Source: Desulfitobacterium metallireducens DSM 15288 (GTDB taxonomy: Bacteria > Bacillota > Desulfitobacteriia > Desulfitobacteriales > Desulfitobacteriaceae). Taken from it: a stretch of DNA of 64,000 bases. How positions within the stretch are numbered: position 1 is the first letter of the stretch; every line of letters begins with the position of its first letter. The stretch lies in contig NZ_CP007032.1 of assembly GCF_000231405.2 (NCBI RefSeq), positions 2,418,001-2,482,000 of the forward strand, given 5' to 3'. The notes beneath the pieces were generated by a model, which was given only the letters and a program-made list of their open reading frames with translations, had not been told where the DNA came from and made no database searches. Position numbers and translations under genes: made by a program. Below, piece after piece: positions 1-64,000 of this stretch.

Positions 1-736
1 CTCGATCCCGTTCAATAGCATTCCCATTCCACCTTATGTTCTTCTTCACTTCCCACCAGGATACTCCCATCTGTAAACCCAGCAGGATTGAACGATAAAT
101 ACTTTCCTCAGCTTCAGGCTCCGGATAACGTTGAAGCCTTCCGAAGTAGCGGAAATTTTCTCGTTCAGCATAGAAATCCACGAAGGCCTCACTGATCACC
201 CAGTCGCCTTCAGGAAACCAGCGTTTGAATTGCCTTCCTATAGGCATATCTTTAACGAGTGCTTTTAACCAATTCTCGGAAACCACCCAATGCAGGCCCC
301 GTCCTTGTTCAGCAACCCAATGACGATCCGCTCCATACCAGAGAAGAGAAGGCTCATAACCTGCTTCCGATAACAGCTCCCAAAGTAAAGGTCGCCCCTC
401 TTGTAGCAGACTTTCAAAAACGGGAAGGATTACCTCTTGCTCCCATAGTCTATGTAAGAAATCCTCAACTGACTCTTGGAGCAAGCCCTGACTTTCTCCC
501 CACTGGCGATAATCATTTTCAAATTCAAACTCCGGCCAATAAACGATCTCTGTTGGGCCAAGATCCGGGAAATCTTCGTCCTTAGCCCCCATCAGGCTCG
601 TTAAATCTAACGGCTCATCAGCCGAAACTTGCCTGAGAATCGTCTGAATCTGTAAGGCCTCGAGCAAAGCTTGAAAGCCTAGCCCTTCTTCTGAACCATG
701 CGGCGTAAGTATGAGAATCTTCCGCGTTGGCCACAT
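1..736 (-). CDS. Unrecognised protein, 3' end outside window
   Basis: An open minus-strand frame begins at ATG 736-734 and runs to the window edge without a stop, giving at least 245 codons. The start MWPTRKILIL is preceded by an AAGGGAG Shine-Dalgarno-like run. The visible protein is rich in Trp, Glu and Leu, has no obvious signal peptide or membrane segment, and shows no catalytic motif I can name. The N-terminal stretch RKILILTPHGSEEGLGF looks like a first beta strand plus loop of an alpha/beta fold. It lies 79 bases downstream of the murG stop on the same strand, so it may be the next gene of the division cluster, but I do not recognise it as a standard dcw gene such as murC, murB or ftsQ. 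It is reported because the frame is long and uninterrupted and its codon use looks like that of the neighbours. Confidence 0.75.
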   Translation of the reverse strand, partial: MWPTRKILILTPHGSEEGLGFQALLEALQIQTILRQVSADEPLDLTSLMGAKDEDFPDLGPTEIVYWPEFEFENDYRQWGESQGLLQESVEDFLHRLWEQEVILPVFESLLQEGRPLLWELLSEAGYEPSLLWYGADRHWVAEQGRGLHWVVSENWLKALVKDMPIGRQFKRWFPEGDWVISEAFVDFYAERENFRYFGRLQRYPEPEAEESIYRSILLGLQMGVSWWEVKKNIRWNGNAIERDR

Positions 737-814
737 GACAATCCACTCCCTTCCTTCTGACTGTCATATGTTATGCCAACCGTCAAGAAGGTGTGAATTG
801 AGAGCCGATTTCTT

Positions 815-1924
815 CTATTTCCACCCTGTTTCAAAGCAAATGTTCACGATCTTGCCTAAGGCATCTGGCTCTCCTAATTCCTTCGCTTTAGCAGCCATTT
901 CTTGGAGCTGGACCGCTTGCCCCATCAAGTCACGAACCGCTTGCCAAAGGGTTTCCCCGTTTAAGTCTTTATCCAAAATAACACGTGCAGCTCCAGTTTG
1001 CTCTAACGCCCGCGCATTGTATTCTTGATGATTTTCAGCCGCATAGGGATATGGAATAAGAATTGCAGGCTTTCCTGCCACCATCAATTCCGCGAGAGAA
1101 GCTGCTCCAGCTCGCCCAATCCAAAGATCAGTACAGGCTAAAGCTGCGGGCATATCAGCCAGGTACTCGAGCACCTTCCAGTTCTCTCTCTTCCATTGAA
1201 TTCCTGCCTCTTGTAATGACTTTAGGCTTTCCTGATGAGTCGCTTTTCCCGTAGCCCAAACAACTTGGACCTCTGGGTGCGAAGATAACTCTTTAAGCAC
1301 CTTAATCATGGCTTGGTTAATACTCCGCGCCCCTCGACTCCCGCCCGTGATGAGCAAAGTCAAGCGTTTAGGGTCTAATCTAAGCCTGCTCGCCCCTTCC
1401 TGTCGGCTCATCTGACCTATTTCTGGCCGGACTGGCAAACCTGTCAAGACAAGTTTTTTCTGAATTCCAAAATGAGCAATACTATCCGGGAAGGTAACCA
1501 TAACCTTACGCACAAACCGAGCTAGTATTTTATTTGTCACACCCGGTAGGGCATTTTGCTCATGAAGCAAGGTCGGAATTCCAAAAAGTGCTGCTGTTAA
1601 AACAACCGGCCCAGATACATAGCCTCCTGTCCCCACCACTAAATCAGGCTTAAATTTCTTCAGGATTTGTTTTGTATCCCAAAGTGCTTTTACACTTTTA
1701 ACTCCAACCTTAAGGGTCTCCACACTAAGCTTGCGTGGTAATCCCTGTCCTGGCACACTGGCAAACTTTAAACCCGCCTCGGGAACAAGCTTTGCTTCCA
1801 TTCCTGTATCGGTTCCCACGTAAAGGATTTCTGTTTGCGGGTCAGCGGACTGCATTCCCTTAGCGATCGCTAAGGCAGGATAGATATGTCCTCCAGTTCC
1901 TCCTCCGGTCACAATCACTCGCAC
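815..1924 (-). CDS. murG: UDP-GlcNAc:lipid I GlcNAc transferase MurG
   Basis: MurG adds N-acetylglucosamine to lipid I to make lipid II on the inner face of the membrane. The N-terminal glycine loop VTGGGTGGHIYPALAIAKG (about residues 5-23) and the C-terminal donor-binding segment GRAGAASLAELMVAGKPAIL are typical of this GT28 family, and 369 residues is the usual length. I start the gene at GTG 1924 rather than an upstream in-frame start (1981), because the protein then begins MRVIVTGGGTGG as in most MurG proteins and an AAAGGGG ribosome site lies about 8 bases before the GTG. It is separated from ftsW by about 660 bases that hold two large palindromes, which is unusual for this otherwise compact cluster. 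Confidence 0.95.
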   Translation of the reverse strand: MRVIVTGGGTGGHIYPALAIAKGMQSADPQTEILYVGTDTGMEAKLVPEAGLKFASVPGQGLPRKLSVETLKVGVKSVKALWDTKQILKKFKPDLVVGTGGYVSGPVVLTAALFGIPTLLHEQNALPGVTNKILARFVRKVMVTFPDSIAHFGIQKKLVLTGLPVRPEIGQMSRQEGASRLRLDPKRLTLLITGGSRGARSINQAMIKVLKELSSHPEVQVVWATGKATHQESLKSLQEAGIQWKRENWKVLEYLADMPAALACTDLWIGRAGAASLAELMVAGKPAILIPYPYAAENHQEYNARALEQTGAARVILDKDLNGETLWQAVRDLMGQAVQLQEMAAKAKELGEPDALGKIVNICFETGWK

Positions 1925-2032
1925 GGAATCTGCCCCTTTCATACGCTTAATTATTCTAAGATCTAGGTTTTTGCCTATCATCTATTTTTCTGAGCAATTT
2001 AACTTTTTACAATCCATATTCCTAGTATCTTC

Positions 2033-2242
2033 AGGATTTTGCTTTACCCCAGTCGCTCTATAAGCTGTGCGGACCAGACTAATGCTCAAGTCCTTCGCTC
2101 CGTCGGGTCCCTGTCCAAATCGTCTCCTGACTCACTGTCCAGTTGGAAACGTCCTGTTTCCAACCCGTCTTCGCTGCGGACTCTTCGCGAAGTTGGGTTG
2201 CCGCTCGCTTTGAAGTCGCTCCCTTGTGTAAATCAAAATCCT
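2033..2242. repeat. Large imperfect palindromic element (C)
   Basis: The left end AGGATTTTGCTTTACCCCAG (2033) is mirrored by the reverse complement of 2223-2242, AGGATTTTGATTTACACAAG. Near the centre is a perfect hairpin, GTTGGAAAC-GTCCT-GTTTCCAAC (2142-2164), and the interior also holds AACTTCGCGAAGTT. No convincing coding frame is present: short open frames occur on both strands, as expected for GC-rich palindromic DNA. It lies between ftsW and murG. The role is unknown; it could be a MITE-like element or a structured RNA segment in the operon transcript. Confidence 0.65.
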
Positions 2243-2308
2243 TTGGCTATATCTTAGGTTACTGCTTAAGTAATTCTAAAAAAGATACCCAAGCAATTCT
2301 TCGAAGAA

Positions 2309-2588
2309 GTTATGCTTACGGTTCTTTTCCTTCGCTGACCCCAGGCGCCGCTTTGGCCTAAGGGAGCGTATTAAAGCAAGCAGTTTACCGAACTTAGCGA
2401 AGAAGTCGGGCGGAGGTGGAACCGCGCACACGATGTGCGCGGCCGACCGTGAGCCAAGGACGGCGAATTGGGAGGGTATTCCACCGGAGCCCGACTTCCG
2501 AGCTCTAGTTCGGTCTGCGAGCGCCACAAGCGACCGTGGCCAAAGCGACGCCGATGTCCTGCACAAGAATAACTATCGTAAGAATAAC
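2309..2588. repeat. Large imperfect palindromic element (D)
   Basis: Nested inverted repeats extend over 280 bases. The outer pair is GTTATGCTTACG (2309-2320) with CGTAAGAATAAC (2577-2588). A middle pair is GGCGCCGCTTTGGCC with the complement of GGCCAAAGCGACGCC. The inner pair is GAAGTCGGGC (2402-2411) with GCCCGACTTC (2489-2498), continued by GGTGG/CCACC. A GCGCACA-CGA-TGTGCGC hairpin lies inside. The element begins immediately after the ftsW stop codon. Open frames across it on both strands are judged to be chance. It differs in sequence from element C but has the same design. Confidence 0.65.
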
Positions 2589-2589
2589 T

Positions 2590-3690
2590 TTATCGTGACT
2601 CCCGCGAAATATTGAGCAGTACTCCGACCCCAATCATTGTAAAGACGAGCGAGGTTCCTCCATAGCTTAGGAAGGGTAAAGTGATGCCAGTAACCGGCAA
2701 AATCCCGCTTACAACCCCCATATTGATCATCGCTTGGATGCTTACCATCGCTGTAAGGCCAACGGCTAAGAGCCCTGCGAAAGCATCAGGAGCCCCCATA
2801 GCAACGCGAAAACCACGCCATGCAAACATGAAAAAAAGAATGACCACGAGTGATGCACCCACAAATCCCAATTCTTCCCCGATCATCGCAAAGATAAAGT
2901 CGGTATGATTCTCAGGAAGATAGAGGAATTTTTGTTTACTTTGCCCTAGTCCTAACCCAAAAAGTCCTCCGGGGCCTAAGGCCAACAACGCTTGAATCGT
3001 TTGGTATCCTTTACCCGACGGATCAGCCCAAGGATCCAAGAAAGCCGTAATCCGGCGCATTCGATAGGGTGCAGCAGCAATTGCGGCAACAACTAAACCT
3101 ATACCTGTTCCGCCTAAAGCGAGCAAATGGCTAACCCTTGCACCCGCAGCGATCAACATGAAGAACGTTGTTCCAGCAATTGCTAACGTCGTTCCTAAAT
3201 CGGGTTGAAGCATTATTAACCCTGCGACCAAACCCAGTAATCCTAAAATCGGCAAAAGGCCCTTGCGAAATGATTGAATTTTATACGGATTAAGGGATAA
3301 GAGATGCGCCATTACCAAAACCATGGATAATTTAATCACTTCTGAAGGTTGAATCGATAACGGTCCCAGACCAATCCACCGGTCAGCACCATTAACTCGG
3401 CGTCCCACGCCTGGTATCTTGACCATAATGAGAAGAACAACCGCCAGAATCAATGCGGGTTTAGCGAAACGCCTTAAAAGCTGCAAATCCAATCGCATGG
3501 TTACAGCCATCGCTACCAAACCGAGACCAACCCATATCACCTCCATTTTTAGAAAATGATACGGATCATCATATTGGATATACCCTTTAACAGCGCTTGA
3601 ACTATACACCATCACCAATCCGATAGTGAGAAGTGCAAGTATCGCACCTAGTAAAATCCAATCTGGTCGGCGGCGTTTTGGCATTTTCAA
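2590..3690 (-). CDS. ftsW: SEDS-family septal peptidoglycan polymerase FtsW (or SpoVE)
   Basis: This polytopic membrane protein of the SEDS family polymerises lipid II with a partner class B penicillin-binding protein. About ten hydrophobic segments are visible, along with family motifs such as PSEVIKLSMVLVMAHLL, the loop GLGQSKQKFLYLPENHTDF, EELGFVGASLVV and the C-terminal PFLSYGGTSLV. The 366-residue length is normal. AAGGGGGGACTTGAAA precedes the ATG. It follows murD by 18 bases in the division operon. Sporulating Firmicutes often call this cluster copy spoVE, so FtsW versus SpoVE cannot be settled from sequence alone. The stop codon abuts palindrome D. Confidence 0.93.
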   Translation of the reverse strand: MKMPKRRRPDWILLGAILALLTIGLVMVYSSSAVKGYIQYDDPYHFLKMEVIWVGLGLVAMAVTMRLDLQLLRRFAKPALILAVVLLIMVKIPGVGRRVNGADRWIGLGPLSIQPSEVIKLSMVLVMAHLLSLNPYKIQSFRKGLLPILGLLGLVAGLIMLQPDLGTTLAIAGTTFFMLIAAGARVSHLLALGGTGIGLVVAAIAAAPYRMRRITAFLDPWADPSGKGYQTIQALLALGPGGLFGLGLGQSKQKFLYLPENHTDFIFAMIGEELGFVGASLVVILFFMFAWRGFRVAMGAPDAFAGLLAVGLTAMVSIQAMINMGVVSGILPVTGITLPFLSYGGTSLVFTMIGVGVLLNISRESR

Positions 3691-3708
3691 GTCCCCCCTT
3701 AAGAGTTA

Positions 3709-5076
3709 TCAAATGGGTTCCCTATAATGCCTACGCACTAACTCCTTAAAGAATTCCCCTCTTTCTTCATAACTTTTAAACATATCCCAACTCGTACAAG
3801 CTGGGGAAAGAAGGACAACATCTCCTGCAACAGCCTCAGCAATTGCAAGGTCGACCCCCTCCGCAAAACCGCCTGCTCGAACAATTCGGGGGACCCCCAC
3901 ATCCTTAGCCGCTTGCTCCATTTCATCGGCTGCCATACCCAAAATAACTACACTTTTCACCCGTTCTTTCACGATTTTCATAAAGTCGTGAAAATCGAGA
4001 CCTTTATTTTTACCTCCAGCAATCAAAACGATCGGCTGTTCTTCAAAAGCATACAATGCCTTTTCTGCAGCATCAGGATTTGTCCCTTTGGAATCGTTAA
4101 CAAATAAAATTTCATCGAACGTCCCTACAATCTCTTGACGATGCTCCACTCCTGTAAATTGCCGAAGCCCCTCCGCAATCTCGGGAAAATTTAAACCTAG
4201 CTCATGAGCTGCTCCGATAGAAGCCATCACATTTTCTAGATTATGACTACCGCGGATTTGTAATTCTTTCCGACTAAGAATCCGTGTGACCTTTCCATTT
4301 TCAGAGTACACGATATCCTCGCCCTGGAGGCTAATCCCCTCCTCTAGATAAGTCGTCGGGCTAATATAGAGAATCTTTGCCTTAAGCCCTGGAGCAAGAG
4401 CACGAACTGATGAATCATCCCAGTTCAAAATTGCCAAATCTTCCGCACTCTGATTCTCAAAAATGCGGGCCTTTGCAGCTAAATAATTCTCGACAGTACC
4501 ATGACGATCTAAATGATCCGGAGTGATATTTAACAAAATCGCAATATTTAATCGTAGCTCATCAATCAGTTCAAGCTGGAAGCTCGAAAGCTCGGCAACA
4601 ATAATTCCTTCTTCAGATAACTCATCAACATTTCCGCATAAGGCCACACCGATATTCCCAGCAACAAGAGTAGAGCGCCCCGTCTTCTTTGCTAACTCCC
4701 CAATCAAGGTCGTCGTCGTTGTCTTCCCGTTCGTTCCAGTAATACCCACTTTTTTTGCGGGGTTATCGCGCAATGCAAGCTCGACTTCACTCCATACGGG
4801 TATACCTTGAGTTGTTCCTTCTAAGATGAACGGCAACTTTGGAGAAACTCCTGGAGAGAGTACAACCAGATCTGCTTGAACCTCATTCCATTCGGGAACC
4901 CTGCCCAAAATAAGCTGGCTCGACTTAAGCCCCAGCTCAGCAATTCCCTCCAATTTCTCAGGATCTTTGTTATCCGTCAAAATTACATTTGAACCCAAAT
5001 CCAACAACTTTTTCACAGCACCCAAGCCGCTTCGACCTGCACCTACAACTAAAACCTTTTTATCTTTTAAATTCAC
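3709..5076 (-). CDS. murD: UDP-MurNAc-L-alanine:D-glutamate ligase MurD
   Basis: MurD adds D-glutamate to UDP-MurNAc-L-Ala in the cytoplasm with ATP. The protein shows the N-terminal Rossmann loop VLVVGAGRSGLGAVKKL, the Mur ligase P-loop GITGTNGKTTTTTLI and the conserved NITPDHLDRHGT and FVNDSKGTNPDA segments. The chosen start is GTG 5076, giving MNLKDKKVLVVGAG, since AAGGTGATC, an excellent match to the 16S tail, lies about 6 bases upstream. An upstream in-frame TTG (5091) would place that ribosome site inside the gene. The resulting length of about 455 residues suits the family. It is followed by ftsW and preceded by mraY. Confidence 0.95.
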   Translation of the reverse strand: MNLKDKKVLVVGAGRSGLGAVKKLLDLGSNVILTDNKDPEKLEGIAELGLKSSQLILGRVPEWNEVQADLVVLSPGVSPKLPFILEGTTQGIPVWSEVELALRDNPAKKVGITGTNGKTTTTTLIGELAKKTGRSTLVAGNIGVALCGNVDELSEEGIIVAELSSFQLELIDELRLNIAILLNITPDHLDRHGTVENYLAAKARIFENQSAEDLAILNWDDSSVRALAPGLKAKILYISPTTYLEEGISLQGEDIVYSENGKVTRILSRKELQIRGSHNLENVMASIGAAHELGLNFPEIAEGLRQFTGVEHRQEIVGTFDEILFVNDSKGTNPDAAEKALYAFEEQPIVLIAGGKNKGLDFHDFMKIVKERVKSVVILGMAADEMEQAAKDVGVPRIVRAGGFAEGVDLAIAEAVAGDVVLLSPACTSWDMFKSYEERGEFFKELVRRHYREPI

Positions 5077-5112
5077 ACTGATCACCTTCAATAATTTTTA
5101 GTATTTATTTAT

Positions 5113-6120
5113 CTACCCCAGCGAAGGCAAATAAGCAATTATTCCTAGCATTCCAAAAACAAACGCTGCTGCCCAAAACGTTAATACAACTTTCCATTCA
5201 TTCCAACCCGAGAGTTCAAAATGATGGTGGATCGGGCTCATCTTGAAAACCCGTTTTCCCGTCGTCTTAAAGGAGATGACTTGAATAATAACCGAAAAGG
5301 CCTCGATGACATAAACTCCTCCCAACAGGAGCAGAATCACCTCTGTTTTTGTTAGCACAGCCAACCCAACTAAGGCTCCCCCCAAAGCGAGTGAACCGGT
5401 ATCTCCCATGAATACCCGAGCTGGATACTTGTTAAACCTCAAAAAGCCCAGACACCCCCCTGCTAAGGCGACGGCAAACACCGCTAAGTCTGACTCATGT
5501 GCTAGAACCGCGACCCCTCCACCTTGGTTTGCCCCGAGCAGAGCAATCAACATATAGCAGAGGGCACTGATCAATGTTGTTCCTGCTGCTAAACCATCTA
5601 ACCCATCTGTAAGATTCACTGCATTTGTAATTCCCACAATGATGAAAGCTACAAATGGATAGTAAAACCAGCCTAATTCAAAATGAATAGCCGTAAACGG
5701 AATAATAAGATCCGTTCCCCGTCCAAGCAACTGCACCGCCACCCAGGTCAAACCAAAGGCTAGTGCAATCTGCCCAATCAGTTTTTGGTAAGCTCTTAAC
5801 CCTAGTGAGCGATGCATAACGACTTTAATAAAATCATCAATAAATCCAATAAGTCCAAAACCAAGCATCGATCCTACAACCGCAATCATTTCTACTGAAG
5901 TTGGCTGTTCAGCGCTCAACAACGAAGCTGCCACAATTCCCACGAGAAAAATAACCCCACCCATAGTTGGGGTTCCCGCTTTTTTCAAGTGTCTCTTTGG
6001 TCCATCCTCGCGGATGTTCTGGCCAAACTTGAGGGTATGCAATAGAGGAATAAGAAAAGGGCCCAGAATCAAACTAATGATCAGCGCTAATCCTCCAGCC
6101 ATGAGTAAACGTTCTAGCAT
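5113..6120 (-). CDS. mraY: Phospho-MurNAc-pentapeptide transferase MraY
   Basis: MraY transfers phospho-MurNAc-pentapeptide to undecaprenyl phosphate to form lipid I. The protein has about ten membrane segments and all family hallmarks: the cytoplasmic loop [17 protein letters not shown], the acidic [35 protein letters not shown] and the histidine-rich [12 protein letters not shown]. The length of 335 residues is about average. AAGGAAGG precedes ATG 6120. It lies between murF and murD in the standard order. Confidence 0.96.
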
Positions 6121-6138
6121 GAATCGATTCCTTCCTTT

Positions 6139-7545
6139 TTAGGATATTTGTAATGCTTCCGTTACTTTTTCCATTTTCATTCCACGTGAAGCTTTGATTA
6201 AAACCCAAGTTTCATTTCCCAGCGAGCTAAGAATCAATTTTGCCTGAGAAATCGCGCTTTCTCGATCTGAGCAAATATGCACTCGATCTGGTGCCATTCC
6301 AGACTCCAAAGCCCCTTGAGCAATCTCCTCTGCTAAGGTCCCCACGGTTATAATTTCCGTGATCCCAAGTTGGGCAACCGCTTGACCCACCACATTATGC
6401 CCGCTTGCACTCGCTTCCCCAAGTTCGTACATCTCACCTAAAATAGCCAGGGTAGCCTGACTAGATCTTTGACTTAAAACTTTAAGCGAAGCCTGCATCG
6501 AGGTTGGATTCGCATTATAAACATCGCTGAGAAGCATACTTCCATGGATTCCTGGATGTAATTCCAGACGCATTTTGGAAAGTTCCAACTCAGCTAAGCC
6601 CTGACACCCTTCCTGCAAAGAGATTCCATAAACTTTTCCTACAGCCAGTGCAGATAATGCGTCTAATACATTGTGTTCACCTGGCAGAGGCAGATAAGCC
6701 TTGGCATGCTCCGCTTGAGCCGCAATTTCGAACTGAGTTCCCAAAGTCCCAGTCTGTTCAAGATTCGTCCCTTGGATATTCAGCGGATGATACCTGCCCT
6801 CTATCCCATAAAAGAACTGTTGATGGGGATCCTTCTCCGCTTTCTTAACACTCCACAAATCCTCACCATTGAGTATTGCCATTCCCCTTATGGGAAGGGC
6901 TTCAATCAGTTCCCATTTGGCCTTTGCGATGTTTTCCTGAGAACCCAGGAGTTCCATATGGGTTGTCCCAATATTCGTAATCACACCCGTATCAGGGTGA
7001 ACAAAATCGCAAAGTGCTTTAATTTGTCCTAGCCCGCGCATGCCCATTTCGATTACCAAAACTTCCGTCTTCTCTGGCGCGTTAAGAAGAGTCATCGGCA
7101 CCCCAAGTTCATTATTTTGGTTTTCCTTATTCTTATGCACGCGGTATTTCTGGGCAAGAACGGTTGCAATCATGTCTTTGGTTGTTGTTTTCCCATTACT
7201 CCCGGTAATCGCTACAACCTTAACCCCTAATTCCATGCGCCAAGCCTTTGCTAATTCCTGCATCGCACTTAATCCGGATTCCACGAGAATGAGTGCCTTT
7301 CCTTCAGGCACATTTAATTTCGTCCGATCCTTCATCTTCGTTTTTTCGGCAATCGCTAGATTAGCTCCATTTTTCCAGGCCACTTCAATATAATCATGGC
7401 CATCTACTTTTTCACCTACAAGCGCAAAGAAGATTTCTCCCCCTCGCGCTTGCCGGCTGTCAATAACACATCCAAAGACTGGCACATTCGGATCTCCCAA
7501 ACATTCCGCCCCTAAAATTTCAGCAATACGTTGACTATTCCACAT
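6139..7545 (-). CDS. murF: UDP-MurNAc-tripeptide:D-Ala-D-Ala ligase MurF
   Basis: MurF adds D-alanyl-D-alanine to the UDP-MurNAc tripeptide, the last cytoplasmic step. The Mur ligase P-loop VVAITGSNGKTTTKDMI lies at about residues 110-126, followed by NQNNELGVPMTLL, TNIGTTHMELLGS and the C-terminal SDVYNANPTSMQASL. The 468-residue length is typical. The start overlaps the murE stop by 11 bases, which suggests translational coupling. Confidence 0.95.
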   Translation of the reverse strand: MWNSQRIAEILGAECLGDPNVPVFGCVIDSRQARGGEIFFALVGEKVDGHDYIEVAWKNGANLAIAEKTKMKDRTKLNVPEGKALILVESGLSAMQELAKAWRMELGVKVVAITGSNGKTTTKDMIATVLAQKYRVHKNKENQNNELGVPMTLLNAPEKTEVLVIEMGMRGLGQIKALCDFVHPDTGVITNIGTTHMELLGSQENIAKAKWELIEALPIRGMAILNGEDLWSVKKAEKDPHQQFFYGIEGRYHPLNIQGTNLEQTGTLGTQFEIAAQAEHAKAYLPLPGEHNVLDALSALAVGKVYGISLQEGCQGLAELELSKMRLELHPGIHGSMLLSDVYNANPTSMQASLKVLSQRSSQATLAILGEMYELGEASASGHNVVGQAVAQLGITEIITVGTLAEEIAQGALESGMAPDRVHICSDRESAISQAKLILSSLGNETWVLIKASRGMKMEKVTEALQIS

Positions 7546-9022
7546 AGCCCCGCCCCCTTAAGGCATCTTTAGCTACCTCCCGATCATCAAAAGGAAACGT
7601 CTCCTTACCAATAATCTGATAGTCTTCATGGCCTTTTCCCGCAATCAAAACGGTATCTCCAGGTTTAGCCCTTCGACAAGCCATTTCAATCGCTTCCCGG
7701 CGGTTAACCATCGTGGTATATTCCACACCAGATACTCCAACCAGAATATCTTTGATGATCTGTTCTGGTTCTTCTGTCCGCGGGTTATCTGATGTTACGA
7801 TGACAAAGTCACTCAACCGCGCCGAAATTTCACCCATTTGCGGTCTTTTCCCTTTATCACGATCACCCCCACAGCCAAAGACCGTAATTAACCGACCTTG
7901 GGTAAATTCGCGAGCCGTCTTTAATACATTTTCAAGTCCATCCGGAGTATGCGCATAATCAACGATAACCGGGAACGGCTGTCCTCTGCGAACATTTTCA
8001 AACCGACCGGGTACTCCGTGAATTTCCGCCAAAGCATCAGCTGCAAGCTGAGGATCGCGACCGCTTTCTACGGCCCAGGCAAAGGCTGCAAGCGCATTAT
8101 AAACACTAAACATGCCAGGGGTTGAATAATGGATTTCTTGGAATTTGCCATGAAAACTTACAATCATCTGAATTCCATGAGCGGATAATTGAATGTTTTC
8201 AGCCCGGTAATCCAAATTTTCAGCATGAACCCCATAGGTTACTGTCGGAGCAACTGACACTTCACATAGGGTTTTCGCGGCTGGATCATCCCCATTAATG
8301 ACCCCAATTTTCGGTTGTTTTGTGCCTTGCAATTCCTTAAAGAGACGAGCCTTAGCCTGAAGATATCTCTCCATAGTCTTATGATAATCTAAGTGATCCT
8401 GTGTAAGATTAGTAAAAATTGCAGCATCATATTCGATTCCCTGAACACGTCCTAAATCCAGAGCATGAGAAGATACTTCCATTACGGCAAGATCAACCTT
8501 CTCGTCAACCATGGTCGCTAATAGCTTTTGTAACTCGATTGCTTCCGGCGTAGTCCGGCTACCCGGGATTTCTCTCCCATCAATCCGTGACCCCAACGTC
8601 CCCACCAAACCTACTTTTTTCCCTTGTTTTTTCATAATCTGTTCCACAAGATGGGTAATTGTCGTTTTTCCATTTGTCCCCGTTACCCCAACCATTTCCA
8701 ATTGGCTGCTCGGATGGCTATAGAGATTTGCGGCTATTTTCCCAAGAACATCGCGAACATGTTCAACTTGAATCTGAGGGACATCGATGGGTAATAATCG
8801 CTCGACGAGAAGTGCTACAGCTCCTTTTTCAACAACCTGAGTAGCAAAATCATGCCCATCCACGTTCGCTCCAGGAACGCAGGCATAAAGCTCTCCCGTC
8901 TCAACGTGACGAGAATCCATCGTCATTCCCTTAATTCCTACTTCCATATCTCCAGAGGAAGCCAGTACTTTAATTCCATCAAGAATGTCCGCAAGTTTCT
9001 TATTCACTATTGGCACCCTCAT
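7535..9022 (-). CDS. murE: UDP-MurNAc-L-Ala-D-Glu:diaminopimelate ligase MurE
   Basis: MurE adds the third amino acid of the stem peptide. The P-loop GVTGTNGKTTITHLVEQI, the carbamylated-lysine region and the ligand motif SDNPRTEEPEQIIKDIL are present. DNPR is the signature of meso-diaminopimelate-specific MurE, so the wall is inferred to contain m-DAP. The ATG at 9022 has AAAGGTG just upstream; an upstream TTG (9034) and downstream GTG codons are alternatives. The length is about 495 residues. It lies between the penicillin-binding protein gene and murF. Confidence 0.94.
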   Translation of the reverse strand: MRVPIVNKKLADILDGIKVLASSGDMEVGIKGMTMDSRHVETGELYACVPGANVDGHDFATQVVEKGAVALLVERLLPIDVPQIQVEHVRDVLGKIAANLYSHPSSQLEMVGVTGTNGKTTITHLVEQIMKKQGKKVGLVGTLGSRIDGREIPGSRTTPEAIELQKLLATMVDEKVDLAVMEVSSHALDLGRVQGIEYDAAIFTNLTQDHLDYHKTMERYLQAKARLFKELQGTKQPKIGVINGDDPAAKTLCEVSVAPTVTYGVHAENLDYRAENIQLSAHGIQMIVSFHGKFQEIHYSTPGMFSVYNALAAFAWAVESGRDPQLAADALAEIHGVPGRFENVRRGQPFPVIVDYAHTPDGLENVLKTAREFTQGRLITVFGCGGDRDKGKRPQMGEISARLSDFVIVTSDNPRTEEPEQIIKDILVGVSGVEYTTMVNRREAIEMACRRAKPGDTVLIAGKGHEDYQIIGKETFPFDDREVAKDALRGRGYVE

Positions 9023-9113
9023 CACACCTTTCAATTGTAGTATAGACGTTTCAAATTCTGGTCAGACCTCTGATCTTTATTTTAACAGTAGCGTAAGCGA
9101 ACTTCACTTGCAT

Positions 9114-11171
9114 CTACGGCTCTACCAGAGGCGTTCGGCCCTGCAACATTTTGATTGCTTCAACATCCTCATCCTCATCTTCCCACCATTGAGCCATCGT
9201 TGGAGCTCCAGCCTCGTTCCCCAAATAGAGAAGCACTGTTGAACCCGCTTCCACCTGTACGTCGGCGGTTGGAATTTGATCGAGAATGTTCTGTCCAGCT
9301 CCCTCCGTCATTACATTAAATCCGGCTTGGGTCAGAACTTTTTGTGCATCTGCGAGAGGCAATCCTAAAACGGAAGGAACCGTAGCCGCTTTTTTAATCG
9401 GGGCGAACTCAAGACCAGGCATCGGCTTGCTTGGTGTCAGAGGAGCATTCAGGTCTTGTTTGATTCCTAAATACTTCAAAGAATCCAGCATTACCGCTTG
9501 TACCGGCGGGCCAGCCACAGCACCTCCATAAAAGGGAACCCCATCGATCACCGTAAGGATGGCCAACTTAGGGTCATTTGCCGGAGCAAAGCTGACAAAG
9601 GAGGCCACATATTCTCCTTGTATATACGCACCATTCGCCACTTTTTGAGCGGTCCCTGTCTTTCCAGCAACCCGATAACCCGGCAAAAATGCCCGCCGTC
9701 CTGTTCCATTCGTTACGACTGCTTCAAGAATTTCACGTTCCAGTTTGGACGTATCCTCACCAATCACACGTCGAACAGGCTGTTCTTCAAACGGTTCCAC
9801 GACTTTACCACTGGGGCCGACAATTTCCTTAACCAGTTGCGGCTTCATCAACGTTCCCCCATTGGCAACAGTTGAAACTGCAGTCAAGAGTTGAATTGCT
9901 GTAACATTATTCGTTTGCCCAATAGACATTGTGGCTAAATCAAGTGCCGTTGCTTTCTTCTTATTCGCCAAAATTCCAAACGCTTCCCCAGACATCTCAA
10001 TTCCTGTCTTTTGACCAAAACCAAAAGCCGTTAAATACTGATAGAACTTATCCATACCTAAACGCTGTCCCATTTCAATAAAACCAGGATTACACGAGTT
10101 TTCCGCGACTTGCATAAAGGTCTGAGAGCCGTGCCCTCCCGCTTTCCAGCAGCGCACATTCTTACCGAGGACTGTATAAAAACCAGGATCAAAGAAACCT
10201 TCTGTCGGGCTTATTTTTTTCTCTTCTAAGGCCGCAGCAAGAGTAATGACTTTAAAGGTTGAACCGGGTTCATAGCCGTTTTGAATCGCAATATTACGCC
10301 TTGCACTCGCATCAAATTCCTGATATTTATTTGGGTCAAAAGTCGGAGCAGTGGCCAAGGCCAACATTTCTCCCGTGCTCGGCTTCATTACAAGAATTGA
10401 AGCGCTCTTAGGAACCTGACCGTTCATATTTGTACCTTGACCAGACATGAGCTTTTGAAGTTCTCGTTCGGCAAAGGCTTGAATATTTTTATCGATTGTT
10501 AATCGAATCGTGTTCCCTTGTTTAGGTTCTAAATACATCTGCTGAGCTTCAGGTAAGGGGATTCCGTTGGCCGCAAATTCAGACAAAACAGCCCCCTGAA
10601 TTCCTTTCATTTGGGCATCTCTTGTCAACTCTATTCCTTCTAACCCCTGATTGTCAATCCCCGCAAAACCAATAATATGAGCAGCTAGCGGACCATTCGG
10701 ATAATAGCGCTGACTATCTTCAGTTACCCCAATCCCAGGTAACTCTAAGCTTCTAATTTGAGTGGCCACTTCCGGGGTCACCTTTTTCTTGACATATTCT
10801 AAAGCGGACCGTTTAGTGATCTTGGTCTGAACCTCTGTAGCTGGCATTTGGAGAAGCTCGGAAAGCTTTTGAGTTATCTCTGTCACCTTTCCTGAAGCTC
10901 TAACTTCGGCAGGCAACGCATAAACGGTCTCTGTACTCACACTCATCGCAAGTATATTCCCGTTACGATCTTCAATATTGCCCCGTTTCGGTGCTACTGG
11001 GACACCCCGAAAATGCGTGTCATCCGCTTTTTGTGAAAGTTGCATTCCTTGAGCCAACTGCACATAACCCAAACGGATGATCAGAACGATTAGAAAAACA
11101 CTAACACACAAAAAAAGAAAGGCGATTCGTTTACGCATGACTACAAAAGGACTCACCGTCCTCACCCCCAT
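9114..11171 (-). CDS. Class B penicillin-binding transpeptidase with PASTA domain (PbpB/SpoVD type)
   Basis: This septal transpeptidase cross-links peptidoglycan outside the membrane. After a short cytoplasmic tail comes one membrane anchor (RKRIAFLFLCVSVFLIVLII), the PBP dimer domain, and a transpeptidase domain with the active-site SxxK in GYEPGSTFKVI, SxN as SCN in AENSCNPGF and KTG in VAGKTGTAQK. A C-terminal PASTA domain (about TVPSVLGLPLADAQKVL) fits SpoVD and PbpB proteins. The start is uncertain. ATG 11171 is used here. GTG 11156 has GGGGG about 8 bases upstream and would remove five residues. An upstream in-frame start at 11228 would overlap ftsL by 20 bases. Confidence 0.92.
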   Translation of the reverse strand: MGVRTVSPFVVMRKRIAFLFLCVSVFLIVLIIRLGYVQLAQGMQLSQKADDTHFRGVPVAPKRGNIEDRNGNILAMSVSTETVYALPAEVRASGKVTEITQKLSELLQMPATEVQTKITKRSALEYVKKKVTPEVATQIRSLELPGIGVTEDSQRYYPNGPLAAHIIGFAGIDNQGLEGIELTRDAQMKGIQGAVLSEFAANGIPLPEAQQMYLEPKQGNTIRLTIDKNIQAFAERELQKLMSGQGTNMNGQVPKSASILVMKPSTGEMLALATAPTFDPNKYQEFDASARRNIAIQNGYEPGSTFKVITLAAALEEKKISPTEGFFDPGFYTVLGKNVRCWKAGGHGSQTFMQVAENSCNPGFIEMGQRLGMDKFYQYLTAFGFGQKTGIEMSGEAFGILANKKKATALDLATMSIGQTNNVTAIQLLTAVSTVANGGTLMKPQLVKEIVGPSGKVVEPFEEQPVRRVIGEDTSKLEREILEAVVTNGTGRRAFLPGYRVAGKTGTAQKVANGAYIQGEYVASFVSFAPANDPKLAILTVIDGVPFYGGAVAGPPVQAVMLDSLKYLGIKQDLNAPLTPSKPMPGLEFAPIKKAATVPSVLGLPLADAQKVLTQAGFNVMTEGAGQNILDQIPTADVQVEAGSTVLLYLGNEAGAPTMAQWWEDEDEDVEAIKMLQGRTPLVEP

Positions 11172-11208
11172 TTCTGTCGGGGCGTCACCGTACTCCAAAC
11201 CGCCTTTA

Positions 11209-11688
11209 TTAGCGTTGAGTAGAAGCAAAAAAACTCGTAAATTTTTGGGAAATTTGCTTCAAGATCGAAGGCTGTTCCGTTGCTGGCTGCGAAGCTGTTT
11301 GAGTCGGCACGGTACCCGTTTGGCTCTTGGCGACAGGCAAAGTTCCAGCCACATATACTGTACCCGCAGGTTTTTCCATCCCCATCGCGATGGCCTCACT
11401 CTCAATTCGACTTACCGAGCGCAACTTATCGACTTGTACCTGCAATAAATTATTGTCAGCCTCGAGTGAAGTAATCTCTTTCTCCATAGCTCGAATTTGT
11501 GCGCCTTTAACGACTGTCAGGTTAATCGTTTCCACGGCAAGTGAAGCTGCCAGAGAAAAAGTCAGGCCCAAGATTAAAACGCTTTTCCAATGAGAGTGTG
11601 CCTTTTTTCTTCGGACAGGTTGTTTTTTCGGGCGGGGTAATTCATCTAAGGGCTGCTGCCATTCCAATTTTTCCTGCGCTACTACCAA
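11209..11688 (-). CDS. ftsL: Cell division protein FtsL
   Basis: FtsL is a small bitopic divisome protein. The 159-residue product has a basic cytoplasmic N-terminus (RPKKQPVRRKKAHSHW), one membrane segment at about 36-58, and then a leucine- and acid-rich coiled coil (AMEKEITSLEADNNLLQ). The C-terminal third is a low-complexity Thr/Gln/Pro tail. Translation appears to start at TTG 11688, because a strong AAAGGAGG lies about 10 bases upstream and no nearby ATG is in frame. Its position between rsmH and the PBP gene supports the call, since FtsL sequence itself is poorly conserved. Confidence 0.88.
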   Translation of the reverse strand: MVVAQEKLEWQQPLDELPRPKKQPVRRKKAHSHWKSVLILGLTFSLAASLAVETINLTVVKGAQIRAMEKEITSLEADNNLLQVQVDKLRSVSRIESEAIAMGMEKPAGTVYVAGTLPVAKSQTGTVPTQTASQPATEQPSILKQISQKFTSFFASTQR

Positions 11689-11718
11689 TGGTATTCTTCC
11701 TCCTTTCGCTTTAGACCG

Positions 11719-12651
11719 TTAAAGTTTTTCGGCAATCCTGAGTTTGGCACTTCTCGAACGAGGATTCTCCTCGATTTCTTCAGCTGATGGCAAAATGGGT
11801 TTACGTGTGATGACTTTGGCTAAGGGCGTAGCCCCACACAGACAAACCGGGAAACTAGGCGGACAAGTACAACGTCCCCGCCAAGAATTCATCTTTTCTT
11901 TAACAATACGGTCTTCCAGGGAGTGAAACGTAATCACCCCGACACGCCCACCTGGACCTAAACAAGCGATAACTTGATCGAGTGCTCGCTCCAATACTCC
12001 TAGCTCATCATTCACCGCAATCCGTAAGGCCTGAAAGGTGCGTTTCGCGGGATGAGGTCCTTCTCGCCGAGCCGCGGCTGGAATAGCGCTTTTAATCACC
12101 TCGACCAGTTCTCCAGTCGTTAGTATTTCCTTCTGATCTCTGGCCTTGACGATAAACTCAGCGATCCGCTTTGACCACTTTTCTTCTCCATATTTCCAAA
12201 GGATCTCCGCAAGCTGTTCCGCACTCCATTCATTCACAAGGCGTCGAGCTGTCCAGGGATTTTCTGGATTCATCCTCATATCAAGCTCGGCATCCTGCAT
12301 ATAGCTAAAACCCCGTTCAGCTTCATCGAGTTGGGGTGATGAAACACCTAAATCGAAATAGATTCCTTGGACCGGCATAAGTTTAAGCGTTTCTAAACTC
12401 TCCTCAAGATGTTCGAAATTCTTATTCACTAAAATTAAACGTTCATCCTCGTGAAAGTTTTCTTGCGCATTAGCAATCGCCATAGGATCCTGATCAAAAC
12501 CAATCAGCTTTCCCTCAGTTGACAGCTTCGATAATAATAAACGCGTATGACCGGCTCCTCCCAAAGTACAATCAACATATACTCCGGAGGGATCTTTAAA
12601 AATACCCTCAACCGTTTCTTTAAGTAAAACCGTAATATGATGAAATTCCAA
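11719..12651 (-). CDS. rsmH: 16S rRNA m4C1402 methyltransferase RsmH (MraW)
   Basis: RsmH N4-methylates cytidine 1402 of 16S rRNA with S-adenosylmethionine. The protein begins MEFHHITVLLKETVEG and shows the AdoMet loop VDCTLGGAGHTRLLLSKL, the FDLGVSSPQLDEAERGFSY segment and the C-terminal GVITFHSLEDRIVKE. The length of 310 residues is standard. It is the second gene of the division cluster, 17 bases after mraZ. Confidence 0.96.
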   Translation of the reverse strand: MEFHHITVLLKETVEGIFKDPSGVYVDCTLGGAGHTRLLLSKLSTEGKLIGFDQDPMAIANAQENFHEDERLILVNKNFEHLEESLETLKLMPVQGIYFDLGVSSPQLDEAERGFSYMQDAELDMRMNPENPWTARRLVNEWSAEQLAEILWKYGEEKWSKRIAEFIVKARDQKEILTTGELVEVIKSAIPAAARREGPHPAKRTFQALRIAVNDELGVLERALDQVIACLGPGGRVGVITFHSLEDRIVKEKMNSWRGRCTCPPSFPVCLCGATPLAKVITRKPILPSAEEIEENPRSRSAKLRIAEKL

Positions 12652-12668
12652 GGCCTTCGTCCCCTTCT

Positions 12669-13100
12669 TTAAATTCCTAGGTTAACCAAGGACTCTGCCG
12701 CAGCAGTATAGGCATCCTCGGCCTGCATGCTATAGTCTGTCCAAAGCGCTTGACTCCAAATCTCAACTCGGGACGAGACTCCAACGAGAACGACATCTTT
12801 CTCTAATTGGGCATATTCGCGCAGATTTGCGGGGAGAAGTATTCTTCCCTGCTTGTCCACTTCACATTCAGTGGCCCCAGAAAAAAAGAATCGGACGAAA
12901 GCCCTGACATCAGGCTGGGTAAAGGGTAAGGCACGGAGCTTCTGCTCAAGGGCTTGCCACTCGTCTGCGGGATAAATAAACAAACAATGATCTAAGCCTT
13001 TGGTGGCGATAAATTTCTCCCCCAAGGCTTCCCGGAACTTAGCCGGAACAATGAGCCGACCTTTTCCATCAATTGTATGGAGGTATTCCCCCATGAACAT
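12669..13100 (-). CDS. mraZ: Transcriptional regulator MraZ
   Basis: MraZ is a ring-forming AbrB-fold DNA-binding protein that represses the division cluster in E. coli. Two MraZ repeats are visible, each with its DxKGR-type motif: [17 protein letters not shown] near the N-terminus and [17 protein letters not shown] in the second half. ATG 13100 gives [15 protein letters not shown], the usual start, with GGGGTG 6-7 bases upstream; an in-frame GTG at 13109 is less likely. It is the first gene of the cluster and is preceded by GTGGGG repeats that fit its own operator. Confidence 0.95.
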
Positions 13101-13108
13101 TGCCGTCA

Positions 13109-13171
13109 CCCCACAACGTTAACTCTTCGCCCCACTTTGCCCCACTTTACCCCACTTATTCTCCATTTCAA
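13109..13171 (-). promoter_or_regulatory. MraZ-box operator and candidate dcw promoter
   Basis: On the minus strand GTGGGG occurs three times with an exact 10-base period (plus-strand CCCCAC at 13130, 13140 and 13150), and a fourth copy at 13109-13114 doubles as the ribosome site region. E. coli MraZ is known to bind TGGGN repeats spaced by 5 bases, the same geometry. A possible promoter TTGAAA-N16-TAAAGT (13171 to 13144) would place the boxes over the -10 and start region, suiting autorepression. Confidence 0.7.
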
Positions 13172-13248
13172 AGAGAATTCCTGCTAACTTGTTCTATTTT
13201 TTAAAATAAAAATCAAAAATAGGAAGAAGGTCCTATTGGCAAAATGTA

Positions 13249-13277
13249 CAAAAAAAGACATCCTCAACGGATGTCTT
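13249..13277 (-). terminator. Rho-independent terminator after the response regulator gene
   Basis: The minus-strand hairpin AAGACATCC-GTTGA-GGATGTCTT is followed by a T run. The loop contains the TGA stop codon of the response regulator gene, so the gene ends inside its own terminator. It separates the respiratory module from the mraZ operon. Confidence 0.85.
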
Positions 13278-14664
13278 TTCCATATTCTTCGATTTTGCGG
13301 TAAAGATTTCTAACACTTATTCCGAGTAACCTTGCAGCACGAGTCCTGTTTCCCTTTTCCTTTCGCAGGATTTTCAAAATATACTCGCGCTCAATATCAG
13401 CAAGGGTTAGAACCAGCTCCTCTGACCTACCTTCTTGCGCTTGAGAAGCTGTTTCTTGTTTTGCCAATGGTTCACCTTCTCGATGGGGAGCTTGATCCGG
13501 CCAAAAATCCTGCAAATGAATCTCATTACCCTCCGCTAAAATCAAGGCCCGTTCCATTAAATGAGCCAGTTCTCGGACATTCCCGGGAAAATCATAATTA
13601 AGCAAAGCGCGTTTTCCTTCATCAGAAAGCCAATATCCTTCTTCGCTTAACCCCTTTTTATGGTAAGAGTCCAGGAAGTGCTGTGCTAATGGGATTATGT
13701 CCCCTTTGCGCTCTCGTAAGGGAGGCAGACTAAGCGTTAGTCCATTTAATCGATAAAAGAGATCTTGCCGAAATCGGCCCTCCTCTATCTCTTGCTTGAG
13801 ATCACGATTCGTTGCCGTGACAATTCTCACATCCACCCGACGCAAGCGATTATCGCCAACTCTTCGAAATTCTCCCGTTTCCAAAAAACGAAGGAGCTTG
13901 ATCTGGAGCGAAAAAGGCATTTCTCCGATCTCATCCAGGAAGAGCGTTCCCCGATCAGCCATCTCGACCAACCCTAATTTCGTCCCACTCGCTCCAGTAA
14001 AGGCTCCCTTTTCATACCCAAAAAGTTCACTTTCCATCAAAGCTTCCGGAATTGCTCCTGAGTTCAAAGGAATATAAGCTTGCCCGCTTCGCGGGCTCCA
14101 AACGTGCAACGCACGAGCAAAGAGCTCTTTACCCGTTCCGCTCTCTCCCTGGATCAGGACGGGTGCATCAGCCTGGGCTATCTTGCGAGTTATGTTCTTT
14201 AACGAATTGAGTGCTTCACTTTCTCCAATAATCTGAAGCTCAGGGTTTTGCCGATTAACTACTTGACGCAGGCCTGTGTTTTCAAGCATCAACTTGCGCT
14301 GTTCTAAAGCCTTCTGGAGAGTAATCTCAAGCTCAGACAGATTACAGGGCTTCATAAGGTAGTCAAAAGCCCCTGTTTTCATCGCTTCTATAGCGGATTC
14401 TACCGTTCCATGCCCAGTGAGCATCACCACTTGTAAGTCAGGTTGACGCTGTTTCATTTGAGGGAGAAGCATCAGCCCATCACCATCCGGTAACCTTAAA
14501 TCTAGCAAAACGGCATCAAAGAAACTGTCTTGGAGTAAAGACATCCCTTCCTTCGCTGTTCCTGCTTCCAAAACCTCATAGCCTCTGCGATTCAATCGCT
14601 GAGCAATAATCGCGCGCAGCTCTTCTTCATCATCAAGAATCAGGATCTTATGATAATACTTCAT
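13264..14664 (-). CDS. NtrC-family sigma-54-dependent response regulator
   Basis: This 466-residue activator has the full NtrC layout. The receiver domain has acidic residues D11/D12 and phospho-acceptor D55 in VLLDLRLPDGDG. The central AAA+ domain has Walker A GESGTGKELFARALH, the sigma-54 contact loop GAFTGA in ESELFGYEKGAFTGA, and Walker B GTLFLDEIGEMP. The C-terminus is a Fis-type helix-turn-helix ending RTRAARLLGISVRNLYRKI. Its ATG overlaps the kinase stop by 4 bases (ATGA), so the two form a cognate pair. The GAFTGA loop means it acts on sigma-54 promoters. A matching promoter with paired dyads lies upstream of the reductase operon at 23660-23773, its most likely target. Confidence 0.95.
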   Translation of the reverse strand: MKYYHKILILDDEEELRAIIAQRLNRRGYEVLEAGTAKEGMSLLQDSFFDAVLLDLRLPDGDGLMLLPQMKQRQPDLQVVMLTGHGTVESAIEAMKTGAFDYLMKPCNLSELEITLQKALEQRKLMLENTGLRQVVNRQNPELQIIGESEALNSLKNITRKIAQADAPVLIQGESGTGKELFARALHVWSPRSGQAYIPLNSGAIPEALMESELFGYEKGAFTGASGTKLGLVEMADRGTLFLDEIGEMPFSLQIKLLRFLETGEFRRVGDNRLRRVDVRIVTATNRDLKQEIEEGRFRQDLFYRLNGLTLSLPPLRERKGDIIPLAQHFLDSYHKKGLSEEGYWLSDEGKRALLNYDFPGNVRELAHLMERALILAEGNEIHLQDFWPDQAPHREGEPLAKQETASQAQEGRSEELVLTLADIEREYILKILRKEKGNRTRAARLLGISVRNLYRKIEEYGKDIR

Positions 14665-16805
14665 CGCTCAACCCCTCCCTTATGCGGTAGCATAATGAAG
14701 ACCGTAGTCCCTTTACCTTCCTCACTTTCGATGCTCATATGCCCCTGCATTCGCTGAACCATTCCATAACTCACGAAAAGACCTAAACCCGTACCTTGGC
14801 CCGCACCTTTTGTCGTAAAAAACGGATTAAATACCCGCGATAAGTTTTCCTTGGAAATTCCCTCGCCATAATCCCGAACCACGACTTTAACCTGATGTCC
14901 TTCCCTAAAAGCATGGATTTCGATCGTTTTTCCTTCCCCCGAGGCATCCATGGCATTGGTTAAAATATTAAGGAGGACCTGCTGCCATTCATTTTCATTT
15001 CCCACAACCCATAAACCTGGATCAATCTGGTTTTTAAAGGTTAGCTTCTTCTGCTTTGCACGATAAGCTAATAAATCCACCGTCTGCAGAATCGCGATTC
15101 CCGCATTCATCACATCATTTCCCCCTTGTCCTTGACGAGCAAAATGGAGGAGTCGTCCCGTGATTTTTTTACAGCGTTCGATTTGCTCTGAAATAATTTT
15201 AAGGATTCTCTGGATCTCCTGTTCTCCCGGAGGATCGTCATACTCTTGCATCCGATCGAGTAAATCCTCGCTGTGTGCAGAAACAATGGCTAACGGGTTA
15301 TTGATCTCATGGGCAACCCCAGATGCGAGAAAACCTACTGCAACCATCTTTTCCGTCTCAATAACCCTTGCTTCCATCTCGACTTGTTGAGTAACATCCT
15401 CGAGTATCAAAAGATAAGCTGCCTTCTCAGAATTTCCAGGATTAAGTCCATAATACATATGACGAATATACCGACGTTCTCCTCCGACATCAAGCGGGAT
15501 TACTTTGCCATTTTCTAGAAATAAACAGTTCTTCCCTTCACCCTGCATAATCGTGTCGCAGGATACGCCATTTAAATCTTCCGTACTGAACCAATCCGCA
15601 AAAATTGAATTCCACCATTGAATCTGCTTATCTTCATTGAGCAATACCATTCCTGCCCCAATTCCGTTTACCACAGTCTTAAAGAGTTCCTGATCTTCGA
15701 GGAGGGTTTGATTCTTTTCATAAAGTTGGCGTAACATTCGATTGAAAGCCGTGACTAAATTGCCGATTTCATCATTACTTTCCCGTGGGATCTCTGTTAA
15801 GAGGTTCTCGGTCGACCCAACTCGGCTTACGCCTTCTTCAAGATGCTCAATCGGCCGAGTCAATTTCAAGCCAAAATAAATACTAATCAAAGTGACGATG
15901 AGAATTCCCAATAATATAATACCAAACACCTGAACAGCAAACTGCCGAACTGGAATATAGGCTTCACTCACCGGTTGCTCGATGAAAACACCCCAATCTA
16001 AGGTTTCCACTCGATCATAAGTCCCAATGACTTGGACTCCTTCGGGATTTTGATATTCACTCTCTTGGTGATTCGAAGGATTTCCTGTCAAGAAACGTTG
16101 TACTGCCAGATTATCTTTTACATTTTCCTGAACTAAGACTCGACTAAAATCCGTATGTCCAATCAGATTCCCTTTTTCATCGGTCAAGTATACATAACCC
16201 GCTTTGCCAATCTGTAAATTAGTAAACTGGGTAACAAGACTTTTAAGATCTGTTTTGGCTTGCAGATAGCCTATGTTCTGACGTGTCTGGGGATCTTGAA
16301 TGCTCACGGTAAGATAAACTTGGGGACGATTATCGGATGAAAAAAATACGCCGCTCAAAGAAAAAGTTTGCTCCGAATTAATTTGAAGATTATTGAGTTT
16401 CTTTCCCGCTTCTTCAGGAAAATCAACTTCTCGCCGAGAAATCTGACCAAGGACCCGATAGTCCGAATCGGCGACTTCTATGCTTTCAAAATAAGGTACT
16501 TCCCTCAATAAAGTCCCTAAAGTGACATCTCGCGTACTTGATTCTGAACTAACTAAGGCGTACGCATTCGTTGAGGCAACATGAATCAAGCTATCGGCCA
16601 TTGTGGTCATAAAATCTTCGATGCGACCCGACAAAACCTGGGCCCGTTCATAATTTTGCTCCTGAATGTTGTTTTGCAGATAGAATCTTGCCGCGTTAAA
16701 ACTAGCCAAGCCAAAAATAGTCAAGGGTAAAATTGACATTAAGATCCCAAAAATAAGGACTCGAGCTTTAATTCTCTTCCACCAAGAAGATCTTTCTTGC
16801 TTCAT
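14661..16805 (-). CDS. Membrane histidine kinase (Cache-HAMP-PAS-HisKA)
   Basis: The 714-residue sensor has a first membrane segment at about 14-36, a long extracytoplasmic region (37-287) that looks like a double Cache domain, a second membrane segment at 288-311, HAMP, a PAS domain (about 372-475) and the kinase core. The phospho-accepting histidine is H499 in GVAHEINNPLAI, the N box is NILTNAMDA and the G boxes DYGEGI and GTGLGLF. The start is ATG 16805, which overlaps the stop of the upstream substrate-binding gene as ATGA. An in-frame start at 17015 would overlap that gene by about 214 bases and is rejected. Its ligand is unknown; the Cache domain or the neighbouring binding protein could provide it. 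Confidence 0.93.
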   Translation of the reverse strand: MKQERSSWWKRIKARVLIFGILMSILPLTIFGLASFNAARFYLQNNIQEQNYERAQVLSGRIEDFMTTMADSLIHVASTNAYALVSSESSTRDVTLGTLLREVPYFESIEVADSDYRVLGQISRREVDFPEEAGKKLNNLQINSEQTFSLSGVFFSSDNRPQVYLTVSIQDPQTRQNIGYLQAKTDLKSLVTQFTNLQIGKAGYVYLTDEKGNLIGHTDFSRVLVQENVKDNLAVQRFLTGNPSNHQESEYQNPEGVQVIGTYDRVETLDWGVFIEQPVSEAYIPVRQFAVQVFGIILLGILIVTLISIYFGLKLTRPIEHLEEGVSRVGSTENLLTEIPRESNDEIGNLVTAFNRMLRQLYEKNQTLLEDQELFKTVVNGIGAGMVLLNEDKQIQWWNSIFADWFSTEDLNGVSCDTIMQGEGKNCLFLENGKVIPLDVGGERRYIRHMYYGLNPGNSEKAAYLLILEDVTQQVEMEARVIETEKMVAVGFLASGVAHEINNPLAIVSAHSEDLLDRMQEYDDPPGEQEIQRILKIISEQIERCKKITGRLLHFARQGQGGNDVMNAGIAILQTVDLLAYRAKQKKLTFKNQIDPGLWVVGNENEWQQVLLNILTNAMDASGEGKTIEIHAFREGHQVKVVVRDYGEGISKENLSRVFNPFFTTKGAGQGTGLGLFVSYGMVQRMQGHMSIESEEGKGTTVFIMLPHKGGVER

Positions 16806-17800
16806 GGTTGAATCACCTGATCCGCAAAACTCAAAACTCGAGAAGAAGGCTGCAGTCCGAGTTCTTGAGCTTTTTTTAAATTTACAGAGAAAACAACACG
16901 ATCGGGTGTTTCGACTGGAATATCTTCTGGTGAGTATCCGCGCAAAATCTTGCTGACCATATGAGCGGATTGAACCCCTTGGTCCCAATTCGAGGTGCCA
17001 TAGGATGCTAGACACCCTTCTTCTGTATCGAGAGGATATACCCCGAAAACTGGAAGCTTTTTAAGCGAAGCTTGATTCACGATTTCCTGAGTGCTCGTCT
17101 CCAAGAAAAAACCAGGAAGTAAAATAATCGCTTCTGCCCCCTCCTGATCGATGCTTGCGAAAGCTTGCTGAATTTCACTCGAATTCTCGACAGTATAAAT
17201 GTTCACTGATAGCCCAAAAGTTTGGGCAACCTTATTCAATTCGTTTTGAATTTGCTCGAATATAGGAACTCGTGTATCACCAAGGACCGCTACCCGTTTG
17301 ACTTTTGGCAACAAACGATGCAACAGTTCCAAACGCTTTGGTGTCAATTCATAGTGTCCGTTATTCAACCCTGTTAAGTTGCCTCCTGGCTGGGATAAGT
17401 CTTGAACTAAACCAATATCCACAGGAGATAGTATACCCATGAAAACAACGGGCGTCTGAACCGTACTCTCTGCCGTAAGCTCCTTAAGAACTTGAGCTTC
17501 CACCGCCCCAGCTGCCACAAGCACATCTGGTTTTTCTTGCAAGAGCTGATTCCCTAAATCACGCATCTGATTGAGATCATTTTCAGCAATTTCTACGTGA
17601 TACGTAAGATCCACTCCCTCAGTATATCCTAACTTTTGAAGCTCAGATTTTAACCCTTCAACTTTCGAAAGGCGAAGATCATTCGCCGCCAAAATTCCGA
17701 TTTTCTGAACAGATTTCTTGTTAGAGGGGATATTTACCGAAAAGACAACAATGACCATAACGAGAATACTGATTAAGACCATAAACCGGGTTCTTTTCAT
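16802..17800 (-). CDS. Membrane-anchored ABC_sub_bind-family sensor-associated binding protein
   Basis: The product (about 332 residues) starts MKRTRFMVLISILVMVIVVF, a single hydrophobic segment without a lipobox cysteine, so it is probably held in the membrane by its N-terminus. The rest resembles the ABC_sub_bind family (PF04392) of two-lobed extracytoplasmic binding proteins: KIGILAANDLRLSKVEGLK, PVVFMGILSPVDIGLV and NLKKAQELGL. No ABC permease or ATPase gene lies nearby. It overlaps the kinase gene as ATGA, suggesting that it presents a ligand to the kinase rather than feeding a transporter. ATG 17800 is chosen because GGAGGAGG lies just upstream; an in-frame start at 17863 lacks such a site. 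Confidence 0.85.
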   Translation of the reverse strand: MKRTRFMVLISILVMVIVVFSVNIPSNKKSVQKIGILAANDLRLSKVEGLKSELQKLGYTEGVDLTYHVEIAENDLNQMRDLGNQLLQEKPDVLVAAGAVEAQVLKELTAESTVQTPVVFMGILSPVDIGLVQDLSQPGGNLTGLNNGHYELTPKRLELLHRLLPKVKRVAVLGDTRVPIFEQIQNELNKVAQTFGLSVNIYTVENSSEIQQAFASIDQEGAEAIILLPGFFLETSTQEIVNQASLKKLPVFGVYPLDTEEGCLASYGTSNWDQGVQSAHMVSKILRGYSPEDIPVETPDRVVFSVNLKKAQELGLQPSSRVLSFADQVIQP

Positions 17801-17835
17801 GAATACACCTCCTCCATTTTTCTCTTTTTTCTTCC

Positions 17836-17863
17836 AGTGTAGCATTAATCTAAACGACGACAA
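17836..17863 (-). promoter_or_regulatory. Possible sigma-A promoter of the sensor operon
   Basis: TTGTCG and TACACT lie 16 bases apart on the minus strand, between the terminator of the reductase operon and the GGAGGAGG ribosome site of the binding-protein gene. The match is moderate. It would let the sensor genes be expressed independently of the reductase operon. Confidence 0.35.
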
Positions 17864-17910
17864 AAGGGGTTGTTCAAAATGAACTCTGTGTTCACCTTGT
17901 GCAACCCCTG
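17862..17910 (-). terminator. Terminator between the reductase operon and sensor genes
   Basis: On the minus strand AGGGGTTG pairs with CAACCCCT, and inside it CAAGGTGAAC pairs fully (with G-U pairs) with GTTCATTTTG around an ACAGA loop, followed by TTTTG. The long, stable hairpin should end most transcripts from the reductase operon. Confidence 0.8.
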
Positions 17911-17969
17911 GTAAGTTATGAGAATATACTGCAACGTATTAGCTCCTGAAGCATAGCGGAGCCCATGGT

Positions 17970-19121
17970 TCAAGGTGTTGAATTCTTAGGCAACCCATAT
18001 ATCGGCAACAAGCGAAAAGCAAGGTAGAGAATGAATATCTCTGCAAGGGCAAAGATTCCAATCATCAATAAATGCTGTGGCGCCACCGTATAGGGATTCA
18101 GCGTATCCGTACTGAGCGGTATTTGTTGACCGCCGATAACAAAGTTAACCCGCATTGCAATGACTCCGAGCAAGGTAAAAATAGACCCCAAGGAAATCCA
18201 GCCCAGTGATTTTTTCGTTTTAGATATAACCGTGATCATAAACGGTAACAATAAACCCAAGCCAATTTCGACCCCTAAGAACATCGTTTTGTGACTTCCA
18301 TATAAGAAGACCTTGGCTGCTGCATATCCTGCTGCATTTGTATAATAAAGAGCGATAAAGTCGATAACCATAAGTGTGGCATCAACCACAATAAACCACT
18401 TCATCAGCTGAGCAATGTCCAAAATCAATGCTTTTCGCTCCGGTGTCAATATTTTTTCTGGAGAGAAAAAACGTTGGGTAATGATGAGCACTAAAATTAA
18501 GAGACCCGTTCCAGACACCATAGCCGACATCAAGAAAATGAGAGGCATGAGACCAGTATGCCAGAGAGCACGAGCTTGGATATTCGCAAGGATAAAGCCC
18601 GTATACCCATGAACGAGAAGCGCTAACGGCACCCCGATCGTTCCCAATCTCTTAATCCATTGATCATCGTTAGCTAAGGCTTGCTCAGAAAGATCCGTTT
18701 TCCCAAACGTTAAAAACTGATAAAATCTTTGCCGGAAGCCGGTTAAGGATTCAGCCCCTTTTGCAAAATCCCGTCGCATCATAAACCAAAGATAAACTAC
18801 CGAATTCAAAGGATATAAGGTGAGCAAGAATGTACCGTAAGAAATCGCCGAATGAGGATTAAGGCGAAAAAACAAAGTATAGAAGCGTTGTGGTTGCTCC
18901 AGGTCTCCAATTAAATGGAGTGGGGCAATTGCCAATAAAGCAACGGCCATAACAACGCCGACCTTACCAATTGATTTATATTTTTTAATCCCGAATACGG
19001 TTCCCAAACTAGAGAGGACAAAAGCTCCAGCACTTAGACCTGTATAGAAAAAATAGATGGCAATCATTGCTCCCAGTTGGACAGGATGTTCGATGTTGGC
19101 AATATACGTCACATTATCCAC
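17970..19121 (-). CDS. NrfD/PsrC-type membrane quinol subunit of the reductase
   Basis: This 383-residue protein has eight to ten hydrophobic segments and resembles the NrfD/PsrC family, which passes electrons between the menaquinone pool and a ferredoxin-like subunit. Typical features are EHPVQLGAMIAIYFFYTGLS near the N-terminus and the paired acidic and aromatic residues at membrane borders such as LIGDLEQPQRFYTLF. The start is GTG 19121, four bases after the stop of the B subunit, with AAAGGAG 9 bases upstream. An in-frame start at 19184 would overlap the B subunit. No heme-binding cytochrome is present in the operon, so the subunit probably uses menaquinol directly. Confidence 0.9.
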   Translation of the reverse strand: MDNVTYIANIEHPVQLGAMIAIYFFYTGLSAGAFVLSSLGTVFGIKKYKSIGKVGVVMAVALLAIAPLHLIGDLEQPQRFYTLFFRLNPHSAISYGTFLLTLYPLNSVVYLWFMMRRDFAKGAESLTGFRQRFYQFLTFGKTDLSEQALANDDQWIKRLGTIGVPLALLVHGYTGFILANIQARALWHTGLMPLIFLMSAMVSGTGLLILVLIITQRFFSPEKILTPERKALILDIAQLMKWFIVVDATLMVIDFIALYYTNAAGYAAAKVFLYGSHKTMFLGVEIGLGLLLPFMITVISKTKKSLGWISLGSIFTLLGVIAMRVNFVIGGQQIPLSTDTLNPYTVAPQHLLMIGIFALAEIFILYLAFRLLPIYGLPKNSTP

Positions 19122-19122
19122 T

Positions 19123-19734
19123 CTAATTCTCTCCTTTCTCCAGGTTCGTATAACGGGCACCCATGATATCCCGCTCAGCTCCAATATAGTAAACCATAGG
19201 TTCTGTATTCATTTCTGGTTTTAATACTTGAACCGGATTATTGGCTACAAGTTTTGCCACAAGACTCTCTGCGTCATTTAAATCTCCAAACACACGAGCA
19301 CCGCCTACGCAGGTCGTCACACATGCCGGAAGAAGACCCGCTTGAACCCGATGATAGCAAAATGTACATTTTTCAGCTGTTTTTCGGACAGGATTAACGA
19401 AACGAGCATCGTAAGGGCATGCTGCCATACAATACTTACAGCCAATACAATGATCATAATCGATCAGGATCGTCCCATCGTCAGCCCGATAGGTTGCTTT
19501 TACCGGACAAGCCGCTAAACAAGGAGCATTATCACAATGGTTGCATAAGCGAGGTAAGCGGTAGCGCGTAACCTCGGGATACGTTCCTTTCTCAATTTCC
19601 TTAACCCAAGTCCGATAATTACCCTCCGGAACTTGATTTTCAATCTTGCAGGAAACGGTACATGCATTACAACCTACGCACTTTCGTAAATCAACAACCA
19701 TTGCATAGCGTATCTTTTTCTCAGCCTCAGCCAC
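19123..19734 (-). CDS. Four-[4Fe-4S] ferredoxin subunit of the molybdoenzyme (TtrB/PsrB/DmsB type)
   Basis: This electron-transfer subunit of 203 residues has four cysteine clusters: CVGCNACTVSC, CNHCDNAPCLAAC, CIGCKYCMAAC and CTFCYHRVQAGLLPACVTTC, the standard pattern of DmsB/PsrB-type proteins. It should carry electrons from the NrfD-type subunit to the catalytic subunit and be exported by riding with the Tat-targeted partner, as it has no signal peptide. The start is GTG 19734, because GAAAGGAG sits 8 bases upstream. An in-frame TTG at 19752 would put that ribosome site inside the gene. A long tail of about 45 residues follows the last cluster. Confidence 0.92.
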   Translation of the reverse strand: MAEAEKKIRYAMVVDLRKCVGCNACTVSCKIENQVPEGNYRTWVKEIEKGTYPEVTRYRLPRLCNHCDNAPCLAACPVKATYRADDGTILIDYDHCIGCKYCMAACPYDARFVNPVRKTAEKCTFCYHRVQAGLLPACVTTCVGGARVFGDLNDAESLVAKLVANNPVQVLKPEMNTEPMVYYIGAERDIMGARYTNLEKGEN

Positions 19735-19748
19735 TAATGCCACTCCTT

Positions 19749-20423
19749 TCAAAACGTTTCATTCAAAGATTTGCTCTCTTCCTGGCACAATTCTAAGGCC
19801 AGTATAGCGAAGTAAGAATAGAATCCAGAGGTCTCTAATTTCACGAGTTCTCCCGTAAACTGAGGGAGCCAGCCGAGTAAATGGTCGTTAAGCATTCTAT
19901 TTTGCAATTGGCGAAGGCCCGTAATCTCTTGCCCTGATTTAGCCGCTTTGTCTTCTAACCGACAGAGATAGGCTATAAATAGAAGTTCTAATCCCAGATG
20001 ATCAGGTATCTTCGTCTCTTTAAGCGGTTCAAAGATCTCAAGGGTCCCCGGATCAAATCCCACTTTCTCATAAAGAGCTGCGAGTTGATGAGCCTGCATT
20101 CCCCAATGTGCTCCATATTTTATCCTCTTACCCTTTTCACGCTTCGCTCCACGAATTGTTGATTCGAAGGGGGGAATAAAACGGCCCGATACAGGAACAA
20201 AAAAGAGATCATAGTATTCTTGCGTTAAATTCATAAGCTCTGAATCCTCGTTTTGGATCTTCTCGAGAATAGCCTTGAGTTCAAGAAGTTTCTCAGTTGA
20301 TCCGGAGTCTGTCCAGGCTTTAAGTCCTTCCATCCCTTCAGTTGAGGGCTCTTTCAAAAAGATTTCTGCCAGAACCTCATAACCTCTCGCTCTATCGATC
20401 ACATTTTCATCCATTTCGAACAT
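19749..20423 (-). CDS. TorD/DmsD-family molybdoenzyme chaperone
   Basis: The 224-residue soluble, largely helical protein matches the TorD/TtrD/DmsD group of redox-enzyme maturation proteins that bind the Tat signal of a molybdoenzyme until the cofactor is inserted. The region YYDLFFVPVSGRFIPPFESTI with the later DHLGLELLFIAYLCRLEDKA (E..F(V)P and DHxxxEL) is the hallmark of this family. It lies between the catalytic and the iron-sulfur subunit genes, where such chaperones are commonly encoded. Confidence 0.88.
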   Translation of the reverse strand: MFEMDENVIDRARGYEVLAEIFLKEPSTEGMEGLKAWTDSGSTEKLLELKAILEKIQNEDSELMNLTQEYYDLFFVPVSGRFIPPFESTIRGAKREKGKRIKYGAHWGMQAHQLAALYEKVGFDPGTLEIFEPLKETKIPDHLGLELLFIAYLCRLEDKAAKSGQEITGLRQLQNRMLNDHLLGWLPQFTGELVKLETSGFYSYFAILALELCQEESKSLNETF

Positions 20424-20444
20424 TTATTTATCCCCCTCACACTT

Positions 20445-23400
20445 TTAAAGCTTAACAAGCCGAGCCTTAATCGTATTTCGATCCGCTGAGCCCCCCACAA
20501 GATCAACAAGGGGGTGCATATTATTCATACTGGTATCTCGAAGTGCCAAAAGATTCAGCAGAATACCTTTTCCATCCTTCGGATTCACAGGTATCTCTTT
20601 CCCATCCACAGTATACGATTTCGCCCCTGCGCCCCAATGTCCATAGCCATATTCCACAGCAATCGAACCTTGACGTACACCGCGACGGACCTTAGCTGTG
20701 CCTTCTGCCTCACCTGACGGGGTAACGAGCTTGACTTTGTCTCCACTCTCAATTCCTAACGTTGTGGCATCCTCTAAGTTTAGCTCGATATAGTTCGTGT
20801 CTTGCATATCTTTGAGAACAGGGACATTTGACAAATAGCCGCCTGTACGATAACGAGGTTTGTAAGAAATGACTTGGAACGGCCAATCTTGGTCTGGATA
20901 GACTTGATCGATCGTTCGTCCATCAGCAAAGGCTGGGGGTTGCCAGGTTGCCGTACCTGGTAGCAGCTCACCCGATATGCTACTCCGGGTTGACGCTAAT
21001 TTTTCATTATAAATATTGACCACTTTGGCAAATTGATTATGAAGGAAATCCCCATCATAATTCTTATCATAATCCTCAAAGCGCCCGCCCCGAGCGAGTA
21101 GGTAATACACCTTTTTCCACTCTACCGGTGTGAGTGAAGACTGATAAGGTTTTAAATCTTCTTCAAGACCCGATAATGCCAATTCCTCTGGATCAATATC
21201 TGGCACAGGCGTTTCATCAAATGCAATGTTGGCCATCGCCTTCAAAAAGAAATCCGCAGCAGAATTCATCGGAGTAGCTGCACCTTGAGCATCGGCAATT
21301 CCGTTTTCCCCTACTCCAGGCAAGTTGAGTAATTTGCCTACCTCAATGAGATAAGTTTCAAGCGAATAAGGCTGCCCACTTTTCGTCTTAGGAACAAGGG
21401 GATCAATGACCGGGCGACGGGCACCACTGACTTTGGTAAGAATCAAGTTCCAAACGGTAGGTACGCCCCAACTTTCATAAAACGTCGTATCCGGAATGAT
21501 GTAGTCAGAGTATTGAGTCGAATCCCCCATCAAGACATCCACGCCGATAATCAGTGGAATATTTTTAGGGTCCTTGATATAGTCTTCAACATCCTTACGG
21601 AAGAGACCAGGAGTCGCATAAAGCGGGTTCGTCATCCAAAGCATCAGGATTTTCGCAGAATAAGGATAACCTGCCATCATTGATGGAATAACATGGCCTT
21701 CTAAAGAATCGGCAAGTGGAGTCCAAGGTAAAGTGGCTGGATACGGATTTTCGCCTTTGGCTTTACGTGCTTTGAATTCAGGGGTATCCTCGTAGTTTGA
21801 CCCTTCTCTGCTTATTTTGAAGCCCTTAGTCTTTCCACCCGGGACAGTCGCAAGATCATACTGTTTCCCTTTATCAACTGCAACATATCCTCCTCCGCTC
21901 TTGGTCGAACCGCCTTTACGGTTAATATTTCCGACAAGCGCATTAAGCATAATCACAGCTAGGGAGCTATAAAAACCATTCGTATGCATGGAAACACCAC
22001 CATGATGATCTGTAGCGGCCTTCGTCCCATGTCTAAAGAATTCTTTAGAAAGTTTGAAAATACGTTCCTTCGTTACCCCACAGGCTTCAGCATATTGATC
22101 AAAGGTAAAACGATTGGCTTCATCCAAAAGAATCTGCAGGGAACTCTTCACGAGAACCTCTTGATCGCCAACCCTTAACTTTCCACTATAGAGAATGACG
22201 CCTTCATTGCTCTCTGTAGCGTTCATCGGATTCCCCATTGCTTTATCCATCACAACATAATTGATCGCTGCCGGTTGAGGATTGGCCGCTACTTGAGCAT
22301 TAGCTGCAGCAGGTTGTGTCTTTTCCGGTATCTTTAACCCAATCTGTTCAGCACGGAGAAACATCCCATAATCCGGATGATCCGGCTCTTGGATGACAAG
22401 GTAGGTTGCATTCGTCCAAGAGGGATTTCCTTTCTTCGCTGCTGCTGCTTTGGTAGGAGCAGACAGATAGGTCTCATTGATTTTCTTTTGCTCGAATGCC
22501 CATCGAACCATGGCCATAGCAATTGCCCCGTCACCACCTGGACGAACAGGTACCCAGGAAGACTCTTCTGCATCAGGTGAATTATACATCCCGTTTTGGA
22601 GTACAGGATCGATGATGACGGCTTTCATATTTCCTTCTGCCTGACCGAGCGCTGATTTGCGAGCCATGGGCTGGAAGGGGGCCCCCGCTTGACCGGGTGC
22701 GTTGCCAAAGAACATTACAAATTCGGAGCTCATGTAATCCGCTTTCATATGAGGCTTCTTATCCCAAGTATCTAAGAAGGCTAAAAAAGCAATCCGTCGG
22801 CTGTTTCCGCAAATCCCACCATGTCCGTAAAAGTTAGGTGTTTTATAACATTGGGTAATGAAACGCTTGGGAAATTCCATTCGTCCATCGTCTCGTCCAC
22901 CAATAAAGACCAGTTGATTCGCCTTTGGGCCCCAGCCAGCTTGCTCAGGGTTAAGCGGGGTATTTTGATCATGAACTTGCCGAAGGCCTTCAATTATTCC
23001 GCTTTCCCCAATTTCATTAAAGAGTTCGCCGCCTTCAACAGTTTCTTGGATGGCCTGTTCCCAAGTAATCGGTTTCCACTTTCCTTCTCCCCGTTTACCT
23101 GTACGTTTTAAAGGGGTAAGAATCCGATTCGGATCATAGACCATCTGAAAAGCTGCATTTCCTCTTTGACAAACCGTTGCTTTCTGGGTATGACCTAACT
23201 CTTGATATTGACCTAAACTCAGATAGGAATCCTTAAGTGGAGTCTTATAGGGCAGATGCGGCTCTGCATTACTCGGATGGTAAGGGTTACCTAAAACACG
23301 TAAAATTTTACCTGTCTTCTTATCAATTTTGACCCGATTACCACAGTTGCTCCAGCAACCTAAGCAGACGCTATTTTTTAAGGCAATATCAGGATTAAGG

Positions 23401-23582
23401 GTTACGCTTCCCGTCTTTGGGTCAATCTTCATTTCTACCGGCAAAGCCTCATGGTCATAAGGCGTAGGATTGGTAATCATCTCATCCGCAAGCACAGCAG
23501 GGATCATTTTTTCCATCCCTAAGCCAGTAGCCGTCAATGAACCCACAACAGCTACAGATTTTAGGAATTCGCGCCTATTCAT
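20445..23582 (-). CDS. Tat-exported molybdopterin oxidoreductase catalytic subunit (TtrA/PsrA/SrdA-like)
   Basis: The 1045-residue protein starts with a Tat signal (NRREFLKS at residues 2-9, then AVVGSLTATGLG). A [4Fe-4S] motif follows with C73, C76, C80 and C138. C258 in GHGGICGNSRR is the likely molybdenum ligand. Later segments, including YSDYIIPDTTFYESWG and the C-terminal molydopterin-binding domain, fit the DMSO reductase family. The length and the insertions are closest to tetrathionate reductase TtrA and to selenate or arsenate reductase relatives. The substrate cannot be fixed from sequence: tetrathionate, selenate, arsenate, thiosulfate or polysulfide are all possible. It is the first gene of the operon and has a sigma-54 promoter. 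No in-frame UGA occurs, so it is not a selenoprotein. Confidence 0.9.
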   Translation of the reverse strand: MNRREFLKSVAVVGSLTATGLGMEKMIPAVLADEMITNPTPYDHEALPVEMKIDPKTGSVTLNPDIALKNSVCLGCWSNCGNRVKIDKKTGKILRVLGNPYHPSNAEPHLPYKTPLKDSYLSLGQYQELGHTQKATVCQRGNAAFQMVYDPNRILTPLKRTGKRGEGKWKPITWEQAIQETVEGGELFNEIGESGIIEGLRQVHDQNTPLNPEQAGWGPKANQLVFIGGRDDGRMEFPKRFITQCYKTPNFYGHGGICGNSRRIAFLAFLDTWDKKPHMKADYMSSEFVMFFGNAPGQAGAPFQPMARKSALGQAEGNMKAVIIDPVLQNGMYNSPDAEESSWVPVRPGGDGAIAMAMVRWAFEQKKINETYLSAPTKAAAAKKGNPSWTNATYLVIQEPDHPDYGMFLRAEQIGLKIPEKTQPAAANAQVAANPQPAAINYVVMDKAMGNPMNATESNEGVILYSGKLRVGDQEVLVKSSLQILLDEANRFTFDQYAEACGVTKERIFKLSKEFFRHGTKAATDHHGGVSMHTNGFYSSLAVIMLNALVGNINRKGGSTKSGGGYVAVDKGKQYDLATVPGGKTKGFKISREGSNYEDTPEFKARKAKGENPYPATLPWTPLADSLEGHVIPSMMAGYPYSAKILMLWMTNPLYATPGLFRKDVEDYIKDPKNIPLIIGVDVLMGDSTQYSDYIIPDTTFYESWGVPTVWNLILTKVSGARRPVIDPLVPKTKSGQPYSLETYLIEVGKLLNLPGVGENGIADAQGAATPMNSAADFFLKAMANIAFDETPVPDIDPEELALSGLEEDLKPYQSSLTPVEWKKVYYLLARGGRFEDYDKNYDGDFLHNQFAKVVNIYNEKLASTRSSISGELLPGTATWQPPAFADGRTIDQVYPDQDWPFQVISYKPRYRTGGYLSNVPVLKDMQDTNYIELNLEDATTLGIESGDKVKLVTPSGEAEGTAKVRRGVRQGSIAVEYGYGHWGAGAKSYTVDGKEIPVNPKDGKGILLNLLALRDTSMNNMHPLVDLVGGSADRNTIKARLVKL

Positions 23583-23659
23583 ATCGTAATCTCCTTTCTA
23601 TTGGGGCATGTTCGAACTTATTCGACTTAGAAGTGATTAATCTTACAAGCTCTTATATT

Positions 23660-23674
23660 GCAAAATCCATGCCA
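23660..23674 (-). promoter_or_regulatory. Sigma-54 (-24/-12) promoter of the reductase operon
   Basis: The minus strand reads TGGCATGGATTTTGC, with GG and GC exactly 10 bases apart as sigma-54 RNA polymerase requires (consensus TGGCAC-N5-TTGC). Transcription would start about 12 bases downstream and give a leader of roughly 65 bases before the reductase ATG at 23582. An NtrC-type activator is encoded by the same module. Confidence 0.8.
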
Positions 23675-23740
23675 TCTGTGGAGTCCCCTAAAATACGTCT
23701 CAACTCATTGAAAATTCTTATTAAATTCGATTTTCCAGCG

Positions 23741-23773
23741 TGACAATATGTCATGCATACGGACAATAAGACA
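23741..23773 (-). promoter_or_regulatory. Paired dyads, probable activator binding sites
   Basis: TGACA-ATA-TGTCA (23741-23753) is a perfect palindrome, and a related site GGACAATAAGACA (23761-23773) begins exactly 20 bases away, about two helical turns. A third half-site TGACAA lies at 23785. They lie about 65-115 bases upstream of the -24 element, the usual place for NtrC-family binding. Ownership by the regulator at 13264-14664 is inferred. Confidence 0.6.
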
Positions 23774-23787
23774 TACCTCTTCTATGA

Positions 23788-23822
23788 CAAAAAGGCACAC
23801 TAACAAAATGTTAGTGTGCCTC
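23788..23822 (-). terminator. Terminator after the purine permease gene
   Basis: On the minus strand AGGCACACTAACA-TTT-TGTTAGTGTGCCT is a perfect 13-base-pair hairpin followed by TTTT. It ends the permease transcript just upstream of the reductase control region. Confidence 0.9.
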
Positions 23823-23865
23823 ATCGCTTATGATTCAGAACGTACTTATTGTAATCTTCTACTTC

Positions 23866-25239
23866 TTATCCTGCAGCTAAAGCAATATAACGATAAATAA
23901 CGAGTGCGGTCAAAATCCACATCATCCAGTGAATTTCTTTGAATTTACCCGTAACGACTTTTAAGAAGGTGTAGAAGACGATACCTGCAGAAACACCGTT
24001 AGCAATACTATACGTGAAAGGCATCATGATGATGGTCAAAAAGGCAGGTAGAGCTTCAGTAAAGTCATCAAAATCAATTTCTTTAATTCCGCTCATCATC
24101 AACAAGCCAACTGTGATCAAAGCCGGCGCAGTCGCTGCATCAGGAATGATAATAAAGATTGGTGCTAAGACAAGTGCAAGTAAGAAGAGTACACCGGTCG
24201 TTACAGAGGTTAATCCCGTCCGTCCTCCTTCACCAACCCCAGCAGCACTTTCAACATAGGACGTTATTGTCGAAGTTCCCATAAGAGCCCCGAAACTAAT
24301 CCCTAAAGCGTCGACCAGCATTGCTTTTCCAATCGCTGGAGAATTCCCATGTTCATCAATGAGTCCGGCTTTCTTTCCGGTTCCAATTAATGTCCCAAAG
24401 GTATCAAATAACTCAACAAAGGTAAATGTTAAAATCAAAGTACCAATTCCTGTGGTCATGGCTCCTTGTAAATCAAGAGCACCTACCGCTAAATGGCTGA
24501 AATCAGGTAAAGCCCAATGGAAATTGGCAACATTAGTGGCCTTAAGAGGGATTCCAATTAATGTCGTGAGAATAATTCCGTATAGGATCGATCCTTTTAC
24601 TTTTTTCGCCATTAAGAAGGAAATAATGGCTAACCCAATTAAAGCAGTCAGCGTATCTGGCGCTAAAATGCTGCCAAATTTTAAATCCCAATCCCAAAAA
24701 TGCAAACTGCTCACAAAACCATTCTGTGCTGTAAGCGTCTTTATCACATCGGGGCTAGTATGTACTTCCGCAACCAAGATATGGGATAATTTTAAACCAA
24801 TAATCGTGATGAATAAGCCAATTCCTACAGAAATACCGGACTTAATGCCAGTCGGAACTGCTTCAACTAAAATTTGACGAATCTTAGTTACTGTTAAAAT
24901 AACAAAAATAATACCGGAGATGAAAACTGCGGCTAAAGCAACCTGCCAAGAGAATTGCCCGCCGTTCGCCGAAGCGACAACTGCAAAATAGGCATTTAAC
25001 CCCATGCCTGGCGCTAACGCAATCGGGAAATTAACAAACAGTCCCATAGCTATCGTGACAAGACCCGCTGAGACTGCAGTTGCAAAAAATACGGCATTGG
25101 GGTCCATCCCCGTTTGGGATAAAATACTTGGATTGACAGCCAAAATGTAGGCCATCGTCATGAAGGTCGTTAAGCCCGCCATGATTTCCGTGCGGACATC
25201 TGTACGACGTTCAGAGAGATGAAATAACCGTTCTAACAC
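23866..25239 (-). CDS. NCS2/AzgA-type guanine/hypoxanthine permease
   Basis: This 457-residue membrane protein of the AzgA/PbuG/PbuO branch of NCS2 permeases imports purine bases by proton symport. Typical segments are RTEIMAGLTTFMTMAYILAV near the N-terminus, NFPIALAPGMGLNAYFAVV, TFTFVELFDTFGTLIGTGKKAG and SYVESAAGVGEGGRTGL, which line the substrate site. Eleven to fourteen membrane segments can be counted. It stands alone between its terminator and two candidate PurR boxes. PbuG versus PbuO or adenine specificity is not resolved. I saw no purine riboswitch upstream. Confidence 0.9.
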   Translation of the reverse strand: MLERLFHLSERRTDVRTEIMAGLTTFMTMAYILAVNPSILSQTGMDPNAVFFATAVSAGLVTIAMGLFVNFPIALAPGMGLNAYFAVVASANGGQFSWQVALAAVFISGIIFVILTVTKIRQILVEAVPTGIKSGISVGIGLFITIIGLKLSHILVAEVHTSPDVIKTLTAQNGFVSSLHFWDWDLKFGSILAPDTLTALIGLAIISFLMAKKVKGSILYGIILTTLIGIPLKATNVANFHWALPDFSHLAVGALDLQGAMTTGIGTLILTFTFVELFDTFGTLIGTGKKAGLIDEHGNSPAIGKAMLVDALGISFGALMGTSTITSYVESAAGVGEGGRTGLTSVTTGVLFLLALVLAPIFIIIPDAATAPALITVGLLMMSGIKEIDFDDFTEALPAFLTIIMMPFTYSIANGVSAGIVFYTFLKVVTGKFKEIHWMMWILTALVIYRYIALAAG

Positions 25240-25314
25240 TCAATGTTCCTCCTTAAATTTTTTTCGAATCCCTTATTTCTCTAGCACGAAGATTCAACGT
25301 TAATATATTACACC

Positions 25315-25358
25315 AAATCCGAATATTTATCTAGATATTTCGTTTAATGTTCGTGCGT
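25315..25358 (-). promoter_or_regulatory. Candidate PurR box pair
   Basis: The Bacillus PurR box is AWWWCCGAACWWT, used as an inverted pair about 16-17 bases apart. Here AAATCCGAATATT (plus strand 25315-25327, one mismatch) and ACGCACGAACATT (minus strand 25358-25346, core CGAACATT) face each other across 18 bases, about 80 bases upstream of a purine permease. A GCACGAA/TTCGTGC inverted repeat also spans this region. Confidence 0.45.
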
Positions 25359-25359
25359 T

Positions 25360-25407
25360 TATTAAAAAATCTCTACCTAGCATACCCAGGTAGGGATTTT
25401 TTAATAA
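25360..25407 (-). terminator. Terminator after lpdA
   Basis: ATTAAAAAATCCCTACCT and AGGTAGAGATTTTTTAAT pair on the minus strand around a GGGTATGCT loop. The A/T-rich outer arms give a T run on both strands. It lies about 20 bases after the lpdA stop. Confidence 0.8.
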
Positions 25408-25425
25408 ACTGAGGTGCAACGTTTT

Positions 25426-26808
25426 TTAGGCGAGGTGCATAGGTTTACCTAAAATTCCATGAGCAGCCTCCATTACCGCCTCTGGCAAAGTAGGATGAGC
25501 ATGAATAGTGTGAACTAAATCCTCAGAATTGAGTCTTTTATCTACGGCTAAAACAAGTTCTTCAATCATACTGCTGGCCTGGGGACCCATAATGCTCGCC
25601 CCCAACACCGTCCCTTGTTCATCAGCTAAAATTTTGACTAAGCCGACCATCTCTCCTAGAGCGATTGCCTTCCCATTCGCACTAAACGGGAACTTGCTTA
25701 CTTTATATTTACTTCCTGAAGCCTTCAGCGCTTGCTCAGTTTGACCCACCGTCGCAATTTCCGGATAAGTAAAAATCGCACTGGGGACAGCGGTATAGTT
25801 TGCCTCAGAAGGTTGCCCTGCAATATTCTCTGCAGCAACCATTCCCTGCATAGAAGCGACATGGGCCAGCATGATTCCGCCCGTTACATCACCGATTGCA
25901 TAAACATGAGGAAGAGAGGTTTGCATTTTTTGATTAACGGCAATTGTTCCTCGCTCCGTCTGAAGCCCTAAACGTTCAAGATCGATTCCACGGCAATTCG
26001 CCTTACGGCCAGTCGCTATCAGGACCTTATCGGTCAATATTTCCTTTTGACCTTTGGCATCTTCTACAATAACCTGCAGTTGGGACCCATCTTGACGAAT
26101 TTCTTTAAGCGCTGTTTTCGTCATAATTTCTAAACCTGACTTTTTCAGCAGGGGAGTCATCCTTTTGGGAATTTCCTCATCGATATTCGCCAGTAACGAA
26201 GGCAACATTTCAACAACCGTGACTTTAACCCCGAATTCCCGATAAATTGAGGCGAATTCCAGGCCAATAACTCCACCACCAATAATCACCAAACGCTCAG
26301 GCAATTCTGTCATCTCGAGGATTTCATCACTCGAAATTACACCTGGCAAATCCACACCTGAGATCGGGAGTCGAGCAGGAACCGATCCAGTCGCTAAGAC
26401 GAGATTCTCCACATCGTAGATTTCCAGCCCAGATTCTGTTTCGACTTCAATTTTTCCCGGTTCCCGAACTTGCCCCCACCCTTGAACATAGGTTATCTTT
26501 GATGCTTTAATCAGACGCTCGACCCCACCAACTAACGTTTCAACAACCTGATCTTTGCGCGCCATTACTTTTGAAAAATCAAAATGAGCACTGTCAACTT
26601 TAATTCCAAACGTATCAGCATGTTGAATTTCTCGCCAAAGCTCAGCACTTTTCACGAGCGCTTTCGTAGGGATGCATCCTTTATTAAGGCAGGTTCCGCC
26701 AATTCGTTCCCCTTCAACAAGAACCACCGATAAACCCAATTGTGCTGCGCGGAGTGCACAAACATATCCTCCCGGGCCTCCACCTAAAATTCCAATTTGG
26801 TATGCCAC
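25426..26808 (-). CDS. lpdA: Dihydrolipoamide dehydrogenase (E3)
   Basis: This flavoprotein disulfide reductase of 460 residues oxidises dihydrolipoamide (or a related dithiol) with NAD. The FAD-binding GILGGGPGGYVCALRAAQLG lies at the N-terminus, the redox-active pair C40/C45 is in GGTCLNKGCIPTK, the NAD-binding loop is VIIGGGVIGLEFASIYREFG, and the catalytic His-Glu pair lies in HAHPTLPEAVMEAAHG near the C-terminus. No E1 or E2 subunit and no glycine-cleavage gene is adjacent. The upstream neighbour is a small DUF1858 protein with a CxxC motif, 23 bases away and probably cotranscribed, so a different electron or thiol partner is possible. Confidence 0.93.
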   Translation of the reverse strand: MAYQIGILGGGPGGYVCALRAAQLGLSVVLVEGERIGGTCLNKGCIPTKALVKSAELWREIQHADTFGIKVDSAHFDFSKVMARKDQVVETLVGGVERLIKASKITYVQGWGQVREPGKIEVETESGLEIYDVENLVLATGSVPARLPISGVDLPGVISSDEILEMTELPERLVIIGGGVIGLEFASIYREFGVKVTVVEMLPSLLANIDEEIPKRMTPLLKKSGLEIMTKTALKEIRQDGSQLQVIVEDAKGQKEILTDKVLIATGRKANCRGIDLERLGLQTERGTIAVNQKMQTSLPHVYAIGDVTGGIMLAHVASMQGMVAAENIAGQPSEANYTAVPSAIFTYPEIATVGQTEQALKASGSKYKVSKFPFSANGKAIALGEMVGLVKILADEQGTVLGASIMGPQASSMIEELVLAVDKRLNSEDLVHTIHAHPTLPEAVMEAAHGILGKPMHLA

Positions 26809-26831
26809 GAGTTAATTCCTCCCGTTTGGGC

Positions 26832-27029
26832 TTATTTTTGATCGATCGCTTTATTCAATTGTTCCACCAATTCATCTGGTTTTTTCCCATGAGTTAAAGC
26901 AGCCCCTTCAATACTCTCCATTGTGGAAGAAGGGCAACCTAAGCAGTGCATTCCCAATTCCAGAAAAATTTGTACCGTTTGCGGATGGGTTCTGAGAACT
27001 TGTCCAACGGTCATTTCTTTGGTAATCAA
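26832..27029 (-). CDS. DUF1858-family small CxxC protein
   Basis: The 65-residue protein matches the DUF1858 domain (TIGR03980 type, often called hybrid-cluster-protein-associated redox disulfide domain). It has the start MTVGQVLRTHPQTVQIFLELG and the CxxC at C29/C32 in GMHCLGCPSS. Translation probably starts at TTG 27029, since AAGGAGG lies 8 bases upstream; ATG at codon 6 is the alternative. The cysteine pair may take part in dithiol redox or metal binding. It precedes lpdA by 23 bases. Confidence 0.88.
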   Translation of the reverse strand: MITKEMTVGQVLRTHPQTVQIFLELGMHCLGCPSSTMESIEGAALTHGKKPDELVEQLNKAIDQK

Positions 27030-27123
27030 GCGAATTACCTCCTTCTTTTATCCTTCAAAATCAATTCTAACTAAAACGGTCGGTTTTATTTAATTATAAG
27101 GGATAAGCTGTGAATACACAAGC

Positions 27124-28227
27124 TCAGCATATCTTCATAGCTAGTCCATTAAGCAAGGCATATATTCTTTCTGCTAAAGGAAGTTCAAGGGTACCCGTTC
27201 CACAGCTTGGTGTAAGCATACTTTGAGCACGTAACCGCGACTCATTCACTCCTCGTTTGAGAAGTGCATTAATGTTTCCCTCAAGACGTTCCTGTAAACT
27301 CGCCACAGTTTCTTCAAAAGCCTTAGCTGAGGTCGGCACAATTCCCCATGAAAGAATCCCACCCCGCTCCAAGAATTCATTTAATGGACCAGCCAAAACA
27401 ATCATACTCGTCATATACTCATAAGCATCAAAATTGATCACCTGTATCTTTGAATCAAAGAGCAGCGTCCAATCTGTCCCTGCACAAACATGAGCCGCTG
27501 GAATGCCTCCTTGTCGAAGGATCCCCTCAGATACTTCATTGAGATGAGCAATGAGGCTCTCGCGTCTTAGCGTCACATGCGTCGAAGATCCATAAGCGTA
27601 AAGAGATGGATCATCGATCGACATTAACACCGGATAGCCCAAACGGCGTAAACGCCTAGTTTGCCACTCAGCATGCATCGCCAACGCTTTAACAAGAAGA
27701 TCTCGCTGAATTTCATCATAATAACTAGCCCGGCGATTTTCATCGGTAATCTGCATACCTACCGTCAACGGGCCACTTAATTGTCCTTTAACGAATAAAA
27801 CGCCTTGGGTATCTCGATGTTCCAGATCTGCACAGAAGCTTTCAAACCCAACTCCCCCCTCAGCTGTAAAACCGAAAGATTCGAATGCCTCTTCTTCGCC
27901 GCTTTCCGCCCGCAAATAGAGCTCATAAAAACGAGCCATTCTCTCCGACCAATCCGGAACTTCCACTTGAAAGCGTGGCGTTACAAATCCCTCAATCACA
28001 CCTGTCTCAATCAGAGGCCGTAAATATTGACCCACAAAAGAACTTTCCGCTCCTAAGTTTGGAAGCTGAGGCCAGTGAGGAGCAGTGGGTACCGATTTCC
28101 AGATCAAATCCAACGCCGCTTTCGATTCTGTGTGAGGTAAGCTCCCGATCCCTGTTGCTAAAAAGTGGGGTTCCCACGTCTGCGTCTTTAGATTTGAATT
28201 TGGGCTTTTATTCTCTTCTAAACTCAC
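27124..28227 (-). CDS. MetE/UROD-fold methyltransferase-like protein
   Basis: The 367-residue protein corresponds to the C-terminal catalytic half of cobalamin-independent methionine synthase and the UROD/MetE superfamily. It opens with HFLATGIGSLPHTESKAALD, as these proteins do. The zinc ligands of MetE are recognisable as H246 and C248 in AAHVCAG and C342 in LTPSCGTG. It lacks the N-terminal MetE half, so it may use a methyl-corrinoid or other donor. I start it at GTG 28227 because AAGGATGGG lies just upstream and the family homology begins soon after. In-frame codons continue upstream to 28362, but that part lies inside palindromic element A. Confidence 0.82.
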   Translation of the reverse strand: MSLEENKSPNSNLKTQTWEPHFLATGIGSLPHTESKAALDLIWKSVPTAPHWPQLPNLGAESSFVGQYLRPLIETGVIEGFVTPRFQVEVPDWSERMARFYELYLRAESGEEEAFESFGFTAEGGVGFESFCADLEHRDTQGVLFVKGQLSGPLTVGMQITDENRRASYYDEIQRDLLVKALAMHAEWQTRRLRRLGYPVLMSIDDPSLYAYGSSTHVTLRRESLIAHLNEVSEGILRQGGIPAAHVCAGTDWTLLFDSKIQVINFDAYEYMTSMIVLAGPLNEFLERGGILSWGIVPTSAKAFEETVASLQERLEGNINALLKRGVNESRLRAQSMLTPSCGTGTLELPLAERIYALLNGLAMKIC

Positions 28228-28256
28228 TTTATCCCATCCTTTACACTCGAATATAT

Positions 28257-28585
28257 GAAAGAGGCCTTTTCTTATCCATTCAGGCAAGTCGTTCGTCGAC
28301 CAAACTAGGTCTAAATCTCGACTTTGAGGGAGGGCGTCTCGTGTTTTTGCCATCCGTGGCACACTCGACGCTTGACACGTCCTGTGTCATCGCCGCCAAA
28401 ACGCGAATGGTCATGGACGACCAAGTGTCGCCGTAGCCACGGATGGCGAGAGGCGACCCTCCTTGGCTCTATTGGCGGTGGCGTACGTCCTATGCGCCAC
28501 CCCGCTAAATCCTGTTCCGAGTTTAAGTCAAGTTTGGTGAGCGACTCTCTTTAATACCTTCATTCCTAACAAAAGGCTCTTTTGC
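28257..28585. repeat. Palindromic element A, related to element B
   Basis: The ends are inverted repeats (GAAAGAGGCCTTTT at the left, AAAAGGCTCTTTTG at the right), with inner arms ACCAAACTAGG and CAAGTTTGGT. Inside lie nested hairpins: GCCATCCGTGGC with GCCACGGATGGC (28350-28447), TGACAC-GTCCT-GTGTCA (28373-28389) and GGTGGCG-TACGTCCTATG-CGCCACC (28477-28501). The outer parts match element B at 36865-37092 in the same orientation; A carries about 100 extra bases in the middle. The 147 bases between it and the next gene (28586-28732) show nothing I can name. Confidence 0.75.
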
Positions 28586-28732
28586 GTCTTGAAGAGTACT
28601 ACGGAAGGCCTGATGTCGCGAGTACATGGACGCACAGAAGCGACGCGCTTGCAGAATACAGAAGGGTTTGGCAGAGCTCCCATGGAATCATGTGTGCCCG
28701 CCCCGGAATAAGGCTACGTAACGGCATAGAAT

Positions 28733-30874
28733 CTATCCTCTTAAAGCCGCAACAAGATGCCAAAGGTAATACCCATCCGTCCATCTCCACGCAACCAATG
28801 CTAAGAAAGTTACGAAGAAGATGCCAGACACGACCATTATGGGACGATAATGGCCTTTGACCTTATGCACATCCCGAATTCTGATGGGGAGATACAGCAG
28901 AGTTAATCCAATATAGACTGCTAAGGGAAGGTAACTCGGAACTCCCCAGGGTTGAGCTACCCACAGTATGACAGGTATCCAGATCCAGCGATAGCGGCGT
29001 TCTAACCACAAAGCTAAACCGAATGGTGCAGGGCCTTCTGGTAAACGCGGTGCCGCAACGCCAACTTGTAATAAGCGTATGAGTACAAACGTAAGCGCCA
29101 AAATGAGCCAAATAAGCAATGGCGATTGCTGTTTTAAGGCATCCCTCAAGGGCCATTGTACCGGTATCCAACTTTCCCATGGAACTTCCGTATGAAAGAT
29201 CAATGACGTCACTAAGCCAGCCAGCGTTCCTTCACGGGTTAAAAGGGCTACCCCCTGCCAATGCCACGCTCGCCGCAGTGCACGTTTAGGTTTCCGTTCC
29301 ATGATTTCTTTATACCGCCAATTGACGGTCCCAATATTCGCGATAATAACAATAATTACCCAAGCTGCCCATATTCCCACGATCCAATTTTCCTGAGGCC
29401 AGGAGAGAGAATCCTTGGTTTGAGCTTCTGTGTTGTACTCAACATTACCCCATGAACCCTCAAAGCCTGCTTGAGTAAGCTGAATATTGTTCATCGAAGC
29501 AGGAGCTGAGGCTCCTGCAACGCTCGCTACAAACGTCGGCAACGGCTGAGTTAATAATTGAACATTCTTAATATAGCTTGACGTTGAGAATCGGGGGTCA
29601 GTCTCAAGACCAGTCCCAACTGTCCACGCCCACAGAGAAGGATGGAGCATTCCTCTTCGGACAAAATTATCCCAAACTGAAGGATTAGGGAGTCGATTCG
29701 CAGGTATCATCTTTGCAGGGAGCTCTGCCCATATTCCCATTCCCTTCTGGTCAGCCGCCTCCAACCATGCTTCATCAGGAAAAGATCCAATAAAATAGAT
29801 AAGATTATACCCTTCATTTTTTTTATTGATTAACCATTCTTGAACTTGCCCTGTATGGCGTACTTGAGCCTCTTGCTCCGGAGAAAGAGTGAGTCCTTTT
29901 ATCGTTAAAGATTGTCCATTTTGAAGAAACGTTTTCTCTTGTAACGATACCGAGGATAATCCGAGAGGAATAGATAGGTCATCCTTGTCTCCTTTGGGAT
30001 TCAACGCCGTCAAATAAAGTTGATAGCTAAATGGATCCTTCGTCGTCCATTTACGAGCCTTAGGAATGTTAAATGTCAGAGTCACATCTTGAACGGGTGA
30101 TTCCTCAAGTTTGACTTGAGTTGCAGTTGTTGCCACAGCAGCAGAACCGTCAGAAAGAATACCTTGTATGTCCCATGGTCCGTATTCCGAAACCGAATGA
30201 TGATTAAGCCGCGTTTGCACTGAGACAACAGCATCTTCATTATTCCACTGCACACTGACTTGATGAACAGACAAACTCGTTTCCATAGTTGCAACTAATT
30301 GCATGGAGCCCGTGATTTGTCCTTTTGCAGGCCAATCAAAACCAAAGAGCGTATTTCCTTGCGCGGGAGGTGCTGAGGTCTCAATTAAAAGTATATTATC
30401 TTCACCATAACGTAACGCATTAGCTGGTAGATAAAGCTCCTCAGCCCCTCCATCATTTGCGAATTTCCCAATCTGATGAGCACTATCCATTCCATTAAGA
30501 TAGATCGCTCCTTCACCATTGACTCCATTGAGTTGGAGAAGAACATTCCGCGCACTCCATTCAGGTAGAATTTGAAAATGTTTGACCGCAACATGGAACC
30601 TTTGAGCTGAAGGAAGATTTAGCGCTTTCCCAGATATTAGTGGGAAATTCTTCTTGTTCTCCTGATTTACGTGTTGCGTTTCCGTAACATAAGCTTGTCT
30701 CAAAGTAGGGTAACTATTCCAGCTTCCCTGCAAATCTAACGTTAAACGTTGGGCGCTGACAGAGCCCGTCCCAGCCTCTAAAGATAACCCTGGTGCTTCA
30801 CTCCAGTACCAAACCAGAAATCCTAATGCGAAAATAAATACACTTATCAATAAAATAATGCGACGTTTAAACAT
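28733..30874 (-). CDS. Membrane protein with GH2-like ectodomain, probably catalytically inactive
   Basis: The 713-residue protein has an N-terminal membrane anchor (about 5-23), then a region resembling the sugar-binding, Ig-like and TIM-barrel domains of family 2 glycoside hydrolases (about 40-480), and at least five membrane segments from about 498 to the end. GH2 traits are the jelly-roll part RNVLLQLNGVNGEGAIYLNG, the strand-loop NEGYNLIYFIGSFPDEAWLEAADQKG and HPSLWAWTVGTG (411-422). The last matches the HPSVxxWSxGNE motif of GH2 enzymes, but the Asn-Glu catalytic pair is missing. It may therefore bind carbohydrate rather than cut it. GAAGGGG precedes the ATG. The assignment is by fold pattern and has moderate certainty. 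Confidence 0.65.
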   Translation of the reverse strand: MFKRRIILLISVFIFALGFLVWYWSEAPGLSLEAGTGSVSAQRLTLDLQGSWNSYPTLRQAYVTETQHVNQENKKNFPLISGKALNLPSAQRFHVAVKHFQILPEWSARNVLLQLNGVNGEGAIYLNGMDSAHQIGKFANDGGAEELYLPANALRYGEDNILLIETSAPPAQGNTLFGFDWPAKGQITGSMQLVATMETSLSVHQVSVQWNNEDAVVSVQTRLNHHSVSEYGPWDIQGILSDGSAAVATTATQVKLEESPVQDVTLTFNIPKARKWTTKDPFSYQLYLTALNPKGDKDDLSIPLGLSSVSLQEKTFLQNGQSLTIKGLTLSPEQEAQVRHTGQVQEWLINKKNEGYNLIYFIGSFPDEAWLEAADQKGMGIWAELPAKMIPANRLPNPSVWDNFVRRGMLHPSLWAWTVGTGLETDPRFSTSSYIKNVQLLTQPLPTFVASVAGASAPASMNNIQLTQAGFEGSWGNVEYNTEAQTKDSLSWPQENWIVGIWAAWVIIVIIANIGTVNWRYKEIMERKPKRALRRAWHWQGVALLTREGTLAGLVTSLIFHTEVPWESWIPVQWPLRDALKQQSPLLIWLILALTFVLIRLLQVGVAAPRLPEGPAPFGLALWLERRYRWIWIPVILWVAQPWGVPSYLPLAVYIGLTLLYLPIRIRDVHKVKGHYRPIMVVSGIFFVTFLALVAWRWTDGYYLWHLVAALRG

Positions 30875-30967
30875 ATTTTAGTAATGCCCCTTCTATTCTC
30901 TATGGAGTTTAATACATATCTTCGCGAAAATAAAATAAAATCCTTGCTTCTTAGGGCAAAAAAATAA

Positions 30968-30991
30968 GTCGTTAGTTAAAAAACTAACGAC
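30968..30991 (-). terminator. Terminator after perR
   Basis: GTCGTTAGTT-TTTT-AACTAACGAC is a perfect 10-base-pair hairpin on the minus strand, followed by TTATTTTTTT. It lies 12 bases after the stop codon of the PerR-type gene. Confidence 0.9.
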
Positions 30992-31003
30992 AAATACTCT
31001 TTT

Positions 31004-31429
31004 TTAATGAAGTAACGCTTCTTGGCACTCTGGACAAACGCCGTAAAACTCGATCCGGTGTCCCATCACTTTAAAACCTGTTTTTTCGGAAACCTCATCT
31101 TCCATCGTTAATAACGGACGATGATAATCCACGACTTTTCCACAATCCGTACACACAACATGATAATGGTTCTCTGGATTGCCATCAAATCGGCTTGACA
31201 TATCCCCATAGGATAATTCGAGAATATGGCCATGTTCTTTGAGCATATTCAGCGTATTATAAATTGTCCCCAGACTTACCCCCGGAAATTTTGCTTTCAC
31301 ATGATTATAAATATCTTCAGCAGTCGGATGAGTATCCGTACCTAAAAGATATTCTAGAATGGCTTGGCGCTGTGGTGTAAACCGTACCCCTTTTTCTTTA
31401 AGTTGTTTTAAAATATCGATCGCTTGCAT
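31004..31429 (-). CDS. perR: PerR-type Fur-family peroxide regulator
   Basis: This 141-residue repressor of the Fur family has the winged-helix part GVRFTPQRQAILEYLLGTDTH with recognition helix SLGTIYNTLNMLKEHG, and two structural zinc pairs CTDCGKVV and CPECQEALL. The regulatory metal ligands fit PerR rather than Fur: an aspartate in SSRFDGNPENHYHVVC and a second one in CGKVVDYHRP, with the histidines HYH. PerR senses peroxide by iron-catalysed histidine oxidation. AAGGAGG lies 8 bases before ATG 31429; the adjacent ATG 31432 and GTG 31438 are alternatives. A near-perfect PerR box overlaps its own start region, so autoregulation is likely. Confidence 0.88.
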   Translation of the reverse strand: MQAIDILKQLKEKGVRFTPQRQAILEYLLGTDTHPTAEDIYNHVKAKFPGVSLGTIYNTLNMLKEHGHILELSYGDMSSRFDGNPENHYHVVCTDCGKVVDYHRPLLTMEDEVSEKTGFKVMGHRIEFYGVCPECQEALLH

Positions 31430-31484
31430 CATTCCCACCTCCTTAACTTTTCCCCCCAGGAAGATCGAATTATCGTAACCTTAT

Positions 31485-31499
31485 TTATAATTATTTTAA
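31485..31499 (-). promoter_or_regulatory. PerR box
   Basis: TTATAATTATTTTAA matches the PerR operator TTATAATNATTATAA with one mismatch. It lies just downstream of the -10 of the perR promoter, over the expected transcription start, where binding would block transcription. Confidence 0.75.
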
Positions 31500-31503
31500 A
31501 TTC

Positions 31504-31532
31504 ATTATAAAGGCTCTATATCTCATTGTCAA
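31504..31532 (-). promoter_or_regulatory. Consensus sigma-A promoter of perR
   Basis: On the minus strand TTGACA and TATAAT, both perfect, are separated by 17 bases. They lie about 75 bases upstream of the perR start codon, with the PerR box at the start site. Confidence 0.92.
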
Positions 31533-31570
31533 GAATCACTCTTGATTAAGAGTTATAGATATTAAAAATT

Positions 31571-31600
31571 AAAAAGGAGAGCACTTCTGCTCTCCCTTTT
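31571..31600 (-). terminator. Terminator after the ferredoxin gene
   Basis: AAAGGGAGAGCA-GAAG-TGCTCTCCTTTTT on the minus strand is a strong hairpin with a T run, 17 bases after the ferredoxin stop codon. Confidence 0.92.
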
Positions 31601-31616
31601 AATACTTAGAAGTGAA

Positions 31617-31787
31617 TTAGTCTTGAGCTGGAGCGCCAACAGGACAAACTCCTGCACAAGAACCACATTCTGTGCAAGCATCAGCATTGATGACGTATTG
31701 ATCGTCTCCTGCACTGATTGCACCTACAGGGCACTCAGCTTCACATGCACCACAGCTAATGCAGTCTGAGGAAATTTTGTAAGCCAT
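31617..31787 (-). CDS. 2[4Fe-4S] clostridial-type ferredoxin
   Basis: A 56-residue ferredoxin with two clusters of four cysteines: [17 protein letters not shown] and [18 protein letters not shown]. It is a low-potential one-electron carrier of anaerobic metabolism, such as for hydrogenase or pyruvate oxidoreductase. The gene starts at ATG 31787 with AAGGAGG about 8 bases upstream, and is a single-gene unit with its own terminator. It lies next to perR but the two have separate signals. Confidence 0.95.
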
Positions 31788-31936
31788 TTAAAACAACCTC
31801 CTTCTCCCCTTATTCAACGTCACTATACCAAAGGGAAAGAAAAAAGGCAAGCCGTAATTTACTATTATACCCAAACATCAAAATATCATTCATTTCAGAA
31901 AAATAACAAATATTCATGGTAGTGTGCCCTGATTGT

Positions 31937-32092
31937 CTAAATCTCTCGATCGGGCCGATAGGGAACCTGATAAAGTCTCCTCATACAATGTGAACAATAG
32001 GGTAGCGTACGATTACTGACATGATTTCTCCGAAATAGAACATGTGTTAGATCTTCGTGTTCAAAACCACAAGACCGACATTTTTCCAACAC
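31937..32092 (-). CDS. Small zinc-ribbon protein of unknown function
   Basis: A 51-residue frame starts at GTG 32092 with a perfect AGGAGGT 8 bases upstream. The protein has two CxxC pairs, CRSCGFEHEDL and CSHCMRRLYQ, spaced as in a zinc ribbon, and is basic. Its size, ribosome site and cysteine pairs make it a convincing gene, but I do not recognise the family. The TTG codon next to the GTG is an alternative start. It sits alone between the VWA gene and the ferredoxin gene. Confidence 0.75.
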   Translation of the reverse strand: MLEKCRSCGFEHEDLTHVLFRRNHVSNRTLPYCSHCMRRLYQVPYRPDREI

Positions 32093-32210
32093 CGGTATTA
32101 CCTCCTAGATTGTGAGCTTATGTACTATTAACTAACACTTCTAGTATGCTCAATAAAACGCTTTCTTAACCCTAATTGTTTTTCATCATAATGTTTAAAT
32201 TTATTTAAGG

Positions 32211-33572
32211 TTATGCCTTGAATCGAGAGCTCAGGATATTTTGCAAATGCCCTAGAGTATAACACTCGACCATCTGGCAGTAGGGTTGAAAATATGCGAC
32301 TGTCTTAGTTTCTCCCCACCGTTTTTCAGGAAGCGTATTCAACCAAAGAATCTCGCGAACCCTTCCCCGAAAATTCTTCAAAAGGCGGGATGCCCTCTCC
32401 CCTTCGAGGGTCTGAGTATCACTAAGGATAATCAAAACTGTACGGGGTGAAAAAGATTTCGCATGCTTCTTCGCGAGTTCCTCTAAAGCCATCGCTAGAT
32501 TCGTTCCTCCGCCCCATTCTTTACTCGCTTCAGGCAAAGCAGATTGCAGCATTTCCTGAAGCGTTCGACCTGACCGTACTTTTCCAGTCAGCTCAACCAA
32601 ACGATCGGCAAAAGCATATGTTTCGATCCCGCTTACAACAGAAGATAAACCGTAAATAAACTGCAAAATGAATTCCGTATACTTCGTCATTGAACCGGAT
32701 AAATCACAGAGCAAAACGAACTTTGGGCGACTTCTTCGCCGAACACGAAAACGTCGTTTCAGCAACACCCCTCCATAACGAAGGTTTTCCCGCAAGGTAT
32801 GACGCATATCAATCCCGCCTCTTTTACCCCGCGCTTGATACCTACGCGTTGCTTGGGCTGCAAGTCGTTGCGAGAGTTGTTGAATCAGTTTCATGACCTG
32901 TGGCCATTCTTCAGGCGAAATATTCTTTAAATCACGCGTAAAAAAATGAATTTGTTGCTCACGCCAAGCGCGTTCGACTTCAGAGATAATTCCCCCTTCC
33001 CCAGGTGAGGATAACGAGAAATCAAGCTCTTCTCCGAGTTTATGCTGCCAATACTGGAGCGATCCCCTCATCACCTGTTCAATCATCGGCTGAAAAGAAT
33101 GATCTACGGGGAGACCATTATGGATTCCTTGCTCAGAACGAGCTAAGAAGTCTTTAAGCCGCTCTCGTTCCTTTTCAGGCAGCTGTATATAGACCCTCAA
33201 TTGTTCCTCGGTTAAATTCAGCTCTCTCCCCTTAAAACTTAGCTCCTTACGGCTTTGGTTGAGGCCTTTATGAATATGGTCTGCTTTTTCCCGCGCTTCA
33301 TTTTGCCAGTTCATTTGCTGCTCTGGTGGGGCAAAAAAAGCACGAAAAGCTTCTTGGAACCAGGGAACATTTTGTGGAGATTTGACCAAAGTAGCTTGCA
33401 GGATTCCTTCTGTTCGCTCTTTATCTTCTAAGCCAACCCATATCAAAGATTGCAATGCATCTTGGACTTCGCTCATACTGACAGGAATCCCACCTTGTCG
33501 GAGCAAGCGAGCAAATTCGAGAAGGTGACGATCCAGTTCACTTCGTTCTTTTAGCTCATGTTTTTCCATCAT
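32211..33572 (-). CDS. VWA-domain protein, CoxE-like
   Basis: The protein of about 453 residues has a helical, charged N-terminal half and a C-terminal von Willebrand A domain with the MIDAS motif DLSGSM (about residue 290), then GGGTNLAMALEEL and VLIILSDTQTLEGE. This matches the CoxE-like VWA family that works with MoxR-type AAA+ ATPases in activating or inserting cofactors into partner enzymes. The MoxR gene lies 10 bases upstream. ATG 33572 or 33569 follows AGGTGATC. The client protein is unknown; no CoxL-type enzyme lies near. Confidence 0.85.
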   Translation of the reverse strand: MMEKHELKERSELDRHLLEFARLLRQGGIPVSMSEVQDALQSLIWVGLEDKERTEGILQATLVKSPQNVPWFQEAFRAFFAPPEQQMNWQNEAREKADHIHKGLNQSRKELSFKGRELNLTEEQLRVYIQLPEKERERLKDFLARSEQGIHNGLPVDHSFQPMIEQVMRGSLQYWQHKLGEELDFSLSSPGEGGIISEVERAWREQQIHFFTRDLKNISPEEWPQVMKLIQQLSQRLAAQATRRYQARGKRGGIDMRHTLRENLRYGGVLLKRRFRVRRRSRPKFVLLCDLSGSMTKYTEFILQFIYGLSSVVSGIETYAFADRLVELTGKVRSGRTLQEMLQSALPEASKEWGGGTNLAMALEELAKKHAKSFSPRTVLIILSDTQTLEGERASRLLKNFRGRVREILWLNTLPEKRWGETKTVAYFQPYCQMVECYTLGHLQNILSSRFKA

Positions 33573-33581
33573 GATCACCTA

Positions 33582-34451
33582 TCACACTTTAGCTTCCCAA
33601 AGTAAGCGTTCAGCACCCATCTCCTCATAGAAAAGTTCTAAATCCTCCTGGCTTTTAAGGAGTAGATTGAGTGTCGCCTCAATCCAAGCGGGGTCTAACT
33701 CCGTTTTACCCATCACTAATAGCGCCTTCGCCCAATCTAACGTTTCTGAGACGGAAGGTACCTTTTGGAGCATCAATTTTTCCCGGAGAACACCTACCGC
33801 TTTTGCCACCTGATAAGCCAGTTTATCCTGAAGCCCGGGTAGTTTAGTGCGCAAAATCTTGACTTCTTTTTCAACAGAAGGAGAGTCGACATGCAGGAAA
33901 ACGCAACGTCTTTTTAGCCCATCAGAAAGCTCCCGTTCCCCGTTCGAGGTTAAAACGACCAAGGGCCGTTCCTGAGCTTTGATCGTCCCCATCTCGGGAA
34001 TCGTCACTTGAAATTCGCCTAAGAGCTCCAATAGAAAGGCCTCAAACTCACTATCGGTCTTATCAATTTCATCAATAAGCAAAACCGAGGCTTCTCGATT
34101 CATCAGTCCCTGGAGTAAAGGGCGTGGAAGCAAATATTCTGCGGAAAACAAATCTTCCTCGTGAAGATTCTCCTTTTGCATCTGAATTTTTAAGAGCTGT
34201 CTCTGATAATTCCATTCATAAAGCGCCTTATTTTCATCCAAGCCCTCATAACACTGTAAGCGAATAAGAGGAGCAGCCAGAACTTGACTTAAAGCCTTAG
34301 CCACCTCAGTCTTTCCCACTCCTGGAGGCCCTACAACTAAAATCGGTTTCTCTAATTGAATGGCAAGATAAGCTGTAAGGGCAATCCGATCTTTTTTCTC
34401 TGTGATATACCCTATTAGTGCTAACTCTTCCTCAAAGTCATCCAATGTCAT
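33582..34451 (-). CDS. MoxR-family AAA+ ATPase
   Basis: The 289-residue ATPase has Walker A GPPGVGKTEVAKAL, Walker B VLLIDEIDKTD, sensor 1 PLVVLTSNGERELSD and the arginine-rich DGLKRRCVFLHVD, all typical of MoxR/CbbQ/CoxD proteins. It acts with the CoxE-like VWA protein encoded directly downstream as a chaperone pair that remodels or activates a partner. Both genes are probably translated from one mRNA. No specific target can be named from the neighbours. Confidence 0.9.
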   Translation of the reverse strand: MTLDDFEEELALIGYITEKKDRIALTAYLAIQLEKPILVVGPPGVGKTEVAKALSQVLAAPLIRLQCYEGLDENKALYEWNYQRQLLKIQMQKENLHEEDLFSAEYLLPRPLLQGLMNREASVLLIDEIDKTDSEFEAFLLELLGEFQVTIPEMGTIKAQERPLVVLTSNGERELSDGLKRRCVFLHVDSPSVEKEVKILRTKLPGLQDKLAYQVAKAVGVLREKLMLQKVPSVSETLDWAKALLVMGKTELDPAWIEATLNLLLKSQEDLELFYEEMGAERLLWEAKV

Positions 34452-34525
34452 CTCGATTTTGATAGATACCCCTCCTCACACCTCTTGAGTTTACTTTATA
34501 GAGGTATCATATCACAAAATAATTC

Positions 34526-35227
34526 TTATGAAAATTCTGAATTATTGATACATTGTTCCAGCACTTCAAAGGAGACCAATCGACTAAATGATAGCAAATC
34601 ATTCCATTGTGAGCGGTCCAATTTCCACGGACAGTGGGCTGAAATTCGACTGGCAAAGCCAATAGGTTGGCCTCCTAGCGATCGTTCTGCACGACGTTGT
34701 GCTAAACTCACTACCCCTTCGGCTCGAGCATTGCAAAAGATGGGTTCCAAGCAAAGCGCAGGTTTTTGTTTATAAGTCACCTGCAGACTGAATTGATGTA
34801 AGAGTTCGACCCCCACTTGTTCACGCTGGATCTCTTCGTCAAGTCGCGTAGGATCTGGGTAAAAATTTGCCCCCATCTGCTTCCAAAACGTCTTTTCCTT
34901 CGCGTTAAGGATCGGTACTCGCAACGCAACAGCACCCATCTGCCGCGCAAACCGAGTCACGAAATGGGCCAATTCCTTTTCTATTGAATTTTCATAGGAT
35001 AAACCCAGAAGAATGACGAGTCGTTCTGCTGAACTAATGACCAACTCACCCAACTCCTCATTTTCTCCCAGGGCAACCATATAATAACCTGGCAAAGCAT
35101 TCATTTGCGGCTTTATCTTCTTCTCTCCCTTTTCCAGGAGGAATGAGGCCAAAGCCACTGTCCAATCTTCCAAGCTCTCCTCATTCCAATTATCTTGGGG
35201 GGCTAAAATCAGTTCCATCCAAGGCAT
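34526..35227 (-). CDS. Unrecognised conserved-looking protein upstream of moxR
   Basis: The 233-residue soluble protein begins MPWMELILAPQDNWNEESLE, with AAGGAAG about 6 bases before ATG 35227. An in-frame start at 35260 has no ribosome site. The first half resembles an aminopeptidase-like alpha/beta region (PGYYMVALGENEELGELVIS), but without catalytic residues that I can identify. The C-terminal half has ALCLEPIFCNARAEGVV and one or two cysteines. Coding character is clear and the codon use fits its neighbours. It lies 74 bases upstream of moxR, so a shared function is possible, though not shown. Confidence 0.65.
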   Translation of the reverse strand: MPWMELILAPQDNWNEESLEDWTVALASFLLEKGEKKIKPQMNALPGYYMVALGENEELGELVISSAERLVILLGLSYENSIEKELAHFVTRFARQMGAVALRVPILNAKEKTFWKQMGANFYPDPTRLDEEIQREQVGVELLHQFSLQVTYKQKPALCLEPIFCNARAEGVVSLAQRRAERSLGGQPIGFASRISAHCPWKLDRSQWNDLLSFSRLVSFEVLEQCINNSEFS

Positions 35228-35321
35228 AGGGCTTCCTTCTTTCCAAGCAAAGATTAACACAAAACCTTTCCTAGTGTACCAAGATATTGATTCACCTATG
35301 CTTAGAAAAAGATGAGGAAAG

Positions 35322-35987
35322 TCAAAATTTCTTTAATTCTTCTGTTAACCAATCATCCAAATTGGGAAAGGACTGCGTCTGAGGCAAAAACTCAAGAATT
35401 CGTTCTCCCCAGTAAGGATCAAATTCGTACCCCAGCAGCCCTCGAATTTCCTTCATGGCACTCTCCGGTTCCTGTGCCTGCAACCGATAACGCTTCACTT
35501 CAATCATTGTCGTGTACCGATCAAAGATACGTAGTCCACGTGCTAACAATGGAATGTCCGTCCCCTTCAACTTATAAGGATAGCCCCCACCCGAATAATT
35601 TTCATGGTGGCCAGCTACGCCTTTAGCAATTCTTTCCCAGAATCGGTTCCCCGTTTTTTGGTAAAAATCAAGAATGAATTTTTCAGACTCGAGGGGATGC
35701 TCAATTTCGCAGCGCCAGAACTCCAATAAATTATCACTTTCCATGGCACTTAATTGTTCCGTAGAAAAGAGGATTTCTCGCGGCCAACGCATTTTTCCGA
35801 TGTCATGAAGTAAACCTGCCGCAACCCATTCATTCCGGGTAACCCATGCCTGTTTGATCAGAAGTTTACCCTCAAGGGTATCTGCAAAAACCGACATGAG
35901 ATAGGCAACCCTTAAACTATGATAATAGGTAACGTCATCAACCCAGGCTAAATCATTTAAAAATTGCTGAATCTCCTTACCATACAT
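35322..35987 (-). CDS. HD-GYP domain protein, putative c-di-GMP phosphodiesterase
   Basis: The 221-residue protein is a stand-alone HD-GYP domain. It has the metal-binding histidines YHSLRVAYLM, HDIGKMRWP, EHPLESEKF and the signature HHENYSGGGYP, followed by a DRYTTM helix. Such proteins hydrolyse cyclic di-GMP to pGpG or GMP. The segment HHENYSGGGYP departs slightly from the HHExxDGxGYP consensus, so activity should not be assumed. No sensory domain is attached. A GAGAGGGG site precedes the ATG. Confidence 0.85.
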   Translation of the reverse strand: MYGKEIQQFLNDLAWVDDVTYYHSLRVAYLMSVFADTLEGKLLIKQAWVTRNEWVAAGLLHDIGKMRWPREILFSTEQLSAMESDNLLEFWRCEIEHPLESEKFILDFYQKTGNRFWERIAKGVAGHHENYSGGGYPYKLKGTDIPLLARGLRIFDRYTTMIEVKRYRLQAQEPESAMKEIRGLLGYEFDPYWGERILEFLPQTQSFPNLDDWLTEELKKF

Positions 35988-36032
35988 CTATGTCTAACCC
36001 CTCTCTTGACTCAAGATATAGAAAGCTTGCAA

Positions 36033-36794
36033 TCAAGATAGTGAAAATGCAAGTCTTTTTCTCTGTTCAAAATGGATCAATCGTTTGACCCCACAAGCTT
36101 GGAGTATTTGAACTCCTTCTTTAAGGTCACGCCCAACAAACCGAGCCTCATGAGCATCAGAGCCTACCGTAAACTCAATACCTCGATTCACCATTTCCCG
36201 AATCAACTTTTCCTCAGGATAAAATTCTGCAACCGGTTTATATCGTCCTGCCGTGTTCAGCTCTGCCACCAAACCATTCTCAGCAATAGCCCGCAACGCA
36301 TTTTCCGCTAAGTCACGGACATCTGTACGCGGTCTTACCCCAAAAAGTTTGATCAAATCAAAATGGCCAATCGTGGTAAAGAGCTGACTTTGAGCGGCTT
36401 TTTCAACTAAATCAAAATAAGTAAGATAGAGACGATCAGGATCCTCTTCACGATGTTTCTGCGCCTGATCAGGATAATCAAATAACCAACTCCCGATTTC
36501 ATGGACAGAACCAATCACATAATCAAAGGGGAACGTCTGCAAAAGCGCCTGGATTTTCGCTTCATCCTCAACGCGGTAATCAACTTCCAAGCCCACGCGG
36601 ACTTTTAAGTCGGGGTATCCTTTAGCAACCTCGCGGATTAACGGCAAATCCAAGTCCTCAAAGTACATATCATGATCAGAAAAGCCGATCCCCTGCAATC
36701 CCGCTCGCCGAGCAGCCTCCAAATACTCCTGAATGTTTTCGCGATTAGCGGGTCTGTCCTGATGTCCAATTAAATGGGTATGTAAGTCGAACAT
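36033..36794 (-). CDS. PHP-domain phosphoesterase, histidinol-phosphatase-like
   Basis: The 253-residue protein has the PHP metal-site motifs in order: DLHTHLIGH at the start, GIGFSDHDMYFEDLD, GLEVDYRVEDE, GSVHEIGSW, TIGHFDLIKLFG, AELNTAGRYKP and GSDAHEARFVG. It fits the HisK-type histidinol-phosphatase family, which removes the phosphate from L-histidinol phosphate, but the same fold serves other phosphoesterases. No other histidine genes are nearby. GAGGAGAG precedes the ATG. Confidence 0.85.
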   Translation of the reverse strand: MFDLHTHLIGHQDRPANRENIQEYLEAARRAGLQGIGFSDHDMYFEDLDLPLIREVAKGYPDLKVRVGLEVDYRVEDEAKIQALLQTFPFDYVIGSVHEIGSWLFDYPDQAQKHREEDPDRLYLTYFDLVEKAAQSQLFTTIGHFDLIKLFGVRPRTDVRDLAENALRAIAENGLVAELNTAGRYKPVAEFYPEEKLIREMVNRGIEFTVGSDAHEARFVGRDLKEGVQILQACGVKRLIHFEQRKRLAFSLS

Positions 36795-36864
36795 TATCTA
36801 TCTCTCCTCAAAAATCTTAGCGATTCTATCTTCAATGTTCAGATGAAGTTGCTTTCCACGAGAA

Positions 36865-37092
36865 GTGAAAGAGGCCTTTGTTATCCATTCAGGCTAGGCG
36901 TTCGTCGACCAAACTAGGACTTAAGCTCGGGATTTATAGAAGGGGATTCCCGCCTAAATCGCCATCCTTGGCTCTGTTGCCGGCGGCGCACGTCCTATGC
37001 GCCGTCCCGCTGAAGTTCCTGTCCCGAGCTTAAGTCAAGTTTGGTGAGCGTCTCACTTAAAAGCCTTCGTTTCTAACAAATGGCTCTTTTAC
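36865..37092. repeat. Palindromic element B, related to element A
   Basis: The 228-base element has outer arms GTGAAAGAGGCCTTTGTTA and the complement of TAACAAATGGCTCTTTTAC. Its inner arms, about 24 bases each, are nearly perfect: ACCAAACTAGGACTTAAGCTCGGGA (36908-36932) with TCCCGAGCTTAAGTCAAGTTTGGT (37022-37045). A central hairpin is CGGCGCA-CGTCCTA-TGCGCCG (36984-37004). It shares its ends and central motif with element A. It occupies the gap between the TldE-like and PHP genes and may also stop or stabilise transcripts. Confidence 0.78.
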
Positions 37093-37121
37093 GCCTTTAA
37101 GTGTTCGTCCCAGCTTATTAG

Positions 37122-38441
37122 TTACAGCGTTTGCAAGCCCGTTTTTACGAGAATATAAGGTTTCGTGAAGAGCTCAGACTTTGCGAACCGGGTATAAGGG
37201 GATTTTAAATCTTTAAAAAAGTTCCCCGACAGTTTCACATCGGTCTTGCCGACAATTTTTCCGTTTTCAATTCTTAAACTTTGCGGAGCACTTAAGGAAT
37301 ATTCCCCGGCAACACTATTTTGTGTATGCATACCAAGCACCGAGAGAATCAAAATTCCATCTTCAATTCCTGCGAGAACCTCCGACCAAGATTCTTCTTG
37401 GTTATGTTTGAGATAAAGCCCTGAAGTTCCTTGGGGAAGTGCAGTTGGCTTTACACCCCAACGACGAGCATCCTTAACCCTTAAAAACGGGGTTTTCAAA
37501 ACACCGTCCTGAACAAGGACAGTGCGTTCGGCAGCTATCCCCTCGGAAGTCACCAGATAAGAGCCTAGTTCAAAAGGACGAAGAGGGTCAACCATAAGAG
37601 TTAAACCTTCATTGAAAACCTGCTCTTGTTTTTCAAAATGTTCGACTCGAAAGGCACTTTGTCCTTCTAAAATACTCTGCCCTACGAAATTAGGAACAAT
37701 AAATTGCTCTAAAAAAGAGTCGAGGACTCCCGGGGAAAAGACCACAGTAGTTTGAGTCCCTACTGGGTCAGCTTCCTGTTGCATTGCTTGATAGTACTCC
37801 AGCGTCTGCTGCCACGTTCTTACCCACTCTTCTTCACTGATCAAGCGACGTTTGGCAAACCATCCCCCGACTAAACTATCAAAGGAATACGATAGAGCAT
37901 ATTGAGATTCCTGATAAGTAACCGCTAATCCCTTCGAATTACGGATATGGCGATAACCCCAAGCCGCTTGAATCCCAGCTTGCATTTCGGCCTGTTCCGG
38001 TCGATCCTTCAGCAACCGACTCACTTGTTCAAACAGAATCTCATCCTCACCTGCAAGAATTCTCTGAACCGCTCGATCCTCCACTGCAACCAAGGGGATC
38101 GCTTCTGGAGCCGGAATTTCTCTTCCATCCGGGTCTTCATAGGCCGCCTGATACCATTCTTGCAGCTGCTCTTCACCGACTTGAGCATTTTTCCCTGAAA
38201 CAGCCTGAACTCGGGCTTGGCTTAAACGGCCATCCTCCCAAACGATGACGACCTCACCGCTTTCTCCTTGACGATAACTCGGAGGGGTGTAAACACTCCC
38301 CGGTTCATTATCCTTAATTCCTAAAGAGATGAGTTGCGCTTCGTGCACTACAATTCGCCAATCACGAATCTTCAGCTTCTGATCGGCTGGGGAAGTTTGT
38401 GCTTTATATAAAAGATCCTCCAGATGTGCTATAAGTTTCAT
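37122..38441 (-). CDS. TldE/PmbA-like subunit of the TldD/TldE protease
   Basis: The 439-residue protein belongs to the TldD/PmbA family. TldD and TldE form a heterodimeric metalloprotease that digests unfolded peptides and matures some ribosomal peptides. This partner lacks the HExxxH site and serves as the non-catalytic TldE-type subunit; its C-terminal part (LRIENGKIVGKTDVKLSGNF) matches the family. Its ATG overlaps the tldD stop by 4 bases (ATGA). Confidence 0.85.
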   Translation of the reverse strand: MKLIAHLEDLLYKAQTSPADQKLKIRDWRIVVHEAQLISLGIKDNEPGSVYTPPSYRQGESGEVVIVWEDGRLSQARVQAVSGKNAQVGEEQLQEWYQAAYEDPDGREIPAPEAIPLVAVEDRAVQRILAGEDEILFEQVSRLLKDRPEQAEMQAGIQAAWGYRHIRNSKGLAVTYQESQYALSYSFDSLVGGWFAKRRLISEEEWVRTWQQTLEYYQAMQQEADPVGTQTTVVFSPGVLDSFLEQFIVPNFVGQSILEGQSAFRVEHFEKQEQVFNEGLTLMVDPLRPFELGSYLVTSEGIAAERTVLVQDGVLKTPFLRVKDARRWGVKPTALPQGTSGLYLKHNQEESWSEVLAGIEDGILILSVLGMHTQNSVAGEYSLSAPQSLRIENGKIVGKTDVKLSGNFFKDLKSPYTRFAKSELFTKPYILVKTGLQTL

Positions 38442-39925
38442 CCTTGTTCTCCCCCTAAACTAACCTGCTCATCCTGTTCAAGCAAAAGATAACGGTGGCT
38501 TCCCCCACTGGAAGGAACCGATTGTCCTGATTTTCCGCAAGTGCCAATAGCATCATAACACCCTTGCCCCAAACCGCCACGAATCGCTTGCAAAGCGGAG
38601 ATAATCTTCCCGCTGAAAATACTCGGTTGATAGACCGGTAAGCTCGGATCGGCCAGATCAATCATGCCATCACATTGAAAAACAAAATCTCCCGTTTTAG
38701 GATTAACCTGTCCTCCACGATAGCCGAGGAGAAGAAGATGTTTACCCTCTTCACACAGTTCTCCTTTTTCTTTAAGAACCTCACGAACTTTCTTAATTTC
38801 TTCTTTCAAACTTGACGTTTGAGGAAGCAGGATCTCTTGATCAACGAGAAGCCGGATATTCGTCATCCGTGGAATAGGAATATAGCCGTAGCTTTCAGCC
38901 CGACCCGCTCCCGTCACTTCCATTCCAGCCTCTTCAGCTGAAAAAATATCACCTAGTCCGGCTAAAAGAATGCCATCTTTAACAATTTCGACGGTTTCCC
39001 GTTTTAGTCCATTGGCAGAATACGGCTGATACGCCCAGTCACCCACGAGTGGACCATCCATAATATGTACACCAGCGCGAGCCACCTGGAGCCCTTTTCT
39101 CAATTTTCCTTTTTCCCCCAGCACTGACTCTTTCATATGATCCGATTCAACCGCATGCCCAAACGCTTCATGGGCTAACCCCTTAGCTAAACCATAATCA
39201 ATGACTAACGGATAATGCCCTGAAGAAAGCTGAGGAGCCCGACAAACCTCTTTAGAAAATTCAGCGCGCTCAAGGGCTTTATTTTCTAAAGAAGCCTCTT
39301 CTTTTTCAAGAAGTAAAATTTCGACATCCACACCACTTCGGCTAATCAGCGTACTTTGGGCACGCCCGTTTTCACGGACAGTTCCCTGGTGCATAAGTAC
39401 TGCGCGTGGAATCACAAAAGATACTCGAGTGCCATCTGATCGTCCTATATACCATAGATCTTCAACTTGACGATAACTTGTCTGCCAAGCAATTTCAGGA
39501 TTGCGTTCCCGCAACCGTTGATGCAGACTGAGAACGATTTCTTGGAGTTCAGCCAATGAAAAGTGCTCAAAGGGATATACCCGTGGTTCCTCAGCATCTT
39601 CCACGAGACGAGGAGCCTCAAAAATCTTCCGGTTGGCTTCCGCCCCGATCTTGGCGTTGCGTTCTGCCAATGCGGCCGCTCTTTGCATAACCTGTTGCCC
39701 CGCCTCAAGGCTTAAAACATCAGAGGAAGCAAAACCTGTTACACCCTCTTTTGTAAAGGCCTGAACGCCAATTCCACTATCCCAACCGCTTGAAACCCGC
39801 TCAAACCGCCCATTACTTAAGCGCATACCCCATTCTCGTTTGGATTCTAATCGCACGATACTATATCCGCTTTGGCTTTCCTTAAAAAGCTGATCCATCA
39901 GCTCTCGAAGTTCATTTCGATTCAC
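38438..39925 (-). CDS. TldD-like zinc metalloprotease subunit
   Basis: The protein of about 495 residues has the zinc-site motif HEAFGHAVESDHMKES (HExxxH) of catalytic TldD subunits. The family segment ANGLKRETVEIVKDGILLAG and a C-terminal GLGQGCYDAIGTCGKSGQSV also fit. I start it at GTG 39925, just before MNRNELRELMDQ; an in-frame start at 40033 would add an unrelated 36-residue extension. The gene overlaps its TldE partner, and both should form one protease. The gap upstream (39926-40253) is described under the hairpins. Confidence 0.88.
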   Translation of the reverse strand: MNRNELRELMDQLFKESQSGYSIVRLESKREWGMRLSNGRFERVSSGWDSGIGVQAFTKEGVTGFASSDVLSLEAGQQVMQRAAALAERNAKIGAEANRKIFEAPRLVEDAEEPRVYPFEHFSLAELQEIVLSLHQRLRERNPEIAWQTSYRQVEDLWYIGRSDGTRVSFVIPRAVLMHQGTVRENGRAQSTLISRSGVDVEILLLEKEEASLENKALERAEFSKEVCRAPQLSSGHYPLVIDYGLAKGLAHEAFGHAVESDHMKESVLGEKGKLRKGLQVARAGVHIMDGPLVGDWAYQPYSANGLKRETVEIVKDGILLAGLGDIFSAEEAGMEVTGAGRAESYGYIPIPRMTNIRLLVDQEILLPQTSSLKEEIKKVREVLKEKGELCEEGKHLLLLGYRGGQVNPKTGDFVFQCDGMIDLADPSLPVYQPSIFSGKIISALQAIRGGLGQGCYDAIGTCGKSGQSVPSSGGSHRYLLLEQDEQVSLGGEQG

Positions 39926-40089
39926 GGTCTTCCCCCATTTTCCGACGTAATTCTGTATTGTATTATACCACGCTTCGCTCCGTAAAATTATTCCTTGGAA
40001 AATGAATGTATATTTTAATCCCCGTACGGACACAATTTGAATAGTCTCACGTTTTCCAATTTTTTATCCCCACTCCTCTCTTTTACTTC

Positions 40090-40134
40090 ACTTGCGACGA
40101 GAGTATTTACATACCCTGTCGCAAGTCTTTTTTT
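40090..40134 (+). terminator. Plus-strand hairpin terminator without an obvious gene
   Basis: On the plus strand ACTTGCGAC and GTCGCAAGT form a perfect 9-base-pair stem around a 19-base loop, followed directly by CTTTTTTTG. No plus-strand coding frame with a ribosome site precedes it, so it may end an antisense or small RNA made from the tldD upstream region, or be a relic. No promoter I trust is visible. Confidence 0.6.
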
Positions 40135-40146
40135 GTTTATTTTTAA

Positions 40147-40185
40147 AAGAAGTCAAAGACTCATTCAAATGGTCTTTGACTTCTT
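40147..40185 (-). terminator. Terminator after the GNAT gene
   Basis: AAGAAGTCAAAGAC and GTCTTTGACTTCTT form a perfect 14-base-pair hairpin; the minus strand continues with TTTTAAAA. It lies about 70 bases after the acetyltransferase stop. Confidence 0.8.
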
Positions 40186-40253
40186 AATTTAATCCGAAAA
40201 TGAAAGGCTTCCTAATTATCAGAATCATTCGCTATTGTGTGGGGTACGACCCC

Positions 40254-40727
40254 TCACTCCAAAACTTTGACCATTAACTTACGTTCCTCCGCAAAGCCAA
40301 GTGTTTCATACAGATGTAGAGCATGAAGATTATGGCTACTCACGGCCAATCCCAAATAATGAATCCCTTTTTCCCGTGTATATTGTTCTGCCGATTCCAT
40401 GAGCGTTCGTCCAACACCTTGATGTCGATATTTCGGCAAAACTGCTAAATCCATAACCCAAGCTTGCAAAACTCCCGTTAATTCTTCCTGCGAGGAAGGG
40501 TAAAGGACCAGAAACCCCATGGCTTCTTCTTTTTCAGTTTCCGCAATAAATACCATCGAGTCTGTCTGCTGAATCCACGTCCAAAACCCTTTTAAGATCT
40601 TCTCCCGATATTTGAGCGTATCCTCCATAGGCTGTTTGCGCCATGGTGAGATGCTGGCGGGTATCACATCTTTTCCTAAAGCAAACATAAAGGGCCAGTC
40701 TCGAACGTTTCCTTGGCGAACCCTCAT
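40254..40727 (-). CDS. GNAT-family N-acetyltransferase
   Basis: The 157-residue protein has the acetyl-CoA-binding signature MDLAVLPKYRHQGVGRTLM (QGVGRT in the Q/RxxGxG/A loop), then HYLGLAVSSHNLHALHLYETLGF, typical of GNAT enzymes. Its acceptor (an amine of a small molecule, a protein or an antibiotic) is unknown. It is divergently transcribed from the Na/Pi gene. Confidence 0.9.
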   Translation of the reverse strand: MRVRQGNVRDWPFMFALGKDVIPASISPWRKQPMEDTLKYREKILKGFWTWIQQTDSMVFIAETEKEEAMGFLVLYPSSQEELTGVLQAWVMDLAVLPKYRHQGVGRTLMESAEQYTREKGIHYLGLAVSSHNLHALHLYETLGFAEERKLMVKVLE

Positions 40728-40845
40728 AAAATCACCCCTTGGGATAATCTACGCACGAGTTAACCCGATTGCGCCTGTTCTGTAGAGCAAAAATAATCCA
40801 TATATTGATAACGATTCATTTTAGGTTTAAAGGAGGACTAAAATT

Positions 40846-41763
40846 ATGTCCCTCCTCCTCTCGATGCTTCTCGGGCTCTTTTGCCTACTTTATGGCATGT
40901 CAATTCTCCGTCTCGGGCTTGAGCGTTTTGCCGCAGATCGTTTTAAACGCGTGCTTCATCAAATGACCATTACCCCCTGGCGCGGCCTCTGGAGCGGTAC
41001 AGCAGCAACCGCTTTGCTTCAGTCAAGCACTGCCCTTAGTGTGATGACGATTTCCTTTGTGGATGCTGGATTGATTCCCTTTGAAAACGCACTCGGGCTA
41101 ATCCTTGGAAGCAATATCGGAACCACGATGACCACTCAACTCCTTGCTTTTTCTCTCGACTCTTTTATTCCCTATATTCTCCTTCTCGGATCTCTAGGCT
41201 TCCTCTTCATCCCAAATCGTTATCGTTACCTAGCCCTTTCCATCTTGGGGCTTGGGTTATTGTTTCTTGCTCTACACTTATTAGAAACAGGAATGGCTCC
41301 AGTAGCCAAAATTCCAGTTGTTCAACAGTTTTTACAGCAGCTCGGGGATCATCACCTTCAAGGGGTACTTGCCGGAACCCTACTTTCGGCACTATTACAC
41401 TCCTCTGCAGCAACCACAGGCCTTGTTATGCTTCTTGCTGAAGGAGGATATCTGACCCTGCCGACAGCCCTCGCCTTTATTTTTGGAGCCAATATCGGAA
41501 CCTGTTTTACGGCAATTCTCGCTTCCCTCGTCACAAACCGAGCTGCCCAGCGCGTAGCCCTCTTCCACGTCTTGCTGAACGTCTTTGGAGTTCTCCTCTT
41601 TCTACCCTTCCTTAACCCACTTGCTCATCTTTTAGAAGGATTAGGAGGCAGTCTCAGCCGTCAGGTAGCCAATGCCCATACGATTTTCAACCTGATTTCC
41701 TCCTTGATTGCTTTCCCCTTTCTTCCCTTGGCAACGCGATTTTTAACGCGGGTATTAAAGTAA
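40846..41763 (+). CDS. Na/Pi-cotransporter family membrane protein
   Basis: This 305-residue membrane protein belongs to the Na/Pi-cotransporter family PF02690. It shows two inverted half-repeats, each with the Gln/His-Ser-Ser-type motif: TAATALLQSSTALSVMTI and LSALLHSSAATTGLVML. GSNIGTTMTTQLLAF and GANIGTCFTAI are the paired pore motifs. It lacks the C-terminal PhoU domain common in bacterial homologues, so it is a short form. AAAGGAGG precedes the ATG. It is the main plus-strand gene of the window and converges on mobB. Confidence 0.88.
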   Translation: MSLLLSMLLGLFCLLYGMSILRLGLERFAADRFKRVLHQMTITPWRGLWSGTAATALLQSSTALSVMTISFVDAGLIPFENALGLILGSNIGTTMTTQLLAFSLDSFIPYILLLGSLGFLFIPNRYRYLALSILGLGLLFLALHLLETGMAPVAKIPVVQQFLQQLGDHHLQGVLAGTLLSALLHSSAATTGLVMLLAEGGYLTLPTALAFIFGANIGTCFTAILASLVTNRAAQRVALFHVLLNVFGVLLFLPFLNPLAHLLEGLGGSLSRQVANAHTIFNLISSLIAFPFLPLATRFLTRVLK

Positions 41764-41775
41764 TGTGCTAAACAT

Positions 41776-41825
41776 GAAGCGATGAGAGTCGATACACATA
41801 ATGTAGTATCAATCCTCATCGCTTC
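41776..41825. terminator. Hairpin between convergent nptA-like and mobB genes
   Basis: GAAGCGATGAG and CTCATCGCTTC form a long stem interrupted by a GATAC/GTATC inner pairing. It lies between the two gene ends and could serve both strands, though no strong T run follows on either. Confidence 0.55.
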
Positions 41826-41835
41826 GCTAATCGTT

Positions 41836-42351
41836 TTATGATAACTGGTATTTCTCCGCCAAAAAATCGCAGATCCCGACTGCATCATCGAGGTCAAAGC
41901 AAGGTACGCCTACCTCGAACTGAACATCGCTTACGATCGCAATCAGCTCTTCCGGCTTAGAAAAAAGCTCTTGATGCACGGCTGAACGAAAAACCTCAAT
42001 TTTAGGTTTATTTCCGTGTTTATACCCTTCCGTAAAAATCAAGTCAACATCGTCGGGCAATCGTTCAAGGACTTCATCAAGCGTCCGTTCTAATTCCCTT
42101 GTTTCCAAAATGGCCGTCTTATAAGGTGAGGAAATCGCGACTACATCCGCCCCCGCTTGGGTGAAGCGCCAAGAATCCTTCCCCGGCTTATCCATGTCAA
42201 ACTCATGGGCATCATGTTTTACAACGGCAACCCGCCAACCCCGTTTCTTAATTTCACGCAAGAGTTTTTCGAGTAAGGTTGTTTTTCCCGAATTTGAATG
42301 CCGGGCGACAATCGAAACGACCGGAATTTGTGATGAATTCATTGAGTTCAT
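41836..42351 (-). CDS. mobB: Molybdopterin-guanine dinucleotide biosynthesis adaptor MobB
   Basis: The 171-residue GTP-binding protein shows the P-loop VARHSNSGKTTLLEKLL, the DAHEFDMDKPGKDSWRF segment and the later IFTEGYKHGNKPKIEVFR, as in MobB. MobB assists MobA in making the bis-MGD cofactor. The reductase in this window carries that cofactor, so the gene may support it. It starts 2 bases after the moeA stop, in the same operon; no mobA is in the window. Confidence 0.93.
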   Translation of the reverse strand: MNSMNSSQIPVVSIVARHSNSGKTTLLEKLLREIKKRGWRVAVVKHDAHEFDMDKPGKDSWRFTQAGADVVAISSPYKTAILETRELERTLDEVLERLPDDVDLIFTEGYKHGNKPKIEVFRSAVHQELFSKPEELIAIVSDVQFEVGVPCFDLDDAVGICDFLAEKYQLS

Positions 42352-42353
42352 TA

Positions 42354-43565
42354 CTACTCTCCTTCTGATGGGATCCAGCGCGCAAAGAGCATTTCCCCTT
42401 CTTTAACCGGTCCATGTCCTCCTGGAACATCGACCAAGAGATTACTTCCGGCCATCGAGCGTAAAATACCTGACCCCTGAGCATAATTCGGATCAGCCCA
42501 AATCTCACCCTCGCGTAAAACCGCCCGTGCTCGTAAAAAACGCCTCTGCTTTCCCGATTTCCCAAAACTTCCGGCCATCTTAACCGGAAAAACCTCTTCT
42601 TGATCGAGACATCCCGCCATTTTTTTCAGTGCGGGTCGAACAAGCAATTCATAGGTAATCATTGCGGCTGCCGGATTTCCGGAAAGGGAGAAGTAGAGTT
42701 GATTTTGTTTAATTCCCACTGCTGCTGGAGTTCCAGGTTTTAAATTCAATTTCCAAAAAAGGAGTTCACAACCCATTCCCACGAACGCCTCACGAACCAG
42801 ATCATAATCACCTACAGATGCGCCGCCCGTCGTTACCACCGCATCCATATCCTTAAATGATTCTAAAGTTTCAATCGTTTCTGGAAGACGATCCGGAACG
42901 AAAGAAGCCACTTTTACTTCGCAACCCGCTTCCATCAGAAGTCCTCGTAGAGTATAGGTGTTACTATTATAGATTTTTCCTGGCAAAAGCGGTTGACCAA
43001 CTTCCATTAGTTCAGAACCGGTCGAAAGCAGCCCAATGCGTGGCCGACGATAAACTGTCACCTCTTCCACGCCCAAAGCAGCTAATAGACCTATCGATGC
43101 TGGATCAAGCACGCTTCCAGGGGTTAAGATAATTTCTCCTTTCTGGATCTCCTCACCTTGATGAACAATATTAGCACCCGGTAACACCGGCTGTCGAATC
43201 AGAACCTGATCATCCTGAGACTCGGTATCCTCCATCCGCACCACACAGTTTGCTCCCTGCGGAATAGGTGCTCCTGTAAAAATCTTCGCACATTCACCCT
43301 GAACTAAGTCCCGATCAGGGTACACCCCAGCAGGAATTTCACTCACTTGACGAAGCGTAATAGCCATAAGATCAGAAGGACTCGCCACATAAGTATACCC
43401 ATCTAGCGGAGAACGATCAAAGGGAGGCATATCTATAGAAGAAGTAACGGATTCCGCCAAAATACGATGATATGCCTCGTGCAGATTAACTTTTTCTGTT
43501 TTGATCGGCTGTATTTTTTGTGAAACAATTTCCCAAGCCCGTTCTAACGAGATCATAGTCTCCAT
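42354..43565 (-). CDS. moeA: Molybdopterin molybdenumtransferase MoeA
   Basis: The 403-residue protein inserts molybdate into adenylated molybdopterin. It contains the family motifs MPPFDRSPLDGYTY, KIFTGAPIPQGANCVVRMED, TTGGASVGDYDLV and YFSLSGNPAAAMITYELLV. The length is standard. It is followed by mobB with 2 bases between. The moaABC genes are not present in this window. Confidence 0.95.
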   Translation of the reverse strand: METMISLERAWEIVSQKIQPIKTEKVNLHEAYHRILAESVTSSIDMPPFDRSPLDGYTYVASPSDLMAITLRQVSEIPAGVYPDRDLVQGECAKIFTGAPIPQGANCVVRMEDTESQDDQVLIRQPVLPGANIVHQGEEIQKGEIILTPGSVLDPASIGLLAALGVEEVTVYRRPRIGLLSTGSELMEVGQPLLPGKIYNSNTYTLRGLLMEAGCEVKVASFVPDRLPETIETLESFKDMDAVVTTGGASVGDYDLVREAFVGMGCELLFWKLNLKPGTPAAVGIKQNQLYFSLSGNPAAAMITYELLVRPALKKMAGCLDQEEVFPVKMAGSFGKSGKQRRFLRARAVLREGEIWADPNYAQGSGILRSMAGSNLLVDVPGGHGPVKEGEMLFARWIPSEGE

Positions 43566-43655
43566 ATATTTATCCCTTTCATCCTTAAATTACTTATTTT
43601 TTGACTTAATCTAATTTTAGTTTAATAGTTCTTATGAATAAAGTAAATAAAACAG

Positions 43656-43693
43656 GAAAAAGTCTAAACGACCTAACCGTTTAAACTTTTTTC
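43656..43693 (-). terminator. Terminator after the FapA-like gene
   Basis: AGTTTAAACG and CGTTTAGACT pair on the minus strand around a GTTAGGT loop, followed by TTTTTC. It lies about 20 bases after the FapA gene stop. Confidence 0.82.
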
Positions 43694-43713
43694 ATTAACA
43701 TGCTATGAATTTG

Positions 43714-45696
43714 TTACCTAGCCATCGCCTTTAGTCGTTCAACCTGAACTTTTCCTCGCTCCCGGTAGACTTCCAGTTGGCGATAACCTTCTTCAATATG
43801 AATAATTTCTTTATCCACAACGATCATCACATTGGGATGGCAATACTCAACTTTTAACCGTTTCGTGCCCGGCAATTGAACCGTCGTGATGCTTACCCCT
43901 GACCCCCCTAATTCACGGATTTCAACATTTCCACTCGAAATAACCTTGCCTCCACGGCAAACGCCTTCGATTTTAACGTCTCCGCCCGTTTGGATCGTGG
44001 AATTATAAGTCCCTTTAAAACAGGTGAAGGATCCCCCACATTCAACCGTCGCCCCTTGAATATAATCAACCTCGCACTCCAACTTTTCGGGGACTTCGAG
44101 AGAAATGTTCAAAACTAACTGTTCTAAAGCCTGGTTCACCCGTTGTAAAAGGGGCAAAGCCTGAGGGTCAAGAGGGCCTAAGCCGACCAGAAAACGTTTC
44201 GCAGTTCGAATCAAGAGGACAATCTCCTGAGTCAGGAGATCATCTTTCGTCCCTAAAACAAACTTCTCGAGATCCGTCGCTATCTTAGGAAGATCAGGAA
44301 ACCTGCGTTCCATTATAAGTTTTAAACACTGACCTGGTTTTAACCGCTCTGCCTCGGGAGAACTGAATAGCTCCGTCGTTTGCATCAAACAAGGGGTTAG
44401 ATCTTCGTGGAACTCCCGCATACGCCGTAACAATTCTGAACGAACAACATAGCGTGCTCCTACGACCAAATGCCCACCTAATACATTATGAAAGACTTTA
44501 AGACCCTTTTCAGCACGAATTTCCGCTTTAGAGACCGAACCCTGAATCTCTACCTTTCCCCCTGAATAAACGTGAAGCCCATCCTGGACATTTCCATAGA
44601 CAAAAACCTCACTTGGAAACTCAATGCTCCCCGTCGCCAAATCCACATCTTGATTGAGCAAATAAATATTCTCGACCAAATAGGTAATCTCATCCACACG
44701 AACAGGGATTCCAGCAGAGGTCGCAACAACTTCTAACCCATCTTCCGAAAGTTTAACATTCTTTTTTAATTTGAATTGAATATCCTTTAAGGGCAGCGGA
44801 GGAATCGGCCGATCTAAGACATCCTTGCCCTCTACTCCTTCTTTTCCGGGTATTTTCCGTGCTAAAATTGTGCCTTCATTGATAAAGTTCTTCTTCGAAG
44901 CAAAAAAATCAATGCGGTCTTCGTTTTCTTCATAGCCCTTCGAACATTCTCCCACAAAATCTTCGAAACGAGCAGGTATAGGAGCCAAAGGCAATGTTGC
45001 TTTGGCAACAACAACTTCTCCATTACCTTCAACGCACATTATTTCGGCCCAGGCTTCAGAACGAATTCCATGGACAATTTTCAACCGTTGGATATCCTCC
45101 TGTAAGTGTTTTTGATCCCAATACTCGCCCTCTGGAAGAGTCTCTTTCCAAACAACAATATCTTCCCATCTTAACCGAACATCAGCTGTGATCAACTCGG
45201 GCAACTCATAGCGTCCTGGTTTTTCCTGGTCTACTTTAGCCACTGCTGTCAACCCATTTTCGCGAATGACGAGCTCCCAAGTCCTTTGACCTAGACTTTC
45301 ATTCGGAATAAACTCAATCTCATCCTCCTCTGTCACACGGAAGGACTCGAGCTGTACTTCCCCGTTCCAGAGGAGGGCTCCTGCTTCAGGATAAGGTATG
45401 ATTTGCCGAACCGAAGAGGTCAAGTGGATTGTGTATTTCTTTTCAGCTGCGTTCCAAGCAGTCTGAATTTGAAGATTAGGTCCATCCACTTCGACCACAT
45501 CACAGACCATACCCGGCGTAGACATCAAGTCTGATTGTTCTGCTTTCAGGCAGACCCGGACTTTCCATTGCCTCGAAAGGAATCCTGGTTTATCCAGAAC
45601 CTCAATATCTAAATCTTCCGGTTGACAATCCCACTTTTGGGCATATTCACTCCGAATATCATCGATCGATTTCCCCCGCGTTGTCTCTTCTTTCAT
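43714..45696 (-). CDS. FapA/DUF342-family protein with Jag-N domain
   Basis: The 660-residue protein has an N-terminal Jag-N-like domain (KSIDDIRSEYAQKWDCQPED) and a long DUF342/FapA part with a beta-helix (GSIEFPSEVFVYGNVQDG, GGKVEIQGSVSKAEIRAEKG) and a helical region, ending with GSGVSITTVQLPG. FapA proteins are a bacterial family linked to envelope and flagellar or polar processes, with an uncertain biochemical role; an RNA-binding or cytoskeletal function has been proposed for the Jag-N domain. It has its own terminator and no operon partner. Confidence 0.82.
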   Translation of the reverse strand: MKEETTRGKSIDDIRSEYAQKWDCQPEDLDIEVLDKPGFLSRQWKVRVCLKAEQSDLMSTPGMVCDVVEVDGPNLQIQTAWNAAEKKYTIHLTSSVRQIIPYPEAGALLWNGEVQLESFRVTEEDEIEFIPNESLGQRTWELVIRENGLTAVAKVDQEKPGRYELPELITADVRLRWEDIVVWKETLPEGEYWDQKHLQEDIQRLKIVHGIRSEAWAEIMCVEGNGEVVVAKATLPLAPIPARFEDFVGECSKGYEENEDRIDFFASKKNFINEGTILARKIPGKEGVEGKDVLDRPIPPLPLKDIQFKLKKNVKLSEDGLEVVATSAGIPVRVDEITYLVENIYLLNQDVDLATGSIEFPSEVFVYGNVQDGLHVYSGGKVEIQGSVSKAEIRAEKGLKVFHNVLGGHLVVGARYVVRSELLRRMREFHEDLTPCLMQTTELFSSPEAERLKPGQCLKLIMERRFPDLPKIATDLEKFVLGTKDDLLTQEIVLLIRTAKRFLVGLGPLDPQALPLLQRVNQALEQLVLNISLEVPEKLECEVDYIQGATVECGGSFTCFKGTYNSTIQTGGDVKIEGVCRGGKVISSGNVEIRELGGSGVSITTVQLPGTKRLKVEYCHPNVMIVVDKEIIHIEEGYRQLEVYRERGKVQVERLKAMAR

Positions 45697-45843
45697 CTTT
45701 CACACCTCGTCAAAAATGATCCAGTTAATTCTGCGACTTGCTACTACAATTTATATTCTATTTAATGACTATTTTAGCAACTTTGGGATGATATTTCCAG
45801 ATAATTCGATAAATTATATGTTTATCCAACTTTTTCCTTTCTT

Positions 45844-46935
45844 CTAGGCTCCTCCATCTGGACCTAAAGGCCAATTTATCTCCGCTTCCACTGCTTCGTC
45901 TGCTTTTTCAACTTCCTGATATCCTGTCGATTCTTGGCCGTTCGGATCTTGATGATTGCCTGGAACTTTAGGAAGGGGTTTAGATGGCGTTGTAACAATT
46001 GGTTTTAGTAAATCAACTTCTTGATCCTCAATAATCTTTGTCGTGGTTATCCCTTGTAATACATCGCTCATCACTTTTTGGGCATCCTTGGGATCAACCT
46101 CCCAATAACTTACACCATCTAGGTCCATAAACTTCCCAGGAAGTGTTTGCGAGACTATATCTACATTGTCAAAACCAACAGCTACTTTGGACAATTTAAG
46201 CATATCGCCTAGGCTTAAGTTGGTATGAACTGCCTTGTCAAGTTGAGGAATTAACCAAGGAAGTTTCGGAAGAGTCGAGACCTGAAGCATTTCCTTAGCG
46301 ACTGCTTTCAAGACAACCTGTTGACGCGCTGTCCGTGAAATATCCGCTAGTGCATCATACCTAAAGCGGGCGTACTGAAGCGCTTGTGAGCCATCTAAGC
46401 GTTGAACCCCTTTTTTGAGGTTAATATATCCGTCTGTTTCATCTCCGGTTTCATAGTACATGTTTTTTTCAACATCAACCGTGATTCCCCCAAGGGTATC
46501 AATGATCTGTTTAAAACCGCTAAAGTTCGTCTGAATATATCCTGCAACCGTTACCCCTGTTAAATCAGCAACTTCTTTTTCAAGGGTTTGCATATCGTCA
46601 AGGGAGGCTACAGAGTTGATTTTAATATTGGGATGTCCTGGAATCGAAACCCGCGTATCGCGTGGAATTGAGAGCAAGCTAATTCTCTGGCTTGTAGGAT
46701 CAATACTGGCCAGGATTAATGAATCCGTATTAAACTCTTCTATCCCCGGTCGTTGGTCGGCTCCCACTAATAAAACACTAACCCGATTCTTCATATCCGC
46801 CTCAGAGGCTTCTGTCGGGGGGGTACTATTAGGAGAAAGTGGAGATAATCCCCAATACCAAAAATACCCGCATACTAAAGCCGTAGCAAGTGATATACCT
46901 AATATTATAAATGCAAAAGCCTTTTTTCTTCTCAC
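45844..46935 (-). CDS. LytR-CpsA-Psr (LCP) family ligase
   Basis: The 363-residue protein has an N-terminal membrane anchor (KAFAFIILGISLATALVCGY), then the LCP domain with VLLVGADQRPGIEEFNTD, ISLLSIPRDTRVSIPG, LGGITVDVEKNMYYETGD and the arginine motif FRYDALADISRTARQQVVL. LCP enzymes transfer polymers such as teichoic acid from lipid carriers to peptidoglycan outside the membrane. The acidic C-terminal tail is a Pro/Glu-rich region after the domain. It follows the selD terminator. Confidence 0.9.
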   Translation of the reverse strand: MRRKKAFAFIILGISLATALVCGYFWYWGLSPLSPNSTPPTEASEADMKNRVSVLLVGADQRPGIEEFNTDSLILASIDPTSQRISLLSIPRDTRVSIPGHPNIKINSVASLDDMQTLEKEVADLTGVTVAGYIQTNFSGFKQIIDTLGGITVDVEKNMYYETGDETDGYINLKKGVQRLDGSQALQYARFRYDALADISRTARQQVVLKAVAKEMLQVSTLPKLPWLIPQLDKAVHTNLSLGDMLKLSKVAVGFDNVDIVSQTLPGKFMDLDGVSYWEVDPKDAQKVMSDVLQGITTTKIIEDQEVDLLKPIVTTPSKPLPKVPGNHQDPNGQESTGYQEVEKADEAVEAEINWPLGPDGGA

Positions 46936-47062
46936 ATCATCAACTCCATGCCAATGCTACGAAAACTTTCTATTCCCGTTTTCCATACTTTTCTGAGATG
47001 CTCCTTTTCATTGTACCTATTTTCCCTATACAATTCCAGTTTAGCCAAAAAAATTTATTTTT

Positions 47063-47108
47063 AGAAATAAAGAAGGCTTTGTAGAACATAATCGTTCTGC
47101 AAAGCCTT
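47063..47108 (-). terminator. Terminator after selD
   Basis: AAGGCTTTGCAGAAC and GTTCTACAAAGCCTT form a 15-base-pair hairpin with one G-T-type mismatch around GATTAT, followed by CTTTATTTC on the minus strand. It lies 30 bases after the selD stop. Confidence 0.88.
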
Positions 47109-47137
47109 ATCCACCTTTTCTCACTTTAATTGTCTTC

Positions 47138-48205
47138 TTAATTCATAGCGACCTTGATTAACCCCGGTTCACCCAACCCAACTTGCCCGATAACAGCTGA
47201 TACAAGAGTCTTATGTTTTCTCAGAGATTCCAGTAAAACCTCTAACCGTTCCGCCGGCACAGAGATCAACAACCCGCCCGAGGTTTGGGCATCACATAAT
47301 ACAAGCTGTAGTTCCTCAGATATCTCTTTGTCAAATACCACTTTATCCGCAAGGAACTCTCGATTCGCAAGAGACCCTCCAGGAATCGCTTTTTTCTTCA
47401 GGCAATCCCAAGTCGCTTCAAGGATAGGTATTTTCTGCGCTTGAAGCTGAGCTTCGACGCCACTCCCCTTCATCATTTCATGAAGGTGTCCTAACAACCC
47501 AAAACCTGTGATATCGGTTACCGAACTCACGTTAGCCTCGATCGCCGCTTCAGAAGCGGATTTATTTAGCTCAGCCATCACGCGAATAACTTCTTGCTCA
47601 CCTTCAACAGAGACTAAACCCCGTTTGATACCCGTCGTAATAATTCCGATCCCCAAAGGCTTAGTAAGCACAATATAATCACCCACTTGGGCTTTGGCAT
47701 TGGATAGCACCTGTTGCGGATGGACGATTCCTGTAACTGAAAGCCCGTATTTAGGCTCTTGATCATCGATCGAATGTCCCCCCAGCAGAATGGCACCTGC
47801 TTCGCGGATTTTATCGTAACCTCCCTGCAAAATCTGTGCAAGAATCGATTTATCTAATTCCTTGATCGGAAAAGCAACGAGATTCATTGCCGTTAAGGGT
47901 TTTGCTCCCATCGCGTAGATATCGCTCAAAGCATTAGCCGCTGCAATCATTCCAAACGAGTATGGGTCATCGACGACTGGAGTAAAGAAATCTGCAGTTT
48001 GAACAATCGCCTGTTCCTCATTTAACTTATAAACCCCTGCATCATCATTGGTATCAATTCCAACAATTAGATTAGCATCTTTAACGTTTTTCGGTATATG
48101 ACGCAAAACTTGCGCCAGGTCCGCAGGACCAATTTTACAGCCTCAACCCGCTTTAGTGGAATATTGGGTCAGGCGAATTTTATCTTGAGCATTTCCCAGC
48201 ATCAT
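47138..48205 (-). CDS. selD: Selenophosphate synthetase SelD, selenoprotein with Sec21
   Basis: SelD makes selenophosphate from selenide and ATP for tRNA-Sec synthesis. From ATG 48205 (after GGAGGAGGG) the frame reads MMLGNAQDKIRLTQYSTKAG, then codon 21 is TGA (48145-48143), then GCKIGPADLAQVLRHIPK. This is the catalytic AG(C/U)GCK motif with selenocysteine in place of cysteine, as in several known SelD proteins. Counting from the next ATG at 48106 would lose the active site. C23, K24 and the Asp-rich GIDTNDDAGVYKL metal/ATP loop follow, and the rest matches SelD over 355 residues. selA is the preceding gene, so the pathway supports itself. selB and selC are not in the window. Confidence 0.93.
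48118..48145 (-). promoter_or_regulatory. UGA-Sec codon with a SECIS-like hairpin
   Basis: The TGA codon of selD (48145-48143) is followed 12 bases later by the perfect inverted repeat GGTCC-TGC-GGACC (48130-48118). Bacterial SECIS hairpins lie just downstream of UGA and are required for Sec insertion by SelB. Whether this exact loop is the SelB site is not established. Confidence 0.55.
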
Positions 48206-48281
48206 TGTGAATCCCTCCTCCGATAAGCAATACATATATAAACTTATAACTTAATAATTATATATCGTTTCTCCTCTTCTT

Positions 48282-49703
48282 TCAAGTTTCCATATACACT
48301 CCGGTCCACTGGCTGAGAATACTCAGTATTTCCTCCCGATCTCCTTCTAGCAACGTTCTCGGATCAAAGAGGACCCAGTCCTTTTTGATTCGAGCTAAAA
48401 TCGATACTCCAAACGTGCGCAAATAGGCTTCGAACTCCTGGACACTCCCTTGTCGTGGTCGCACAGCACAAACCCACGTCGATAATTCTTCAGTAGGCCA
48501 AGCGCCTCCGCCAACCTGGGAAAAATCAGCTTGCACTTCCACGTGAAAATAGGCAAGTTCTTCAATGCCATTTTTTAAAAGCTCTGCCTCAGCGCGTAGC
48601 TCTGTTTCAGGTTTTGAGAGCATTCTCCAGACCGGTATTTTATCTTCTTCGTCTCGTTCGTAAAGATGCAAGGTCCCTTCTAACGCAGCCAGTGTCAATT
48701 TATCGATGCGCAAAGCTCGAGTTAATTGATTCTTTTTTAATTTTTCAATAAGCTCACGCTTGCCGATAATGATACCCGCTTGTGGTCCTCCGAGCAATTT
48801 ATCGCCACTAAACGTGACCAGACTGAGTCCTGATTGTACGGCTTGGGCAATCGTAGGTTCCGGTTGCAACCCCAAAAACAAACCATCTCTGAAGCTTCCA
48901 CTTCCTAAATCCTCAACCACGGGTAACTTGTATTTTAGCCCCAATTCAACGAGCTCCTGGCTTGAAACAGCATGGGTAAATCCTTCGATACGATAATTGC
49001 TGGTATGAGCCTTAAATAGGAGGCCTGTTTCTGGCTGAATCGCCTCTTCATAATCGCATATCCACGTGCGATTCGTCGCGCCAACCTCAACAAGCTCTGC
49101 TCCACCGACTTTTAACACCTCGGGAATCCGAAACGAGCCTCCAATCTCCACAAGCTCACCCCGGGAAACAATCACTTTCCGATTTTGAGCAAAAGTATTC
49201 ACGACCAAAAGAACCGCAGCCGCATTATTGTTCACGACCATTGCTGCTTCTGCTCCCGAAAGCTGGCAAAGCAGTTTTTCTACATGAACATAGCGCGAAC
49301 CTCGCTCTCCGGTCTCAACATCAAGTTCTAGATTACTATAACGTTGCGCCTGCTCCGCGACAAATTCAGCGACCTCAGGAGCAAGTAAAGCCCTGCCGCA
49401 ATTGGTATGGAGAATGACTCCTGTTGCATTAATGACCCGCCTTAAACTTGTCGGCTTATTTCGAAGCGCATCTCGCACATCATCTATAAGATAAGGCCAG
49501 ATTTCACTTTCCTTAAGGCTTTCATCCTGTCCCCTTAGAATTTTATTCCGGATTTTTTGCAAACTCTCCCGAATCACTTGTGTTAAACGGTGTTTATCTC
49601 CTTTATTCGTCAAAAATGCAGTGAATTCTTCCATCGCTTCCAAGCGCGCTTGAACCTCATGCACTGCGGGTAAGGCTCTTAGTAAGGAATTTATTTTCTC
49701 CAC
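48282..49703 (-). CDS. selA: L-seryl-tRNA(Sec) selenium transferase SelA
   Basis: This PLP-dependent enzyme converts seryl-tRNA-Sec to selenocysteyl-tRNA. Family motifs include RRVINATGVILHTNCGRALL, NNNAAAVLLVVNTFA, HTSNYRIEGFT and the PLP lysine motif VTFSGDKLLGGPQAG. GTG 49703 gives MEKINSLLRALPAVHEV and has GAGGAGT about 10 bases upstream; an in-frame start at 49826 would add a 41-residue extension unlike SelA. The product has 473 residues, and selD follows 76 bases downstream. Confidence 0.95.
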   Translation of the reverse strand: MEKINSLLRALPAVHEVQARLEAMEEFTAFLTNKGDKHRLTQVIRESLQKIRNKILRGQDESLKESEIWPYLIDDVRDALRNKPTSLRRVINATGVILHTNCGRALLAPEVAEFVAEQAQRYSNLELDVETGERGSRYVHVEKLLCQLSGAEAAMVVNNNAAAVLLVVNTFAQNRKVIVSRGELVEIGGSFRIPEVLKVGGAELVEVGATNRTWICDYEEAIQPETGLLFKAHTSNYRIEGFTHAVSSQELVELGLKYKLPVVEDLGSGSFRDGLFLGLQPEPTIAQAVQSGLSLVTFSGDKLLGGPQAGIIIGKRELIEKLKKNQLTRALRIDKLTLAALEGTLHLYERDEEDKIPVWRMLSKPETELRAEAELLKNGIEELAYFHVEVQADFSQVGGGAWPTEELSTWVCAVRPRQGSVQEFEAYLRTFGVSILARIKKDWVLFDPRTLLEGDREEILSILSQWTGVYMET

Positions 49704-49853
49704 TGCTAAACACTCCTCAACATTTATTTCTTGACTCGACTTATTTTCCCACAACTCGCCCGCACTCTTTTTAAGATTTCGACATCGGGTTTGTCTTATT
49801 ATAAAGAAAACAATTCTATATCCCAACCCAAGCTAGACAGGAGGCATCACCCC

Positions 49854-50051
49854 ATGTATTCACTTTTCCCAAGCCCTAATCAAAGCAAGCGAAAATCCGG
49901 AGTCGTTCTTCCCTTTAAACCTAAATTGGCTAAGAAACAACCCAAACCGTGTATTTTTTGCGGAGACACACTTCATCTCCAAACGTTTAAGGGGCAAATC
50001 GTTTGCTCAGCTTGCCTACAAGATATTCCTACCCTTTTCGTCTGCGGTTAA
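49854..50051 (+). CDS. Small zinc-ribbon protein, possibly Gin-like
   Basis: A 65-residue plus-strand gene begins at ATG 49854 with AGGAGG 9 bases before it. Its basic N-terminal part KRKSGVVLPFKPKLAKK is followed by CIFCGDTLHLQTFKGQIVC-SAC, two CxxC pairs as in the sigma-G inhibitor Gin (CsfB) family, which has a similar short length and spacing. The match is not strong enough to name it. It is divergent from selA and ends in a two-way terminator. An in-frame start at 49731 is not supported. Confidence 0.6.
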   Translation: MYSLFPSPNQSKRKSGVVLPFKPKLAKKQPKPCIFCGDTLHLQTFKGQIVCSACLQDIPTLFVCG

Positions 50052-50140
50052 AATTATTATAACGAAGTTCTGTGGGAAAAGAAACTTTTGGAAAAACGAA
50101 TAAACCGCTTGGTCTAAAATATAAAACGCAAATAAAACAA

Positions 50141-50193
50141 GGATGCCTAAGCTGAAACAAAATTCTCCAGCTACTAAGGCATCCCCTTTTTTT
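50141..50193. terminator. Bidirectional terminator
   Basis: GGATGCCTAAGCTG and CAGCTACTAAGGCATCC pair, with CCCCTTTTTTT after the stem on the plus strand. On the minus strand the same hairpin follows the MecA-like gene. It separates the small plus-strand gene from mecA. Confidence 0.82.
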
Positions 50194-50206
50194 GATCCCT
50201 ATTCAG

Positions 50207-50782
50207 TTAAAACGTCTTTTTCATGATTTGAACGGCGCGTTCGGGCATGATAGCTTTACCATGTTCCTCCAAGAATACCTTTGAGATATCGACAATCTCG
50301 CCATATTCATCAAGGAGGGCTTCAGCATATTGTTTTTTCTTGCCTGACCCGAGATGGCTCACAACTAAATAGTATTCCCCTTCATATACATAAAGGCTCG
50401 ACCACACGCGAGGAAAATCGGGGAACCGTTTGACAGCCGCTAAAACATCCTCAAAATCATCAAACACATAAATCCATTCAAGAACTTTTGAACGCGGGCT
50501 ACGCTTCTTCTCTTTTTCCTTAACTGGAGTTTCAAGAGTATCTTCTTGCCTCATGACGGTGATTACAAATTCATCGTTTGAAGCTGCGCTTGCCTGAATC
50601 CAAAAGGGTTGGTCAAGGTTAAACTCCACTTCTTCCCTTGCCTGCGTAATCAACTCCCAAAATAACTGCTCAGATTTCGCCGAGCGTTGAAATAAATCGG
50701 TCATTGAGATATCGCGATCAGCAAGTTCTGTAAAGGAGATGAAGATGCGGATTGTACTCTCATTAACCTTCTGTATACGCAT
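50207..50782 (-). CDS. MecA-like adaptor protein of ClpC
   Basis: The 191-residue protein resembles the MecA/YpbH adaptors that bring substrates to the ClpCP protease. It begins MRIQKVNESTIRIFIS and has the helical PFWIQASAASNDEFVITVMR core. The C-terminal domain with VLEWIYVFDDFEDVLAA and SSLYVYEGEYYLVV, followed by the acidic EYGEIVDISKVFLEEHG, is as in MecA. A charged linker joins the two. The preferred start ATG 50782 is four codons into the frame and follows GGAGAGG. Confidence 0.85.
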   Translation of the reverse strand: MRIQKVNESTIRIFISFTELADRDISMTDLFQRSAKSEQLFWELITQAREEVEFNLDQPFWIQASAASNDEFVITVMRQEDTLETPVKEKEKKRSPRSKVLEWIYVFDDFEDVLAAVKRFPDFPRVWSSLYVYEGEYYLVVSHLGSGKKKQYAEALLDEYGEIVDISKVFLEEHGKAIMPERAVQIMKKTF

Positions 50783-50871
50783 AACCCCCACCTCTCCTTC
50801 CCTAATCTATAATTAGTTTATTCCTATGATATCATATTACGACTTGTCTTTGGGGTTAAAAAAATGTTTTT

Positions 50872-51990
50872 TTATTTTTCTTCTTTGGGGTCCAAAGATA
50901 TAAGTTTGTAGTCCCTAGTTCCTAACCCGATTTCTTCGCCATAAGCCAATTGAACAGACCAGTCCACCGCGGGATGAAGCGTTCGGAACTTATCCCCTTC
51001 ACCATGATGCTTCCCTAAGAGCGAATGAGGATTGCCATGGGCCTGATTTACAAGATCTACAGCTGCCTGATCAATGGCAACAGGGTCGGTTGAGGCTAAG
51101 ATCCCAATATCGTGCACGATCGGAATATCGTTCCAACCGCAGCAGTCACAAAGGGGCGAGACATTATTAACAAAGGTAATAAATCCAACTTTGCCTTCTT
51201 TTCCTTTCAGAACCCCAGCTGTATATTCAACAATTTTCTCCTGAATCACATCCGGCTCCGTCTTCCAGTTTACAGTGATGGCTTTGTGAGGACAGGTTAC
51301 AGCACATTCCCCACAACCGATACACAACTCGTGATTAATATGAGCTTTGCCTTCAATTGTAATCGCCTGGGCAGGGCACCATAGCTTGCATTTTCCACAA
51401 GCAATACAAACATCTTCCTTAACCGTTGGCAAAATATCCGAGTGCTGTTGTTGTTTACCAGCACGGCTACCCAGTCCCATCCCTAAATTTTTCAGGGTAC
51501 CTCCGAAACCGGTTGCTTCGTGCCCTTTAAAGTGAGTTATAGCAATTAAAGCATCCGCGTGCACTGCCGCACTGCCGATTTTCACCTCTTGGAAATGTTT
51601 CAGACCTACCGGCACAGATACATAGTCTTTCCCATTTAAGCCATCGGCAATCATCAGAGGTGCTCCAACGACGGAATAATCAAAACCATTCTCGATAGCC
51701 GTTTCCAAATGATCCACTGCATTCGAACGGGAGCCTACATAAAGGGTATTGGCATCCGTCAGAAAAGGGCGACCTCCCTTCATCTTGACTTGATCCACAA
51801 CCCGGCGTACATACTGAGGCCGAATGTAGGCTAAATTTCCTCGCTCCCCAAAATGCAATTTTAAAGCGACGAGATCCTTTGGTGCAATTCCCTCTAAAAT
51901 CTTCGAACGATTCACAAGCTTCTCGAGCTTAGTCAACAGACTTTGCCCATTCTTAATCTGGAAGTTTGTAAAATAAACCTCAGCGCTCAT
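50872..51990 (-). CDS. DUF362-domain ferredoxin protein
   Basis: This protein of 372 residues has a DUF362 N-terminal domain (LVALKLHFGERGNLAYIRPQ; IAITHFKGHEATGFGGTLKN), then two [4Fe-4S] motifs, CIACGKCKLWCPAQAI and CIGCGECAVTCPHKAI. A C-terminal part has SPLCDCCGWNDIPIVHDIG and GILASTDPVAIDQAAVDL. DUF362 proteins are common in anaerobes; the function is unknown but redox is likely. ATG 51990 follows AGGAGTGAGG; an in-frame start at 52014 is less likely. The small membrane protein gene upstream probably belongs to the same transcript. Confidence 0.86.
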   Translation of the reverse strand: MSAEVYFTNFQIKNGQSLLTKLEKLVNRSKILEGIAPKDLVALKLHFGERGNLAYIRPQYVRRVVDQVKMKGGRPFLTDANTLYVGSRSNAVDHLETAIENGFDYSVVGAPLMIADGLNGKDYVSVPVGLKHFQEVKIGSAAVHADALIAITHFKGHEATGFGGTLKNLGMGLGSRAGKQQQHSDILPTVKEDVCIACGKCKLWCPAQAITIEGKAHINHELCIGCGECAVTCPHKAITVNWKTEPDVIQEKIVEYTAGVLKGKEGKVGFITFVNNVSPLCDCCGWNDIPIVHDIGILASTDPVAIDQAAVDLVNQAHGNPHSLLGKHHGEGDKFRTLHPAVDWSVQLAYGEEIGLGTRDYKLISLDPKEEK

Positions 51991-52020
51991 ATATATAGCC
52001 TCACTCCTTAACATTTTAAC

Positions 52021-52458
52021 TTAAGGCAAAACTTCACATTGGTACACTTCCAAGCAATTCGGCAGTACCTTTATTTTAACTTGGTCCCCTAGATTAACAG
52101 TTTTATAAGTCCGATAATCCACCCAAAGACTTAAAGTCTGTGTTCCCTCTTGCACTTGAAGACTATACGGATTATCTTGGCTATTGCTCAACGATTTCCC
52201 TTGAAGCTCACCTTGAATTTCCTTGGGATGTTCAAACCAGTCTGGATTATCCAGACTAAACATTAAAAGATAGGCCCCTAAAATGACTGACCAAAATCCC
52301 ACTCTGAGAATAATGAACAGACGTCCCCATTTTTTATATTGTTTTAGATCGTGTCTAACCTTTTCGATCAGACGAACGAGTAGAAACACGCTAATGATGC
52401 TCGTCATGATAACTTCAGGCCAGCTTATCTTCCACAAGTAGCGATAATAATTAAGCAT
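52021..52458 (-). CDS. Small membrane protein of unknown function
   Basis: The 145-residue protein has two likely membrane segments (about SWPEVIMTSIISVFLLVRLIE and FIILRVGFWSVILGAYLLMF), then an extracytoplasmic domain with a strand-rich SLQVQEGTQTLSLWVDYRT. No family is recognised. It is 30 bases upstream of the DUF362 gene and may share its transcript. Confidence 0.65.
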   Translation of the reverse strand: MLNYYRYLWKISWPEVIMTSIISVFLLVRLIEKVRHDLKQYKKWGRLFIILRVGFWSVILGAYLLMFSLDNPDWFEHPKEIQGELQGKSLSNSQDNPYSLQVQEGTQTLSLWVDYRTYKTVNLGDQVKIKVLPNCLEVYQCEVLP

Positions 52459-52517
52459 GTTTCACCCCAGGATACCCTCATCTCTTAGAGACATTATAGG
52501 ATGTTCTCCTCAAAGGG

Positions 52518-53237
52518 TCAACGTGGATAATAAGGGCACTCTGTTTTGAGACATTGCTTATTACGCCAAAAATCCTTACAGACAGGGAGTTTATGCGCCT
52601 CTTCTGAGAAGTGAACATTGCTATCCCGTTCAAGAATTTTTATTGCCGCAAGTATAGACGAATAAGTACTCCGCTTGCAGCATCTCGGCCCTCCGTAAGC
52701 CCCAACACTTTGTAAAACTTCACCTGTATCCCGATTCGTTTGCCCCCAGATTTCCTGGCTAAGCGGAGTCAGCCCACGAATAACACTAAGCGCAATACCT
52801 GTCCCAATGGCCGCTCCACACGCTCCCCAACTTCCACAGCTTCCACCCGGGAGTTGTTTGGCACGTAACCACGCATTTTTAATTTGTGAATCGGTAATAT
52901 TCATCCCCATGTTCTTAAGAGCAGTCAACAACACCATAGGGACCATTAAATGATGCTCTGGGCCATGCATCTGGAAAACAGGCGCAGCCATAATTTCACG
53001 GGCTAGTTCAATCGGGTTCGTACTTAAACTCGTTTCGAGAATAATCTTAATGATTTGATTTGAATCCGCGCGGTGGCATTCATCGCAGATATAATGTCCG
53101 TGCTTACAGGAAATCGTACTTGTAAACTCTTTCTTGCAAAGGGAACAGTGATACGTTTTAACATTTTCAGAATAGCTTAGCTCCTCCCCACAAATCATAC
53201 ATCCTTCAGTATGCTTATTTTTCACTTCAATCTGCAT
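52518..53237 (-). CDS. DUF5714-type cysteine-rich protein
   Basis: The 239-residue protein opens with zinc-ribbon pairs CMICGEELSYSENV and CSLCKKEF, CKHGHYICDECHR. The middle has LPGGSCGSWGACGAAIGTGIALS, typical of DUF5714. A later ARG-free tail ends with CKDFWRNKQCLKTECPYYP. DUF5714 genes occur in anaerobes, often near radical-SAM genes; the role is unknown. The cysteine-rich ends suggest metal or persulfide chemistry. A CsoR-like operator overlaps its promoter. Confidence 0.72.
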   Translation of the reverse strand: MQIEVKNKHTEGCMICGEELSYSENVKTYHCSLCKKEFTSTISCKHGHYICDECHRADSNQIIKIILETSLSTNPIELAREIMAAPVFQMHGPEHHLMVPMVLLTALKNMGMNITDSQIKNAWLRAKQLPGGSCGSWGACGAAIGTGIALSVIRGLTPLSQEIWGQTNRDTGEVLQSVGAYGGPRCCKRSTYSSILAAIKILERDSNVHFSEEAHKLPVCKDFWRNKQCLKTECPYYPR

Positions 53238-53294
53238 CGAACAAAAGTCCTCCCTAACCGATAAAATGTATTCATTATCTATTGCCTAATTTTA

Positions 53295-53309
53295 TACCCC
53301 ATGGGGGTA
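53295..53309 (-). promoter_or_regulatory. CsoR/CstR-type operator overlapping a -10 box
   Basis: TACCCC-ATG-GGGGTA is an inverted repeat of the form seen in operators of CsoR-family repressors (copper, persulfide or formaldehyde sensing). It shares two bases with a TATAAA -10-like sequence on the minus strand, 57 bases before the DUF5714 gene. Confidence 0.5.
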
Positions 53310-53360
53310 ACGACTTTTCTTCCTTAGTATATCACGATCTAGACGTATTGCCTACTCATA

Positions 53361-53393
53361 AAAGAAAAACCGCTATTCAATAATGAATAACGA
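53361..53393 (-). terminator. Terminator after the TPR-GGDEF gene
   Basis: CGTTATTCA-TTAT-TGAATAGCG is a hairpin on the minus strand followed by GTTTTTC. It lies about 10 bases after the stop codon. Confidence 0.85.
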
Positions 53394-53402
53394 TCTATGT
53401 CC

Positions 53403-54812
53403 CTAGTCCCACGCACAAATTTTATTTTTACCATTCCGCTTTGCCTTATATAATCTTCTGTCTGCAATCATAAATATCTCTTTAAAATTTAAGCAAGTGC
53501 GATTTAAATTATCGGTAACCCCAATACTGATTGTAACTTGACACTGTTTTCCATTTTGCACAATCACTAAACTTCTTACCTTCTCTAAAATTTGCTTCGC
53601 TCTTATTTTCCCCTTTTCCAGCGAGACTCCTCTCAAAATAATTACAAACTCATCACCGCCATAGCGACCCAGTATGTCCGTTTCACGGATCATCGACGAG
53701 CATGCCTTACTGATGTGTTTAAGAATTTCATCACCATAAAGGTGACCATATTTATCGTTAATCGATTTGAAGCCATCGATATCAAATACCATGCAACATA
53801 GACTTTCCTTGTTTTCAGACGCCTGTTCTAACCAACACGTTGTCGTTGTTTCGATATAATTGCGATTATATAAACCGGTTAAATAATCCGTATTTGCTTT
53901 CTTAATTATAGACGCGATATTATGTTTTAGTTGAATCCTGAGCGCCGTCAATGCTAACTCCCTGCGACTAATTTCTTTAAGCAGAGCAATATATTCTTTT
54001 TGGACTGAATAACCCAAATTATAATCAGCCAGCTGATCACATAACTTGCATCGCTGTTCTTGAATGCTTTTCAATAAATAAACATCATTATAGCTTTCAA
54101 CAAGTGTTTTGGCTTGGGTGAATGCTTCAAACGCATCTCTATATATTTTCATATTGCTGTACAAATGACCGAGTAAGTCATAGCACTCCGCTTTTTCTCG
54201 GATAAAGGAATCTAATAAAGGATTCTCGATCATTTCATCAATCAGAGATTTTGAATGACCAAAGTCATTCAAACCAATAAGTGCTTTCACCATATTAAGT
54301 TTAATTCTAAGCTCGAGTATAGGCTTAGCGGGCTGATGTAGCTTGGCCATAGCAAGCCCTATTTGTGCCATTTCTAAGGCTTTACAATAATCTTCATCAA
54401 TCATATCAAGATGGCTATAATTAGCGTACGCATTGGCAACAACATTATACTTTTTTAACCTTTTCGCTAATTTAATACTTTCTTCAAGCATTTTCTTCGC
54501 TTCTTCATAATCTTTACTGCATTCATAAAGTACGAACCATAAATTATATGAATTGAGTAAGTCTGCTTCATCTCCATGCTGCTGACAAATTTCGTTATAT
54601 GTGTCAAGACTGCTGAAAGCTAACTCAATTTCGCCGATGCTATAGTACGAAGCCGACTGATTATAATATGCAATCAACATTGACTTATAATCCTTGAAGG
54701 GCATTGCCCTTTCAAGAAGTTGATATGATTCCTCAATACATTCTTTATATTTGCCTTCTGCTCTTAATGTAGGAACATTTTGTTGAAGTAGGATTATATC
54801 TTCATTTGCCAT
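53403..54812 (-). CDS. TPR-GGDEF diguanylate cyclase
   Basis: The 469-residue cytoplasmic protein has a long N-terminal series of TPR-like helical repeats (for example AFSSLDTYNEICQQHGDEAD and YEEAKKMLEESIKLAKRLKK) and a C-terminal GGDEF domain. The active-site loop is RYGGDEFVIIL, with a RETD inhibitory I-site five residues upstream. DIDGFKSINDKYGHLYGDEIL is present as well. It should make cyclic di-GMP from two GTP and be product-inhibited. ATG 54812 follows AAGGAAG; a start at 54833 is less likely. The signal and the TPR partner are unknown. Confidence 0.9.
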   Translation of the reverse strand: MANEDIILLQQNVPTLRAEGKYKECIEESYQLLERAMPFKDYKSMLIAYYNQSASYYSIGEIELAFSSLDTYNEICQQHGDEADLLNSYNLWFVLYECSKDYEEAKKMLEESIKLAKRLKKYNVVANAYANYSHLDMIDEDYCKALEMAQIGLAMAKLHQPAKPILELRIKLNMVKALIGLNDFGHSKSLIDEMIENPLLDSFIREKAECYDLLGHLYSNMKIYRDAFEAFTQAKTLVESYNDVYLLKSIQEQRCKLCDQLADYNLGYSVQKEYIALLKEISRRELALTALRIQLKHNIASIIKKANTDYLTGLYNRNYIETTTTCWLEQASENKESLCCMVFDIDGFKSINDKYGHLYGDEILKHISKACSSMIRETDILGRYGGDEFVIILRGVSLEKGKIRAKQILEKVRSLVIVQNGKQCQVTISIGVTDNLNRTCLNFKEIFMIADRRLYKAKRNGKNKICAWD

Positions 54813-54952
54813 ATCGTTTTCTTCCTTAATCAATGTCGATATATTTCTTCAATGTATTAAAACAATAGTCTTATTATAGGACATTCATTAAATCGAAGTA
54901 ACGTAAATTTTGTCGTTTTAAGGGAAGTCCAGCACAAAATTATAAGATATAT

Positions 54953-55137
54953 AAGGGGCTATTTCACAATTTGTGGTCGTGTAGCTGCATATCCGCTCAC
55001 TCAGGCGCTCCGTGGCTGGTTCACTTCTATGCGATAAGCTACGCTATCGAGTCTTTTTAGGACTTTTAGAATCGTAACTTCGTCATAGTGGGCGTAAAAA
55101 CAAGGGCTGCGCACATATCATTGTGCAACAGCCCCTT
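54953..55137. repeat. Palindromic element E
   Basis: AAGGGGCTATTTCACAAT (54953-54970) is mirrored by ATTGTGCAACAGCCCCTT (55120-55137), an 18-base inverted repeat with two mismatches. The interior has further partial symmetry, such as CGATAGCGTAGCTTATCG. The right arm also forms the terminator of the transglycosylase gene. It differs from elements A-D. The remaining bases between the neighbouring genes hold no coding frame that I trust. Confidence 0.6.
55095..55136 (-). terminator. Terminator after the flagellar-cluster transglycosylase gene
   Basis: GGGGCTGTTGCACA and TGTGCGCAGCCC pair on the minus strand around ATGATA, followed by TTGTTTTT. The hairpin starts within the stop codon region of the gene and probably ends the flagellar transcript. 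Confidence 0.85.
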
Positions 55138-55831
55138 AAGCTTCTATGTCGAATTTCCCGATACCATTCATGATCTTTTGTACATAGTTTTGTGTTTCCT
55201 GATAAGGCGGAATCCCTTGATATTTATCCACGGCTCCCGGCCCCGCATTATAGGCGGCTACGGCTAATGGAACATTTCCTTTAAAACGGTCGAGCAAATC
55301 CCGTAGAAAATGCGTCCCTCCATCCAGGTTTTGTGCTGGATCCATCGGGTTCGTCACCCCATAGGATTGTGCTGTTCCAGGCATCAACTGCATCAGGCCC
55401 ATCGCACCAGCCTGTGAAACTGCACCCGGATCAAAGCCAGACTCTGCGAGTACAACTTGACGAATCAAGTTCGAATCCACGCCATATTTCTGTCCCACTT
55501 GCGCGATTAAGCTTTCAATATCTGAATTTCCCGAACCACCCACAGCGTAAGCTTGTTGGATCGTGTTAAACCCAGGACTGTTTTGTAGGCTAAAGGTTTG
55601 ATAACTTTGATAACGTGAAGCGGAACCAAGCCCTGAACTGAGAGCACCCAGAATAGCACTAGAATTTGCATTTTGATCCTGTCCGGCAAGAGCTGACTCT
55701 AGCAACGTAGCAAAGAGAAGCGCCTGTGACGAATCTGCAGCCGGTGTTGAGGGGGTTCCGGAACTATTTTGCCAAGCTTGATTCATGTTTTGAAGTTGGA
55801 AAAGAAGAAGCATATCAGCTACATTCATCAT
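55136..55831 (-). CDS. SLT-type lytic transglycosylase
   Basis: The 231-residue protein has a Gln/Ser-rich N-terminal half without a clear signal peptide and a C-terminal SLT domain: QKYGVDSNLIRQVVLAESGF with the catalytic glutamate, then GAMGLMQLMPGTAQSYGV, LDGGTHFLRDLLDRF and AYNAGPGAVDKY. It cleaves peptidoglycan glycan strands, probably to let the rod or hook assemble. It is the last gene of this flagellar stretch; its stop lies in the terminator. Confidence 0.9.
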   Translation of the reverse strand: MMNVADMLLLFQLQNMNQAWQNSSGTPSTPAADSSQALLFATLLESALAGQDQNANSSAILGALSSGLGSASRYQSYQTFSLQNSPGFNTIQQAYAVGGSGNSDIESLIAQVGQKYGVDSNLIRQVVLAESGFDPGAVSQAGAMGLMQLMPGTAQSYGVTNPMDPAQNLDGGTHFLRDLLDRFKGNVPLAVAAYNAGPGAVDKYQGIPPYQETQNYVQKIMNGIGKFDIEA

Positions 55832-55847
55832 AACTCCCCCTTCCCTT

Positions 55848-56309
55848 CTATGCTAATTGATGGAGTCCCTGAAGTTCTTCTTTTTCAAGAATCCTTTCCG
55901 GAATAAGGCACATAATGATCCGATCGGGTAAATTCACAATCCCCCCGATAAAGGGTGCTGTTACTAACTGGGGTGGCGCAGCAATTTGATCAAGAACGCT
56001 AACTTCCCGAACCTGATCCACGGAAAATGCTACAGTGTCTCCGTCAACTTCGGTGATCAAGGCTAATTTATGGTCTACGCCCACTTCTCCTTCAGCAGAA
56101 ACCAAAACCTTTTCCTTTGCAATTCCAAATCGGGAATGCAGGTCGATAAGAGGAATAGCTGAGCCTCGAATATTAATAAGACCCATGACATAAGCCGGAG
56201 CTTGGGGGATCGGACGGACATTATCGAGCCGCGTAATTTCACGAACAACTTCAATCGGCATAGCATATTCTTCTTGCCCTAGTGAAAAAACAACCACTTG
56301 CTTCCCCAT
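55848..56309 (-). CDS. cheW: Chemotaxis coupling protein CheW
   Basis: CheW links chemoreceptors to the CheA kinase. The 153-residue protein has QVVVFSLGQEEYAMPIEVVREI and GLINIRGSAIPLIDLHSRFG, typical of the family. ATG 56309 follows AGGAAGTG; an in-frame start at 56336 is less supported. cheA and mcp genes are not in the window. It lies inside the flagellar cluster. Confidence 0.93.
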   Translation of the reverse strand: MGKQVVVFSLGQEEYAMPIEVVREITRLDNVRPIPQAPAYVMGLINIRGSAIPLIDLHSRFGIAKEKVLVSAEGEVGVDHKLALITEVDGDTVAFSVDQVREVSVLDQIAAPPQLVTAPFIGGIVNLPDRIIMCLIPERILEKEELQGLHQLA

Positions 56310-56361
56310 CGAATCACTTCCTATCTTTGAATTCATAACATCTCAATGTTCTTAACTCAGC

Positions 56362-57120
56362 TTAAACTTTACCTACTTCATTAACGGCTTTTTCTAGCGT
56401 CGAATCGGTAGTCTGAATGACCTTCTGATTTGCTTGATAGGCATTCATCACCGTAATCATCTTCGTCATCTGACCGGAAATATCGACATTGGATCCTTCA
56501 ATAGCACCCTGCCGAATTTGCACAGTACCCATTTCCGCATTTTGAATTTGTGCGGGTTGAGATGAAGAATACAAGGATTGCCCTTCCCGTATCAACGTTT
56601 CTTCGGGAATTCGAACCATTCTTAAACGGTCAATTACTTGTCCTTGATCAGATACTGTCCCATTTGTGCTCACGGTAAATGCGCTGCTAAGTGGACCAAT
56701 CGGACCCTTTTCACCAAGAACAGGAAATCCATCCGCGTTTTGCAAGGTACCTTCAGCATTGATCTGAAAACGCCCATTTCGAGTATATCGTTCCCCTTCA
56801 GGAGTCTGAACTGTGAAAAAACCAGGAGAGGCGAACGCCAAATCAGTAGGCAAATCCGTCGTCTGGAGCGCACCCTGAACATTCATGCGGGCAACGCTAT
56901 CAACAACAACCCCTGTACCCATACTCCCAATCAAGGTATTTTCCGACATTCCGTTGGTAAGAGCTGTTCGCTCGATGAGCATATCGGGGAAAGCCTTTAA
57001 GATACCGTCTTCTTGCTTGTAACCAGGGGTTCTAACGTTTGCGACGTTATCTCCGATAATCTCACTTTGTGTTTGTGTCGCTAACATACCCGCTGTCGCC
57101 GTATACAACCCTCGAATCAT
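56362..57120 (-). CDS. Flagellar rod protein, FlgF/FlgG family
   Basis: The 252-residue protein has the rod N-terminal motif MIRGLYTATAGMLATQTQSE, with GDNVANVRTPGYK, and a C-terminal SNVDISGQMTKMITVMNAYQ as in FlgF/FlgG. It forms part of the axial rod. Firmicutes often carry two such genes (FlhO/FlhP type), and the second is at 57567. The two are similar enough that FlgF versus FlgG is not certain. Confidence 0.85.
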   Translation of the reverse strand: MIRGLYTATAGMLATQTQSEIIGDNVANVRTPGYKQEDGILKAFPDMLIERTALTNGMSENTLIGSMGTGVVVDSVARMNVQGALQTTDLPTDLAFASPGFFTVQTPEGERYTRNGRFQINAEGTLQNADGFPVLGEKGPIGPLSSAFTVSTNGTVSDQGQVIDRLRMVRIPEETLIREGQSLYSSSQPAQIQNAEMGTVQIRQGAIEGSNVDISGQMTKMITVMNAYQANQKVIQTTDSTLEKAVNEVGKV

Positions 57121-57157
57121 GCTCTCACGCCTTCCCTATATAGAACTGACCCCCGAT

Positions 57158-57562
57158 TTATTTTCCATCAATTGCCATTCGTAATAAGCCCAATTGATTC
57201 GACACGGTTTGAGTCACAGAATTATAGTATAAACTGTTTTCCGCAACATTGGCCATTTCTCGGTCAATATCCACGTTATTTCCATCATTCCTGAACGTTG
57301 TCGTCTCATCTTTTACTACACCCGATTGGCCTTTTCCCGAAACGCCTTGAATATGCTGAGGTGAAGTGATTTTTAAAGGGAGATTGGGGCCAGGTTCCCC
57401 CAAAGCTTCACCAAGGATTTGCTGAAAATCGACATCAGAGCGTTTGAAGTTAGGTGTATCCACGTTGGCTATATTGTCGGACAGTACTTTCTGCCTCAAG
57501 CTTGATGCATCTAACCCTTTTTCCAACACCGTCATGATCGGATTACTTAACCAACCTGACAT
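57158..57562 (-). CDS. flgB: Flagellar basal-body rod protein FlgB
   Basis: The 134-residue protein has VLEKGLDASSLRQKVLSDNI, ANVDTPNFKRSDVDF and the C-terminal NVDIDREMANVAENSLYYN, typical of FlgB, the proximal rod. In most Firmicutes flgB starts the fla/che operon with flgC and fliE, which are absent here. The strong AAGGAGGT precedes the ATG. Confidence 0.9.
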   Translation of the reverse strand: MSGWLSNPIMTVLEKGLDASSLRQKVLSDNIANVDTPNFKRSDVDFQQILGEALGEPGPNLPLKITSPQHIQGVSGKGQSGVVKDETTTFRNDGNNVDIDREMANVAENSLYYNSVTQTVSNQLGLLRMAIDGK

Positions 57563-57566
57563 ATTA

Positions 57567-58502
57567 CTACCTCCTTATGGAGTTCGCTACACCCCACATC
57601 TGATCTCCATAGGATACCATTCGAGAATTCATCTGATAGGCCCTTTGAACCTGAATCAAATCCGTCATCGAGTTTGCCAGATCGACATTGGACTGTTCAA
57701 GAGCTTGGCTACGAATTGTACCCAATCCAACTATAGGCATCCCCTCAGTTCCAGCCCCAGAACGACGAAACAAATTTCCGCCCAGTCTTTCCAATCCTCC
57801 CTGATTGGGAAAAGACACAATGGAAACAACACCTAAAGTTTGCATCACATCATTCACTTTCCCCCGGATAATTCCGTTTGAGCTGACACTTAAATCGGAT
57901 GCCCCAGCAGGCAGGATAATCCCTGTTTGGGCCAGATTACCCTGTACATCGATAAGGCGTCCTTCTTGATCTACTGAATACGGTGCATTAACCTTGTTTA
58001 GGACTTGACCTAAGACAACATTTTCACCGTTGAGCACACCCGTAACCTGCCCTGAGGGATCTACTTTACCATTCGGTACCTCAGATGGGATTCTTAATGC
58101 TAATACCTGTCCCTCAGAGTTAACTAACATTCCATTAGCATCTGCACTAAAATCCCCGACCCGGGTAAAGGCAGTATCTCCATTGGGGAGTTGAACCGGG
58201 AAAAAGCCATCGCCAGCGATAGCAAGATTTAGAGGATTATCTGAAGGAACAACCGTTCCCTGTTTAAAATCCGTACCAATAGCATTATAGAGCACCCCTG
58301 CCCCAACATTTACTTTATCGCCCACTGGTGCCCCATTCATAGTCGTACCCTCGGGACGCAGTTCACTCGAGAGTGTTTCCGCAAAACTCGGTTGACTGGC
58401 TTTGAAGCCCGGTGTATTCACATTAGCTATATTATCGCCGACGACATCCATAGCGACTTGTTGAGCTCGGATCCCGCCCGCAGCTGTTCCCAGTAAACGC
58501 AT
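57567..58502 (-). CDS. Flagellar rod/hook protein, FlgG family
   Basis: The 311-residue protein has the N-terminal motif QQVAMDVVGDNIANVNTPGF and the C-terminal SNVDLANSMTDLIQVQRAYQ. It looks like FlgG with an enlarged middle domain. It starts 4 bases upstream of the flgB gene and is probably translated with it. FlgG, FlhO or FlhP could be the precise equivalent. Confidence 0.83.
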   Translation of the reverse strand: MRLLGTAAGGIRAQQVAMDVVGDNIANVNTPGFKASQPSFAETLSSELRPEGTTMNGAPVGDKVNVGAGVLYNAIGTDFKQGTVVPSDNPLNLAIAGDGFFPVQLPNGDTAFTRVGDFSADANGMLVNSEGQVLALRIPSEVPNGKVDPSGQVTGVLNGENVVLGQVLNKVNAPYSVDQEGRLIDVQGNLAQTGIILPAGASDLSVSSNGIIRGKVNDVMQTLGVVSIVSFPNQGGLERLGGNLFRRSGAGTEGMPIVGLGTIRSQALEQSNVDLANSMTDLIQVQRAYQMNSRMVSYGDQMWGVANSIRR

Positions 58503-58533
58503 AAACTTGCCTCCAATTGGGCCATTAAATTAG

Positions 58534-59475
58534 TTAATTTCGTTTAAGATCGATGAGTTCCTGTAAAAGCGTATCCGAAACGGTGATAACACGAGAGTTC
58601 GCTTGGAAACCCCGTTGAGCTACGATCATATCCGTAAATTCTTGAGAAAGGTCAACATTGGACATTTCAATGGCACTAGGAACGATAGAGCCTCGTCCCG
58701 CTTGTCCTGCAGAGTAAACATCGGCTTGACCGGAATTATTGGTATCTTTATAAAAGCTCGAGCCAATATTCTCCAAGCCCGAATCATTGGCAAATTGAGC
58801 AATGGCAATTTGCGCAATTTTTTTCGTTTCTGAAGTGGTTCCATTATTATAAACCCCTGTTACCACTCCATTTTGGTCAATACTATAAGAAGTTAGGGCC
58901 ATGTTCCCAGCAGTTGCTAATTTGCCCGTAGCTAACGGATCCGTATCAGACGGTTCCTGCCCTCCCAATAGAAACTGAACATTTCCCATACTACCCGCAG
59001 CATTAAAAGCTGCCTTATCCGCAGGGTCTGTTTGAGTTGCCTTATATAAATACCCTTGTACTAAGGCCCCTGTACCTGGATCTACCAAGTTTCCTGCACT
59101 ATCTAACGTGAACGAACCGTTACGCGTATAAACCGTATTGCCTTGATTCTTTAAAACAAAAAAACCGGAACCCTGAATTAACATATCTGTTGGCTTGCCC
59201 GTAGACTGTGTACTCCCCTGAGTCATAATCTGATCGATAGAAGCCAAATTGGAGCCTAGTCCAACCTGCATTGGGTTAGTTCCCCCAAAGGTCACAGGGG
59301 CCGTTGTATCTGGACTTGAAGCGCCTTTTAGATTTTGGCTCAACATCGTGGAAAAAGTGACACGACTCCGTTTAAAGCCAGTTGTATTCACATTAGCGAT
59401 ATTGTTGCCGATAACATCCATTTTGGTTTGATGATTTTTCAGCCCAGAAATGGCTGCATAAAGCGAACGCATCAT
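58534..59475 (-). CDS. flgE: Flagellar hook protein FlgE
   Basis: The 313-residue protein has MMRSLYAAISGLKNHQTKM, GNNIANVNTTGFKRSRVTF and the C-terminal SNVDLSQEFTDMIVAQRGFQ, typical of the hook protein. The length is short for FlgE but normal for Firmicutes. It follows flgD, as in related clusters, and flagellar hook assembly is its inferred role. Confidence 0.9.
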   Translation of the reverse strand: MMRSLYAAISGLKNHQTKMDVIGNNIANVNTTGFKRSRVTFSTMLSQNLKGASSPDTTAPVTFGGTNPMQVGLGSNLASIDQIMTQGSTQSTGKPTDMLIQGSGFFVLKNQGNTVYTRNGSFTLDSAGNLVDPGTGALVQGYLYKATQTDPADKAAFNAAGSMGNVQFLLGGQEPSDTDPLATGKLATAGNMALTSYSIDQNGVVTGVYNNGTTSETKKIAQIAIAQFANDSGLENIGSSFYKDTNNSGQADVYSAGQAGRGSIVPSAIEMSNVDLSQEFTDMIVAQRGFQANSRVITVSDTLLQELIDLKRN

Positions 59476-59494
59476 AATGGGTTACCCTCCAATT

Positions 59495-59965
59495 TTATTT
59501 TTTAACTTCTGTGATTTGATTCATCTCTAATGTCTTAAAAGAACCGTCAGCTTGTAACAAATTCAGTTGAGGATTGCCATCAAGCCATTTTACAGAGTCC
59601 ACAATCCCGCTGATAACAGTTACTCCGTCAGTGTCCATACCGCTGACTTGTTTCCCAATCAATGCAGCTCCCTGAGTAAGAAGACCTTGTTGAAAATAAC
59701 CTGTCATACTCGCTTTTAAATTTTCCATCGACTGAGCAACATTGTTCATTTGCTCCAATGAACTAAACTGAGCCATCTGAGCAATAAAATCTTTATTATC
59801 CATAGGTTGTAAAGGATCTTGGTTTCGAAGTTCAGTCGTCAAAAGTTTAAGAAATTCATCTTTTCCCAACGTCTGATTGACTGCATTAGAAATAGTTTGA
59901 CTACCTTGGGTTGTATTCTGGGTTCCTGATGAAGGGGTTGAGTTTGTTGCATTTATGGTACTCAT
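59495..59965 (-). CDS. flgD: Flagellar hook assembly scaffold FlgD
   Basis: The 156-residue protein has the FlgD segment LGKDEFLKLLTTELRNQDPLQ, then PMDNKDFIAQMAQFSSLEQM. It caps the hook during assembly. The C-terminal beta domain is short. It lies between fliK and flgE. Confidence 0.93.
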   Translation of the reverse strand: MSTINATNSTPSSGTQNTTQGSQTISNAVNQTLGKDEFLKLLTTELRNQDPLQPMDNKDFIAQMAQFSSLEQMNNVAQSMENLKASMTGYFQQGLLTQGAALIGKQVSGMDTDGVTVISGIVDSVKWLDGNPQLNLLQADGSFKTLEMNQITEVKK

Positions 59966-59973
59966 ATATCCTC

Positions 59974-61449
59974 CTAAGCCGTGACATTGATCCGATGACT
60001 TTGACCTATTTCCTGATTCGAACCATTTAGCGCAGAAACAGTTTCTCGTGCTTCATCCGGATATAAATCATCCGATTCATGTTGATCTTGATTGTTAGGT
60101 CTAGAGGTGAATGTTTGATTCCGCCCTTGATTAAAATTAGGATTAGAATCTGCAAACCCCATTTGCATCAGACCGCATTGAACCCCTGACTGTGAAAGAG
60201 AGTCACGCAGCACTGGAAAATTATTTTGCAAGATTTGTCCCGTAACTGCTTCAGAAGCATGCATCAGGAGATGAACCTGACCGTTATCTAAGGATACAGA
60301 AATCGAAATTTGACCGAGTTCTGCCGGATGAAGTTGAATATTCAATTCGCGAACGACCGGAAGTTGATTGAGGACTTTAGCTTGCAACTCTTGAGCTACC
60401 TGCTGCCATATCGGTACGTTCACCGGTGTATCTGCTTTAACTGCTGAATTTGCCACAGAACTCAGATTTAAATTATTAATCATATTTCCTTGATTTAACG
60501 AAACAAGGTCACTTTCCGCACTCTTCTGACCTGCTTCAGTCTGAAGTTTGAGGTGTGGACTATTTTCTTTTAGCTGTTGTCCATCCACTAGAAACTCTTT
60601 CTGCGTTTGAGCTAACGAAAGGTTTTGGATTTGAACACGCTTTGAATTCAGATTTCCATTCTCATTATTTTGGATTGTCTGACCATCAACGTTCGTTCCA
60701 GTTTCTATGAGCTTACTCTTCAAGCGGTTTGGCATTCCCGTCTGTAGATCACTCAAATTCATACTCTGAACTGCATTTATTTCTGCATCAGGACTTATCA
60801 TCTGATTACGCAGGACCAACTGCAACGCTTTCAAAGCCTGTGCAAAATCATTCTGTTTTACTTGTGTTAGACCAAAATCTGGATTTTCAAGAGAAACACC
60901 CAATACCCCATTCGAATTCGGCATCTCAGCCTTCATTCCCTGACTTAATTGGGTAAGCAGTCCTTGGATCTCAGCAGGTTTAACAGACACCTTACTGATT
61001 TCCCCTGACATGTCCTGTAATAGCTGTGTAATCAATACTCTATATTGATCCAACTCCGATAACGGTAATTCTCCCGTTTGAAGTTGCCCTGACCCTATCC
61101 CTGAATCAGCAACATCTCCGAATAGGTTTCCTTGGGAAAGAAGTGTGCTTTGTTGTTCTTGCCCACGGGTTGATCCCCAGTTAAGTCCCGCAACTGTTCG
61201 TAATGAACCAAGCATACCCTCTAATCCCTGAATACCTGTTTGTCCGGAATTGGCCTCCTTGCCTGCCGGATTACTACTCTGTTGTCCAGAGTCTTGTCCT
61301 TGTCCCATTACTTGAGCCATCCAACCACCAAAGATCGCTGCAAATTCCATTGCCACAGGATCTGTGCCTGAACTCTCTTCCTTCGGAAGGGTCGCCCCTT
61401 TAATTTTAGGCGTCGAATTTCCACTGACAAGGACGTTAATTTCTGACAT
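59974..61449 (-). CDS. fliK: Flagellar hook-length control protein FliK
   Basis: The 491-residue protein has a long, low-complexity Gln/Ser/Asn-rich N-terminal part and the conserved C-terminal domain around VRELNIQLHPAELGQISISV, with VHLLMHASEAVTGQILQN. FliK measures hook length and switches the export apparatus. Starts at ATG 61449 with GGAGGTGATG. Its position before flgD supports the call. Confidence 0.88.
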   Translation of the reverse strand: MSEINVLVSGNSTPKIKGATLPKEESSGTDPVAMEFAAIFGGWMAQVMGQGQDSGQQSSNPAGKEANSGQTGIQGLEGMLGSLRTVAGLNWGSTRGQEQQSTLLSQGNLFGDVADSGIGSGQLQTGELPLSELDQYRVLITQLLQDMSGEISKVSVKPAEIQGLLTQLSQGMKAEMPNSNGVLGVSLENPDFGLTQVKQNDFAQALKALQLVLRNQMISPDAEINAVQSMNLSDLQTGMPNRLKSKLIETGTNVDGQTIQNNENGNLNSKRVQIQNLSLAQTQKEFLVDGQQLKENSPHLKLQTEAGQKSAESDLVSLNQGNMINNLNLSSVANSAVKADTPVNVPIWQQVAQELQAKVLNQLPVVRELNIQLHPAELGQISISVSLDNGQVHLLMHASEAVTGQILQNNFPVLRDSLSQSGVQCGLMQMGFADSNPNFNQGRNQTFTSRPNNQDQHESDDLYPDEARETVSALNGSNQEIGQSHRINVTA

Positions 61450-61525
61450 GGCATCACCTCCAAAATTAGACTCTATTTTCTATATCGTAAAAACCTGTCG
61501 GAAACTTAAGGTTTTGATAATCATT

Positions 61526-62278
61526 TTAAAAGAGATTCTTTTTCTGCCGACTTAAGCGTCCTCGTAAACGTAGGATCGCTTGAGAATGGAGCTGAGAAAT
61601 GCGAGACTCAGAAAGACTCATCACAGCTGCGATTTCCTTAAGTGTTAAATCTTCCTGGTAGTATAAAGCCACAACTAACTTTTCCTTCTCGGGAAGCTTT
61701 TCGATGGCATTCGCCAGAATTTTATGTTGTTCCTCAATTTCAACTTCCTGAAAAGCCTCTTGAGCCTCAGGATCTTTTAACATGCTTAATGGAGACAGAT
61801 TTTCTCCCTCGTCTCCTGTAGATAACTCATCAAGTGAAGTTAAATTTAACATCTGTCCTTGTTGAATAGCCCCTTCGAGTTCTCGTACATCCATCTGTAA
61901 GTATGTTGCGACCTCATCAACTTCGGCTGGTCGCCCCAGTGTTGCTTCAACTTTAGCAAAAGCTTCCTGAATATGTTTTACTTTTTGACGAGCGGAATGG
62001 GGCACCCAATCCATTGTCCGCAAACCATCGATCATTGATCCCCGTATTCTTAAATTGGCATAAGTCTCAAACTTAACCCCGCGGGCTAAATCAAAACGCT
62101 CCAGCGCGTCGAGCAAACCAAAGACACCATACCCGATCAAATCATCTTCATCCACATGTTGAGGAAGGGCAATCGCAAGTCGGCCCGCAATCCGTTTAAC
62201 CAAAGGCAAATATTTCTCAATCTGCTCAATTTTCCAATGACCCTGGGAAGTAGCTCCTTCATAAGGATTGGTTATCAC
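61526..62278 (-). CDS. fliA: Flagellar RNA polymerase sigma factor FliA/SigD
   Basis: The 250-residue sigma-28 factor has region 2 (LVKRIAGRLAIALPQHVDED; YGVFGLLDALERFDLARGV; FETYANLRIRGSMIDGLRTMDW), a DWVPHSARQKV linker and the region 4 helix-turn-helix LTLKEIAAVMSLSESRISQL. It directs late flagellar and chemotaxis genes. The start is GTG 62278, with AGGAGG 9 bases upstream. Confidence 0.95.
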   Translation of the reverse strand: MITNPYEGATSQGHWKIEQIEKYLPLVKRIAGRLAIALPQHVDEDDLIGYGVFGLLDALERFDLARGVKFETYANLRIRGSMIDGLRTMDWVPHSARQKVKHIQEAFAKVEATLGRPAEVDEVATYLQMDVRELEGAIQQGQMLNLTSLDELSTGDEGENLSPLSMLKDPEAQEAFQEVEIEEQHKILANAIEKLPEKEKLVVALYYQEDLTLKEIAAVMSLSESRISQLHSQAILRLRGRLSRQKKNLF

Positions 62279-62304
62279 GCGAATCGACCTCCTTTGCTCA
62301 TTAC

Positions 62305-62688
62305 TTATTCACCCCAGCCCATGCGCCGAACCATGTCCGCTTGTTTCGCTTCATCAGGCAACCCTTCGGATAAATCAGCATCCACTTGACCCGCTAGGGG
62401 AGGGTCTATTTCATCCTGTCCCACTGCTACATCAAGAAAAGCGCCACGGCCTTCATCCGCTTCACTCTCACTAACGATATTTTCTGGCAAGTCTTCATTG
62501 GGGGAAGCTGCTTTTTCAAACCCGTATAAACTTCCATAACTCAGTCCATATATCAATAAAAAAGATAAAATCATTCGAATCATAATCCGTAAGAAACTTG
62601 CATTCGTTTGCCAGCTGAGAATTCCCACCAGGATTGCTGTTCCAAGCGCTAATCGCCAAGCCCAAATTCTTAAAGTTTCATGGTTCAA
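62305..62688 (-). CDS. Small membrane protein of unknown function in the flagellar operon
   Basis: The 127-residue protein has two hydrophobic segments (AWRLALGTAILVGILSW and IMIRMILSFLLIYGLSYGSL) and an acidic C-terminal tail. It starts at TTG 62688 just after the cheD stop, with AAGG about 8 bases upstream. No family is recognised. It lies between cheD and fliA, so a flagellar role is possible. Confidence 0.7.
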   Translation of the reverse strand: MNHETLRIWAWRLALGTAILVGILSWQTNASFLRIMIRMILSFLLIYGLSYGSLYGFEKAASPNEDLPENIVSESEADEGRGAFLDVAVGQDEIDPPLAGQVDADLSEGLPDEAKQADMVRRMGWGE

Positions 62689-63171
62689 TCAAATCACCTT
62701 TTCGCCATGGTTAATCGTCCGAACCTTTAATTCTCCAGTACCGACATCGAAATGAATGGTCCGCCCAAAACTTCCGCCTACATCAGCAACAAGCAAAGGA
62801 ATACCTAAACGTTTCAATTCCGCCTCTACTGCCTCAGCATTGCGATCCCCGATTTTTAGGACAGTCGTTTTTCCCGGAAAGGAAAACATCTGTGCACCAC
62901 CCGCAATTTTAGCTCTGAGTCGCATTTTCTTAGCTCCAAGACGGAGGATATCTTGAATCATAAGTTCAACCGCCGTATCGGCATATTTCGCCAGATTTAC
63001 TCCTGCATGTCCGCTCGATGTAGGTAGCATGATATGGGCCATCCCGCCCACTTTTTCCACGGGATCATGAACACAGATCCCAATACACGAACCTAAACCG
63101 GCCGTCATTAAAATATCCGGAGTTTTCGAGGTCTTATAATCTGCCATCCCTACTGTGATCACATTGCTCAT
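62689..63171 (-). CDS. cheD: Chemoreceptor glutamine deamidase CheD
   Basis: CheD deamidates receptor glutamines and also stimulates CheC. The 160-residue protein has the catalytic cysteine in GLGSCIGICVHDP, histidine in GGMAHIMLPTS, and the later AKIAGGAQMFSFP. Its ATG overlaps the cheC stop by 4 bases (ATGA). Confidence 0.95.
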   Translation of the reverse strand: MSNVITVGMADYKTSKTPDILMTAGLGSCIGICVHDPVEKVGGMAHIMLPTSSGHAGVNLAKYADTAVELMIQDILRLGAKKMRLRAKIAGGAQMFSFPGKTTVLKIGDRNAEAVEAELKRLGIPLLVADVGGSFGRTIHFDVGTGELKVRTINHGEKVI

Positions 63172-63764
63172 ACTCCTAAAGCTCCCAACAGTTTCTTCAT
63201 CGAACCATCGTTCGGAAGAAAAATAAATTGTCCCTCAATTTGGGGTATTCCTGTCATCTGAGTGTCAATAAATAAAACACTGTCATCTAGGGTACCGTCT
63301 TCTAGCATAATGGCGTCAAAAATTGCACCCACCATATCCACGGCAAGAGCTGGAACAGAGGGCTGCAAAGGAATTCCTGAAAAACTGGTCAGTGCGATTA
63401 AAAAAGAGCTGACCATGATATTACCCACTTCCTTAAGTGCGGATTGTGCCATTTCATCCACAAAAAGGTCCAATGGCTGATCTGTGCCAATTAAGGCTTG
63501 AACTACAACTTCCGCGCTCTCTAAAGGAAAGAAAAAAACAGCCTTACCTTCAGCCTCTCCTTCAACTTTTACATAGACCACGGCTTGGGGCGAATCCAAT
63601 TGACCAATAATCGTTTCAATATTTTCATAAGGCACCACCCAGACTTCTGGAACTGACATATCAATGCGCCGTTGCAGAAGAGTCGATAAAGCCGTTGCAG
63701 CATGACCAGAGCCTATATTTCCAATCTCTCGTAAGGCATCTAATTGAAGTTGTGTGATTTCCAT
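63168..63764 (-). CDS. cheC: CheY-P phosphatase CheC
   Basis: CheC dephosphorylates CheY-P. The 198-residue protein has both phosphatase motifs: LDALREIGNIGSGHAATALS at the start and QSALKEVGNIMVSSFL in the second half. It overlaps cheD and follows the PilZ gene closely. Confidence 0.94.
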   Translation of the reverse strand: MEITQLQLDALREIGNIGSGHAATALSTLLQRRIDMSVPEVWVVPYENIETIIGQLDSPQAVVYVKVEGEAEGKAVFFFPLESAEVVVQALIGTDQPLDLFVDEMAQSALKEVGNIMVSSFLIALTSFSGIPLQPSVPALAVDMVGAIFDAIMLEDGTLDDSVLFIDTQMTGIPQIEGQFIFLPNDGSMKKLLGALGV

Positions 63765-63766
63765 AG

Positions 63767-64000
63767 CTAGACCAGTCCTTTCTTGCGCATATCCCTCTGT
63801 AAATCAAAAACACAGCGGATGATGCGATCGCGATCACGTTCTGGAATCTGGTAAAAATCAACCGAGATACTGTATTTTTTACTTTCTACCTCTTTTTCCA
63901 TGCGACAAACTCGAGCTGAAATTTGTATCGGTCCAGTGGGCAAATCAAGAGTCGCGATCAGGATAGCCCCTTTTTCAACGGGTTCATTCGTTTGGAACCG
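63767..64000 (-). CDS. PilZ-domain protein, C-terminal part
   Basis: A minus-strand frame continues from the window edge for 78 codons to TAG 63769-63767. The visible end has KGAILIATLDLPTGPIQISA, RVCRMEKEVE and YSISVDFYQIPERDRDRII, which fits the C-terminal half of a PilZ domain as in flagellar brake proteins (YcgR/YpfA type). The RxxxR and DxSxxG motifs would be outside the window or near its edge. It lies two bases upstream of the cheC start, so it is the preceding gene of the operon and could couple cyclic di-GMP to motility. Confidence 0.78.
   Translation of the reverse strand, partial: RFQTNEPVEKGAILIATLDLPTGPIQISARVCRMEKEVESKKYSISVDFYQIPERDRDRIIRCVFDLQRDMRKKGLV

Follow-up and report, generated by a model that had tools for sequence, protein, structure and literature searches.

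A probable selenocysteine-containing SelD in Desulfitobacterium metallireducens, with a conserved two-hairpin RNA structure downstream of its in-frame UGA codon

Introduction

What does a selD gene encode when a UGA codon interrupts its reading frame at the position of the catalytic residue, and which RNA structure, if any, would allow that codon to be read as selenocysteine (Sec)? The question is raised by the selD locus of Desulfitobacterium metallireducens DSM 15288, which we analyzed within a 64,000-nucleotide stretch of the genome, referred to here as the window. An earlier reading of this DNA (the original prediction) held that SelD is itself a selenoprotein in this organism, noting that Sec-containing SelD is known in other bacteria, and nominated an inverted repeat shortly after the UGA as the SECIS candidate. 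The statement about other bacteria is borne out by the literature: among prokaryotic selenoprotein families, Sec-SelD ranks second in size, and among bacterial selenoproteins it is also the second most widespread (Zhang et al. 2006, PMC1794560; PMC13188914). About 19% of the prokaryotic SelD proteins in a reference set carry Sec, always at the Cys17 site (Mariotti et al. 2015, PMC4561486).

Results

A selD frame with a single interruption at codon 21

The selD frame runs over 356 codons from ATG 48205 to a TAA at 47138, with the TGA as its only interruption, and would yield a product of 355 amino acids with a predicted Sec at residue 21 (Table 1). Its 5' end reads ATGATG, so that 48202 offers a second possible start. 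The start at ATG 48205, the in-frame TGA at codon 21, and the inverted repeat GGTCC-TGC-GGACC 12 bases beyond it were all part of the original prediction and are found in the sequence. It was mistaken in placing an ATG at 48106, where the codon is TTG (codon 34), the next in-frame ATG being located at 47950 (codon 86). Its argument that a downstream start loses the active site holds despite the wrong codon: the mechanical list of open reading frames contains a frame of 322 residues beginning at TTG 48106, from which the active site is missing. Automatic annotation with a standard gene caller would be expected to yield a shortened SelD devoid of the catalytic residue.

Table 1. Features of the selD locus, in coordinates of the window
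Feature	Position	Strand	Remarks
selD (selenide water dikinase / selenophosphate synthetase)	47138..48205	minus	TIGR00476 match; 3u0o alignment
In-frame TGA, predicted Sec codon 21	48143..48145	minus	aligned on E. coli SelD Cys17
Ribosome-binding site, GGAGGAGGG	48213..48221	minus	7 bases before ATG 48205
Hairpin 1, GGUCC-UGC-GGACC	48118..48130	minus	12 nt past the UGA; alignment columns 16-20 with 24-28
Hairpin 2, UGGCGCAA-GUU-UUGCGUCA (DNA TGGCGCAA-GTT-TTGCGTCA)	48099..48117	minus	loop 33 nt past the UGA
AAGUUUU apical motif of hairpin 2 (RGUYU type)	48105..48111	minus	GU invariant in the order-level set
selA open frame (L-seryl-tRNA(Sec) selenium transferase)	48282..49826	minus	TIGR00474, 557 bits, residues 50-505

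The readthrough product matches the TIGR00476 model with 408.9 bits (cut-off 125) over residues 11-319, corresponding to a full SelD, and its alignment with E. coli SelD (3u0o) extends over residues 7-320. In this alignment, the active-site motif AGUGCK (residues 19-24) lies opposite AGCGCK of 3u0o, and the conserved lysine (E. coli Lys20) is present. The full-length equivalog match, together with the catalytic Cys/Sec-Lys pair, assigns the predicted product to the SelD family.

A complete Sec-decoding set and a single SelD

The complete genome of 3,176,073 bases encodes one SelD; the runner-up in the genome search is a distant relative with 24% identity over residues 44-259. The possibility, considered at the outset, that a second, Cys-type SelD serves this organism is thereby set aside. 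Directly upstream of selD lies selA, whose stop codon is a TGA and whose true start is probably downstream of the TTG at 49826. The selA-selD gene order, on one strand, is kept in most relatives within the order. The genome also encodes a tRNA-Sec with the anticodon TCA (67.7 bits, cut-off 47), SelB (367 bits, cut-off 242), and YbbB (347 bits, cut-off 220), and the Sec-decoding set of selA, selB, selC, and selD is complete. Two formate dehydrogenases carry one in-frame TGA each, one of them an FdhA scoring above the cut-off and the other a second FdhA-like gene. These fdhA genes are found at positions 1887 of L019 and 1950 of L022. A search of the genome for GrdA came back empty, with controls that were equally silent.

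Elsewhere in the window, positions 17970-23582 hold what we take to be a large molybdopterin oxidoreductase with a metal-site Cys (KNSVCLGCWSNC), accompanied by ferredoxin-type and membrane subunits and a TorD-like chaperone; this cluster looks like a non-selenium respiratory reductase. Upstream of selA and on its strand are presumably a DUF362-type ferredoxin protein (50872-52014) and, at 52518-53237, a DUF5714-type protein rich in Cys.

The TGA codon is conserved and replaced by Cys codons alone

Across 74 genomes of the order, exactly one in-frame TGA is present in all 37 full-length matches of at least 60% identity, which comprise the gene itself and 36 from other genomes. The sole long match at this level of identity that lacks the TGA starts at residue 49, past the codon. 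Homologs in close relatives could have been found to start beyond the UGA, which would have spoken against the selenoprotein reading; the TGA is instead kept in 36 of 36 full-length relatives. We also inspected 109 homologous loci one by one at the Sec site, as had been suggested by way of an alignment to Cys- and Sec-type SelD. The TGA falls on Cys17, and the site is occupied by TGA in 81 loci, TGC in 19, TGT in 9, and any other codon in none. With TGA, TGC, and TGT as the only codons at this position, the site bears the signature of Sec rather than that of a stop codon or an error, and a conserved in-frame UGA that gives way to Cys codons alone identifies the predicted product as a probable Sec-containing SelD.

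These data bear directly on the proposal of a true stop or a sequencing error, in which the TGA reflects either a nonsense mutation or faulty assembly and selD is a pseudogene or starts at TTG 48106. Although a frame from that TTG does appear in the mechanical list, its product would have neither the catalytic residue nor the motif lysine, no other SelD is encoded in a genome that has retained selA, selB, and selC, and the codon is kept in every full-length close relative while homologs elsewhere show only TGA, TGC, or TGT opposite it. We consider the probability of this proposal negligible, and the conservation of the TGA led us to reject both its pseudogene and its downstream-start versions.

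A separate observation concerns selD of Poseidonibacter lekithochrous (L099 4052-4111), which has TGC where its closest relatives (L098, L101, and L104) have TGA. The sequence of the downstream hairpin is almost unchanged, pointing to a recent Sec-to-Cys change with a remnant of the SECIS.

Two adjacent hairpins are maintained after the UGA

Synonymous divergence among 32 distinct close orthologs, calculated in 11-codon windows, reaches its gene-wide minimum at codons +5 to +15 past the TGA (0.21, compared to a median of 0.58). The same stretch is unconstrained in six Cys-type genes of Bhargavaea that encode a nearly identical peptide (0.41 versus 0.39). The low divergence after the TGA is accounted for by two adjacent hairpins (Table 1), with hairpin 2 (alignment columns 29-36 with 40-47) following directly behind hairpin 1.

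In an alignment of 38 sequences, 94.9% of the cells of the two-hairpin structure are paired (92% for hairpin 1 alone), its covariation score was reached by none of 500 shuffles, and four pairs have changed on both sides; when the pairing partner was slid by 1 to 3 columns as a control, pairing fell to 24-51%. Within hairpin 2, columns 33 and 43 form a G-C pair in 26 sequences and an A-U pair in 10, and four to five pairs of this hairpin show changes on both sides. Pairing extends to a set of 30 sequences drawn from many phyla, with 82.3% of all cells and 88.8% of those in helix 2 paired, and RNAalifold predicted hairpin 2, and hairpin 2 only, from this set unaided. In the set of Cys genes, no helix of at least 4 pairs at 75% pairing was detected, and hairpin 2 is absent. 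Synonymous recoding of the gene's own peptide produced both helices in 0.2% of cases. Taken on its own, the sequence folds with an unexceptional energy (z-score of about -1.4 to -1.7, with 6% of synonymous recodings folding equally well), and because of this weak signal we base the structural claim on the comparative tests. Searches against Rfam gave no matches in the whole window at gathering thresholds, nor in positions 48050-48300 at E-values up to 5. The covariation, the slid controls, and the synonymous constraint argue that the predicted bSECIS has been maintained here by evolution as an RNA structure.

A longer helix, pairing UGYAARAU after the UGA with GUUUUGYG, was considered and rejected even though it is paired at 0.98 in the close clade. 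It is built on the conserved codons for Cys-Lys-Ile and is missing from the set of other phyla, and the covariation observed at columns 33-43 belongs instead to hairpin 2.

Among Sec genes equipped with hairpin 2, 70 of 72 show a hairpin of at least 4 base pairs at the site of hairpin 1; the corresponding figure for Cys genes is 10 of 29 (Fisher p = 2e-11, a guide only given that the sequences are related).

How else might the UGA be decoded? A suppressor might read it as Trp or another residue, or a Sec machinery charged with sulfur might read it as Cys. The sequence is compatible with such events in a minor fraction of molecules, Cys is the alternative residue in many homologs, and such readthrough could explain how selenophosphate synthesis starts up from zero when only a Sec-type SelD is available. 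Yet TGA serves as a normal stop close by, at the end of selA, the replacement residue in homologs is always Cys, and the SECIS-type structure tracks the Sec genes and not the Cys genes; we therefore regard decoding other than as Sec as very unlikely.

Hairpin 2 is the likely SelB-binding element

Which of the two hairpins would SelB recognize? Published rules for the bSECIS call for a stem of 4-16 bp, a loop of 3-9 nt with a G as its first or second base, a distance of 16-37 nt between the UGA and the loop, and an energy of -7.5 kcal/mol or lower (PMC13188914). Hairpin 2 conforms to these rules with its 8 bp, its GUU loop, and a distance of 33 nt, and the 43 nt after the UGA, containing both hairpins, fold at -13.9 kcal/mol. 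In the D. metallireducens gene, hairpin 1 likewise fits the geometry, having a UGC loop with G in second place, 17 nt from the UGA.

Comparison across genes separates the two. The loop of hairpin 1 varies within the clade (UGC, UUC, AGC, UAG, CUUCA, CUAGU, and others), whereas the GU loop of hairpin 2 is preserved. Among the Sec genes with a G-loop hairpin 2, 38 of 72 either show no G where the rules place it in hairpin 1 or have no hairpin 1. Conservation of hairpin 1 in the clade is also less telling than it might seem, since the peptide G-P-x-D-L leaves little choice for three of its four inner pairs. In paralogs that encode S-P-Q-D-L or S-P-Q-A-L (L140-L146), the hairpin is kept by other bases, in some cases shifted by one base.

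The genome's own fdhA genes offer a second point of reference. Their equivalent loops read GGUCU and AAGUUU, compared to AAGUUUU in selD. The SECIS loop of fdhF in E. coli has a conserved G23 and U24, of which the former is essential (PMC8659212). When numbering begins at the U of the UGA, the G and U are at positions 23 and 24 in both fdhA genes of D. metallireducens and at 37 and 38 in selD. The selD loop is thus 14 nt farther from the codon, a difference made up of the 13 nt of hairpin 1 plus one, suggesting SelB binding at hairpin 2 and a spacer role for hairpin 1. Based on these comparisons, hairpin 2 is the likely site of the SelB-binding loop; for the proposal of a folded hairpin 1 serving as a spacer, we see about even chances.

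The reverse assignment, with hairpin 1 as the SelB-binding SECIS and hairpin 2 as an auxiliary element, draws on the position of its loop and of the second-place G, both as the bSECIS model asks (PMC13188914), and on a second clade of Sec-SelD genes in which hairpin 1, with a GG-type loop, is the sole conserved hairpin. It is difficult to reconcile with the free loop of hairpin 1 in the clade of D. metallireducens itself, with the location of the strong covariation in hairpin 2, and with the fdhA loops of the genome, which resemble hairpin 2 and not hairpin 1. We consider it unlikely. The inverted repeat put forward as the SECIS candidate is accordingly a real and conserved hairpin, but the SelB loop probably resides in the next one. 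A check with a bacterial SECIS model, also recommended in the original prediction, gave a mixed answer in the same sense: the geometric rules admit both hairpins, the comparison favors hairpin 2, and Rfam yielded no match.

A possible second Sec-SelD layout within the order

Several genomes of the order encode two or three SelD genes, with and without the TGA, while D. metallireducens has one. Some of these genes form the second Sec-SelD clade (GSGUACKIGPEDL type; L147 and L149-L158), in which the TGA and hairpin 1 are in place without hairpin 2, and the loop of hairpin 1 reads GGA, GGG, GGC, or GGU at 16-17 nt past the UGA. In this clade, hairpin 1 is presumably the SECIS and the site of SelB binding. 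Taking the Sec genes together, the loop of hairpin 1 contains a G in 24 of the 28 that have no G-loop hairpin 2, compared to 34 of the 72 that have one (p = 6e-4, to be taken as a guide only in view of the relatedness of the sequences).

The loop G of hairpin 1 follows the lack of a G-loop hairpin 2, which suggests that Sec-SelD genes may use two exchangeable SECIS layouts, either a proximal GG-loop hairpin 1 at about 17 nt or a distal hairpin 2 with an RGUYU-type loop at 33 nt, for which hairpin 1 would be retained as a 13-nt spacer bringing the effective distance to the UGA back to normal. We advance this idea tentatively and rate it at somewhat less than even. Under the same reservation, selD of D. 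metallireducens might represent the distal kind and the paralogs from the same order the proximal kind. If true, the two layouts would show how far from the codon a SelB loop can be placed and what compensates for the distance, with consequences for the finding of selenoprotein genes and for the engineering of Sec insertion.

Discussion

Our analysis indicates that selD of D. metallireducens very probably encodes a Sec-containing SelD, with Sec, we infer, supplied by way of the RNA structure downstream of the UGA. The central claim of the original prediction thus finds support in homology, in the conservation of the TGA, in the full Sec machinery, and in the constraint on the RNA after the codon.

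We envisage the following sequence of events. Translation would begin at ATG 48205. With the UGA in the A site, the complex of SelB, GTP, and Sec-tRNA(Sec), held on the downstream mRNA structure, would deliver Sec and thereby complete the AGUGCK motif. SelB would most likely grip hairpin 2 through its AAGUUUU loop, and hairpin 1, if it remains folded at the entrance to the mRNA channel, could serve as a spacer that brings the SelB loop to an effective distance nearly like that in fdhA. The finished SelD is predicted to convert selenide and ATP into selenophosphate, which would be passed to SelA for the synthesis of Sec-tRNA(Sec), including that used for the Sec of SelD itself, and to YbbB for tRNA selenouridine.

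Because the genome lacks a Cys-type SelD, SelD would need its own product in order to be made. This circular need for selenophosphate bears on how cells with only a Sec-type SelD restart after selenium starvation. As a protein, the selD product appears to be an ordinary Sec-SelD; the remaining interest lies in the layout of its SECIS and in the self-dependence of the single enzyme.

How does this gene compare to known systems? Cys-type SelD, as in E. coli, is homologous over residues 7-320 and has the motif AG[C/U]GCK in common with it. It differs in having Cys for Sec and, in the Cys genes examined, no conserved hairpins after the codon. The second Sec-SelD paralog of the order shares the TGA and the site of hairpin 1, but has no hairpin 2 and carries a GG loop. 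With SECIS elements of the fdhF type, including E. coli fdhF and the genome's own fdhA, selD has the RGUYU-loop stem in common, G23 and U24 of E. coli corresponding to the GU of the AAGUUUU motif. Unlike in fdhA, this GU is displaced by a gap close to the length of hairpin 1. With bacterial Sec-SelD, the D. metallireducens gene agrees in the enzyme, in the position of Sec at the Cys17 site, in the Sec machinery, and in a SECIS-type structure within the coding region after the UGA. There is no difference at the level of the protein; what distinguishes the clade of D. metallireducens is its predicted two-hairpin SECIS, with a SelB-type loop 33 nt from the UGA.
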